Assembly (NCBI GenBank): GCA_018334055.1
Contig: JAGXSS010000068.1
Span: 1 to 43,045 of the forward strand
Length of the DNA stretch: 43,045 bases
DNA from: Peptococcaceae bacterium
GTDB taxonomy: Bacteria; Bacillota; UBA994
Direction of reading: 5' to 3'
Within the stretch, counting starts at the first letter, position 1, and each line of letters starts with the position of its first letter. The position numbers were made by a program, and so were the translations under genes. Under the pieces are notes generated by a model that saw only the letters and a program-made list of their open reading frames with translations, was not told the DNA's origin and searched no databases. Below, in pieces: positions 1-43,045 of the stretch.

Positions 1-1155
1 ACCCATGACTTTTTCTCCGGCATGATTTCCTTGCGCCATAATGGGGCATCAGTGTCAGAACTGGTCGGAATGTACCTCGGCAATAACGCCAAACAAGTGA
101 TGCGGGTATTTTCAGTGGTACTTTTAGTTCTTGTCGGCACAGTATTTGTAGCGGGCCCGGCTCGCCTCTTGGTTAGGTTGACGGGTGGGGACATTGTATT
201 TAACACCTGGCTTATTATCATCATTGCGTACTATTTTCTGGCCACTATTCTCCCCATCGATCAACTCATTGGCAGGATCTACCCACTTTTTGGTGCAGCA
301 CTTTTGTTTATGGCTGTTGGTATCGGCGGCGGTATCCTCTTCTCCGGCCTACCAATTCCGGAATTGACGCTGGCGAATCTTCACCCCCGCAATCTTCCGG
401 TATGGCCATTGGTGTTTATTACCATTGCCTGCGGTGCGATTTCCGGTTTTCATTCCACCCAGTCGCCAATGATGGCGCGGTGCATTACCAGCGAAAAATA
501 TGGTCGCCGAGTTTTTTATGGCTCCATGATCGCTGAGGGCGCTGTGGCCCTCGTCTGGGCCGTGGCGGGAATGACCTTTTTTGGCGGCACAGCCGGCCTT
601 GCCGGCGGCCTGGCTGCGGCAGCCGGTGGCCCGGGTGGCGCAGTGCACCAAATTTCTATCGCTTGGTTAGGTGCCATCGGTGGCGCGTTGGCGGTGCTTG
701 GCGTAGTAGCTGCCCCGATTACCTCGGGGGATACAGCCTTCCGCAGCGCCCGACTCACCATTGCGGACGCTTTAGGGTATAGCCAAATACCAATAAAGAA
801 TCGTCTCATTGTAGCTATTCCTCTTTTTGCCGTCGGCATCTATTTGACGCAAATTGACTTCGCCATCATATGGCGGTATTTTGCCTGGTCAAACCAGACC
901 TTGGCGATGTTCATGCTCTGGACGGCGGCAGTCTACCTCAAGGTCAATGGCAAGTTACACTGGATAGCCACCGTCCCGGCCACTTTTATGGCGGCGGTGA
1001 CTGTGACCTACATCCTGCAGGCTTCGGAAGGGTTTGGGTTGGCCACTTCTATCTCGTACCCAGTAGGGTTGTTGGCAGCTGCGATTATGCTCGGTGCTTT
1101 TCTCTCTTATAAACCTGCACCTCCAATGGCGCCGACGGCGAAAAGAGCTGCCTAG
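1..1155 (+). CDS. cstA: Carbon starvation protein CstA, 5'-truncated by window edge
   Basis: Multi-pass inner-membrane transporter of the CstA family, which in characterised bacteria takes up peptides or pyruvate. The reading frame is open from base 1 (THDFFSGMISLRHNGAS...), so the ATG at 22 is internal and the true start lies upstream of the window. About 384 residues are visible, the C-terminal part of a protein usually of 500-700 residues. The segments HDFFSGMISLRHNG and SGFHSTQSPMMARC are typical of the family. Eight or so hydrophobic segments follow one another to the C-terminus (FLSYKPAPP). A strong hairpin terminator follows 20 bases after the stop. Substrate cannot be told from the sequence. 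Confidence 0.9.
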   Translation, partial: THDFFSGMISLRHNGASVSELVGMYLGNNAKQVMRVFSVVLLVLVGTVFVAGPARLLVRLTGGDIVFNTWLIIIIAYYFLATILPIDQLIGRIYPLFGAALLFMAVGIGGGILFSGLPIPELTLANLHPRNLPVWPLVFITIACGAISGFHSTQSPMMARCITSEKYGRRVFYGSMIAEGAVALVWAVAGMTFFGGTAGLAGGLAAAAGGPGGAVHQISIAWLGAIGGALAVLGVVAAPITSGDTAFRSARLTIADALGYSQIPIKNRLIVAIPLFAVGIYLTQIDFAIIWRYFAWSNQTLAMFMLWTAAVYLKVNGKLHWIATVPATFMAAVTVTYILQASEGFGLATSISYPVGLLAAAIMLGAFLSYKPAPPMAPTAKRAA

Positions 1156-1175
1156 TTAGGACCAACGTGCGCAAG

Positions 1176-1213
1176 AAAGCCCAGAGTTCCATACGGAACT
1201 CTGGGCTTTTTGG
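1176..1213. terminator. Bidirectional intrinsic terminator
   Basis: Perfect inverted repeat AAGCCCAGAGTTCC / GGAACTCTGGGCTT with an ATAC loop and a T-run on the plus side (A-run on the other). It lies between the convergent cstA and the deoxyhypusine-synthase-like gene and can serve both. Confidence 0.85.
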
Positions 1214-1221
1214 TCACTTTT

Positions 1222-2190
<969 letters not shown>

Positions 2191-2253
2191 TTGCGGACAC
2201 CTCTTTTCGTAAAGTTGCCTTAGGGTGGGATACAAGTTAACTTTAGCACAAAA

Positions 2254-2282
2254 TTGTCTAAACACAAGCGAGCACTTATGAT
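2254..2282 (+). promoter_or_regulatory. Sigma-A type promoter for the symporter gene
   Basis: TTGTCT (2254-2259), 17-nt spacer, TATGAT (2277-2282), reading toward the symporter at 2409. It predicts a leader of about 120 nt. Confidence 0.55.
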
Positions 2283-2307
2283 AATATGTAAATGTCTGAA
2301 ATTGCAG

Positions 2308-2333
2308 GCAATGGCCGCTTTAGCAGCCATTGC
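2308..2333 (+). other. Leader hairpin upstream of symporter
   Basis: Perfect 8-bp stem GCAATGGC / GCCATTGC with a 10-nt loop in the roughly 120-nt leader, followed by a purine-rich stretch (2334-2360). I cannot match it to a named riboswitch class. No terminator-like T-run follows it. Confidence 0.4.
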
Positions 2334-2408
2334 GAGAGGTGGTGAAAGGGGAAGGACATAGCAGAGCAGTCGCATCGGGTAATCTAGAAAATTTTAAAGG
2401 AGGATTGT

Positions 2409-3551
2409 ATGAAACTAATTTCTCGTCTGGCCATGGCCATCGTGGGGGGTATCTTGCTCGGTCTATATACCCCGGCTTTCGTAACGCGCTTTCTTATCAC
2501 CTTGCAGGGGTTAGTCGGACAGTTAATTTTCTTTAGCATCCCGCTCATTATCGTCTTTTTTATCGCGGACGGGATTATCAGCCTTGGCGTCAAGGCCACG
2601 AAGCTCCTGCCCATCACAGTGGGTTTAGCCTACACTTCAACTGTTCTATCCGGGTTACTGGCCTATGGAGTCACGGTGCTTCTTCAGCCGGTCATTGCGG
2701 GTGTGGCGGGTGACATAGTCGCCGGGCAAAAACTTACGCCCTACTTTACTCTCGCCATTGCTCCGGTGTTTGGGGTCATGAGTGCTTTGGCCCTGTCGTT
2801 CATTCTCGGGATTGGAGTGGTCGTCACCGGCAGTGAAACCATGGCCCGACTCTTGGCGGACGGCAAGAAAATTATCGAACGCTTAATTGCAGGTGTTATC
2901 ATTCCCATCATCCCTATCTTTATCGCCGGTATTTTTGCCAAAATGGCGGCGGAAGGCACAGTCTTCCCCACACTCCGTGCCTTTGCCCTCGTCTTGGCGC
3001 TGGCGGTAGTAGTACAGTGGGTGTGGATTTTTGTGCTGTACGGCTACGCGGGCTTTGTAGCTAAGAAACCTGTTTTCAGCTCCATAATTACCATGCTGCC
3101 AGCCTACCTTACAGCGGTCGGCACTATGTCTAGCGCCGCCACCATGCCGGTCACCCTGCAACAGGCCCGTCAGCTCCCCATCAAGAAGGAGGTAGCAAAT
3201 TTCGTCATTCCCCTGTGTGCAACCATCCATCTCTCCGGCAGCACCATTGCCATCGCCATGTGCGCGATGGCGGTCATGATCATCACCCCAGGCTACACCA
3301 TGCCCGGCTTCGTCGGAGTCTTGCCCTTTATCTTCATGCTAGGCATCATCATGGTGGCGGCACCCGGCGTGCCCGGCGGGGCCATCATGGCGGCTTACGG
3401 CCTGCTCGGCACCATGTTAGGGTTTGGCGAAGCCGCTCTGGGCCTCATGGTCGCCCTCTACATGGCGCAAGACAGCTTCGGCACCGCGACCAATGTCACG
3501 GGTGACGGAGCGTTGGCCATCTTGGTTGATAAACTGGCTGGAGACAAGTAA
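2409..3551 (+). CDS. Dicarboxylate/amino acid:cation symporter (DAACS/SLC1 family)
   Basis: Secondary transporter that couples uptake of acidic amino acids, C4-dicarboxylates or Ser/Thr to Na+ or H+. Residues 1-380 form about eight membrane segments plus re-entrant loops. The family signature is recognisable in AYLTAVGTMSSAATMPVT (the serine-rich hairpin) and in IPLCATIHLSGSTIAIAM. The C-terminal MAQDSFGTATNVTGDGALAIL carries the NVTGD motif that binds substrate and cation. The start is fixed by AAAGGAGG 8-9 nt before ATG 2409. At 380 residues it is on the short side of the family (about 400-430). The gene is monocistronic, with its own promoter and terminator. The substrate cannot be assigned from the sequence. 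Confidence 0.88.
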   Translation: MKLISRLAMAIVGGILLGLYTPAFVTRFLITLQGLVGQLIFFSIPLIIVFFIADGIISLGVKATKLLPITVGLAYTSTVLSGLLAYGVTVLLQPVIAGVAGDIVAGQKLTPYFTLAIAPVFGVMSALALSFILGIGVVVTGSETMARLLADGKKIIERLIAGVIIPIIPIFIAGIFAKMAAEGTVFPTLRAFALVLALAVVVQWVWIFVLYGYAGFVAKKPVFSSIITMLPAYLTAVGTMSSAATMPVTLQQARQLPIKKEVANFVIPLCATIHLSGSTIAIAMCAMAVMIITPGYTMPGFVGVLPFIFMLGIIMVAAPGVPGGAIMAAYGLLGTMLGFGEAALGLMVALYMAQDSFGTATNVTGDGALAILVDKLAGDK

Positions 3552-3553
3552 GG

Positions 3554-3595
3554 AAAAGCCCTTAAGCCCCGACCGGGGACTTAAGGGCTTTTTTG
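3554..3595. terminator. Bidirectional intrinsic terminator
   Basis: Long stem AAAAGCCCTTAAG..CCCC / GGGG..CTTAAGGGCTTTTTT directly after the symporter stop. It also faces the end of the convergent thiolase gene. Confidence 0.85.
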
Positions 3596-3609
3596 GCTGC
3601 CCCGCCAAG

Positions 3610-4812
3610 CTAGACTGATTTTAGAACAACCGCCGTACCCATGCCGCCCCCGATACACAAGGAGGCTAGGCCATAAGTTGCGCCACGTTTCTTCATTTCA
3701 TAGATAAGGGTGGTGATGATGCGGGCGCCTGAACTGCCTACGGGGTGACCGAGGGCGATGGCGCCACCATTGACATTGCAGCGCTCAAGAATCCATTCTT
3801 CGCTGACCTCGTGCTCGGCGGCCAGTCCCTTGACCACTCCGAGGGACTGAGCGGCAAAGGCCTCGTTCAGTTCAAGAAGATCCATGTCCGCGAGTTTAAG
3901 ACCGGCAAACTTGAGGGCGGCGGCCGCCGCCGGCACCGGACCTAGGCCCATGACCAAGGGGTCTACGCCACCTTGTCCGATGCCCACTACTTCGGCTAGG
4001 GGAGTGAGGTTGTAGTCCTTGAGGGCTTTTTCGGAAGCAAGCACGTAGAAGGCAGCACCATCGTTAATTCCGGAAGCATTAGCGGCGGTGACGGTGCCAT
4101 CCTTCTTGAAGGCAGGCTTGAGCCCGGCCATCTTTTCGAGCGAGGCGCCGCGATTGGGGTACTCATCTTGGTCGACGATAATGGTTTCCTTGCGCGTCTT
4201 GACCTCTACCGGGCACACTTCATCCTTGAAGCGCCCGGCATCAATGGCTACGACTGCCTTTTTCTGCGAGGCGACGGCGTAGGCATCTTGCGCTTGTCTG
4301 GTGATGCCGTATTTCTCGGCAATGTTCTCAGCTGTAATGCCCATGTGCACCTGGTGGAAAGAGTCGGTCAAGGCATCAAAAATCATGTGGTCGGTAGCCT
4401 GCACATGCCCCATGCGGTAGCCGGTGCGGGCATTAGGCAAGAGGTATGGCGAAAGCGACATGCTCTCGGTACCTCCGCCGATGACGACCTGGTGTATTCC
4501 CAGGGCGATATTGGCGTAAGCGTTAATCATGGCCTTCATGCCGGAGCCGCAGACCATGTTCAAGGCATATGCCGGGGTGGTGACCGGTAACCCCGCCTTG
4601 ATGGCCACTTGCCGCCCCAGCCCCTGACCCTGTCCGGCCGATAATATATTGCCCACGATAACCTCGTCGACAGCCTCCGGGGGTAGGTTGGTGGTCGCTA
4701 GCAAGCACTTAATCACAGCAGCACCAAGATCTGCCGGGTGAACGGTAGAAAGCGCACCGGCAAAAGAGCCGATAGCCGTGCGTTTGGCAGCTACTAAGTA
4801 CACCTTAGACAT
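3610..4812 (-). CDS. Acetyl-CoA C-acetyltransferase (thiolase)
   Basis: Thiolase II family enzyme that condenses two acetyl-CoA to acetoacetyl-CoA or cleaves 3-ketoacyl-CoA. All catalytic landmarks are present: the acyl-accepting Cys in NMVCGSGMKA (about residue 89), NEAFAAQ, the His in GHPVGSSGARI (about 356) and the second Cys in CIGGGMG (about 386). I start at ATG 4812 (MSKVYLVAAKRTAIGSF), preceded by GGGAGG at correct spacing. A 45-residue upstream extension of the open frame runs into the spacer and has no homology-like features. The resulting 400 residues are family length. It is the last gene of a four-gene minus-strand operon with an SDR reductase, a GntP-type permease and a CoA-transferase, which points to acetoacetate / 3-hydroxybutyrate or butyrate metabolism. 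Confidence 0.92.
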   Translation of the reverse strand: MSKVYLVAAKRTAIGSFAGALSTVHPADLGAAVIKCLLATTNLPPEAVDEVIVGNILSAGQGQGLGRQVAIKAGLPVTTPAYALNMVCGSGMKAMINAYANIALGIHQVVIGGGTESMSLSPYLLPNARTGYRMGHVQATDHMIFDALTDSFHQVHMGITAENIAEKYGITRQAQDAYAVASQKKAVVAIDAGRFKDEVCPVEVKTRKETIIVDQDEYPNRGASLEKMAGLKPAFKKDGTVTAANASGINDGAAFYVLASEKALKDYNLTPLAEVVGIGQGGVDPLVMGLGPVPAAAAALKFAGLKLADMDLLELNEAFAAQSLGVVKGLAAEHEVSEEWILERCNVNGGAIALGHPVGSSGARIITTLIYEMKKRGATYGLASLCIGGGMGTAVVLKSV

Positions 4813-4840
4813 TCGTTTCCCTCCCATCTTCAAAATTCGT

Positions 4841-5581
4841 TTAAAGAACCAACCCGCCGTCGACGCTGAGCACTGTGCCGGTGACAAAGCGCGCCTCGTC
4901 CGAGGCCAAGTACAGGTAGGCGCTGGCGATGTCGTCGGCATACCCAAGAGACTTCAAAGGAGATTTGTCCTTCATCATTTCGAGCACTTTCTCCGGCATC
5001 TTCTCCGTCATCGGGGTGAGGATGAAGCCGGGGGCGACGGCATTCACGCGGATGCCCTTGCGTCCGAGTTCTTTCGCCCAACTCTTGGTCATGCCGATGA
5101 CGCCCCACTTGGTAGCGGCATAGTTGGTCTGGCCAAAATTGCCGTAGATGCCGACCACCGATGATGCATTGAGGATGACGCCGCCACCTTTTTCGACCAT
5201 GACGGCTGCTACCGCCTGCCCACAATGAAAGACGCCCTTGAGGTTGACATTCAATACTCTATCCCACTCGGCCTCAGTCATCTTGAGCAAGGTGTTGTCG
5301 GCAGTAATGCCGGCATTGTTGATGAGGATGTCGATTTTGCCGTAGGTAGACACTGCCGTAGCGACCATTTCGTCGACCATCGCGCGGTTGGTCACGTCGA
5401 CCACCGCCGGTATAGCCTGCCCCCCGGCCTGGGTGATTTCGCCGACCACTCTGGCGACGTCCTCTGGGTTGAGGTCAGCCACTACTACTTTAGCCCCCTC
5501 TTGACTGAAGCGCTTGGCGGTGAACTCGCCAATGCCCCGACCGCCACCGGTGACAATGGCTACTTTGTTGTTGAGACGCAT
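4841..5581 (-). CDS. SDR-family 3-oxoacyl-[ACP/CoA] reductase (FabG/PhaB-like)
   Basis: Classical short-chain dehydrogenase/reductase of 246 residues. It shows the cofactor motif TGGGRGIG at residues 11-18, the NNAG motif, and the catalytic Ser-Tyr-Lys in NASSVVG and YAATKWG. The C-terminus VTGTVLSVDGGLVL is typical of FabG. D38 after VVVAD is the type of residue usually linked to NAD(H) preference, although FabG/PhaB enzymes normally use NADPH. The start ATG at 5581 has GGAGGAGG 9 nt upstream. Because it lies 28 nt before a thiolase and in an operon with a CoA-transferase, the likely substrate is acetoacetyl-CoA / 3-hydroxybutyryl-CoA rather than acyl-ACP. That is context inference. Confidence 0.88.
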   Translation of the reverse strand: MRLNNKVAIVTGGGRGIGEFTAKRFSQEGAKVVVADLNPEDVARVVGEITQAGGQAIPAVVDVTNRAMVDEMVATAVSTYGKIDILINNAGITADNTLLKMTEAEWDRVLNVNLKGVFHCGQAVAAVMVEKGGGVILNASSVVGIYGNFGQTNYAATKWGVIGMTKSWAKELGRKGIRVNAVAPGFILTPMTEKMPEKVLEMMKDKSPLKSLGYADDIASAYLYLASDEARFVTGTVLSVDGGLVL

Positions 5582-5619
5582 TCGTTCATTCCTCCTCCAT
5601 GATTATTTTCGGCAATTCC

Positions 5620-5645
5620 AAACAAAAAGACACGTCCCTTTTGTT
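5620..5645 (-). repeat. Dispersed 26-bp repeat, copy A
   Basis: This 26-bp segment is the exact reverse complement of 13642-13667. It contains AACAAAAGGGACGTGTC and then a T-rich arm (minus strand), forming an imperfect palindrome. It sits in the spacer between the permease and reductase genes. Confidence 0.7.
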
Positions 5646-5661
5646 GGGGGGTGGCGAAGAT

Positions 5662-5695
5662 AATTACTAGCAGGGGGTGCTCCCTGCTAGTAATT
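5662..5695. other. Intercistronic perfect hairpin
   Basis: 14-bp perfect inverted repeat (AATTACTAGCAGGG and its complement) around a 6-nt loop, between the permease stop (5722) and the reductase start (5581). No U-run follows in the direction of transcription, so an RNA-stability or processing hairpin is more likely than a full terminator. Confidence 0.6.
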
Positions 5696-5721
5696 TCCGT
5701 CTGAGCTGTACTCTTATTCTA

Positions 5722-7005
5722 CTAAACAATACCGAGGCTGGCTAGTGCGATAACCACGATAGTGGCAATTACTGGATTAACTAAGGAGACCACGGCGATG
5801 TCAATATAGCTGTCCTTGTGGGTCAGGCCCGTAACCGCGAGCAGGGTCAAGACGGCACCATTATGGGGCAAGGTGTCCAGACCACCCGAGGAGAGGGACG
5901 TGATGCGGTGGAAAACCTGCGGGTCGATGCCGGTCGCTTGGGCGATGGCCATCCATTCCTTGCCAAGGGCGGTGAGGGCGATGCCGAGACCGCCGGAGGC
6001 GGAACCGGTGGCACCGGCTAAGATATTTACCGCTACAGCAGGAGAGATAAGGGGGTTGCCTTCAATGCCCATGACGAAGTCGGTGAGCTGCTTAAAGGCA
6101 GGCACGGCGCGCACTACGGCGCCAAAGCCAACGGCCGCGCTGGTGTTGATGATGGCGATAATGGAGCCGTTAGCGCCGGCGTTAAAGGTCGCCACCACAT
6201 TGTTGAGGACCGAGGGCTTGAGCGCAATCGTTAAGAGGATGCCTGAAATGAGCGCGGGGACGATGGGCCACTTGAGCAAGTTGAGAGTGCCTACTACGGC
6301 CAGGAGGGGCAGGAAGGCGAGTGCCGGATGTGGCAAGGAGGCGACATTGATTTCTTTGACGCCTTGCTTGGGTTCGGTGAAGACTTCGCCTGCCGCGGTG
6401 AGCTTAGCTTCTCTCCACTTTAGGTAGAAAAAGCCGCCCAGAGCGAGAATGAGGGCGGCCACGATGCCGAGAACGGGCGCCGCGGCAGCCGTGGTGCCAA
6501 AGTGGGTCATGGGGATAAGGTTCTGAATTTGCGGGGTGCCCGGCAGCGCCGTCATGGTGAAGGTGAAGGAGCCAAGGGCAATGGCGCCGGGGATGAGTTT
6601 GCGGGAGATGTTGGCTTCTCTAAAGAGGGCAATGGCGAGTGGGTACATGGCAAAGACCACCACGAACAGGCTCACGCCGCCGTAGGTAAGGATGGCGCAA
6701 CCGAGGATGACCGCGAGGAGCGCCTGCTTAGCGCCGACGGTCTTGGCGAACCAGTTGGCAACGGCTTGTGCCATGCCTGTTTCTTCCATAATCTTACCAA
6801 ATATTGCTCCGAGCATAAAGGCGGGAAACCAAGAGCGGGTGAAGTTGACGAAGCCGGTCATGTAGGTGTCGGTGTAAGCGGGTAGCAGGGCCAGGCCGCC
6901 GGTCAGCGCGACGATAAGGGCCGATAGCGGGGCAATCCAGATGATGGACATGCCCTTGTAGGCGAGAAACATGAGTAGTGCCAATCCGAGAAACATTCCT
7001 AACAT
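5722..7005 (-). CDS. GntP family permease
   Basis: Polytopic transporter of the gluconate:H+ symporter (GntP) family, 427 residues with about 12 hydrophobic segments. The family pattern is visible in the N-terminal SWFPAFMLGAIFGKIMEETG, the central YGGVSLFVVVFAMYPLA with FTMTALPGTPQIQNLIP, and the C-terminal SSGGLDTLPHNGAVLTLL. Members encoded next to CoA-transferases and thiolases usually carry short-chain hydroxy- or keto-acids rather than gluconate. Here the neighbours suggest 3-hydroxybutyrate, acetoacetate or a similar C4 acid (inference). ATG 7005 has GGGAGG about 11 nt upstream. An in-frame ATG at 6996 is an alternative. Confidence 0.88.
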   Translation of the reverse strand: MLGMFLGLALLMFLAYKGMSIIWIAPLSALIVALTGGLALLPAYTDTYMTGFVNFTRSWFPAFMLGAIFGKIMEETGMAQAVANWFAKTVGAKQALLAVILGCAILTYGGVSLFVVVFAMYPLAIALFREANISRKLIPGAIALGSFTFTMTALPGTPQIQNLIPMTHFGTTAAAAPVLGIVAALILALGGFFYLKWREAKLTAAGEVFTEPKQGVKEINVASLPHPALAFLPLLAVVGTLNLLKWPIVPALISGILLTIALKPSVLNNVVATFNAGANGSIIAIINTSAAVGFGAVVRAVPAFKQLTDFVMGIEGNPLISPAVAVNILAGATGSASGGLGIALTALGKEWMAIAQATGIDPQVFHRITSLSSGGLDTLPHNGAVLTLLAVTGLTHKDSYIDIAVVSLVNPVIATIVVIALASLGIV

Positions 7006-7034
7006 TCTTTGCTTTACCTCCCTTTTTTTATTGC

Positions 7035-7071
7035 ATCCGCTGCACCGTTACTCCGAGACGGTGCAGCGGGA
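7035..7071. other. Intercistronic hairpin
   Basis: Stem CCGCTGCACCGT / ACGGTGCAGCGG (12 bp) with a 9-nt loop, between the CoA-transferase stop and the permease start. There is no T-run on the minus strand. It is a likely mRNA processing or stability element inside the operon. Confidence 0.55.
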
Positions 7072-7080
7072 TACATCCCT

Positions 7081-8634
7081 TTAGTCGAGTTTCAGTCCCA
7101 TGGGTTCTTCTCTAAAGAGGCGGCTGTCCATCACCTTGAGGTTCGGGCTGATGACGGGAGCGAAGTCCATGAGGTCAAGGATATCCTTTTGGAGGTCGAC
7201 CCCGGGGGCGATTTCTTCAAGCACCAAACCTTCGTGTCCGAGGCGGAATACGGCACGCTCAGTGACATAGACAACTTTGCGGTTGTTGTCGCGTGCGTAC
7301 TCGCCGCTAAAAGTGACATGCTCCACATCTTGCACGAATTTCTTGTGGGGGCCTTCTTGGGTGATGTAGAGCTTTTCGTCGGCAATTTTAACCTGCAGAT
7401 CGCCCGCAGTAAAGGTGCCACAGAAGATGACCTTCTTGGAATTTTGGGTAATATTGATGAAACCACCGGCTCCGGCCACTCTTACGCCGAACTTGCTGAC
7501 ATTGACATTGCCGATGCGGTCGCATTGGGCTAGGCCTAGGAAGGCCACGTCTAAGCCGCCCCCATCGTAAAAGTCAAATTGATAGGCTTGGTCGATGATG
7601 GCATCGGGGTTGGTGGCACAGCCAAAGCTCAAGCCGCCGGCCGGCACTCCGCCGATAGGACCGCTCTCGATGGTCAGGCGCAAGTGACCGCCCACCCCTT
7701 CTTCGTTGGCAACAAGTGCTACTCCCTCGGGCATGCCGATACCGAGGTTGGTGATGGCTTGGGGCACCAGTTCCATGGCGGCACGCCGAGCGATGACTTT
7801 GCGCTCGTCTAGCGGCAGGGTCTTGAGCGACTGCATGGGCACCTTAACATCGCCGCAGTAGCTGGGGTTGTATTGTTCGGCGAAGGTCTGCATATGGTTT
7901 TCGGGCTTGGAAACGACGACGGCATCCACTAAGATACCGGGGATTTTAACAAGGCGGGGGTCGAGAGTGCCCTTAGCCACAACTCTTTCCACCTGCACGA
8001 TGACCAGCCCGCCGGAGTTGCGTACCGCCTGGGCAATGGAAAGGGCCTCTAGGGTGACGGCCTCTTTATGCATGGTGGTGTTGCCGTCCTCGTCGGCGTA
8101 GGTGCCGCGGATGAGGGCGACATCGATGGGGAAGGCCTTGTAGAACAAATATTCCTTGCCGTGGAGCTCTATCAGTTCCACGACATCTTCGGTAGTATAG
8201 CTATTTAGCTTGCCGCCTTGGCGCCGTGGGTCGACAAAGGTCTTCAGGCCCACATGGGTGATGGTGCCCGGCTTACCTGCCGCGATATCGCGGAAGAGGT
8301 GGCAGATGACGCCCTGTGGCAGATTGTAAGCCTTAATTTTGTTTTCGACCGCCATCTTGCCCAGCTTTGGCGCGAGACCCCAGTGGCCGCCGATGACTTT
8401 AGCCACCAGACCCTCATGGGCGAGGTGGTTCATGCCCTTAGTCTTGCCATCGCCTTGCCCGGCGGCATAGACTAAAGTGATGTTTTGTGGGTGCGCCTCC
8501 GCTACAAACCGTTGCTCGATAGCGCTGGTCAATTCCTCCGGGTGACAGTTGCCCACAAAGCCGCCGCAGGCAATGGTGGCGCCGTCCTTAATCTTGGCAA
8601 CCGCTGCCAGCGCGGTCATTACTTTAGACTGCAT
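7081..8634 (-). CDS. Acyl-CoA:acetate/3-ketoacid CoA-transferase (fused alpha-beta, YdiF/Pct-like)
   Basis: Family I CoA-transferase with both subunits fused in one chain of 517 residues, the usual length for YdiF / propionate CoA-transferase. The N-terminal half starts [32 protein letters not shown], with the glycine-rich CoA loop. In the C-terminal half, [18 protein letters not shown] holds the active-site Glu (ESG, about residue 330) that forms the glutamyl-CoA thioester. It moves CoA between acetyl-CoA and a C3-C4 acid such as acetoacetate or 3-hydroxybutyrate. Two in-frame ATGs lie 6 nt apart. GAGAGG abuts the first (8640) but is 7 nt from the second (8634), so I chose the second. It is the first gene of the operon and follows the regulator's terminator. 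Confidence 0.88.
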
Positions 8635-8697
8635 TTGCATTCCTCTCTTTCTTTCACCTTAAAAAATGATTCCTCAATCTCAGTCTAGAATACGGCC

Positions 8698-8737
8698 AAA
8701 AAAAAACAAGAAGGAATGGCAAGAAAGTCCCTTCTTG
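8698..8737 (-). terminator. Intrinsic terminator of the regulator gene
   Basis: On the minus strand CAAGAAGG ... CCTTCTTG (8-bp stem, 15-nt loop) is followed by an unbroken run of T. It lies between the regulator stop (8877) and the CoA-transferase start, so the operon needs its own promoter in the short stretch 8641-8700 or depends on read-through. Confidence 0.75.
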
Positions 8738-8876
8738 AATGTGAGGAAATAACGTGGCCTCGTTTTCGGCGCGAACGTCGTTTTAGCCAACACTGCAAAA
8801 AAAGTGTCCGAAAAAGTGGACGAAAGGGGCTTAGTGTGGGTAAAACGTGTGTTTTGTGGCGCCTGACGACAATGCG

Positions 8877-10946
8877 CTACACTAATTTGTGTCTGATAAT
8901 TTTCTCGTAAAGCGACGATCTACTGATGCCGAGGAGCTTCGCCGCGCAGCTCTTGTTTTGGGCGCAAATCTTCAGACTGTCAATGAGTGCCTCTTTTTCA
9001 GCACGCAATAGAACCTCTTCTAAGGGCCGGACATTTGCCGGGAAGGCGTCGCCGGTAATTTTCTCCGAAAGGTGCTCGGGCTGTACCACATAGACATTGT
9101 CAAGCAGGTCTACGGCGCGAGCCATCTCATTCTCGAGCTCACGCACATTGCCTGGCCAGGGGTACTTATAGAGCAAGGCCATGGCGCGCTCGCTAGCCTT
9201 TTCGACATACTTGCCATATTTGTGACTGTATTTATCCAGAATATGTTCGACCAAGTCTTCGATGTCCTCCTTGCGCTGACGGAGCGGGGGGATAACCAGC
9301 GTCCAGGCATTAATGCGGTAATAAAGGTCCTGCCTGAGTGTGCCGGCGCGCACCTTGCTTTCTAAATCTTGGTTGGACGAGGCTATGATGCGCACATCGA
9401 TGCGCTGGGGGCCCACGGAGCCTATCTTTTCTATTTCTTGCTCCTGCAGAGCGCGCAAGATTTTTGCCTGCATGCTGAGCGGCATATCCGCAATTTCATC
9501 TAAGAAAATAGTGCCGCCGTCGGCAGCCTCAAATTTGCCAATCTTGCCGCCAGCCTTGGCGCCGGGGAAGGTTCCCTCCTCGTAGCCGAAGAGCTCGGTC
9601 TCCATAAACTCGCTCGGAATGGCCGCGCAATTAACTTTAACAAAGGGATGGTTAGCCCGCTTGCTGTGGCTGTGAATAGCCTGGGCAAACACTTCTTTGC
9701 CCACGCCGCTCTCGCCAAGGAGCAAGACGGTGGTATCAGAGGTGGCCGCCTTGGCGGCATGGCGCTTGGCTACGGCCAGAGCCTCACTGCGGCCAATGAT
9801 GTCCGCAAAAGAGTAGCGGGCGCGATTATTTCTCTGGGACTGCCCCTTGTAGACCTGTAGTTGCTCCTCCATCTTGCCTATTTTGCGGTAGAGGGACTCA
9901 AGGTCATCTATATTGCGAAAGAGCACTTTCCCGATCGCGCCAATGACCTTGCCCCGGCTAAATATGGGTATGCGGGTGGCCACCATGAAGCTGCCCTTGA
10001 TGCGCTGGATGTCCGCGATTTCCGGTATGCCCGTCTCGACGACGATGTGCATGCGGGTGTTTTCAATTACTTCGGTGACATGTTTGCCAATGGCTTGCGC
10101 GTGGGTTATGTTTAAAAAATTGAGGTATGATTTGCTCATCATCGTAATGATGCCCTGCGCATCGACCACCACGATGCCGTCATAGGCGATGTCTAAGATG
10201 CTCTGCAAAATCTCGCTGTGATTTTTTTCCTCGTGGAGCTGCGATTTTAAGAGTTCCTCCTCAGAGTGGTCGCGCAAAACAAGCACCGCTCCGATGGGAC
10301 TGGTCTTTCCTTGGATGGGCACGGCATCGACCGTAAAGTGACGCTCGTTTATTTGCACGGTAAAAGTCGTACTCACGTTAAAAGCCAGCGCAACTTCGCG
10401 CAGGTGGGCGTGCGGCAAAAAATCCTCGATGTTCGCCCCCAAGAGGGTAGTGCGCTGTCCATCTAGGAGGTGCTTGGCGGTGGCGTTGACATAGGTAATG
10501 GTGCCTTCCTTGTTGATGGTCACCAGCGCGGCGTTGACCGCCTGTAAGACAGCGTGCAAATTAGTGTTCGCTATTTCTAGCCTGTTGTAGTAGGCGCGGA
10601 ACAAGTCTTGTTTAGTGATTAGTCCCTGAACTTGGTCGTCGGCCTGCAGAATAACTGCCGCTACGACGTCCTTTTCCAAAAAGGACCGCACGTTGTCGGT
10701 CTCGCGCAGGCAAATATACTCCTCATCTGCCACCTGCAAAAGCGGCGTAGTGAGAGGAGTGTTTTTGTGGCGCAAGGCGGAGTAATGGCGGCGCGAAAGT
10801 ACCCCCCGCGCCTTCCCGTCCTCACCTACGACAGCGAGTACCGCGGCATCGCTTTGCTCAAAAGAGAGCTTGGCATCGAGGAGGGTCTTGTTCGCAGTCA
10901 CGCAGAGCGGCGGCTTAAAGATTAACTCCTTAGCTATCAAAGGCAT
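8877..10946 (-). CDS. CBS-PAS-PAS-AAA+-Fis transcriptional regulator with altered GAFTGA
   Basis: Bacterial enhancer-binding-protein architecture, 689 residues. A CBS-domain pair occupies about 1-125. Two PAS domains follow (about 130-240 and 245-360; AVNAALVTINKEGTITYVNA and ILDIAYDGIVVVDAQG). The AAA+ domain has Walker A LLGESGVGKE near 405 and Walker B GGTIFLDEIADMP near 478. A Fis-type helix-turn-helix lies at the end (CAAKLLGISRSSLYEKIIRH). The loop that contacts sigma-54, normally GAFTGA, reads GTFPGA (about 457-462), replacing the critical Thr by Pro. The CBS and PAS domains suggest sensing of adenylate/CoA-type nucleotides or small acids. The gene precedes the C4-acid operon on the same strand and is its likely local regulator. 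ATG 10946 has GGAGG upstream. Confidence 0.87.
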   Translation of the reverse strand: MPLIAKELIFKPPLCVTANKTLLDAKLSFEQSDAAVLAVVGEDGKARGVLSRRHYSALRHKNTPLTTPLLQVADEEYICLRETDNVRSFLEKDVVAAVILQADDQVQGLITKQDLFRAYYNRLEIANTNLHAVLQAVNAALVTINKEGTITYVNATAKHLLDGQRTTLLGANIEDFLPHAHLREVALAFNVSTTFTVQINERHFTVDAVPIQGKTSPIGAVLVLRDHSEEELLKSQLHEEKNHSEILQSILDIAYDGIVVVDAQGIITMMSKSYLNFLNITHAQAIGKHVTEVIENTRMHIVVETGIPEIADIQRIKGSFMVATRIPIFSRGKVIGAIGKVLFRNIDDLESLYRKIGKMEEQLQVYKGQSQRNNRARYSFADIIGRSEALAVAKRHAAKAATSDTTVLLLGESGVGKEVFAQAIHSHSKRANHPFVKVNCAAIPSEFMETELFGYEEGTFPGAKAGGKIGKFEAADGGTIFLDEIADMPLSMQAKILRALQEQEIEKIGSVGPQRIDVRIIASSNQDLESKVRAGTLRQDLYYRINAWTLVIPPLRQRKEDIEDLVEHILDKYSHKYGKYVEKASERAMALLYKYPWPGNVRELENEMARAVDLLDNVYVVQPEHLSEKITGDAFPANVRPLEEVLLRAEKEALIDSLKICAQNKSCAAKLLGISRSSLYEKIIRHKLV

Positions 10947-11111
10947 CGCGCTCCTCCAAAAGATAATGGGCTATGGGCATAAACTTCGCCATCATGCGGC
11001 CTACTCCTGCACTGCTTTTGGCAGGATTTGCGCCGTAGCGTGGCGAAAGAAACAGACAAATAATCGCGACCTAGTCTGAATTTAATAGAGTATCGCGAGA
11101 GGGAGAGTTTC

Positions 11112-13634
11112 ATGCGACTGCTATTAAAACGGTACTACATCTTGCTCTTTGTTTTTCTTTTGGTGCCGATAGTCGCCGTCGCTGTGCAACACAACATCTA
11201 CCGCACTGCTTTGCGGGCCGGCGTGCAGGGCAGGGTCGAAGAAAAGGTTTTGGGTAAGGGCAGTTACATCTCCTCTTGGCTGCAGGCACGGGGTCAGAAC
11301 ATCAACCTCGCCGCTCAAGCCGTCGCCGCCGTATTTCCCGCCGAAGAGACGATCCTCAGGGTCTTACAGAGCATTTTGCAGACCGATGACCAACTGCGCT
11401 CTCTTTACTTTGTCACCCCGGACAACCGCATGGTCAACGCCACCGGCTTTGTGCCGCCACCAGATCTTGATTTGACCCAGCGCCCTTGGTATGTCAAGGC
11501 ACTGCGCGAAAATCGGCTGGTCCTCACTCATGTATTCCTGAATGCCAGCCGCGACGACATGATTGTCACGTTTGCGAAGCCGGTGCACAATAAAATTGGC
11601 GAACTCCTAGGCGTGGTGGGGGGAGACATTTCACTGCGCACTATAACCTCGGTCATTGAAAGTGCCCGCATTACCCCAGGGACCAGGCTCTTTTTGTCTG
11701 ATGGTATCGGCTTAGCCGCATATTCGCGGCGCGCGGGTGACGAAGATGCTGCGCACATCGAGGGTGTTTTTCTGCGCTTGCTAGAAGCTACAGCCAACGG
11801 CAGTGCCGAGACCCGCTACCAACCCCTCATTGGGCGGGGCGGTTATGCGGCGCGTTGGCCCATCGCTGGTACCGATTGGTACTTGGTCGCTTTCTTGCCC
11901 CGAGAAGATTTAGACCCCTCCGCGGGCAGGCTAGACTACGGTTTGGCCCTGCTCGCCCTGAGCGGTCTCTTGGTGCTAGGCTTGTTTGCGTTCTTTCAAC
12001 AAAAATATGTGATCCGGCCACTTTGGTTGCTCTCGAGTGGCATCATGGGCATTGATGTCGAGAAGGATGCCGGCTACCGCCTACCCGGCGACGGCAGGGC
12101 TGAGACTGTGCAGTTTGTTAAGGTGCTGAACGGTCTCTTAGACCGCATCGAGAACTATATCTCGCGTTTGCGGCAGAGCGACGCCGCATTGCGCGAGCTA
12201 AACTCAGCCTTACAACACGCGGTCACGATTGAGGCCGAGAGCAAGGAAGAAATACGCAAGCAACAGGAGTACTGGCGAGCGCTTTTTGATAATTCCTCCG
12301 ATGCCATCGTCCTGCTCGATGCCAAGCACAACATTTTGGCTATTAACTCTGGCTTCACCGCAATTTTTGGGTACGCACCAGAGGAGGTCCAGGGGAAGAA
12401 CCTAGAGCACTTGGTTGCACCCCACAAACCGGAGGAAGCAAAAAGTTTGACCCTAAACATGATGGAGGGCCGAAACTGTGGCGTAGAGTCCACGCGTCTA
12501 CACAAGGACGGCAGAGAACTTGAGGTCGAAATCAAGGGAGTGCCCCTTGCCATCGGTGGGCAGGTCGTGGGTGGGTACGGTATATACTCCGATATCAGCC
12601 TGCGCAAAGAAAATGAGCGAAGAATTTTACGCATGAGCTATTATGACCATCTGACGGGGGTGCATAATCGCGCCTACTTTGACCAGGCTTTCGCAACATT
12701 GATGCAAGAGGGGCCCTTTCCGCTCACTTTGCTCATGGGGGATATGAACGGCTTGAAATTAGTCAACGACGCCTTCGGGCATGCCGTGGGCGATGAAGTT
12801 CTGGTGCGCACAGCTCGGGCGTTAGAAAATGCCGCCCGACCGGGTGATGTCGTGGCGAGGCTCGGCGGGGACGAGTTTGCCATGCTCCTCCCCAACACAG
12901 GCGAAGAATCGGCAGCTGTAGTCTGCGCACAAATTCAGGCTAACTGCGCCGCTTTAAGCGACAGCGCCGCGCAGCTCAGCCTAGCCATAGGGTGCAGTAC
13001 AACCTACCTACGGCAGCGGCGCGAGGTGCTCTTTGGCGAGGCCGAGGAGCGTATGTACCATCAGAAGCTTCTCGAAGGCAAGAGCATCCGCAACTCCTTG
13101 CTGGCCGCCCTGCGGCAAGCCCTGCAGGAAAAGTCGCATGAAACGGGCGAGCACAGCCAGCGCATGACCGATATGTCGGTAAGACTGGCCAAGGCGATGG
13201 GGCTAGAACAGAACATAATCGATGACATTGGGGTTTTTGCTGCCAGCCATGACCTTGGCAAGATTGCCATCCCCGAAGCCATTCTTGAAAAGCCCGGTCG
13301 CCTTACCCCCGCTGAGTGGGAAGTAATGAAGAAACACAGCGAAATAGGCTATCGCATCGCCAGCACCTCGCCGCAGTTGGCCCATGTCGCCGAGGCAATC
13401 CTGCAGCACCATGAACGATGGGATGGCACCGGCTACCCACAAGGTCTGCAGGGGGAGGCAATCTCTCTCTTGGCGCGCATTGTAGCCGTGGTCGATGCCT
13501 ATGATGCCATGACCAGCGACCGCGCCTACCGCCCAGCCCTCACCCCAACCGCCGCGCGGCAGGAGATCGAAAGCGCCGCCGGCACGCAGTTTGACCCCCG
13601 CATCGTCGCCGCCTTCCTCCGCCTCACCCCTTAG
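11112..13634 (+). CDS. dCache-PAS-GGDEF-HD-GYP bifunctional c-di-GMP signalling protein
   Basis: Membrane sensor of 840 residues. It has a TM helix at about 8-25, an extracytoplasmic double-Cache domain (RSLYFVTPDNRMVNATGF, RPWYVKAL, VVGGDISLRTI) to about 270, and a second TM helix at about 274-296. A PAS domain follows (about 389-500). The GGDEF cyclase domain has an intact RLGGDEFAML near 584 and an inhibitory RxxD site (RPGD) five residues before it. The last domain is HD-GYP phosphodiesterase, with HDLGK near 713 and HHERWDGTGYP near 775. Both the synthesising and the degrading active sites look intact, so net activity must be set by ligand. The ATG has GAGAGGGAGAG upstream. It is transcribed divergently from the CBS-PAS regulator. 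Confidence 0.92.
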   Translation: MRLLLKRYYILLFVFLLVPIVAVAVQHNIYRTALRAGVQGRVEEKVLGKGSYISSWLQARGQNINLAAQAVAAVFPAEETILRVLQSILQTDDQLRSLYFVTPDNRMVNATGFVPPPDLDLTQRPWYVKALRENRLVLTHVFLNASRDDMIVTFAKPVHNKIGELLGVVGGDISLRTITSVIESARITPGTRLFLSDGIGLAAYSRRAGDEDAAHIEGVFLRLLEATANGSAETRYQPLIGRGGYAARWPIAGTDWYLVAFLPREDLDPSAGRLDYGLALLALSGLLVLGLFAFFQQKYVIRPLWLLSSGIMGIDVEKDAGYRLPGDGRAETVQFVKVLNGLLDRIENYISRLRQSDAALRELNSALQHAVTIEAESKEEIRKQQEYWRALFDNSSDAIVLLDAKHNILAINSGFTAIFGYAPEEVQGKNLEHLVAPHKPEEAKSLTLNMMEGRNCGVESTRLHKDGRELEVEIKGVPLAIGGQVVGGYGIYSDISLRKENERRILRMSYYDHLTGVHNRAYFDQAFATLMQEGPFPLTLLMGDMNGLKLVNDAFGHAVGDEVLVRTARALENAARPGDVVARLGGDEFAMLLPNTGEESAAVVCAQIQANCAALSDSAAQLSLAIGCSTTYLRQRREVLFGEAEERMYHQKLLEGKSIRNSLLAALRQALQEKSHETGEHSQRMTDMSVRLAKAMGLEQNIIDDIGVFAASHDLGKIAIPEAILEKPGRLTPAEWEVMKKHSEIGYRIASTSPQLAHVAEAILQHHERWDGTGYPQGLQGEAISLLARIVAVVDAYDAMTSDRAYRPALTPTAARQEIESAAGTQFDPRIVAAFLRLTP

Positions 13635-13641
13635 ACCACCA

Positions 13642-13667
13642 AACAAAAGGGACGTGTCTTTTTGTTT
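13642..13667 (+). repeat. Dispersed 26-bp repeat, copy B
   Basis: Exact inverted copy of 5620-5645, placed 8 bp after the GGDEF/HD-GYP stop and about 45 bp before the transposase start. The arms AACAAAA / TTTTGTT enclose GGGACGTGTC. A third, diverged member occurs at 25750-25769. Confidence 0.7.
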
Positions 13668-13711
13668 ACAACCGCCCCCCTTTTTGTTATTCTTCTTTTG
13701 AGGTGATGATT

Positions 13712-14494
13712 ATGCCTAGGTCAGCCCGTAAGGGGAGCGCTACGGGGTATTACCATGTGGTGTTGCGCGGCATTAACCGCGAGCATATCTTTCGTGCCGA
13801 CGTCGATAAACTCTTGTTTTTAGATTTAGTGAGTGAGCAGCAAACCGAAGGACGGCTGCAACTGGTGTGCTGGTGCCTGATGAGTAACCATGCGCACTTG
13901 ATTATCCGGGCCGATGTCGGGGCGATGTCCATGGCCATCAAGCTCATCAGCCAAAAGTACTCCGCCCATCACAACCGGCGGCAAAAGAGGGTGGGGCCGG
14001 CTTTCGGCGGCCGCTTTGGCAGCGAAAATATCGAGGATGACCGGTACCTGCTAGGTGCCTTGCGCTACATACACATGAACCCGGTAAAGGCCGGGTTAGT
14101 CGGCGACCCTGCTGCCTACAAGTGGAGTAGCTTTGGCGAGTACCTAGGGAGGGCCAGCTTTATCGACCCAGCGCAAAAGGCCTTTGTGCTCAGCTTGGTC
14201 AGTGGTGAGGCTCGGGATTTTGTCGCCTTGCATCGCCAAAAGGACGAGATAGGGTATCTCGAAACCCGCGAAGAGGTGCTCGCAAACAAAGAACGGTCGG
14301 CAGTGGCGCTCATGGATAAATTCTGCCAAGAGAAGGGCGTGGCCAAGGCTCGGGAAGTCTATGCTCGGCCGGAGCTATTTGCCGAAATATGCCATAAATT
14401 AGTGAACGAGGCGAAACTTCCCCTGCGTAAGGCCGCAGAACTGCTCGGCACCACCCACAACAAGGTCTACTTGGCCTTGCAGGATGATAGTTAG
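13712..14494 (+). CDS. REP-associated tyrosine transposase (RAYT, Y1 HUH family)
   Basis: IS200-like Y1 nuclease domain, beginning MPRSARKGSATGYYHVVLRGINREHIF. The histidine pair is in LMSNHAHLII (HxH in place of the classical HUH), and LRYIHMNPVKAGLV is typical of the RAYT/TnpA-REP group. The catalytic Tyr is probably in the helix after RFGSENIEDDRYLLGAL. The C-terminal ~100 residues end in a helix-turn-helix-like segment (LRKAAELLGTTHNKVYLAL). Characterised RAYTs cut single-stranded DNA at REP hairpins headed by GTAG/GTGG. Several GTAG-headed hairpins exist in this window. ATG 13712 is chosen because GAGGTG is 6 nt upstream; GTG 13703 overlaps that site. There are no flanking IS ends, so it is a domesticated single-copy type. 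Confidence 0.88.
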   Translation: MPRSARKGSATGYYHVVLRGINREHIFRADVDKLLFLDLVSEQQTEGRLQLVCWCLMSNHAHLIIRADVGAMSMAIKLISQKYSAHHNRRQKRVGPAFGGRFGSENIEDDRYLLGALRYIHMNPVKAGLVGDPAAYKWSSFGEYLGRASFIDPAQKAFVLSLVSGEARDFVALHRQKDEIGYLETREEVLANKERSAVALMDKFCQEKGVAKAREVYARPELFAEICHKLVNEAKLPLRKAAELLGTTHNKVYLALQDDS

Positions 14495-14569
14495 TGTTGT
14501 TTTATGATTTGTTGCAGTAGGGCCGGAGTTATTGCGGTAGAATCAATAAAACATTAGGGGAGAGGAAGT

Positions 14570-14836
14570 ATGAGCATGAAAGAAATCCTCCTAGCAACCA
14601 CTAACACTGTCTCCGGACGAGAAACAGCCGAGGTTGTCGGCCTAGTCGTCGGAGGGGAGATTGCCGCCTGCACCGAGATGCTCGAGGACGCGCGCCGCAT
14701 CGCGGTGGAGAGGATGAAAAAAGAGGCGCGGGCTCAAGGAGCCAACGCCATCGTGGGGGTGCGGTTTTCTTCCGCTTCAATCATGCAGAACGCGGTCGAA
14801 ATCTTGGTCTACGGCACAGCGGTCAAACTACTCTAG
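14570..14836 (+). CDS. YbjQ/UPF0145 family protein, short form
   Basis: Small putative heavy-metal-binding domain protein of 88 residues (87 if the ATG at 14576 is used). The recognisable parts are ILLATTNTVSGRETAEVVGLVVGGE at the start and AIVGVRFSSAS ... VYGTAVKLL at the end. Compared with typical ~105-residue YbjQ proteins, the middle loop (usually the segment with FKDLFAGIRD) is missing and the chain runs straight into the helix EDARRIAVERMKKEARAQGANA. Function of the family is unproven. GGGGAGAGG lies upstream of the start. The stop overlaps the panC stop by 9 bp in convergent orientation. Confidence 0.75.
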   Translation: MSMKEILLATTNTVSGRETAEVVGLVVGGEIAACTEMLEDARRIAVERMKKEARAQGANAIVGVRFSSASIMQNAVEILVYGTAVKLL

Positions 14837-15667
14837 CACCATATTATCGATGAGGCGTGTCTTGCCCACCTTGGCGGCCACCACGATAATCGCCCCGGAA
14901 AGGGCCTCGGGCATCTTGGCAAAGTCTTCGCCATTTACGAGCTCGACGTAATCAATGCCGGCAAAATTGCCGTGTGTCATCTCTTGCCTGACCCTGTCTA
15001 CCAGCAGGGCGCTATCCCTTTGCCCCTCTTGCCACAGTGCTTTCGCCGCCCCCAGTCCGCGCGAAATTAAGAGGGCGGTGGCGCGGTCGCTCTGGCTAAG
15101 GTAGACGTTCCGGCTACTCATGGCCAGGCCATCGGGGTCGCGCCGGGTGGGGCAGGGTACTATTTTTACTGTAAAGTTTAAGTCGCGCACCATTTTCTTG
15201 ATGACCGCCAGCTGCTGGGCATCCTTTTGGCCAAAGTAGGCTTGCTTGGGACGCACGATATTAAAGAGCTTGGCCACAATGGTGCAGACGCCATCAAAAT
15301 GCCCCGGTCGCTTTGCGCCTTCGAGTGTATCCGCCACTGTGTTCAGATGAACGACAGTGGTGTTTTTTTCTGCTCCATAGATGTCTGGGGCACTGGGCAT
15401 AAATACAAAGTCTACGTTATTTGTTTCTAACAGCTCTAGGTCGCGCTCTTCATCGCGCGGGTAATTGGCGAAATCCTCGTTCGGCCCAAACTGGGTGGGG
15501 TTGACGAAAATACTCACGACAGTGCAGGCATTTTCCTGCCGAGCCCGTGCCACTAGGCTGGCGTGTCCGGCATGTAGGTAGCCCATGGTGGGCACAAAGC
15601 CGATGCTCTCCTCGGGGAGAGTCTTTCTCAAGTCTTGCATGGCGGCAACGGTGCGAATAACTTGCAT
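14828..15667 (-). CDS. panC: Pantothenate synthetase
   Basis: Pantoate--beta-alanine ligase, the ATP-dependent last step of pantothenate synthesis in the cytoplasm. The protein of 279 residues has the nucleotidyl-transferase HIGH-type motif in FVPTMGYLHAGHASLV, the substrate stretch VSIFVNPTQFGPNEDFANYPR, FGQKDAQQLAVI, and the KMSKS-equivalent MSSRNVYLS. It is the last gene of the CoA-precursor operon, 12 nt after panB. Its ribosome site is a run of G (GGGGGG) 6 nt before the ATG at 15667, weaker than its neighbours' sites. Confidence 0.95.
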   Translation of the reverse strand: MQVIRTVAAMQDLRKTLPEESIGFVPTMGYLHAGHASLVARARQENACTVVSIFVNPTQFGPNEDFANYPRDEERDLELLETNNVDFVFMPSAPDIYGAEKNTTVVHLNTVADTLEGAKRPGHFDGVCTIVAKLFNIVRPKQAYFGQKDAQQLAVIKKMVRDLNFTVKIVPCPTRRDPDGLAMSSRNVYLSQSDRATALLISRGLGAAKALWQEGQRDSALLVDRVRQEMTHGNFAGIDYVELVNGEDFAKMPEALSGAIIVVAAKVGKTRLIDNMVLE

Positions 15668-15679
15668 CTCGCCCCCCGG

Positions 15680-16462
15680 CTACGCTTCCGGCGGGAAGGC
15701 GCCCTCTGCCACTTCCTGGGCATAGAGGGTCACTGCCTGCCTAATTACTTCGGGCAGCTTGACATATTGCTTGGCGTGCTTCGGCACATAGTCAGAGAGC
15801 CCTAAGATGTCACTTAGCACCTGAATTTGCCCATCGCAGTAAGGGCCGGCCCCGATGCCAATGGTCGGAATGGAGAGCGCCGCACTCACTTCTCGGGCGA
15901 GCGCCGACGGGATGCACTCGAGCACTATGGCGAAGCACCCCGCTTCTTCGAGAGCCAAGGCATCAGCCAGGAGGCGCTCGGCCGCCGAGCGGGTCTTGCC
16001 CTGCACCTTGTAGCCGCCGAGCTGGTGTACATACTGCGGGGTCAGGCCGATGTGTCCCATGACAGGGATGCCGGCCGCCACGATGCGCTCCACCTGCTCG
16101 CGCACCACCAGGCCCCCTTCTAGCTTAACAGCGGTGACGCCACCCTCCTGCACGAGGCGAATGGCATTGCCTAGCGCCTGTTTAGCATCGGTGTGGTAGG
16201 TGCCAAAGGGCATATCGCCCACGATAATCGCGCGTTTCGCGCCCCGCGCGACCGCCTGACAGTGATGCAACATGTCGTCTAAGGTCACCGGGATGGTCGA
16301 ATCATGCCCGAGCACCACCATCCCCAGACTATCGCCCACCAAGATGACGGGGACGCCACAGGCATCCACTATCTTGGCCGTCGGGTAGTCATAAGCAGTG
16401 AGAGCAAGTATCTTTTCTTTGTTTACCTTCATTTTGCGCAATTCGTGAATGGACACACGCAT
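15680..16462 (-). CDS. panB: 3-methyl-2-oxobutanoate hydroxymethyltransferase
   Basis: Ketopantoate hydroxymethyltransferase, which adds a methylene-THF-derived hydroxymethyl group to 2-oxoisovalerate as the first committed step to pantothenate. The 260-residue TIM-barrel protein has ALTAYDYPTAKIVDACGVPVILVGDSLGMVVLG (Mg and substrate site), GDMPFGTY, VKLEGG, and GHIGLTPQ. GIGAGPYCDGQIQVLSDILGL is the usual C-terminal signature. GGAGG lies before ATG 16462. It lies between panD (18 nt upstream) and panC. Confidence 0.96.
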   Translation of the reverse strand: MRVSIHELRKMKVNKEKILALTAYDYPTAKIVDACGVPVILVGDSLGMVVLGHDSTIPVTLDDMLHHCQAVARGAKRAIIVGDMPFGTYHTDAKQALGNAIRLVQEGGVTAVKLEGGLVVREQVERIVAAGIPVMGHIGLTPQYVHQLGGYKVQGKTRSAAERLLADALALEEAGCFAIVLECIPSALAREVSAALSIPTIGIGAGPYCDGQIQVLSDILGLSDYVPKHAKQYVKLPEVIRQAVTLYAQEVAEGAFPPEA

Positions 16463-16480
16463 CGTAACCCCTCCTAAATA

Positions 16481-16837
16481 TTAGTGGCTCTGGGCTATGG
16501 GTCGATTCTTGCGGTCTACGAGCACCACCTTGGGCACATAGGCCCGAGCGGCCACGTTGTCCATCTGGCTGTAAGTGATGATGATGACGAGGTCCTTCGG
16601 CTGCACCAATCTAGCGGCCGCGCCATTTAGACAGATGGTGCCTGAGCCGCGCTCGCCGGTGATGGCATAGGTCTCAAAGCGGGCCCCACTGTTGATGTTT
16701 ACCACTTGCACCTTTTCGAAAGGGATGATATCGGCGAGGTCGAGCAGGTCTTGGTCAATGGTGATGCTCCCTTCGTAGTCGAGGTTGGCATCGGTGACTG
16801 TGGCGCGGTGAATCTTTGACTTCATCATTTCACGCAT
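16481..16837 (-). CDS. panD: Aspartate 1-decarboxylase
   Basis: Pyruvoyl-dependent enzyme that makes beta-alanine from aspartate for pantothenate. The 118-residue proenzyme ([25 protein letters not shown]...) contains the self-cleavage site Gly-Ser in YEGSITID, which leaves the pyruvoyl group on the new N-terminus. [23 protein letters not shown] and VIIITYSQM are also characteristic. The start is ATG 16837 with GGAGG 8 nt upstream. A longer open frame to 16882 lies inside the preceding gene. The panD start overlaps the end of the DUF2520 gene by 13 nt, so translation is probably coupled. Confidence 0.95.
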
Positions 16838-17748
16838 GGTAATTCCTCCGTTTGCAATAAAGTAAGTAGCTCGTCGGCGCACCCGCGGTCGATAGTACCC
16901 TTGGCGAGAGCGAGCGGCAGGGTAGCCTTGGCCAAGGCGCGGTAGAGAGTGGCAGTGCGGCTGTCGTCCACAAGAGCATCGAGCGCGCCGAGGTGTTTTT
17001 GCATGGTGCCCAGGTCGCCCCGCGCCAGCGGACCGGTCAGGGCGGCCACCGGCCCCAAGTTGAGAATGTTGTGGCAGGTGGTAAAGAGCAGGGGAGCGGT
17101 GTAACGCAGGGCTAAACTTTCGTCAATGCCCAACTGCTGCCAGAGCTCCACCGTGGTGGACAAAAGGGTGGTGACGAAGTTCGAGGCCATGACCGCCGCC
17201 GCATGGTAGAGGACCCGTTGGTCGTCACCAAGGTAAAAATGCCCGGCACCGACAACAGCGGCAATTTCCTCTAATATGGCTGCACTGCCGGCGTCGGGGC
17301 AGGATAATCCGATGTACGAGCCCTTTAACGCCTCGGCCCGCTGCTCTAACTCGGCAATAGAACCGGGGTCGCTCGCCGCGAAAGAATTGAGCGGGTGAAA
17401 GGAAGCTACTCCGGCCCCTCTCCGGCGCGCCGCCGCCAACACTTCGAGGGTTTGCGCCCCGCTTAGGTGCACCGCGTACTTGGCAGGGCCCCACGGCAAA
17501 GCCGCACAGGTCGTGGCGATGGCGTCATCGGGGGTGGCGAGAAAGACGAGGTCGGCATAGTGCAAGATGTCCGCCGCGGCGACCGCGACAGGCTCCGTAG
17601 CCTCGCGCCGGCCAAGGGTCGTGGCCAAGCGTCGCGCCTTGTCTTGGTCGCGGCTGGCGAGTGCCGTAAGCGGCAGCCCCGCCCGCGCTAAAGCGAAAGC
17701 CAAGGTGCAGCCGACCCTTCCCAAGCCGACGATGCCTATGGATGGCAT
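16825..17748 (-). CDS. Rossmann-like/DUF2520 oxidoreductase, candidate ketopantoate reductase (PanG-like)
   Basis: 307-residue NAD(P)-binding protein. The N-terminus [25 protein letters not shown] has the GxGxxG dinucleotide motif. An [13 protein letters not shown] strand follows, then the DUF2520 segment with [23 protein letters not shown] and [22 protein letters not shown]. No panE gene is visible although panB, panC and panD are all here, and this gene overlaps panD. By position it should supply the missing NADPH-dependent ketopantoate reductase step. I recall that a non-PanE reductase named PanG was described in Francisella; whether this is an ortholog needs comparison. Start ATG 17748 has GAGAGG upstream. 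Confidence 0.75.
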
Positions 17749-17781
17749 TTTACCTCTCCCTCCCACTTTCCAAGTAAAATG

Positions 17782-17844
17782 AAAAAGTCTAGGCCAAGAC
17801 GCAATGGCCCAGACTCCGGCAAGGAGCCCAAACTTATTGCGTCT
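17782..17844 (-). promoter_or_regulatory. Terminator with competing anti-terminator stem upstream of pan genes
   Basis: Read on the minus strand, AGTCTGGGCC and GGCCTAGACT form a 10-bp stem (one G-U) followed by TTTTT: an intrinsic terminator. The 9-nt sequence ATTGCGTCT in the terminator loop is also perfectly complementary to AGACGCAAT 30 nt upstream. That alternative stem encloses a small CTCC/GGAG hairpin and would exclude the terminator. The arrangement lies between coaBC and the DUF2520-panD-panB-panC genes and looks like an attenuator. No ligand-binding motif that I recognise is present. Confidence 0.6.
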
Positions 17845-17903
17845 CGGTCACTGTGGATCCAAGCGCTAAATCCGATGTACAGCCTCTGGTGCGCCGCTGC
17901 TAA

Positions 17904-19085
17904 TTATGGCCACAGGGCTTGCACTCTATCTAGTATTATATGGGCCAAGGCTTCTTTTGTCATCAGGGGCAACGCTTCACTTTGGTCGGAACGGTAAAGC
18001 AAAATGACTTGGTTGGTGTCTACTTCGAAGCCGCAGTGGGGCGCGGTAATGTCATTGGCGATAATTAGGTCAAGGTTCTTCTGGGTCAATTTCTCCCGGG
18101 CATTAAAGACTAGGTCGCGGCTTTCGGCGGCAAAACCTATCTTTAAAAAAGGCCCTTGGACGCTGCCTAAAATATCCGCAGTGCGGGATAATTCCAGAAC
18201 AAGTTTCTCGCCGGTCTTCTTAATCTTATGTATGGCGGGGTCAGTGACAGTGTAGTCGGCAACTGCCGCCGCCATAATCAAAGCATCGCATTCGTGAGTA
18301 TGCTTGAGCACGGCCGCATGCATCTCTTTAGCGGTGCGCACCGGCACCATTCTTGCACCAAGCGGGACCTCAAGGCCGGTGGGGGCCGAGATGAGGTCGA
18401 CCGCTGCACCACGCGCCACAGCCGCCTTGGCCAAGGCATAGCCCATCTTGCCCGAAGAGCGATTCGTAATAAAACGCACGGGGTCAATCGGTTCTTCGGT
18501 GCCGCCCGCCGTAATGACCACCTTCTTGCCCGAAAGGTCCTGCCTAGGGTTTAGCGCCAGTAATGCCGCCTGCATGATTTCATCCAGTTCGGTCAAACGC
18601 CCCCGCCCGCTTGTCCCACAGGCGAGGCGCCCTTCGCCCGGGCCGACAAAGGTCATGCCGCGCGCCTCTAGCTTGGCGATATTCGCTTGAGTTACCGTGT
18701 TTTCGTACATCTGGGTGTTCATGGCCGGGGCAATGACAATAGGTGCCCGCGTGGCCAAAGCCGTAGAGCTGAGCATATCATCAGCAAAGCCATGGGCGAT
18801 TTTCGCGATGATATTGGCCGTGGCCGGAGCAATGAGCAGCAGCGAGGCGCGCTCGGCTAAAGCGATGTGTTCTACCGCCATAGCGGAGTGCAAAGTGAAC
18901 ATGGCGGTTATTACGGGGCGGTGCGTGATAGCTTGTAAGGTCAGGGGGTTGATGAATTGCTGCGCGGCAGCGGTCATAACTACATCGACATCCAGACCCT
19001 GCTTAACTAGGCGGCTGGCCAAGTCCGCCGCTTTGTAGGCCGCAATACTCCCCGTGATACCAAGGACTACGGTTTTTTTATTCAT
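17904..19085 (-). CDS. coaBC: Bifunctional phosphopantothenoylcysteine decarboxylase / phosphopantothenate-cysteine ligase
   Basis: Fusion of CoaC and CoaB, steps 2 and 3 of CoA synthesis from pantothenate, 393 residues. The N-terminal flavoprotein domain (about 1-180) begins VVLGITGSIAAYKAADLASRLVKQG. It has APAMNTQMYENTVTQANI and the active-site Cys region GEGRLACGTSGRGRL. The CTP-dependent ligase domain begins near residue 185 with KKVVITAGGTEEPIDPVRFITNRSSGKMG and includes AAVADYTV and IGFAAES. ATG 19085 has AGGAGA upstream. It follows coaX by 9 nt, and the terminator/attenuator structure lies downstream. Confidence 0.96.
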   Translation of the reverse strand: MNKKTVVLGITGSIAAYKAADLASRLVKQGLDVDVVMTAAAQQFINPLTLQAITHRPVITAMFTLHSAMAVEHIALAERASLLLIAPATANIIAKIAHGFADDMLSSTALATRAPIVIAPAMNTQMYENTVTQANIAKLEARGMTFVGPGEGRLACGTSGRGRLTELDEIMQAALLALNPRQDLSGKKVVITAGGTEEPIDPVRFITNRSSGKMGYALAKAAVARGAAVDLISAPTGLEVPLGARMVPVRTAKEMHAAVLKHTHECDALIMAAAVADYTVTDPAIHKIKKTGEKLVLELSRTADILGSVQGPFLKIGFAAESRDLVFNAREKLTQKNLDLIIANDITAPHCGFEVDTNQVILLYRSDQSEALPLMTKEALAHIILDRVQALWP

Positions 19086-19094
19086 ATGTTTCTC

Positions 19095-19859
19095 CTACTT
19101 ATTTAATTCATATATTAACCGCAAGCCGTCGAGGGTTAGGTTGTCGGCAATGGTGTCAAACACGGCTGTCTCCTCGGCGATGACCCTGGCCAATCCGCCG
19201 GTGGCAATGACCTGGCAGTCTATGCCCAGTTCGCCCTTCAGGCGGGCGACCATGCCCTCCACCAACGCCGCGTAGCCAAAGATTAACCCCGACTGCATGC
19301 TCTCTACCGTGTTCTTGCCGATGGCCTGCCGGGGTCGCTCTAACTCGACCCGGCTTAGCTTGGCCGCACGCAAGAAGAGTGCCTCGGCCGCTATCCCAAT
19401 GCCGGGGGCAATGGCCCCTCCCAAGTAATCCCCCTGGGGAGAGATGACATCAAAGGTCGTGGCCGTGCCAAAGTCCACGACGATGACCGGGGCCCCATAG
19501 ATGTGCAGGGCGGCCACCGCGTTGACGATGCGGTCAGAACCTACTTCGCGCGGGTTGTCCGTCCTTATCTTCATACCCGTGCGCACCCCTGCCCCTACCA
19601 CCAATGGTTGGCGCCCAAAGAGTTTCGTGGCCACCGCCTCGATGGTGCCCTGAATGGGGGGCACGACATTGGCAACCACTACCCCCGACACTTTTTTTGC
19701 ATCGTACACTTTCTGGTCCACTAAGGTAGAAATGATGGCATAGTACTCATCGACCGTGCGCTTAAGGTCGGTGGAAAGGCGCCAAGTCTGCACCCAGCGC
19801 TCATCCTTCCACAGCCCGAGGACAATATTCGTGTTTCCCACATCAATGGCAAATAACAC
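19095..19859 (-). CDS. coaX: Type III pantothenate kinase
   Basis: ATP-dependent phosphorylation of pantothenate, first step of CoA synthesis. CoaX enzymes are not feedback-inhibited by CoA. The chain of 254 residues has LFAIDVGNTNIVLG (phosphate loop), the catalytic-domain stretch VDFGTATTFDVIS, and the GGAIAPGIGIAAEALF loop. I chose GTG 19859 (VLFAIDVGNTN) because GGAGGAG is 7-8 nt upstream. The longer frame to 19889 runs through that ribosome site. It is the first gene of the CoA operon, with a promoter at 19918-19946. Confidence 0.95.
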   Translation of the reverse strand: MLFAIDVGNTNIVLGLWKDERWVQTWRLSTDLKRTVDEYYAIISTLVDQKVYDAKKVSGVVVANVVPPIQGTIEAVATKLFGRQPLVVGAGVRTGMKIRTDNPREVGSDRIVNAVAALHIYGAPVIVVDFGTATTFDVISPQGDYLGGAIAPGIGIAAEALFLRAAKLSRVELERPRQAIGKNTVESMQSGLIFGYAALVEGMVARLKGELGIDCQVIATGGLARVIAEETAVFDTIADNLTLDGLRLIYELNK

Positions 19860-19917
19860 AGGCCTACTCCTCCAACTCTGCTGCAACATCCGCAGTGTCT
19901 CTTAACCTCTTAGAAGT

Positions 19918-19946
19918 ATGGTATCGAAAATGCAGCCATGAGTCAA
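19918..19946 (-). promoter_or_regulatory. Promoter of the CoA operon
   Basis: On the minus strand TTGACT, 17-nt spacer, TACCAT. The -35 hexamer lies inside a 26-bp sequence that is duplicated at the end of feoB (20253-20278). Confidence 0.5.
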
Positions 19947-19959
19947 TCAGCGCCAAAGA
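19934..19959 (+). repeat. 26-bp direct repeat, left copy (feoB-tail duplicate)
   Basis: Begins AGCCATGAGTCAATCAG and is identical to 20253-20278. The two copies bracket about 290 bp that holds two REP-pair elements. The left copy supplies the coaX -35 box and would encode, on the minus strand, the same GFLWR-stop tail as feoB. Confidence 0.75.
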
Positions 19960-20010
19960 AACCCGCACTGTTCGTTTTCTGGGGTACATTTTAGGCGTTG
20001 CAGTATCCCG

Positions 20011-20100
20011 TGTAGCGGCGTGACATGGCACGCCGACCCTCCCCGGTCGGCGTGTAACCCAAGGACCGCCGAGGTCGCCGGTTTTTGTGCCGGCGCTACA
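20011..20100. repeat. REP pair (BIME-like), copy 1
   Basis: Opens with GTAG followed by stem CGGCGTG / CACGCCG. It closes with the inverse arrangement, stem CGCCGG / CCGGCG and then CTAC (GTAG on the other strand). The middle has further self-complementary GC-rich sequence. Two inverted GTAG-headed hairpins are the definition of a bacterial interspersed mosaic element. Confidence 0.75.
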
Positions 20101-20132
20101 CCGCCCCAGGGATCAACGCGGCAGTTCCATAG

Positions 20133-20245
20133 GTAGCGGCGTGACATGGCACGCCGACCCTCCCCCGTCGGCGTGTAACCCAAGGACCGCCGAGGTCGGC
20201 AACCCAAGGACCGACGGGGTCGCCGGTTTTTGTGCCGGCGCTACA
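20133..20245. repeat. REP pair (BIME-like), copy 2
   Basis: Near-identical to 20011-20100 at both ends (GTAG-CGGCGTG hairpin at the left, CCGGCG-CTAC at the right). It has an internal duplication of about 23 bp (GGCAACCCAAGGACCGACGG part) that makes it longer. Confidence 0.75.
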
Positions 20246-20252
20246 ACAATGA

Positions 20253-20278
20253 AGCCATGAGTCAATCAGCGCCAAAGA
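20253..20278 (+). repeat. 26-bp direct repeat, right copy
   Basis: Identical to 19934-19959 and directly abutting the feoB stop codon (20279-20281). The core ATCAGCGCCAAAGA appears a third time at 20278-20291, inside the feoB coding end. Confidence 0.75.
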
Positions 20279-22174
20279 TCAGCGCCAAAGAAAACCGATC
20301 AGTCGCGCCCCCTGAGCGACCAAGGTGCAGAGGGCGACGCCGGTCATCGTGGGTATGAAAAAGGCTAAGGCGGTCCACTTGAAGCTTTGGGTTTCTTTCT
20401 TGGCGGTTAAGAGGGTGGTTCCGCAGGGCCAGTGGCAGAGTGCAAAAAGCATGGTGCAGACGGCAGTTATCGTTGTCCAGCCGTTAGCAATGAATAGTTG
20501 GCGCAAGGATTCCAGGCTGTCAAGTTCGAGCATCGCCGTCGTGCGCAGGTAGCCCATGATGAGGATAGGGATGACGATCTCATTAGCCGGCAGGCCCAGC
20601 AAAAAGGCCAACAAGATGAATCCATCAAGTCCCATCAGCCGCCCGAGGGGGTCGAGGAAGGAGGCACTCAGGGTAAGGAGGCTGCTGTCTCCGAGGGTGA
20701 TGTTCCCCATCAGCCAGAGCACCACCCCCGCGGGGGCTGCGACGATGACGGCGCGCGAGAGCACAAAGAGGGTGCGGTCGATAAAGGAGCGAACGAGAAT
20801 CCTTCCCAATTCAGGCTGCCGATAAGGTGGGAGCTCCAGCATAAAGGACGAAGGCAGCCCCTTAAGCAAGGTCAGAGAAAGCATTTTAGAAATGAAGAGG
20901 GTCAGTAACACCCCGACCACCACCATGCCCAGCACCGACAGCGTGGCCAAAAAAGAGCCAAAACCACCATTTGTTCCGACCATAAAGATGCTGGCCACGA
21001 CAATCAAGATAGGGAAGCGCCCGTTGCAGGGCACAAAATTGTTGGTGAGAATGGCGATGAGCTTCTCGCGCGGCGAATCGATTATCCTACAGGCTATGAC
21101 CCCGGCGGCATTGCAGCCAAAGCCCATGCACATGGTGAGGGCTTGTTTGCCATGTGCCCCGGCGCGCCTAAAGAAGTGGTCAAGGTTGAAGGCAATGCGC
21201 GGCAGGTAACCGAGGTCTTCGAGCAGGGTAAAGAGCGGGAAAAAAATGGCCATGGGCGGCAGCATTACCGCTACCACCGTTGTCATGGTGCGATATACTC
21301 CCGTTATGAGTATTCCTTGTAACCAGAGCGGCGCACCAAGGACCACCAAGGCGGCGTTTAACCTGCCTTCCAGGGACGCAAAAAAGCCAGCGAGGACTTC
21401 CCCGGGGTAGTTCGCCCCGACTATCGTCAGCCAAAAAATGGCCCCGAGCAAGAGAAGCATGATGGGCAGACCATAGAAGCGGCTGAGGAGGATGCTGTCG
21501 ATTTTACGGTCCTGGCGGTCGGCCCTTTCCTTTGGCCATGTAACCACCTTCGCGGCAATGTGTTGCGCTGCCGTGACAAGGCCTTCCACTCTGCAGTCGC
21601 TGGCCGCTTCATCGTCTAGGGACAAGGACAAGGTGGCGGGCCGGGTGACCTCGCGCGGACTGGTTTTGACGGTGCCGGTGGCTACTTCCCAGATGGCTTC
21701 GCGCAGGGCCTCTAGGCCGTCGCCGTTACGGGCATTGGTGCCTACCACCGGCACTCCAAGTTCCGCTGAAAGTTTTGGCAAATCAACTTGGATGCCCTTG
21801 CGCCGGGCTTCATCCATGAGATTTACACACACCACCACCTTGCCGGTGAGACCTAGCACCTGCAGCGTCAAGTTGAGGTTGCGCTCTAGACTTGTCGCGT
21901 CAGCGACTATGACCGTGACGTCGGCTTGACCACTCGAGATATACTGTCTGGCGATTTCCTCATCGCTGGAATTAGTGTAGAGCGAATATGTGCCGGGCAG
22001 ATCGATGAGGTAGTGCGTTGTCTCGCGCCACCTATAGGTGCCCTGAGCAAAGACCACCGTCTTCCCGGGCCAGTTGCCGGTGTGCTGCTTGAGCCCGGTG
22101 AGGCTATTAAAGACCGTGCTCTTGCCTGTGTTGGGGTTGCCTGCCAGGGCAATCGTCAGGCGCTCAAAAGGCAT
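20279..22174 (-). CDS. feoB: Ferrous iron transport protein B
   Basis: Inner-membrane Fe(II) transporter with an N-terminal G-protein domain, 631 residues. The G motifs are ALAGNPNTGKSTVFN (G1), the G2 region TGNWPGKTV, DLPGTYSL (G3) and VNLMDEA (G4). The membrane part has the two Gate motifs, including MGFGCNAAGVIACRIID and NNFVPCNGRFPILIV. The start is ATG 22174 (MPFERLTIALAGNPN). The frame stays open further upstream but only through feoA. It overlaps the feoA end by 11 nt, so translation is coupled. The last codons (GFLWR, stop) lie in a repeated sequence that also occurs 330 bp downstream, beyond two REP pairs. Confidence 0.96.
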   Translation of the reverse strand: MPFERLTIALAGNPNTGKSTVFNSLTGLKQHTGNWPGKTVVFAQGTYRWRETTHYLIDLPGTYSLYTNSSDEEIARQYISSGQADVTVIVADATSLERNLNLTLQVLGLTGKVVVCVNLMDEARRKGIQVDLPKLSAELGVPVVGTNARNGDGLEALREAIWEVATGTVKTSPREVTRPATLSLSLDDEAASDCRVEGLVTAAQHIAAKVVTWPKERADRQDRKIDSILLSRFYGLPIMLLLLGAIFWLTIVGANYPGEVLAGFFASLEGRLNAALVVLGAPLWLQGILITGVYRTMTTVVAVMLPPMAIFFPLFTLLEDLGYLPRIAFNLDHFFRRAGAHGKQALTMCMGFGCNAAGVIACRIIDSPREKLIAILTNNFVPCNGRFPILIVVASIFMVGTNGGFGSFLATLSVLGMVVVGVLLTLFISKMLSLTLLKGLPSSFMLELPPYRQPELGRILVRSFIDRTLFVLSRAVIVAAPAGVVLWLMGNITLGDSSLLTLSASFLDPLGRLMGLDGFILLAFLLGLPANEIVIPILIMGYLRTTAMLELDSLESLRQLFIANGWTTITAVCTMLFALCHWPCGTTLLTAKKETQSFKWTALAFFIPTMTGVALCTLVAQGARLIGFLWR

Positions 22175-22406
22175 AGAACACCATAATCTGGCCGGCCTCG
22201 TCGTCACGCAAGGCGATGACTGTGCCGCGCAGTCCATAAGCCGCCGGGTTTCCGGCGGGGCTCTTGTGGAGCACCTCGACCTCGGTGTTAGGAACAAACC
22301 CAAGGTCTTGCAGGCGCCTCCGCGTGTGGCTCTTGGCGCAAAGCGACCCGACGCTTCCACGCCCCGCGAGGGGGACTTTTACTAAGGGGATTAATTGCCT
22401 TTCCAT
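22164..22406 (-). CDS. feoA: Ferrous iron transport protein A
   Basis: Small cytoplasmic SH3-like protein of 80 residues that assists FeoB. It starts MERQLIPLVKVPLAGRGSVGSL and has RRRLQDLGFVPNTEVEVLHKSPAGNPAAYGLRGTVIALRDDEAGQI, the usual FeoA pattern. ATG 22406 has GGGAGG 7 nt upstream. A longer frame to 22430 would remove that site. It is the first gene of feoAB and divergent from a DtxR/MntR-family regulator across an intergenic region with a long palindrome. Confidence 0.93.
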   Translation of the reverse strand: MERQLIPLVKVPLAGRGSVGSLCAKSHTRRRLQDLGFVPNTEVEVLHKSPAGNPAAYGLRGTVIALRDDEAGQIMVFYAF

Positions 22407-22423
22407 TGTGACCTCCCTTTCTT

Positions 22424-22453
22424 TTGTCATGCAACCAAGACACGACTCATAAT
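22424..22453 (+). promoter_or_regulatory. Promoter of the DtxR-family regulator
   Basis: TTGTCA (22424-22429), 18-nt spacer, CATAAT (22448-22453). The start point would fall inside the palindrome that begins at 22455. Confidence 0.6.
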
Positions 22454-22454
22454 C

Positions 22455-22487
22455 TTAGCAACGGGCAACAATCTTGCCTGCTGCTAA
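22455..22487. promoter_or_regulatory. Candidate metalloregulator operator
   Basis: 33-bp imperfect palindrome with outer arms TTAGCA / TGCTAA and inner arms GGCAA / TTGCC. It resembles DtxR/MntR-type operators (TTAG...CTAA). Its place between divergent feoA and the regulator, at the regulator's predicted start point, suggests iron- or manganese-dependent repression of both. Confidence 0.55.
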
Positions 22488-22530
22488 CATATGTAGGGAG
22501 TCAGAGAAAGGTCACAGAGAGGGGATAGCG

Positions 22531-23019
22531 ATGAGGGAGCACGAGTTTCGCACTTTTCGCGGTTATGAGCTGCTGCGCCAAGAAAACCGCGCCCTACTCA
22601 CCCCAACCCAGGAGGACTACCTAGAAATGATCTATCGTCACTGCCTGTTAAGGGGCCATATCCGCATCAATGAACTGGCGGAGGAGCTAAACGTGGCGGC
22701 TCCTTCGGTCACTCGCCTCACCAAGAAGTTGTGTGCTCTGGGCTTTCTCGAACAGAAGCGTTATGGCTATGTGACCTTGACTGATGCCGGCCGGGCAGCA
22801 GGGGAGTTTTTGTTGGCGAGGCATAATACCGTGCAGGATTATCTGGCGAAAATAGGCGTGCAGGTCAGCCAGTTTGTCGATGCGGAACTTATCGAGCACT
22901 GCGTCAGTGAGGAGACTTTGCGGGTAATGAACGCTTGGCTCGAGTTCTTTCGCGCCAACCCCGATGTCTTGCAGCGATTTGGTGAGGCCAGTGCGGCCAG
23001 CAAGGCCACTCTTGGCTAG
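22531..23019 (+). CDS. DtxR/MntR-family metal-dependent transcriptional regulator
   Basis: 162-residue winged-helix metalloregulator. The sequence TPTQEDYLEMIYRHCLLRGHIRINELAEELNVAAPSVTRLTKKLCALGFLEQKRYGYVTLTDAG is the DtxR/MntR DNA-binding and dimerisation start (QEDYLE, then the recognition helix APSVTR). The C-terminal part (LLARHNTVQDYLAKIGV ... ELIEHCVSEETLRVMNAWLEFF) carries the His and Glu/Cys ligands of the primary metal site. There is no SH3-like third domain, as in MntR. The start ATG 22531 has AGAGAGGGG upstream; the frame to 22474 extends over the operator. It is divergent from feoAB and probably represses it when Fe(II) or Mn(II) is plentiful. Confidence 0.88.
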   Translation: MREHEFRTFRGYELLRQENRALLTPTQEDYLEMIYRHCLLRGHIRINELAEELNVAAPSVTRLTKKLCALGFLEQKRYGYVTLTDAGRAAGEFLLARHNTVQDYLAKIGVQVSQFVDAELIEHCVSEETLRVMNAWLEFFRANPDVLQRFGEASAASKATLG

Positions 23020-23131
23020 GAATTGGTTAATTATTTTATCAATACTTAACTGGCAGCAGGGAAACGCCAAACTGAGGGCGAATTGCCTGTTGTAGATAGG
23101 CACCTAGAATCAAAGGAGGCAATTGCTGATT

Positions 23132-24403
23132 ATGACTGTACCAGTGGCAGTACCTGTACTGCGGAACAAGACCTTTCTCATTCTTTGGGGTGGACAGACT
23201 ATCTCAGTCCTTGGCGACACGCTCTTTACTCTAGCCCTCATGTGGTGGGTGGTCAGTGCGACGCAAAGCGGCGTAGCCGTATCGCTCGTGGTGCTCGCTA
23301 CCTCGCTCCCACAGCTAATCCTAGGGTCGATGATTGGGGTCTACATAGATCGCGCCGATCGGCGCAAAATGATGCTCGTTGCCGCCACCTTAAACGGCAT
23401 TATCACGGCGCTTTTGGCCCTGTTCTATTGGTACGGCTTGTTTTCGCTCCCCTTAGTCCTCTTTATGGCGGTACTCATGAGCATCGTCACCACTTTTGAC
23501 GGACCGGCTTTCGAAGCGTCGGTTCCGGTAGTTGTGGGCAAAGAGGAACTAGTGCGCGCCAATTCCATGATGCACATGGGGAATAGCGCTATGAGCATCG
23601 TGGCCCCTGCAGTGAGTGGCCTCTTGATTGCTTTGGCCGGGGTCGGCGCGGCCATCTTTGTCAACGCCCTTACTTTCTTTGTGGCCGCCATCTCGCTCCT
23701 CTTCATCCAGTTCCCTTCCCCGTGCATTGCCGCGGGCAACGATAAGAAAAACAGTTTTATGCACGATTTTGTCGGCGGCTTGAAATTTGTTCTGGGACAC
23801 AAGGTCCTTCTGCCTTTGCTCTCTTACAACGCTTTGCTCAATTTGGCACTAGCACCCGTCAGCGTGGCTTTGCCCTTATTGGTTCTAAATGTCTGGCAGG
23901 GCGGACCGGCCTTACTCGGGCTCGTTGGTAGCTTTAAAGCCGTTGGCTTCCTCGGGGCAGCCATGTTGCTCTCTGCCGCTCCCGGCATCATCAAGAAGAC
24001 CGGCCCCGTCATCATTGGCTCGGTCGTAGCGCTCGGCTTGTTTACCATGGTGGTGGCTTTTGCCCCCCATCAGGGCTGGCTACTCGCCGGTGTCGCCATG
24101 GTTGGTTTTGTGCTGGTCATGACCAATGTGGCCGCCCAGACCATTTGGCAGCGCGAAGTGCCCGATGAATTGCGGGGCAGAGCCTTCACCGCCCGCGAAA
24201 CTACCACCAGCGGACTGCGGCCTTTAGGGCAAGCGGTGAGCGGTCCCCTGCTGAATATGGTGGGTCCTGTAGTCCTAATAGGCGGTGCCGGCTTGCTCTG
24301 TGCCATTGGGGGCGTCTTCGGCCTGCTTCTGCCCTCGGTCTTACACTATCCGCATGAAAAAAGGACCGCCCAGAGCGAGGCTCCGGCGGTCTCTGATGAC
24401 TAG
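23132..24403 (+). CDS. MFS efflux transporter (DHA3/macrolide-efflux type)
   Basis: Major facilitator protein of about 423 residues with 12 predicted membrane segments. The N-terminus RNKTFLILWGGQTISVLGDTLFTLALMWWV and the loop motif GVYIDRADRRKMML (motif A equivalent) are typical of the MFS_3 / Mef-like group. The segment FDGPAFEASVPVVVGKEELVRANSM is a second family marker. Members export drugs or metabolites; the substrate is unknown. AAAGGAGG precedes the start. ATG 23132 is 12 nt from it and an in-frame TTG at 23123 is 3 nt from it, so the start is uncertain by three residues. The stop overlaps the convergent gene by 4 bp. Confidence 0.85.
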   Translation: MTVPVAVPVLRNKTFLILWGGQTISVLGDTLFTLALMWWVVSATQSGVAVSLVVLATSLPQLILGSMIGVYIDRADRRKMMLVAATLNGIITALLALFYWYGLFSLPLVLFMAVLMSIVTTFDGPAFEASVPVVVGKEELVRANSMMHMGNSAMSIVAPAVSGLLIALAGVGAAIFVNALTFFVAAISLLFIQFPSPCIAAGNDKKNSFMHDFVGGLKFVLGHKVLLPLLSYNALLNLALAPVSVALPLLVLNVWQGGPALLGLVGSFKAVGFLGAAMLLSAAPGIIKKTGPVIIGSVVALGLFTMVVAFAPHQGWLLAGVAMVGFVLVMTNVAAQTIWQREVPDELRGRAFTARETTTSGLRPLGQAVSGPLLNMVGPVVLIGGAGLLCAIGGVFGLLLPSVLHYPHEKRTAQSEAPAVSDD

Positions 24404-25710
24404 TCTTCTACCAGGCAGAGTTCGGCGTTTTGGTTGGGCTTTCGGCCGAGCTTAGCGAGGGGCACCCACTCCCCGGCGAGCCTCACCCGCACAATGTCAC
24501 CTGTAAAGTCGGTGGTATTGCCCTTGGCGTTCTCGAGCAGCGATGAACCAACACCATAAATATCCACCGGCACTTTGCGGGCCTCAAACTTATTGATGCG
24601 AGCGATGTCAAAGCCCCCGGTGACGACAATCTTTACTTGTTGACACCACTTGGCCGCTACCTCTGCGGCCCCAGCCGGCAAGTTCCAGTCTAGCCAGGCG
24701 GAGTCGAGCCCTTGCCTGATGTTTAGCACCAGGCGGGGGTTCACTCCGTTGTCCTCCTCTTTGTCGCCGGTGGGCGCGACCGAGACATCGCGCATATTGC
24801 CGGCGGTGTCCGGGCGCACCCCATAGAGCACATAGCGCTCCGCCTCGGCCAAATCACCCTCGGCAAAGTGTTCCCAGTAGTGACAAAACATGGCGGACAT
24901 AACTTTCTTTGCTTCCCCCACGCAGTCATTGTGAAAATCAATGAGGGCAATGCGCGGTGTTGTCGGGGGCATAATGCGGCAAAATTGCAGCATGGTTTCG
25001 GTCGTGTTGCCAAGAAAGCAGGCAATGCTGGCATGGCTGACTGTGCCGCTACCGCCGATACCGACATACGAGCCCTGGGCATCGGTAGAAACCAGCACCC
25101 GGGCACTTCCTTCGTGGGCCAGGTTGTAGGCGCGCAGGGCCAGACTATAGGCATAGCCATGTAACGACTGCACCTTGTAATGGGCAAAGCGGGCCGGAAA
25201 GAAGTAGACATCTTTACCGCGCGCAGCGACCAAAGTATGGTAGACATTAGTGGCCACCCGTGACCCCTCGGTCAAAATGCCGAGAATCGGCGTCTCAAGC
25301 AGAGCAAAATCCCGGTAGCGGCCCCTCACTTTGAGCACAGGCGTAACATCTAGTGAATCCCCGCCATAGGGCGTGAGCGTGCCATCGGGCACCGCCTCCA
25401 CCTCTAGCTCATCATAGGTACTGACAAATTCGCCCGTGTCGCTAAAGTAACCGGCACATTCCTTGAGCATGGCCAAGCTCTCTTCCACGCCGCACACTAC
25501 GGCGAAGGGCTGGCGGCGAGGGAAAAACTGCATTTCAACTTCGATATCCCCAATCGCCACCCCATCCATGCTGTAGCCCCGAGCGGCGAGCTCGGCCAGT
25601 ATGCGTACCGTGTTCGAAAAATAGGCGTCAGTGTAGTAACCCCTACGCAGTCTGTCCGCATCAAGCTCAAAGACAGCGGGCGACAAGGTCCTGACAAAAG
25701 TCTTTTGCAC
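24400..25710 (-). CDS. Nicotinate phosphoribosyltransferase
   Basis: Converts nicotinate and PRPP to nicotinate mononucleotide in the NAD salvage (Preiss-Handler) pathway. The chain of 436 residues has the N-terminal DRLRRGYYTDAYFSNTVRIL, the GVEESLAML region, and LLETPILGILTEGSRVATN. The core is STDAQGSYVGIGGSGTVSHAS, followed by IALIDFHNDCVGEAKKVM. The C-terminal VTGGFDIARINKFEARKVPVDIYGVGSSL is the phosphate-binding part characteristic of NAPRTase family enzymes. The start is GTG 25710 with AAAGGAGG 7 nt upstream. It is monocistronic. Confidence 0.92.
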   Translation of the reverse strand: MQKTFVRTLSPAVFELDADRLRRGYYTDAYFSNTVRILAELAARGYSMDGVAIGDIEVEMQFFPRRQPFAVVCGVEESLAMLKECAGYFSDTGEFVSTYDELEVEAVPDGTLTPYGGDSLDVTPVLKVRGRYRDFALLETPILGILTEGSRVATNVYHTLVAARGKDVYFFPARFAHYKVQSLHGYAYSLALRAYNLAHEGSARVLVSTDAQGSYVGIGGSGTVSHASIACFLGNTTETMLQFCRIMPPTTPRIALIDFHNDCVGEAKKVMSAMFCHYWEHFAEGDLAEAERYVLYGVRPDTAGNMRDVSVAPTGDKEEDNGVNPRLVLNIRQGLDSAWLDWNLPAGAAEVAAKWCQQVKIVVTGGFDIARINKFEARKVPVDIYGVGSSLLENAKGNTTDFTGDIVRVRLAGEWVPLAKLGRKPNQNAELCLVED

Positions 25711-25749
25711 AGCTCATCCTCCTTTGAACCGCGGGGCGGGGAAGCGCGG

Positions 25750-25769
25750 GGGACGGTTCTTTTTGCTTC
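25750..25769 (+). repeat. Dispersed repeat, diverged copy C
   Basis: GGGACGGTTCTTTTTGCTTC, which matches the core of the 13642-13667 repeat at 17 of 20 positions (GT for TG, C for T). It lies in the spacer between the NAPRTase and ThiF genes. Confidence 0.5.
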
Positions 25770-25901
25770 AAGTCCACCCAGTTCTTGCCGTCTACAGTTC
25801 GTTCATCCGTCCATTTGCCTCAAACAAAATCTCATCCCATTTGTAATCATAAGCCATTTTCCGGCCGTACTCAATACATTGCAGTACATGGGGGGGGTAG
25901 T

Positions 25902-26906
25902 ATGAACAGATATTTGGGGCAGACGAACCTAGGCTTGATTGGTCCGCTGGGGCAAAAGAAGATATCCGCGGCCAAAGTTGCCATAATCGGCTGCGGCGCC
26001 CTAGGCACAGTGGCGGCCGATCTCTTGACACGTGCCGGAGTGGGGCGGCTGAGCATTATCGACCGCGATGTCGTAGAGCTCAGTAACCTCCAGCGCCAGA
26101 CCCTGTTTATTGAGAGCGATGCTGCCGCTAAAGTGCCTAAGGCCGAAGCGGCGGCGGTGCGGCTCAGGCAGACTAACAGCGAGGTCAATATTGAAGCTTT
26201 GGTAGTAGAGTTTACCGGGATGAATGCCCTAGAGCTCCTCCGAGGCCATGACCTGGTCATTGACGCCACCGATAACTACCCAGCCCGCTTTACTATTAAT
26301 GAAGCCTGCCTGGCCCTCGCTTTGCCCTGGGTCTATGGTGGTGTTCTTGGCACCATGGGCACCATGGGAGTATTTGCGCCGGGTGGGCCCTGTTTTCGGT
26401 GTCTATTCACCGAATTGCCGGCCCTAGGCGCAGCCGAGAGCTGCCGCTTGACCGGCGTCCTCGGTTCAGTCACAACAATCGTGGCAGCGGCGCAAGTGGC
26501 CGAAGCCATAAAAATTATCACTGGGAACGAGCACCGCCACAACTTACTCGAATTTGATCTAGCGAGCGGGGATTTTCGCACCATAGATATCGCCCGAGAT
26601 CCGCTCTGTCCAGCCTGCCAATTGCATCAAGGAGAGTTCCTCGGCCGCCTGCCCGCGCCGGAAGCGGTAGTAGTATGTGGGGAGCAAAGCGTCTTAGTGC
26701 CCGGAGGGACCGGCCCGGTGGACCTTCAGTCACTAGGGCAGCGGCTCAGCGCGCGAGGCTTAAAGATAGAAGTATCGCGCTATACGTTACGCATTGCAGC
26801 GGTTGACCAATGCGAGGTAATCATCTTTGGGGACGGGCGCGCGCTTATCTACGGCACAGAAAGCATCATCCGCGCGAAAAATATCTACACCAGTTTACTT
26901 GGATAG
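25902..26906 (+). CDS. ThiF/MoeB/HesA family E1-like adenylyltransferase
   Basis: 334-residue protein of the ubiquitin-activating-enzyme fold, which adenylates the C-terminus of a small sulfur-carrier protein. Visible motifs are the ATP loop AIIGCGALGTVAADLLTRAGVGRL, IIDRDVVELSNLQRQTLF, and the catalytic Asp of DATDNYPARFTINEACL. The structural zinc site has two CxxC pairs, GPCFRC and PLCPAC. An extra 80-residue C-terminal domain follows the second CxxC (about 250-334) and is common in clostridial members. No thiS, moaD or other sulfur-carrier gene is nearby, so the partner is unknown. The start ATG 25902 has only a G-run as ribosome site. The open frame to 25785 lacks the family N-terminus. 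Confidence 0.87.
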   Translation: MNRYLGQTNLGLIGPLGQKKISAAKVAIIGCGALGTVAADLLTRAGVGRLSIIDRDVVELSNLQRQTLFIESDAAAKVPKAEAAAVRLRQTNSEVNIEALVVEFTGMNALELLRGHDLVIDATDNYPARFTINEACLALALPWVYGGVLGTMGTMGVFAPGGPCFRCLFTELPALGAAESCRLTGVLGSVTTIVAAAQVAEAIKIITGNEHRHNLLEFDLASGDFRTIDIARDPLCPACQLHQGEFLGRLPAPEAVVVCGEQSVLVPGGTGPVDLQSLGQRLSARGLKIEVSRYTLRIAAVDQCEVIIFGDGRALIYGTESIIRAKNIYTSLLG

Positions 26907-26939
26907 GGAGTACTTGCAAGAAGGAAATCCCGCCCGCCA

Positions 26940-26981
26940 AGCGAACAATAACAGCTAACAGTAACAGCGAACAATAATAGC
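26940..26981 (+). repeat. Short direct repeat
   Basis: AGCGAACAATAACAGC (26940-26955) is repeated with one change at 26966-26981, in the spacer before the histidine kinase. It may be a regulator site or simple slippage. Confidence 0.4.
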
Positions 26982-27104
26982 GCTGCGAAATTTCATTGCG
27001 TACAACAAACTGCGTATGGCTAGCATGGTTGTATTGGCATTAGGAAGGTGGTGAGCGCCATTCGTTGGCGGAGGAAGATAGAGGACGCCCCAGGGGAGGT
27101 ACTT

Positions 27105-28274
27105 GTGCCGCCCACTTTGTGCTTGACGCGTGAGGTCGAGAGCCTGCGTGAACAAATTGCAGCACTCACTCTTTTTTCAAAGGTGTTTGCCGATGCCTCG
27201 GGTCTGCGCAGCGCGCTGCAGACTGCGCTCGCTGTGGCGATGCGCGCTGTGGGGGCCTCATATTGTTTGCTCGAGTGTTCTTTCTCTCCGGGGGAGGACG
27301 CCTTTCAGTCTGTGCAGCTAGGCACAGAGCCTTCGGGCGATGCGCTTAGAGCAGTGCAAGAGCTTGCTCAGGCGGCGCGCGAAGCGAGACGATTAGTGCG
27401 CCAAGACAACATCATCGCAGTACCACTCCGCGTTCAGGACCAGGGATTTGGCACTATGGCCCTCCTCGTCGCCGAGGATTTCCCTGAGGCCAGCGTCAAA
27501 ATAATCGAAACGGTGGCCCAACAGGTAGCGGCCATTATCTACACCGCCGACTTATTGCGCCGCGAGCGCCAAGCGGGGGACAGACTGCGCGAGTTAGACA
27601 AAATGCGCAGCGACTTCGTAGCCATGGTCTCCCATGAGTTACGCACTCCGCTCACCTGCATCAAGGGTTTTGTGGACACCCTGCTGAGGAGTGACATTGA
27701 ATGGAGTGAAGCGGAGAAAAGCGAGTTTTTGGGATCTATAAAAATCAGTTCGGAGCAGGCTTTGCGAGTGGTCGAAGACCTTCTGTCCGTGCAGCAGGCC
27801 GGACAGGGCAAGGTTGCTATATTTCCCGAGACCATCGACCTGGGGCACTTGGTTGCCGAGTCCTGCCGCCGCGCTCAAAGCACTGCGTCTAACCATACTA
27901 TCCTGTGGACGGTTCCCGCAGCACTACCCATAGTCCGCGCCGACTTCGTACGCCTCAGCCAAGTGATGGACAATCTCTTGCACAATGCCATCAAGTATTC
28001 CCCCCTGGGCGGCGAGGTGCATGTCCGGGTGCGTGGGATGTTGGGCGAAATAGAAGTGGCGGTCATGGGCCATGGCGTGGGCATACCCCCGGCACAACTA
28101 GGGCGGGTATTTGACCAGTTCTACCGCATCGACAACTCCTTATCGCGCAAGACCGAGGGCCTTGGTCTTGGCTTGGCCATCGTGCGCACCATTGTGCTAC
28201 TACACGGCGGCAGGGTGTGGGCCGAAAGTTCTCCCGGGTCGGGGTCGACATTCTACTTTACCATACCGAATTAG
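27105..28274 (+). CDS. GAF-type sensor histidine kinase with degenerate G1 box
   Basis: Soluble histidine kinase of 389 residues with no membrane segment. A coiled stretch and GAF-like domain occupy about 1-150. The HisKA domain has the phospho-acceptor VSHELRTPLTCIKGF. The HATPase domain has N-box QVMDNLLHNAIKYSP and G2 EGLGLGLAIV. The G1 box, normally V.D.G.GI, reads VMGHGVGI: the Asp that contacts adenine is Gly (codon GGC, one base from GAC). I start at GTG 27105 because GGGGAGG is 5 nt upstream; GTG 27048 would overlap its own ribosome site. The response regulator begins 12 nt after its stop, so the two form a pair. Confidence 0.87.
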   Translation: MPPTLCLTREVESLREQIAALTLFSKVFADASGLRSALQTALAVAMRAVGASYCLLECSFSPGEDAFQSVQLGTEPSGDALRAVQELAQAAREARRLVRQDNIIAVPLRVQDQGFGTMALLVAEDFPEASVKIIETVAQQVAAIIYTADLLRRERQAGDRLRELDKMRSDFVAMVSHELRTPLTCIKGFVDTLLRSDIEWSEAEKSEFLGSIKISSEQALRVVEDLLSVQQAGQGKVAIFPETIDLGHLVAESCRRAQSTASNHTILWTVPAALPIVRADFVRLSQVMDNLLHNAIKYSPLGGEVHVRVRGMLGEIEVAVMGHGVGIPPAQLGRVFDQFYRIDNSLSRKTEGLGLGLAIVRTIVLLHGGRVWAESSPGSGSTFYFTIPN

Positions 28275-28285
28275 GGAGGGCGGCC

Positions 28286-29608
28286 ATGAAAAACCGTATC
28301 TTAGTGGTTGACGACAATCGGCTGATAGTTACCTTGCTCAAGGTGAATTTAACATCAGCCGGGTATGAGGTAGTTACCGCCAACGACGGCCTGGCCGGGC
28401 TGAAGGCTGCTATTGCCGAGCGCCCCGACTTAATCATCCTTGATGTGATGATGCCCGAGATGGATGGGTTTGAGGTAGCGCGGCAAGTGCGTAACAACAC
28501 GCTCGTCTCCCATGTACCCATCATCATGCTTACCGCACGCAACACGTCGGAGAGCATCGTGGCCGGGTTAGATGCCGGGGCGGATGACTACCTGGCCAAA
28601 CCCTTTGATATGACTGAGGTGCTGGCGCGGGTGAAGGCGCATTTACGCCGCTCCCGCACCGAGCGCTCGCTAAACCCCATCACCAATCTCCCCGGCAACA
28701 TCGCCATCGAGGAGAAATTAAAGCAGCTGGCCGCGTCTCCGGAGCCCTTTGCGGTCATCTATACCGACATCGACAATTTCAAGTCCTACAACGACTCCTA
28801 TGGCTTTCTGCAAGGCGATGTGGTGCTGCGCACTCTAGGCCTCATCATTTTACAGTGCATCACCATGTGCGGCAACCCACACGACTTTGTCGGGCATATC
28901 GGGGGCGACGACTTTGTCATCTGCAGTACCCCCGACAAGGTAGACGGGCTTTGCCAGCAGCTGATCACCTCTTTTGACGAGCTAATGCCCAAATTGTACC
29001 ACGAAGATGACCGGAAGCGTGGCTATGTGCTGGGGCATGCTCGCGATGGACAATACGTCAAGCACCCGCTCATTACGGTTTCTCTCGCGGTGGTGACCAA
29101 CGAGTATCGGTCCTTTGACAGCTCCGGTCAGATTTCCGAGCTGGTGGCCGAGGTAAAGTGCCTCGCCAAGCAAATTCCCCACAGCATCTACATTAAGGAT
29201 TTGCGCAGCAGCAGAGCCTCCGCCCAAGATGCATCTTATGAGCGCGGGCCGGAAGACCCGCCGCTCTCTGTCGCCTTAGTATGCGCCGATAGAACCTTGC
29301 GCTTGGTGCTGCCGGTCACGCTAGGGCGTGCCAAAATTAAGGTGATGGTTTGCGATACTGTCGCCGAGGCCTTGAGCACAGACGTGACTGCCGTCATTGT
29401 CGATGACGTCTTGCTCGATGAATCAAAGCTCGGTGTGCTGGCCGAAGCAAAAGAGAATGGCCGCGCCGTGATTGTGCTAGGGCCCCCCGCGAGCGACGGG
29501 GATGACCTAGGGGCCACCCGGACCAGGACGGCCTGCCTGCCCAAGCCCTACAATTTCACCCATCTGGCATCGCTTATCAGGCAGGTGCACTGCTGTCCGG
29601 CCGGGTAG
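28286..29608 (+). CDS. Response regulator: REC + GGDEF-like + C-terminal REC-like domain
   Basis: 440 residues. The N-terminal receiver has KNRILVVDDNR, the phospho-acceptor Asp52 in LIILDVMMPEMDGF, MLTARN and the Lys of DYLAKPFD. A GGDEF-type domain follows (about 125-310), with YTDIDNFKSYNDSYG and the signature GGDDF near 207-211 in place of GG(D/E)EF. It may be a weak cyclase or a GTP-binding sensor. The last ~115 residues resemble a second, degenerate receiver fold (ALVCADRTLRLVLPVTL ... VIVDDVLLDES ... LPKPYNFTHLASLI). There is no DNA-binding domain, so output is by protein contact or c-di-GMP. ATG 28286 has GGGAGG upstream. It is cotranscribed with the kinase. Confidence 0.87.
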   Translation: MKNRILVVDDNRLIVTLLKVNLTSAGYEVVTANDGLAGLKAAIAERPDLIILDVMMPEMDGFEVARQVRNNTLVSHVPIIMLTARNTSESIVAGLDAGADDYLAKPFDMTEVLARVKAHLRRSRTERSLNPITNLPGNIAIEEKLKQLAASPEPFAVIYTDIDNFKSYNDSYGFLQGDVVLRTLGLIILQCITMCGNPHDFVGHIGGDDFVICSTPDKVDGLCQQLITSFDELMPKLYHEDDRKRGYVLGHARDGQYVKHPLITVSLAVVTNEYRSFDSSGQISELVAEVKCLAKQIPHSIYIKDLRSSRASAQDASYERGPEDPPLSVALVCADRTLRLVLPVTLGRAKIKVMVCDTVAEALSTDVTAVIVDDVLLDESKLGVLAEAKENGRAVIVLGPPASDGDDLGATRTRTACLPKPYNFTHLASLIRQVHCCPAG

Positions 29609-29616
29609 AGTGGGCG

Positions 29617-29645
29617 TTGACGACTACCTTTTCCCCATGTATAAT
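29617..29645 (+). promoter_or_regulatory. Promoter of mazEF
   Basis: TTGACG (29617-29622), 17-nt spacer, TATAAT (29640-29645): near-consensus sigma-A promoter just upstream of the antitoxin gene. Confidence 0.75.
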
Positions 29646-29678
29646 CATTGTAGAAACACAGAGGGGAGGCAGCTTGAG

Positions 29679-29921
29679 GTGTTAGTAAAGGTGCAAAAGT
29701 GGGGGAATAGCCTGGCGCTGCGCATACCGAAGTCTTTTGCCCAAGAGGTTAGCTTGGTATCAGGGACCGAGGCTACACTTTCGATAGTGGACGGAAGGTT
29801 GATTGTCGAACCACGTCGGCCGGAAGTTTATGTTTTAGAGAATTTGCTTGCGGAACTCAAAGACGAGCAAATCCATACCGAGCAAGGTTACGGCCACTCT
29901 GTCGGCAAGGAAGTGTGGTAG
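29679..29921 (+). CDS. mazE: MazE-type antitoxin (AbrB/SpoVT fold)
   Basis: 80-residue DNA-binding antitoxin. The N-terminal swapped-hairpin domain VLVKVQKWGNSLALRIPKSFAQEVSL is the typical MazE/AbrB sequence. The acidic, flexible C-terminal half (VLENLLAELKDEQIHTEQGYGHSVGKEVW) is where MazE wraps the toxin. I use GTG 29679, 9 nt after GGGGAGG; the longer frame to 29610 runs through the promoter. The next gene starts directly after its stop codon. It is expected to repress its own promoter at 29617-29645. Confidence 0.85.
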   Translation: MLVKVQKWGNSLALRIPKSFAQEVSLVSGTEATLSIVDGRLIVEPRRPEVYVLENLLAELKDEQIHTEQGYGHSVGKEVW

Positions 29922-30257
29922 TTGAGAGTCCCCCATGTGCCCGCTAGGGGGGACGTTGTTTGGTTGGACTTCACCCCCCATTCAGGCCATGAACAGGCCG
30001 GGCGGAGGCCGGCGGTATGCATTTCACCCGATGTTTACAACCATAAGGTGGGCTTGGCTCTTTTTTGCCCGGTCACTCTAGTCAGAAAATTCTACCCATT
30101 TGAAGTTGTTTTGCCGGAGAGCGTTCCAATTTGCGGGGTAGTATTGGCCGACCATGTCAAAAACCTCGATTGGCGCAGTCGGCGTTCTGAATACGTTTGC
30201 ACTTTGCCGCCCGAAACAATGGCCGAAATACTGGGCAAATTAAAAGCCCTTTTATAG
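29922..30257 (+). CDS. mazF: MazF-family endoribonuclease toxin
   Basis: 111-residue PemK/MazF fold toxin that cuts mRNA at short specific sequences. The catalytic Arg is in the N-terminal RGDVVWLDFTPHSGHEQAGRRPAVCISPDVYN. The later catalytic Ser/Thr is in the strand ALFCPVTL. GVVLADHVKNLDWRSR is the second family signature. It starts with TTG immediately after the mazE stop, with GGAAG inside mazE as ribosome site, so it depends on mazE translation, as usual for such pairs. The weak TTG start would keep toxin below antitoxin. Confidence 0.88.
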   Translation: MRVPHVPARGDVVWLDFTPHSGHEQAGRRPAVCISPDVYNHKVGLALFCPVTLVRKFYPFEVVLPESVPICGVVLADHVKNLDWRSRRSEYVCTLPPETMAEILGKLKALL

Positions 30258-30326
30258 GCTATAAATTTGACAACCTAGCAGGATAGTGGCATTCTTATTC
30301 TAACGAACTCAATTAGGGGTGGAACT

Positions 30327-30791
30327 GTGAACGAAGAACAAAACATATCGCAAATTCTTAGCGTACTCAAGGAGAAGGATTTTCGCTTGACGCCACAGCG
30401 CGAGGCGATTTTGCGCATACTCCTTAGTGCCGAGGAAAACCATATGACCGCCGAAGAAATCTATAGCATCACCCGAGCGAAAAATCCCGAAATTGGCCTA
30501 GCCACCGTCTATAGAACTCTCGATCTCTTTGAGAACTTAGGCATTGTGGCTCGCCTCGACTTCTGCGAAGGGGGTCGCAAGTATGAACTCGCCAGCGACC
30601 AAGAGAAGCACTACCACCATCACCTGGTCTGTCTTGGCTGCGCTGACATCATCGAGTTTAATGAGGACCTCTTAGACGACCTCGAGGCGCGCATCGCTAC
30701 GCAGAGCAATTTTAGAATAACAGACCATAGCCTGCAGTTTTTTGGCTACTGCAGCAAGTGCCGGGAGCCAAAAAATGCAAGCCCCGCATGA
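30327..30791 (+). CDS. Fur-family transcriptional regulator
   Basis: 154-residue Fur/PerR/Zur-type metalloregulator. It has the DNA-binding region FRLTPQREAILRILLSAEENHMTAEEIY and ATVYRTLDLFENLGIVARLDF. A His-rich metal site (EKHYHHHLVCLGC) follows, with a structural zinc site from two CxxC pairs, CLGC and CSKC. The sub-type (Fe, Zn or peroxide sensing) cannot be fixed, but the Asp in RLDFCEGGRKYE would be compatible with PerR or Fur. The start is GTG 30327 with AGGGGTGG upstream; a consensus TTGACA lies at 30267-30272 but the -10 is poor. Its 3' end overlaps the CsoR gene by 17 nt, and the pair opens the metal/selenium gene row. Confidence 0.88.
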   Translation: MNEEQNISQILSVLKEKDFRLTPQREAILRILLSAEENHMTAEEIYSITRAKNPEIGLATVYRTLDLFENLGIVARLDFCEGGRKYELASDQEKHYHHHLVCLGCADIIEFNEDLLDDLEARIATQSNFRITDHSLQFFGYCSKCREPKNASPA

Positions 30792-31038
30792 GGACATTTT
30801 GCGGCGGCTCCGCAAGATAGAGGGCCAGGTACGGGGTCTGCAGCGCATGGTCGGGGAAGACCGCTACTGTCTTGACATTCTCACGCAAGTGGCAGCCGTG
30901 CGCGCCGCGCTAGACCGCGTCGGCATGAAGGTGCTCGATGCCCATGCGCGGGGGTGCCTAGCCACGGCCATTCGTTCGGGACAAGCCGATGAATCCATCG
31001 ACGAGTTAGTGGTGGCGCTCGAGCGGTTTATGCGCTAG
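30775..31038 (+). CDS. csoR: CsoR-family copper-sensing repressor
   Basis: 87-residue all-helical DUF156 regulator. The Cu(I) ligands of CsoR are present: Cys32 (RYCLDIL), His57 and Cys61 (DAHARGC). The N-terminal ILRRLRKIEGQVRGLQRMV is the family start. The set C-H-C fits copper-responsive CsoR rather than RcnR or FrmR. The start ATG 30775 lies inside the end of the Fur gene; the frame to 30742 is out of the family start. The next gene is a CopZ-type protein with a UGA codon, which supports a copper role. No copA ATPase is seen in the window. Confidence 0.88.
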   Translation: MQAPHEDILRRLRKIEGQVRGLQRMVGEDRYCLDILTQVAAVRAALDRVGMKVLDAHARGCLATAIRSGQADESIDELVVALERFMR

Positions 31039-31139
31039 AGCGCGGTGCAGAGGGGTTCGAATAGGAGTCTGTTCCTGGGTGCACAAAGAGTAACAATTAG
31101 CAGTCCAAAAGCGCCAAAGAGTAAAAGGAGGAATATCTA

Positions 31140-31349
31140 ATGAAGGACATTTCATTTATTGTCGAGGGCATGACTTGAGGTAGTTGCAAGGCGGCCGTGA
31201 GTCGAGCTTTATCAAACTTGCCTGGTGTCAATGCGGTGACAGTAGACCTTATGAAGCGCAAAGTCAGCGTTTCATATGACCCGGACAAGGTGTCGCCAGA
31301 CAACCTTAAAGGTGCCATTACTGCCGCCGGATATGATATAGGGGCATAG
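31140..31349 (+). CDS. Selenocysteine-containing CopZ-like heavy-metal-associated (HMA) protein
   Basis: 69-residue HMA-domain protein read through an in-frame TGA at 31176-31178 (residue 13). The N-terminus is MKDISFIVEGMT-U-GSCKAAV, followed by LSNLPGVNAVTVDLMKRKVSVSYD and LKGAITAAGYDIGA, the full ferredoxin-like fold of copper chaperone CopZ. U takes the place of the first Cys in the metal site GMTCxxC. Supporting evidence: AAAGGAGG 7 nt before ATG, coding quality and length on both sides of the TGA, and a hairpin at bSECIS distance after it (31188-31210). The gene order csoR - this gene - trxB - selA - selB gives context. The protein would bind Cu(I) or another soft metal through selenolate plus thiolate. 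Alternative: a nonsense mutation of TGC. A conventional gene caller would miss the gene. Confidence 0.85.
31188..31210 (+). promoter_or_regulatory. Candidate bSECIS element of the CopZ-like gene
   Basis: After TGA and 9 nt, AAGGCGGC pairs with GUCG-(AG bulge)-CUUU around the 5-nt loop CGUGA: eight pairs, two of them G-U. The loop GU lies about 19-20 nt after the UGA, within the range of known bacterial SECIS elements. Confidence 0.6.
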
Positions 31350-31353
31350 TCTC

Positions 31354-31386
31354 GACCCACGATAATTTCGTGGGTCCTATTTTTTA
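31354..31386 (+). terminator. Weak intrinsic terminator after the CopZ-like gene
   Basis: Stem GACCCACG / CGTGGGTC with a 7-nt loop, then CTATTTTTTAT. It probably reduces, rather than stops, transcription into trxB. Confidence 0.55.
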
Positions 31387-31403
31387 TAAATGGAGGAAGT
31401 ATT

Positions 31404-32330
31404 ATGCGCGATATTTATGACGTAGCAGTCCTTGGCGCCGGTCCGGCGGGGCTTACAGCGGCCCTGTATGCGGCGCGCGCCAATCTCAAAACCGTGCTCA
31501 TTGAGCAACTAGGGCCGGGCGGGCAAATGGCCACCACCGCAACCATCGAAAACTACCCGGGCTTTGCCGAGCCGATTGATGGCGTCGAGCTAGCCATGCG
31601 TATGTTGCAGCAGGCCGAGGGTTTTGGTGCGGAAATCGTCTACGACCAGGTCGAGACGGTGGAGCTTAGCCGCGCCATCAAAGAAATTAAGGTCAGTTCC
31701 GCCATATATAATGCCCGGGCGGTCATCATCGCCACCGGAGCCTCCCCCCGCAAGTTAGCGGTGCCCGGCGAAGCTAGGTTTACCGGCCAAGGGGTGTCTT
31801 ATTGCGCTACCTGTGATGGCGCGCTCTATGCCAACAAGCAGGTAATGGTCGTCGGCGGGGGAGACACCGCTGTGGAAGACGCCCTCTTTCTGACTCGCTT
31901 TGCTTCCTCCGTAACGCTTGTGCATCGGCGGGACAAGCTCCGCGCCGTAAGCGCCTTGGTGGCGAGTGCGGTGAGCAACCCGAAAATACACTTCGCCTAC
32001 AATACCGTTGTCAAAAATATCTACGGCGACAAAAAGGTTGAAGGCGTGGTGCTAGCCGACGTAATTACCGGAGAAGAGCGGGCGATGCCGCTTGACGGCG
32101 CCTTTGTCTGCATCGGGCAGATTCCTAACACCAACTACCTCGGCGCTAAACTGCCCCTTGACGAGTACGGCTATGTCTTGACCCATGATGAGGTCGCTAC
32201 CGTTTGGCCCGGTGTCTTTGTCGCCGGCGATGTCAGGCAAAAACCGTTCCGTCAGGTAGCGACAGCGGTAGGGGACGGGGCCTTGGCGGCCCATGCGGCC
32301 GACAAATATCTGGGGGAGGCCATGCGGTGA
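31404..32330 (+). CDS. trxB: Thioredoxin reductase
   Basis: Low-molecular-weight FAD/NADPH disulfide reductase of 308 residues. It has the FAD motif [20 protein letters not shown], the redox-active CATC in [12 protein letters not shown], the NADPH motif [15 protein letters not shown] with HRRDKLRA, and the C-terminal FAD site [27 protein letters not shown]. The start ATG 31404 follows GGAGG. There is no thioredoxin gene beside it. Its position between the Sec-containing CopZ-like gene and selA suggests a reductant role, either for the selenenylsulfide of that protein or for selenite reduction to selenide (inference). Its stop codon overlaps the selA start in GTGA. Confidence 0.93.
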
Positions 32331-33724
32331 GTAGCGAGCTGCGGCGCATAATCCCCCAAGTGGACGAGGTCTTAAGGCGGAGCGAGTTCGTAGCTCTTGG
32401 CCTAAGCCATGGGCGGGTCAGCGTGACGTTGGCCGTGCGACAAGCCATTGATGAACTGCGGAACACTATTTTGGCACAAAATGAGCCGGTGCCGCCCCCG
32501 GAGGGCGTGCACGAGGCCCTTCTTAGTCGCGTTACGGCCATCCTCGGGGCTAGGCTACAGGCCAGTCTCCGGCGGGTCATCAACTGCACCGGCATACCGC
32601 TGCACACCAATCTGGGCCGTGCTCCCCTGGCCGCATCGGCCATCGAGGCCGTCGTCCAAGCGGCCACCGGCTATTCAACCCTCGAATACGATGTCGACAC
32701 CGGCGAGCGCGGCAGCCGTCAGAGCCATGTGCGCGCCTTGCTCGTAGAGCTGACTAAGGCCGAGAGTGCCCTCGTTGTCAACAACAATGCCGGGGCAGTC
32801 TTACTCGCCTTAAGCGCGCTCGCCAACCAGCGCGAGGTGGTTGTTTCGCGCGGGGAGCTAGTCGAGGTGGGCGGCAACTTTCGCATCCCCGAGGTCATGG
32901 AGCAGGGCGGCGCAGAACTCCGCGAAGTGGGCACGACCAACAAGACCTATGCCGCGGATTACGAGCGGGCCATCACCGCCCGCACCGCAGCTTTGCTCAA
33001 GGTTCACACCAGTAATTACCAAGTAGTGGGTTTTGCCGCCGCCGCCTCGCGCGAGCAGGTGGTCGAGGTGGCCCATCGCTATGGAATTTTAGCTATAGAG
33101 GACCTCGGGAGCGGGGCGCTCGTGCCCCTGCACGGCGAGCCTACGGTGGCCGAGGCCGTGGCCGCGGGCATGGACATCGTTACCTTTTCGGGAGACAAGC
33201 TTTTGGGCGGGCCGCAAGCCGGCATCATCGTCGGCAAAAAAGAGTGCATTGCCCGGCTCGAAAAACACCCCCTTGCGCGGGCGCTCCGTATAGACAAGCT
33301 GACCCTAGCGGCGCTTCTCGCTACCCTGCGTCTTTATCGGCAGGGGGCGCAAGACGAGCAAGTGCCCCTCCTCGCCATGCTCACCAAAGACCCGATCCGC
33401 TATCAAAGCGAAGCCGAGCAACTGGCGGCTGCCATAAACGCCCTGCCCGCATCCTTGCCTGCCTGGCGTGCCGAGGTCAAACCTGCCCACGCCCAAGTCG
33501 GGGGCGGCTCGCTCCCCGGCAAGGAGTTCGCCGGCTTTGTCGTCGCCATAGAGTCACCCATAGGCTGTGTGGCCTTAGAGCAGAGGCTGCGCTGCCGGGA
33601 TATCCCCATTGTGGCGCGCATCGAAAAAGACCGGGTGCTGATTGACCCGCGCTGCCTGCTTGCCGGCGACCGCGAGGAAGTCATCGCCGCCCTAGAGGCT
33701 ATAGCCGCCGAGGGAGCTCTATGA
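32327..33724 (+). CDS. selA: L-seryl-tRNA(Sec) selenium transferase
   Basis: PLP enzyme that converts seryl-tRNA(Sec) to selenocysteinyl-tRNA(Sec) with selenophosphate. The protein of 465 residues starts [52 protein letters not shown] and [10 protein letters not shown] are family segments. The PLP lysine is in [16 protein letters not shown] (about residue 291). GTG 32327 is chosen because GGGGGAGG is 8 nt upstream and it overlaps the trxB stop. The longer frame to 32204 lies inside trxB. Its own stop overlaps the selB start (ATGA), so trxB-selA-selB are translationally linked. Confidence 0.96.
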
Positions 33725-35649
33725 AACATTTTGTGATCGGAACCTCAGGGCATATCGACCATGGCAAGACGACCTTAGTTAAAGCCCTGACCGGCATTGA
33801 TTGCGACCGCTTAAAAGAAGAAAAAGAGCGGGGCATCACCATCGACCTCGGTTTCGCCTTTTTTGACCTGCCGAGCGGGCGGCGCGCCGGCATAGTCGAT
33901 GTCCCCGGGCACGAGAAATTTATCAAGAACATGTTGGCCGGCGTTGGTGGCATCGACCTCGTCCTCTGGATTGTCGCCGCCGACGAGGGCATCATGCCCC
34001 AGTCCGCCGAGCATTTGGCCATACTTTCAATTTTGCAGGTCGAGCGGGGGATAATTGTAATTACCAAGAAGGACTTGGTTGACGCTGAGTGGTTGGAGCT
34101 AGTCATGCTAGACGTCAAGGAGAGGGTTCAGGGCACCTTCTTAGCCGATGCACCCATCATCCCTGTTTCGGCGTTAACCGGGGAGGGGCTGCCGGAGCTT
34201 GCGGCACAGATTGACCGCCTCGCCGACGGCACAAGCTTAAGGGACCAAGCTGCGGCCATGCGCCTGCCCATAGACCGCGTCTTTAGTGTGCAGGGTTTTG
34301 GCACTGTCGTCACCGGCACCTTGCACAGCGGTGTGGTCACCGTGGGTGACACCCTAGAAATATTTCCTGGGCAATTGATGGCGCGAGTGCGGGGCGTCGG
34401 GGTGCATGGGCAAAAAGTCAATGCGGCCGTAGCAGGGCAGCGCACCGCCATTAACCTCGCCGGCGTGCAGGTCGAGCAACTGCGTAGGGGCGATGTCCTG
34501 GCAACTCCTAAGTATTTGTCGCCTTCCCTCATGCTCGACGTGCGGCTCACCCTACTCTCCGATGCCGAAAAAATTCTCGGCAACCGCGAACGAATGCGGC
34601 TCTACACCGGTGCGGCCGAAGTGCTCTGTCGCGTGGTCCTCCTCGACCAAGAGGCTCTGGCGCCGGGAGACAGTGCCCTGGCCCAGTTGCGCCTCGAAGA
34701 ACCCCTGGCGGTCATGGCGGGGGACCGCTTTGTGCTCCGCACCTATTCGCCCATGTCGACCATCGGCGGCGGTAGCATCATCGACCCCTTGCCCATTAAG
34801 CGCAAACGCTTTAAGGAGAGGGGCCTGGCGGAGTTATGGGTGTTAGAGAAGGGGGGCACCGAGGAAGTCATCGTGCAGGTATTGCGTAAGACGAAAAACG
34901 AAATGATTACCCGCGAGGAGCTGCTCCGCACCGTATACCGCGAAGATAAAGCCGAGGCCTTAGAAAAACTGCTCGCCGCGGATGCCGTCCATAGCTTGCG
35001 CGTTGATGATGTGGAGTACCTAGTCGACGCCCTCACCCTGCAGGTCATCGAAAAGAAAGTCAGCGAAGAACTGGCGAGTTATCATCGCCGCTTTCCCCTG
35101 CGGAGCGGTATCGCCCGTGAGGAACTGCGTAGCAAAGTCATGCCCGGCGCCCACAATCGCCTCTTTGCCTCGCTGCTCCTCCTCCTCCAGGGCAGTACCG
35201 GCCACCAAGGCGGAGCGCGGCATGTAGCCGGCAAGGACTTCAAGGTGGAATTTGTCGGCAAATGGGCCCAGAGGCGCAGCTTGGTGCTGGAACTCCTGGC
35301 CGAGGCTCTGTTTAGCCCGCCCTCTACCGAGGAGCTGGCAATTCGGGTGTCGCTTTCTTTGGAGGACCTCAAGGAGTTGCAGGACGCGCTCGCCGAGAGA
35401 GGGGAGATCATCAAGGTTGCGGAGGGGGCTTACTTTCATGCTCTGGCGCTCCGCCGCGCCAAGGTGCTTTTGCTTGAGTTCTTTCAAAGGGAAGAAGAAT
35501 TGAGCCTAGCCGCTTTTCGCACCATGATTGACTCCAGCCGCAAGTACGCCCTATTGCTGCTCGAGTATTTTGACCAGCACAAGCTAACCGTCAGGAGCGG
35601 CGAAACCAGGCGCCGCCACAGTACCTTTGACAGTGCATTTCTCTCGTGA
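33721..35649 (+). CDS. selB: Selenocysteine-specific elongation factor
   Basis: GTPase that carries Sec-tRNA(Sec) to UGA codons by binding the mRNA SECIS hairpin, 642 residues. The EF-Tu-like part has G1 [36 protein letters not shown] (switch I), [15 protein letters not shown] (G3) and ITKKDLVD (G4), followed by two beta-barrel domains. The C-terminal half (from about 380) consists of winged-helix repeats ([39 protein letters not shown]), which bind the SECIS. ATG 33721 follows GAGGGAG. tRNA-Sec lies 14 nt after the stop. Confidence 0.96.
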
Positions 35650-35662
35650 TAGTATGGTTCTC

Positions 35663-35759
35663 GGGGGTAGATAGGTTCTGGTGTGCCTTCCGGGCTTCAA
35701 ACCCGGCAGCGGGCTCTAGAAAAGTCCGCGGTGGGTTCGATTCCCACATACTCCCGCCA
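35663..35759 (+). tRNA. selC: tRNA-Sec (anticodon UCA)
   Basis: 97-nt tRNA immediately after selB. The anticodon arm CCGGG-CUUCAAA-CCCGG carries UCA, which reads UGA. A long variable arm is present (GCGGGC / GUCCGC, 6 bp). The T arm is GUGGG-UUCGAUU-CCCAC. The acceptor GGGGGUA pairs with UACUCCC, discriminator G, encoded CCA. The eighth acceptor pair expected for bacterial tRNA-Sec would be G-A here. Long D loop UCUGGUGU. All are hallmarks of SelC. Confidence 0.93.
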
Positions 35760-35763
35760 GATT

Positions 35764-35785
35764 CCCCTGTCGCGGGGCTTTTCTT
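35764..35785 (+). terminator. Intrinsic terminator after tRNA-Sec
   Basis: CCCC / GGGG stem with a short loop, then CTTTTCTT, 4 nt after the tRNA CCA end. Confidence 0.6.
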
Positions 35786-35809
35786 GTTTCCACGGGACAT
35801 CCGTAACCC

Positions 35810-35833
35810 GTAGCGACGGTGTAATCACCGTCG
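35810..35833 (+). repeat. REP element (GTAG-headed hairpin)
   Basis: GTAG followed directly by a perfect 8-bp stem CGACGGTG / CACCGTCG with a TAAT loop, 25 bp before the LysR gene. The first 15 bases with the preceding C recur at 39044-39058. Confidence 0.7.
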
Positions 35834-35857
35834 GCAAAATAATGGGGGGGGTTCGGA

Positions 35858-36796
35858 ATGAACATCAACTACATGCGCACCTTCTTGGTCGCTCTTGAGA
35901 CCGGCTCCTTTTCGGCCACCGCACGGCATCTCGGCCTCACCCAACCAGCCGTAAGCATGCAAATTCAAGCGCTCGAAGATTACTTCGGGGCGAAGCTAAT
36001 CGAGCGCCAGGGGAGAAAGCTAGAACTCACCCGAGCCGGCGTGCTGGCCCTGCAGAATATTAAGGCCTCGCTCGACCTGGTAGATTTGACGCGTAGGAAC
36101 ATAGACGAATTGGCCACCGAGGTCGTCGGCCCCGTGTTGGTGGGCGCCAGCACGGTGCCTGGCGAGCATCTCTGTCCCCACCTCATGGGCATTTTTATCA
36201 AGCGCTACCCCATGGTCAAACCGCGCCTGATTATCGAAAACACCTCTTTGGTCCTGGCCAGACTGCATCGCCATGAACTTGACGTGGCTATAGTCGGAGC
36301 TCCCCCCAAGGAGCTTGAGCTACATGCCGAACCGATTTTTCATGATGAGCTGATCCTCCTCATCCACCCCGCCCATCGCTTGGCCACCAAGGCGCAAGTG
36401 TCCCTTGACGATGTCCATGGCGAACCTTTCATCGGGCGCACCGCAGGTTCCGGCAGTCGACTAGTTTTAGAGCGCGAGTTGGCGCGCCATGGGTTGAGCG
36501 CCGGCCGACTGACGGTCGTGCTTGAGGTGAGCACCTCCTTGGCCGCCGTCAATGCCGTGGAGGCGGGCGTAGGTCTCGCCTTTGTTTCATCTCTTGCTGC
36601 GGGGGCCTCCATCAGGGCGGGCCGGGGGGTGGCAAGACGCCTAGAGGGATTGACATTTTCGCGGGCGCTCCACCTAGTCACTGCACCTCGCCTTTACAAT
36701 GGTCGGGCGGTTGCCGAAATGGCCAAATTCTTGCGCTCCACCGAGGCGCGCGCCGTTGTCGAAGGGAGGCAGCGCGAGTGGCAGAAATTAAGTTAA
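35858..36796 (+). CDS. LysR-family transcriptional regulator
   Basis: 312-residue LTTR. The N-terminal winged helix is MNINYMRTFLVALETGSFSATARHLGLTQPAVSMQIQALEDYFGAKLIERQGRKLELTRAG. The substrate-binding domain spans about 90-300, with GPVLVGASTVPGEHLCPHL and VEAGVGLAFVSSLAA. The overall pattern is close to the CysB/CysL/CbbR-like group that often senses sulfur or small anions. It sits between tRNA-Sec and selD, and selD begins inside its last codons (19-nt overlap), so it is translationally coupled to selD. That position suggests a link to selenium or sulfur supply. The ribosome site before ATG 35858 is poor (G-run). Confidence 0.87.
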   Translation: MNINYMRTFLVALETGSFSATARHLGLTQPAVSMQIQALEDYFGAKLIERQGRKLELTRAGVLALQNIKASLDLVDLTRRNIDELATEVVGPVLVGASTVPGEHLCPHLMGIFIKRYPMVKPRLIIENTSLVLARLHRHELDVAIVGAPPKELELHAEPIFHDELILLIHPAHRLATKAQVSLDDVHGEPFIGRTAGSGSRLVLERELARHGLSAGRLTVVLEVSTSLAAVNAVEAGVGLAFVSSLAAGASIRAGRGVARRLEGLTFSRALHLVTAPRLYNGRAVAEMAKFLRSTEARAVVEGRQREWQKLS

Positions 36797-37812
36797 CCTC
36801 ACTATCCGCAGGCGGCGGCTGAGCGAGCAAATTAGAGCCGGGTGCTCTCGAAAAAATCCTTCGTCACCTGCCCAAAGTCGCCCATCCGCGCGTTTTGGTG
36901 GGGATAGAGACCAGCGACGACGCGGGCATCTACCTGCTTAACGACAGCACCGCCTTGGTGCAGACGGTAGATTTCTTTAGCCCCATGACCGATGACCCCT
37001 ACCTTTTTGGGCAAATTGCCGCAGCGAATGCCTTGAGTGATGTCTACGCCATGGGCGGCACACCCCTTACCGCGCTGAACATCGTCTGTTACGCCAGTTG
37101 CATCGCGCCCGAAGTCATGGGTGAGATCCTGCGTGGCGGGAGCGATAAGGCCACAGAAGCCAATGTGGTCATCATCGGCGGTCATACGGTCGATAATGCC
37201 GACATCAAGTACGGCTTAGCGGTCACCGGCATCGTCAGCCCAGAGGCCATTGTTTCTAACCGCGGAGCGCGACCGGGAGATTTGCTCATTCTCACCAAAC
37301 CCCTCGGCAGCGGCATCATCGCCACCGCCACCAAGGCCGAGATGGCCGAAGCCACGCATACCACGGCCGCCCTGCAGGTGATGGCCACTTTGAACAAAGT
37401 TGCCGCCGAGGCCTTCGCTCCCTTCGCCGTCAAGGGCGGCACCGACATCACCGGTTTTGGCCTGCTTGGGCATAGCGTGGAGTTGGCGCAAGGCAGCGAG
37501 GTCGAGATTATTCTGCGGTCTTCTTCCATCCCTTTACTCCCCGGCGTTCTGGGCTATGCCGCCATGGGCTTAGTGCCGGCCGGCGCCTATCACAACCGAG
37601 CGCATTTTGGGCGCTACGTCGACTTTGCCGCGTCAGTCGATGAAGTGTGGAGTGATGTCCTCTACGACCCGCAGACCAGCGGCGGATTGCTCTTTGCCCT
37701 AGACGAGCAACAAGCCAGCGCGGCCCTCGCCGCCCTGCACAGCAGAGGGGTTCAGGCCGCGGTGGTGGGTAGGTGTGTTGCCGGCGCAGTCGGGCGCGTT
37801 ACCGTGCTGTAG
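36778..37812 (+). CDS. selD: Selenophosphate synthetase, itself a selenoprotein
   Basis: Makes selenophosphate from selenide and ATP, the Se donor for SelA. Read through the in-frame TGA at 36820-36822, the protein has 344 residues. It starts VAEIKLTSLSAGGG-U-ASKLEPGALEKIL; U15 corresponds to the catalytic Cys17 of E. coli SelD and the Lys three residues later is the conserved one. Metal and ATP sites follow: IETSDDAGIYLLNDSTALVQTVDFFSPMTDDPYLFGQIAAANALSDVYAMGG. The start GTG 36778 has GGGAGG 8 nt upstream and overlaps the LysR gene by 19 nt. A SECIS-like hairpin follows the TGA. Software that treats TGA as stop would give a truncated protein starting near 36895. Confidence 0.95.
36834..36848 (+). 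promoter_or_regulatory. Candidate bSECIS element of selD
   Basis: Perfect stem AGAGC / GCTCT around the loop CGGGT, beginning 11 nt after the TGA (36820-36822). Distance and GGU in the apical loop match bacterial SECIS elements. Confidence 0.75.
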
Positions 37813-37820
37813 TTAAATCG

Positions 37821-38279
37821 CTAATCTTCGTGCCCAATGTCCCGCTTAAGCCGCGCGAGCAGCGGTTTTAGTTGATGCAAGCCCGCGGCGATGAGGTTTT
37901 CGATGATGCTGATGCTTTCTACCGCAAAGAGAAAGCCATATATCAGCGTCTGACTCAGTATCGCCGCCACTTCCGTTTGCACCACATACTGCACCTGCGC
38001 GCTGAGCACCCCGAGCACAAAGTAAGCGACCAATTTGATAGATGTACCGCGAAAGGCCTTTTTGCTCGACAACTCCCCCTTAGCTATGGCCGGCACCAGG
38101 CCGCCTTCGGCGGCGGATATGGCCACTAACTTGGTCACCAAGTCGAGCATCACCGCAATCATTACCGCGAGGAAGGCGGCGTCGGGCTCGACGAGGTAGC
38201 AGAAGGCCGACCACAGGAGGGCGATGGCGCGTACTAAGCGCGGGCGCAGAGTTTCTATAGTGTGGGCTAGTAGCTGCAT
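37821..38279 (-). CDS. Holin-like protein (phage holin 4 / toxin-secretion holin family)
   Basis: 152-residue membrane protein with three or four hydrophobic segments (LVRAIALLWSAFCYLV, AAFLAVMIAVMLDLVTKLVA, IKLVAYFVLGVLSA, LIYGFLFAVESISIIENLI). The pattern LDLVTK...SKKAFRGTSIKLVAY...ESISIIEN is the Cph1/BhlA-type holin signature. No endolysin or other phage gene is adjacent, so it may serve in autolysis or secretion rather than phage lysis. It follows DUF2922 and DUF1659 genes on the same strand, and its stop lies 8 bp from the convergent selD stop. Confidence 0.72.
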   Translation of the reverse strand: MQLLAHTIETLRPRLVRAIALLWSAFCYLVEPDAAFLAVMIAVMLDLVTKLVAISAAEGGLVPAIAKGELSSKKAFRGTSIKLVAYFVLGVLSAQVQYVVQTEVAAILSQTLIYGFLFAVESISIIENLIAAGLHQLKPLLARLKRDIGHED

Positions 38280-38314
38280 GGTCTCGTCTCCCTTCTAGCC
38301 GCCTTCACGGCCTA

Positions 38315-38533
38315 TTAATTACCGAAAACGGTCTGGACGCCGCGGCTCACTACTCTGGCCCCTAAGCTATCGACTAGGGCACCGCCCAGGCTTAGGAAGA
38401 CATCGTGGGCGATAATTGCCGCCATCGCGGCCGCAACTTCGCCTTGGGTCAGGTTGTCGCGGGGGTCGGCCACCGAAATAGTCACCGGCTGGCCTGCGGC
38501 GTTAGTAAACACCATCTGCAAAGTCTTGTTCAT
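38315..38533 (-). CDS. DUF2922 domain protein
   Basis: 72-residue small protein, NKTLQMVFTNAAGQPVTISVADPRDNLTQGEVAAAMAAIIAHDVFLSLGGALVDSLGARVV, which is the conserved Bacillota DUF2922 pattern (KTL..VF....G....I.V..P...LT..EV..AM). Function is unknown. Two ATGs lie 3 nt apart after AAAGGAGG; the second (38533) has the better 7-nt spacing. It is typically paired with DUF1659, as here. Confidence 0.78.
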   Translation of the reverse strand: MNKTLQMVFTNAAGQPVTISVADPRDNLTQGEVAAAMAAIIAHDVFLSLGGALVDSLGARVVSRGVQTVFGN

Positions 38534-38593
38534 CATGCCACCTCCTTTCTCTCCGATTAGTCCGATAGTCCGCTAAATGGTCTGGTTTTGTCA

Positions 38594-38815
38594 CTACTGA
38601 GCGATTACCCGGGCTTCGTCCAAGCGGTGGACGAAGAGGACGGGGTGCTGCTGCAGACTGCCGAGCACTGCGGCGGTAGCTGCCACCGCGGTGTCCGAGG
38701 CGGTGTGCCGCATTCTGTTATAGGTACGGTTGCGCAGCTGGGGAGAACCATCCGGGTTCTGTCCTACATGAAGGGTCACGCGCATGCGGGAGAGTAAATT
38801 TTCGCGAATAGCCAC
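38594..38815 (-). CDS. DUF1659 domain protein
   Basis: 73-residue protein, AIRENLLSRMRVTLHVGQNPDGSPQLRNRTYNRMRHTASDTAVAATAAVLGSLQQHPVLFVHRLDEARV, matching DUF1659 (LRV....G...G.P....R....V...A......A.A...LQ....V...R.D...L). Function is unknown. GTG 38815 is used because AAGGAGG is 8 nt upstream; a GTG at 38824 would overlap that site. It is the first gene of a small operon with DUF2922 and a holin-like protein. Confidence 0.78.
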   Translation of the reverse strand: MAIRENLLSRMRVTLHVGQNPDGSPQLRNRTYNRMRHTASDTAVAATAAVLGSLQQHPVLFVHRLDEARVIAQ

Positions 38816-38951
38816 TTTTTTCACCTCCTTCGCTGTTTCATTGAGCCGGCCGACTCACTGACCAAAGCATAATACCGTTCCTGCGCCGCGTCTAAGGTCG
38901 AGTTTGGGCAAAGTTCGAGCCTTTTTTGTTGTCAAAGGGAGAAAAATGCAA

Positions 38952-38982
38952 CAAAAATAGGCCTACCCCCACAAAGTAGGCC
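38952..38982 (-). terminator. Intrinsic terminator (minus strand), no clear gene upstream
   Basis: GGCCTAC / GTAGGCC, 7 bp, followed on the minus strand by TATTTTTG. It precedes the DUF1659 operon and would insulate it from transcription arising in the repeat region. Confidence 0.55.
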
Positions 38983-39044
38983 CCGCAGCGGATTAACGCA
39001 GACCATCATAACGACGATGTCTTACGGGGTTACCGCAGGCCATC

Positions 39045-39116
39045 GTAGCGACGGTGTATTGGCTCTGTTACCGCTTGTTGGCAAATAAGGACAACGCACC
39101 AACAGTGCGTTGCTAC
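39045..39116. repeat. REP pair (BIME-like)
   Basis: Left end GTAG-CGACGGTG (same as 35810 but with the second arm decayed). The right end is inverted: stem CAACGCAC / GTGCGTTG, loop CAACA, then CTAC. A degenerate copy of the left part (CATCATAACGACGATGT) precedes it at 39004-39020. The whole stretch 38816-39159 otherwise holds only the terminator at 38952 and no gene. Confidence 0.6.
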
Positions 39117-39159
39117 AAGAAAATTACCTCTAGTCTAGACGCGAATTTAGGAGGCCGGT

Positions 39160-39660
39160 ATGAAAAATTTGTTTAACACCAACAACATCGCCAACAACAT
39201 CGCCAGGGCAGGGCTCATCGCCGCTGTGTACGTGGTCATTACCCTAATCATCAGGCCCATCGCCTACGGCCCCATTCAGTTTCGTCTATCCGAAGCGCTG
39301 ACCTTGTTGCCCTTTATCGACCCTATGGCCATCGTCGGGCTGACCATCGGCGTGTTTTTCGCCAATATCGCCAGTCCGCTGGGGCTGGTCGACATCCTCG
39401 GCGGTAGTTTCCTCACCCTCATCGCCGCCTACATGACCTATAAAATTAAGAACAAATACCTGGCCATGCTGCCCCCCATTTTCGTCAACGCCCTAGGCGT
39501 GTCACTCTATGTCGCCCCCGCCTACGGTCTGCCTTACTGGCCCACCGTGCTCTACATCGGCTTTGGCCAGACCGTGGTCATAGCTTTACTCGGCCTGCCC
39601 GTCCTCGCTCTCTACCAAAAAGCAGCCGGCGCGTACATCAAGAGCGTCCACAAAAATTAA
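39160..39660 (+). CDS. queT: QueT-family transporter (putative ECF S component for queuosine precursor)
   Basis: 166-residue membrane protein with five or six hydrophobic segments. ARAGLIAAVYVVITLIIRPIAYGPIQFRLSEALTLLPFIDP is the QueT signature (the FRxSE motif), followed by GLTIGVFFANIASPLGLVDILGGSFLTLIAA. It is the substrate-binding subunit of an energy-coupling-factor transporter thought to import preQ0/preQ1-type queuosine precursors and to use the shared ECF ATPase module encoded elsewhere. ATG 39160 has TTAGGAGG upstream. I looked for a preQ1 riboswitch in the leader and saw none. Confidence 0.87.
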   Translation: MKNLFNTNNIANNIARAGLIAAVYVVITLIIRPIAYGPIQFRLSEALTLLPFIDPMAIVGLTIGVFFANIASPLGLVDILGGSFLTLIAAYMTYKIKNKYLAMLPPIFVNALGVSLYVAPAYGLPYWPTVLYIGFGQTVVIALLGLPVLALYQKAAGAYIKSVHKN

Positions 39661-39989
39661 CACAAACAAAAGCAAGGAATAGCAAACAAAATGGAGTTCA
39701 ACTAGGCATTTAGGTACACTTATTGGCTGTAGATTTTTTGTTTGCTCATAAATAGAATGATATTGCTTAAATGGAGGTCCTGCGAATTGTACAAAAAATA
39801 GCAAATGCCCTCGCTATAGACACATATGAGTCATTTTGAAACTATTCTGTTGACAGTTAAGTGGCTCTTCATGGAGCAAGACTGCGCTTATTGGAATTAT
39901 TCCGGAAGGGCAATGTTTTATTCTGCTCTAAGAGCGAACGGGCTTGCATAAGAAAAGGAAGTCGTCCGCAGGGATGGCGTCTTGTTATT
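39661..39989. other. AT-rich spacer at the edge of the restriction-modification island
   Basis: No gene that I can support. GC content falls abruptly here. The only open frames are short: a 22-codon one from ATG 39772 and about 43 codons from GTG 39860 into the methyltransferase end (ALHGARLRLLELFRKGN...). These may be remnants of older genes at the island junction. No tRNA, attachment site or terminator is obvious. Confidence 0.4.
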
Positions 39990-40754
39990 TTATAGGGATG
40001 CCTTTTTGAAGACAAACAAATACTCATGAGCAATTAGCAGAAAATTATATTTTACACTCTTGGTTTTCCAATAACCTGTGGCTTTGCAATTGTGCTGCTC
40101 TTTTATGATAATCTCTTTCGTCTTGAAACCCGCGGATTCAAATATTTTCATAACTTCAAAGCTCATTGGTATAATGTGCCCTTTTTGCCTCGTGTCACCC
40201 ATAAGCACAGCGCAAAATTTTCCATTTTTAAGGACACGAAAGCTTTCGGCTGCAACGCTCTCCATTTCTTTTAGAAAGTCCTTAACTCCAAAATTGGACA
40301 GATCATGGGCGATGCCCATATTTTCACTGTAATGAATGATGTCTGCATAAGGCGGATGCGTACAAACAAGGTCTATGCTCATGTCAGAAACAAAATCAAG
40401 ATTTCGTGCGTCACCCTTATAAATAAAGACTTTGCCATTGGCTCCTTCATGCTCAAAATCCACCTTTGCCCGACACCTGTCTAGCGCAACATCATTGACA
40501 TCAACACCGATAATATCTCTGTTCAACAGCTTTGCTTCAACCAGCGTGGTACCACCTCCTACGAACTGGTCAAGTACCAAATCCCCTTCCTTTGAATACC
40601 GCAGAAGAATGTTCCTCGGAATATAAGGAGACCAATTCCCTCGCCATTTTGCATCATGTGTTGCCCAGTCTCCACGCTTTGGAAAGCTCCATACCGTAGT
40701 CATTTCCAGCTCAAAATCTTCTGGTTCCCATTTTTTTATAGTGTTAGCTGTCAT
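39990..40754 (-). CDS. DNA methyltransferase (N4-cytosine/N6-adenine type)
   Basis: 254-residue SAM-dependent DNA methylase. The SAM-binding motif I is LVLDQFVGGGTTLVEA (residues 59-74), preceded by HDAKWRGNWSPYIPRNILLRYS. The catalytic motif IV is CTHPPYADIIHYS (THPPY, 132-136). Motif I before motif IV, with His in place of the usual Asp/Ser-Pro-Pro-Tyr first position, differs from the DpnA type normally paired with DpnII. It is the third gene of the HTH-dam-dpnII unit, 10 bp after the endonuclease gene. It probably adds a second, protective methylation. GAAAGGTGG-like ribosome site before ATG 40754. Target sequence unknown. Confidence 0.8.
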   Translation of the reverse strand: MTANTIKKWEPEDFELEMTTVWSFPKRGDWATHDAKWRGNWSPYIPRNILLRYSKEGDLVLDQFVGGGTTLVEAKLLNRDIIGVDVNDVALDRCRAKVDFEHEGANGKVFIYKGDARNLDFVSDMSIDLVCTHPPYADIIHYSENMGIAHDLSNFGVKDFLKEMESVAAESFRVLKNGKFCAVLMGDTRQKGHIIPMSFEVMKIFESAGFKTKEIIIKEQHNCKATGYWKTKSVKYNFLLIAHEYLFVFKKASL

Positions 40755-40764
40755 ACATCCACCT

Positions 40765-41631
40765 TTATATAAAAATCTTGGTCATAATTCCATTTTCCAT
40801 ATCATCAATGCTGTATATTGTATCCAGAACATCGAATGTCTCCCTCAGGTTGCCTCTTGCGCTCCTCCACGCAGTACCGTCAGTAAACCACACAAAAGTA
40901 AACCCATCCACTGTATCAGCCTCTTGAGTTAGCATTTTATAGCTTCTGGCAGTCTCATTTAGTTTGGAGCCGCCGCCTGTGCCTCCGTAAAAGTTAGCTT
41001 CAATAGCATAAACCATCGAATCAGTTTTTACCACGAAGTCAAAACGCTTTCTGGCCCTGCCTTGATTTGACAAAGCAGACAAATCAAGGCCCCACAGTGC
41101 TTCAACGTCAGACAGGTACATTTCTTTGAAATAAGTACTGTCCTTTATAAATCCAGCTTTCTGTATGTAGCTCTCGACCAGCTCTTCCATTTGATGACCA
41201 CCGCGATTTTTGCGGCCATTCGAGTCTAATCCTGTTTCCACGCCAAGAGCATAATCGACGAGGTTATTTACCAAATGGTTTGCTATTATATCAAAAAGAC
41301 CGGTTTTACGCATAAACACCTTATACTGTTCAATATTATGGTTCAATTTATCAAATCGATAAAAGAATGCTCCGTCCTCGTCATGGGCATATATTTCGTA
41401 GCCGCGAACTGCAAGAAGTAACGGTATGCATTTAAGCGTTTCTGGGTATTTGTCTATAATTGTCGTAAAATCCTTTTCGATATTGTCCGATCCAATGAGC
41501 GAATTTAAAATGTTGAGTTCAATTTTCATGTGCTCAACCTTCTCTACTACCTTATTGAAGTTAACATAATAGTCGTAACCAGAAATGCTAAGTCTAAATT
41601 TACTTAACCATTCATCAAAATTTCTTTTCAT
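40765..41631 (-). CDS. DpnII-type restriction endonuclease (predicted GATC)
   Basis: 288-residue type II endonuclease of the DpnII/MboI family, which cuts unmethylated GATC. The nuclease core is KRFDFVVKTDSMVYAIEANFYGGTGGGSKLNETARSYKML; the D...ExN pattern is the PD-(D/E)xK-type active site. WFTDGTAWRSARGNLRETFDVL is the other recognised family segment. ATG 41631 has GAGGTGAG upstream. It lies 11 bp after dam, whose product should protect GATC sites. The AT-rich codon use differs from the surrounding GC-rich chromosome, which indicates acquisition. Confidence 0.9.
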   Translation of the reverse strand: MKRNFDEWLSKFRLSISGYDYYVNFNKVVEKVEHMKIELNILNSLIGSDNIEKDFTTIIDKYPETLKCIPLLLAVRGYEIYAHDEDGAFFYRFDKLNHNIEQYKVFMRKTGLFDIIANHLVNNLVDYALGVETGLDSNGRKNRGGHQMEELVESYIQKAGFIKDSTYFKEMYLSDVEALWGLDLSALSNQGRARKRFDFVVKTDSMVYAIEANFYGGTGGGSKLNETARSYKMLTQEADTVDGFTFVWFTDGTAWRSARGNLRETFDVLDTIYSIDDMENGIMTKIFI

Positions 41632-41642
41632 TTTTACTCACC

Positions 41643-42521
41643 TCAATAGCTGCAAATAAGTAATTCGCTTATTTTCCCACGAGAGCCTGCGTTGCAGTTA
41701 ATCATTCTTGAGGCAGAAATGCGCATTATTTTCATCTTCGAATAAAGCTCGTCAAAGAAGTCATCATCTGGATCTGTATTCTTTGGGTCAGAATTGCTTG
41801 CGACTACATAAGCACCTCTGTCAGATAATTGCTGAATATATTCGGCAAGTTCTGCTTGGGCTTTGTCACCAAAGGCGTTTTCGGTATATGCCGTAAAGCT
41901 TGAAGTTGCATTGAGCGGGCGGTACGGTGGGTCAAAATACACAAATGTATCGCTGTCAACGAAATCATTGGATTTGCGATAATCCCCATGTGCAATTGTG
42001 ACGTTCGACAGAGCCTTCGATACCTGTCGTAAGTTATCCTCATCACATATCAGCGGCGCTTTATAAGAACCAATGGGGACATTATATTCGCCTTTGGAGT
42101 TTACCCTGTAGAGTCCATTAAAACATGTTCTATTAAGAAAAATGAAAAGAGAGGCCATCTCAGTGTCCAAAACGCCTTGGCATTTAAGTTGATTGAAGCG
42201 TTTCCTTTTTTCATAGTAATACTCTTTGCGGAAATCATCACTAAGAGGGATGTATTCACCTTGATAATGTGATAGCCGGGAAATTAAACTATCAGCATTA
42301 TCACGCAAAACTTGATATGTGTTAATCAGTTCAGCATTTGTATCGCTAATATAGATTTCATCCAGTTCATACTTATGAAGGATATCGAAGAGTACTGCAC
42401 CACCACCAACAAAAGGTTCAGCATACTTTCGAATGGCATCTCCAAGTCCTATAGGGAACTGTTTTCTAATAGTGTCTATAAGCTGCCCTTTGCCACCCGC
42501 CCATTTTACAAAAGGTTTCAT
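41643..42521 (-). CDS. dam: DNA adenine methylase (DpnM/Dam family)
   Basis: 292-residue alpha-class N6-adenine methyltransferase, predicted target GATC. It has the SAM motif MKPFVKWAGGKGQLID and AEPFVGGGAVLFDIL. FIFLNRTCFNGLYRVNSKGEYNVPIG belongs to the target-recognition region. The catalytic DPPY is in TFVYFDPPYRPL. It overlaps the end of the upstream HTH gene by 4 bp (ATGA) and precedes the DpnII-type nuclease, so both genes share one transcript. AAAGAGG is the ribosome site for ATG 42521. Confidence 0.94.
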   Translation of the reverse strand: MKPFVKWAGGKGQLIDTIRKQFPIGLGDAIRKYAEPFVGGGAVLFDILHKYELDEIYISDTNAELINTYQVLRDNADSLISRLSHYQGEYIPLSDDFRKEYYYEKRKRFNQLKCQGVLDTEMASLFIFLNRTCFNGLYRVNSKGEYNVPIGSYKAPLICDEDNLRQVSKALSNVTIAHGDYRKSNDFVDSDTFVYFDPPYRPLNATSSFTAYTENAFGDKAQAELAEYIQQLSDRGAYVVASNSDPKNTDPDDDFFDELYSKMKIMRISASRMINCNAGSRGKISELLICSY

Positions 42522-42712
42522 TCTCTTTTCCTCTTTTCTTGTAGATATCTAACGCTCCTACCATCAATCGGCTTTTCGGCATCCTTCGGGATAAGCCACA
42601 TGTTGCCAACCCTTGCAACATCCGGGATTCTTTGTTCGGAGCATAATATAGCCACTCGTCTTTGCGAAATCCCCCAAATTTCCGCTGTTTCTTTGGCAGA
42701 CATATACTTCAT
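42518..42712 (-). CDS. Small helix-turn-helix protein (excisionase/MerR-like)
   Basis: 64-residue DNA-binding protein: MKYMSAKETAEIWGISQRRVAILCSEQRIPDVARVGNMWLIPKDAEKPID, a winged HTH of the excisionase/AlpA type in which the recognition helix and the WLIP wing are clear. It leads the restriction-modification operon and overlaps dam by 4 bp. It is probably the controller of the operon, or a leftover of a mobile element. GGAGGA lies before ATG 42712. Confidence 0.82.
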   Translation of the reverse strand: MKYMSAKETAEIWGISQRRVAILCSEQRIPDVARVGNMWLIPKDAEKPIDGRSVRYLQEKRKRE

Positions 42713-42765
42713 AGTATCCTCCTAATCATAGTAGTACTTTCTCGGAAACTCTAGAACGAGCCACC

Positions 42766-43045
42766 ATGCCACTCTTTGGCCTGGAGGCTTTTTGTTTTCC
42801 TCCAGATTTCCGTGAAAACTTCATATGGCGAAAGCAAGTAAAATTAGTACTTGACAAATGCAGAACGCCCCGAACAATTATTTGGAGGCATTATTTGGAA
42901 GCCTTACATGAATTGCGGGGTGAAAATCTGATGTTAGGTTATTGGCGCTCACATGTTCAGTTCCAAGCCTGGCTTGAACAACGGCTGTTGTCCTTGCTTC
43001 CTAGGTACGAAAAGCAACTCGTGTTTTACGCGGACATCTTGGAAA
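42766..43045 (+). CDS. Unidentified open frame running off the window
   Basis: From ATG 42766 the frame is open to the window end (93 codons and more): MPLFGLEAFCFPPDFREN..., then RTIIWRHYLEALHELRGENLM and FQAWLEQRLLSLLPRYEKQL. It looks like helical, leucine-rich protein sequence. I do not recognise a family. There is no good ribosome site before the ATG, and the frame is also open further upstream, overlapping the HTH gene. So it may be the downstream remnant of a gene split by the restriction-modification island, or the start may lie elsewhere. A CTGGAGG / CCTCCAG inverted repeat (42781-42804) is inside its beginning. Confidence 0.35.
   Translation, partial: MPLFGLEAFCFPPDFRENFIWRKQVKLVLDKCRTPRTIIWRHYLEALHELRGENLMLGYWRSHVQFQAWLEQRLLSLLPRYEKQLVFYADILE

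Follow-up and report, generated by a model that had tools for sequence, protein, structure and literature searches.

The window (the whole stretch of DNA that was analysed, 43,045 nucleotides) contains a small gene, copZ(Sec), whose product is, judged from sequence conservation, nearly certainly a selenoprotein: a single HMA domain with an in-frame TGA at the codon for the first cysteine of the metal motif. Cu(I) chaperones have a textbook metal site of two cysteines, and the protein is probably a CopZ-type protein of the cytosol that carries or buffers Cu(I), with selenocysteine as its first metal ligand; its role in copper handling is one that we infer.

The copZ(Sec) gene and conservation of its TGA

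The gene and its parts are as follows:

31124..31131, + strand: Shine-Dalgarno sequence AAAGGAGG, 8 nt before the ATG (direct sequence reading)
31140..31349, + strand: copZ(Sec), predicted 69-aa HMA-domain selenoprotein (Pfam HMA 75 bits; ten TGA orthologues; TAG included)
31176..31178, + strand: TGA, read as selenocysteine 13, first ligand of GMTUxxC (ten-genome conservation)
31185..31187, + strand: TGC, Cys16, second ligand (invariant across the ten Sec orthologues)
31188..31210, + strand: predicted bacterial SECIS hairpin within the coding sequence (folds; synonymous conservation at 31191-31205)

Direct reading of the DNA confirmed what the initial annotation had described: an HMA gene from the ATG at 31140 to a TAG stop (31347-31349), with an in-frame TGA in place of the first Cys codon of GMTCxxC, so that the motif becomes GMTUGSC. 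With this TGA read as Sec, the product is MKDISFIVEGMTUGSCKAAVSRALSNLPGVNAVTVDLMKRKVSVSYDPDKVSPDNLKGAITAAGYDIGA. Residues 6-66 match Pfam HMA (PF00403; E 6e-21, 75 bits, cut-off 24.8) and form a single HMA domain of CopZ-like fold. The best NCBIfam match is the Bacillus-type CopZ model NF033795 with 75.7 bits at a cut-off of 91; this is an exception-type model and the shortfall lowers confidence in the exact name, not in the kind of protein. An AlphaFold2 model, built with Cys substituted for Sec, has an HMA fold (mean pLDDT 90) and its nearest PDB structures are the CopZ proteins 6ff2 and 2qif (TM 0.94-0.96), in agreement with the sequence search; the Sec13/Cys16 pair is predicted to lie at the exposed metal loop.

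In a search of 60 relatives, all eight family genomes (G000-G007) had TGA at the identical codon, as did two further genomes of the class (G009 and G011). Each of these ten genes has exactly one internal TGA, which in the DNA invariably falls on the first Cys of GM(T/S)CxxC, Cys16 is unchanged in 10/10 orthologues and a Cys form of the orthologue was found in none of the ten genomes. The C-terminal tails differ: the gene of G005 (L050) ends in GYEGRSLSHS, in that of G003 (L048) another TGA occurs close to the end of the contig, and the last residues of both may be unreliable.

The initial annotation had named TGC in close relatives and a sequencing error as observations that would speak against a selenoprotein; the ten relatives carry TGA, not TGC, and an error at this position is ruled out because the same codon is present in all eight family genomes and two more of the class, ten separate assemblies from five genera. 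One decayed copy does exist: in the class member G013 (L133, G013:C130 1113), the Sec-copZ reads MQNITLKVVGMTUGGCNTAIP and then a stop, with no in-frame HMA remainder. The ten genes, however, have intact frames and belong to a single clade, and it is extremely improbable that copZ(Sec) is a misread or decayed Cys-CopZ.

In a tree of 45 HMA domains, the ten Sec-CopZ proteins form one clade (96/86) inside the cytosolic CopZ proteins. The domains of CopA fall outside this clade, and so do the Sec-bearing pump domains that G010 and G012 contain; the tree has few columns and its deeper forks are tentative. The simplest reading of these sequences would be one Cys-to-Sec change in an ancestor within the class. 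A TGA-motif pattern search over 398 Bacillota genomes, which allowed only Gly or Ala after Sec and is not exhaustive, returned mostly matches outside HMA genes; the HMA matches were the ten orthologues, the decayed copy of G013 and four CopA-type pumps.

The predicted SECIS hairpin

The initial annotation had pointed to a GU-loop hairpin behind the TGA. A hairpin at SECIS distance is indeed predicted: its apical loop (31196-31200, CGTGA) contains GU and lies 17 nt from the TGA, and a hairpin can be folded at this distance in the Sec copZ genes, weakly in the group of G003, G005 and G007. The GU alone is not evidence for a SECIS, because it is part of the codon for Val20, an invariant residue; what argues for a SECIS in these sequences is the conservation of synonymous sites.

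Within codons 18-22 (31191-31205), same-residue codon pairs are identical in 26/26 cases, in comparison to about 42% in codons 29-66 (four representatives from three genera). Counted by column, the figures are 4/4 against 2/25 (Fisher p = 6e-4 with four representatives; about 0.012 with five or seven, these sets being larger and less independent), for a stretch that was picked after the alignment was seen and that coincides with the predicted hairpin site. Cys-CopZ controls from three other-Bacillota groups had no consistent enrichment (0.70 vs 0.65, 0.69 vs 0.77 and 0.47 vs 0.72), while two further pairs were too small or too similar for a verdict. Hairpin energies are lower in Sec genes than in Cys genes (p = 0.015, uncorrected for relatedness).

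The two more distant Sec copZ members have hairpins of different sequence and in a shifted register. RNAalifold and pair counting detected no covariation between the hairpin's columns, because the register of the apical stem is not the same in the two families. None of the Rfam models matches copZ. The RNA beneath the predicted hairpin thus appears to be under constraint and, with the TGA of the relatives, this bears out the original reading of the gene as a CopZ selenoprotein.

Gene neighbourhood and the probable link to copper

The surrounding genes and the hairpin behind copZ(Sec) are:

30327..30791, + strand: regulator of the Fur family, at the head of the run (Pfam FUR; position conserved)
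30775..31038, + strand: csoR, repressor of the CsoR family whose C-H-C ligands are of the Cu(I) type (inferred start ATG 30775, within the end of fur)
31354..31376, + strand: hairpin resembling an intrinsic terminator, behind copZ and ahead of trxB (G001, G002 and G004 have a similar one)
31404..32330, + strand: trxB, thioredoxin reductase with CATC (family search; conserved neighbour)
32327..33724, + strand: selA, selenocysteine synthase (GTG start inferred)
33721..35649, + strand: selB, Sec-specific elongation factor (family search)
35663..35759, + strand: selC, tRNA-Sec with anticodon TCA (tRNA found in the window)
36778..37812, + strand: selD, selenophosphate synthetase, itself a selenoprotein (GTG start inferred)

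The claimed position, with csoR upstream and trxB, selA, selB and tRNA-Sec downstream, was confirmed, and the Sec machinery (selA, selB, selC, selD) is complete in the window; tRNA-Sec is present in 15/15 genomes of the class. The TGA of selD (36820-36822) gives GGGUASK; the called ORF begins at 36895, past this TGA, and would be truncated.

Members of the family share the gene order fur-csoR-copZ(Sec)-trxB-selA-selB-tRNASec-lysR-selD: fur, csoR, copZ, trxB, selA, selB, lysR and selD follow each other in G000-G002, G004, G005 and G007, G003 and G006 have the same order as far as contigs or fetched stretches reach, and G009 has it through selB. G011 has an intact fur-csoR-trxB-selA-selB cluster that lacks copZ (L171, G011:C28:38000-46000, 3211-7990), and the Sec-copZ of this genome, with its TGA retained, is found on another contig (C13). 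The terminator-like hairpin lies 4 nt past the copZ stop and about 27 nt before trxB; trxB-selA-selB may need read-through of this hairpin or an internal promoter. Before fur, two small ORFs (29610-30257) resemble, by eye, a toxin-antitoxin pair of the MazE/MazF type.

Only two other HMA domains are found in the genome, and a single CopA, which has Cys motifs and CPC, contains them both; this CopA is of the Cu type and the only HMA-bearing pump. It is preceded by a CsoR-like operator, TATACCCCGCTGGGGTATT, with any of the three CsoR-family proteins of the genome as candidate binder (one of the two paralogues is without the His and resembles CstR). The genome has three perfect TACCCN5GGGTA sites, one of them before copA; the motif alone says little, because the reversed control pattern has as many matches. 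No CsoR-like box was seen before fur-csoR-copZ. Copper is the likeliest metal because a CsoR with C-H-C ligands is adjacent and the only HMA pump is a Cu-type CopA behind a CsoR-like site. The initial annotation had left the metal as copper (or mercury/silver); these features, with the structural matches to CopZ, favour copper.

Possible functions and relation to known selenoproteins

In the proposed mechanism, SelB, Sec-tRNASec and the downstream SECIS hairpin would decode UGA 13 as Sec, and the product would fold as an HMA domain with Sec13 and Cys16 at its exposed metal loop. Cu(I) would be bound through selenolate and thiolate and may be passed to CopA, whose N-terminal domains are of the Cys type; alternatively, it may be held tightly under reducing conditions near CsoR-controlled copper efflux. 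Speaking against a copper chaperone are the absence of a CsoR-like box before fur-csoR-copZ and the position of the G011 copZ away from csoR; a tighter Sec site could also hinder the hand-over to CopA.

The redox motif that selenoproteins usually have is UxxC, and trxB is directly downstream of copZ in G000-G002, G004-G007 and G009; the protein might accordingly carry electrons or act as a selenol-thiol oxidoreductase, with TrxB serving it and metal binding playing a secondary part. We consider this unlikely, as the protein has the fold and the sequence of a CopZ, copZ is separated from trxB in G011 and csoR adjoins copZ too. Selenolate favours soft metals, and the Sec site could be tuned to a soft toxic metal such as Hg(II) or Ag(I), as in selenoprotein MerP; catalogued HMA selenoproteins include MerP and mercury-related families (PMC2398784, PMC13188914). 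This is quite unlikely given the Cu-type ligands of CsoR, the Cu-type CopA as sole HMA-bearing pump found and a conserved neighbourhood in which no mer genes were seen. The terminator-like hairpin just behind the copZ stop would suit a leader controlling trxB-selA-selB, in which the TGA would either end translation or serve as a switch gated by selenium; however, the full HMA domain is conserved past the TGA, including the invariant Cys16, and the gene is located elsewhere in G011, making a leader very unlikely.

The closest known counterpart of copZ(Sec) is the CopZ of the Bacillus subtilis type (NF033795; 2qif, 6ff2), with the same length, HMA fold and GMTxxxC loop. It differs from this CopZ in the first Cys, which is Sec, so that the two cysteines of MxCxxC are not both present, and in its gene position beside csoR and sel genes, not copA. 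The UxxC cation-transporting ATPase E1-E2 selenoproteins also have Sec at the first Cys of the HMA metal motif, but are multidomain membrane pumps; their HMA domains branch apart from Sec-CopZ, suggesting a separate origin of Sec. In four P-type ATPases of the CopA type (G010:C67:5381-5401, G012:C193:583-603, G088:C74:27094-27114 and G095:C336:584-604), TGA stands for the first Cys of an N-terminal HMA motif, GMTUAxC; they are this known pump selenoprotein.

Selenocysteine in HMA domains is known from other families too. UxxU_metal_bind (NF041115) comprises small HMA proteins with Sec at the metal motif, the motif being UxxU instead of UxxC; membership of copZ(Sec) was rejected (62 bits with Cys for Sec and 54 in the genome search, cut-off 95), and all NF041115 matches in eleven class genomes are below cut-off. 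Selenoprotein MerP and the MerT/CopZ fusion NF045683 likewise have a Sec-bearing HMA domain tied to metal handling but, unlike copZ(Sec), belong to a mercury-transport context or a fusion; NF045683 (MerT_CopZ_Se) was rejected with 33.7 of 375 bits, the 69-aa protein being without the MerT part.

Excerpts of the literature list MerP and the UxxC cation-transporting ATPase as HMA selenoproteins in an ocean survey (PMC2398784), the ATPase again in PMC5029168 and the UxxU family NF041115 in a 2026 review (PMC13188914). What these reviews enter as 'CopZ family' is a 2Fe-2S BFD-like domain (cd10141) and not the HMA chaperone. A single-domain UxxC CopZ was not found in these excerpts or in a recent selenoproteome table, although the papers behind the table could contain one. 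The initial statement that no characterised CopZ selenoprotein is known therefore holds, in these sources, for free CopZ, but not for HMA sites in general, as MerP, P-type ATPases and UxxU proteins are already catalogued with Sec. What appears to be new is Sec at the metal site of a free CopZ; we do not claim a first sighting.

CopZ(Sec) is an example of a small gene that routine annotation would truncate at its TGA. A natural Sec-Cys Cu(I) site, present family-wide beside a copper sensor, would offer a ready test of how selenium affects the binding strength for Cu(I), its exchange and the redox stability of the site; the initial annotation had proposed that such a site would change copper affinity and redox behaviour, as it may. 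One speculative and rather improbable idea is that, with the family's only dedicated copper chaperone being selenium-dependent and set between a Cu(I) sensor and the genes of Sec synthesis, copper buffering reports selenium status, and that decoding of the copZ UGA might even affect transcription through the terminator into trxB-selA-selB. More generally, copZ(Sec) would tie copper handling to selenium supply, and copper handling in these bacteria may depend on selenium.
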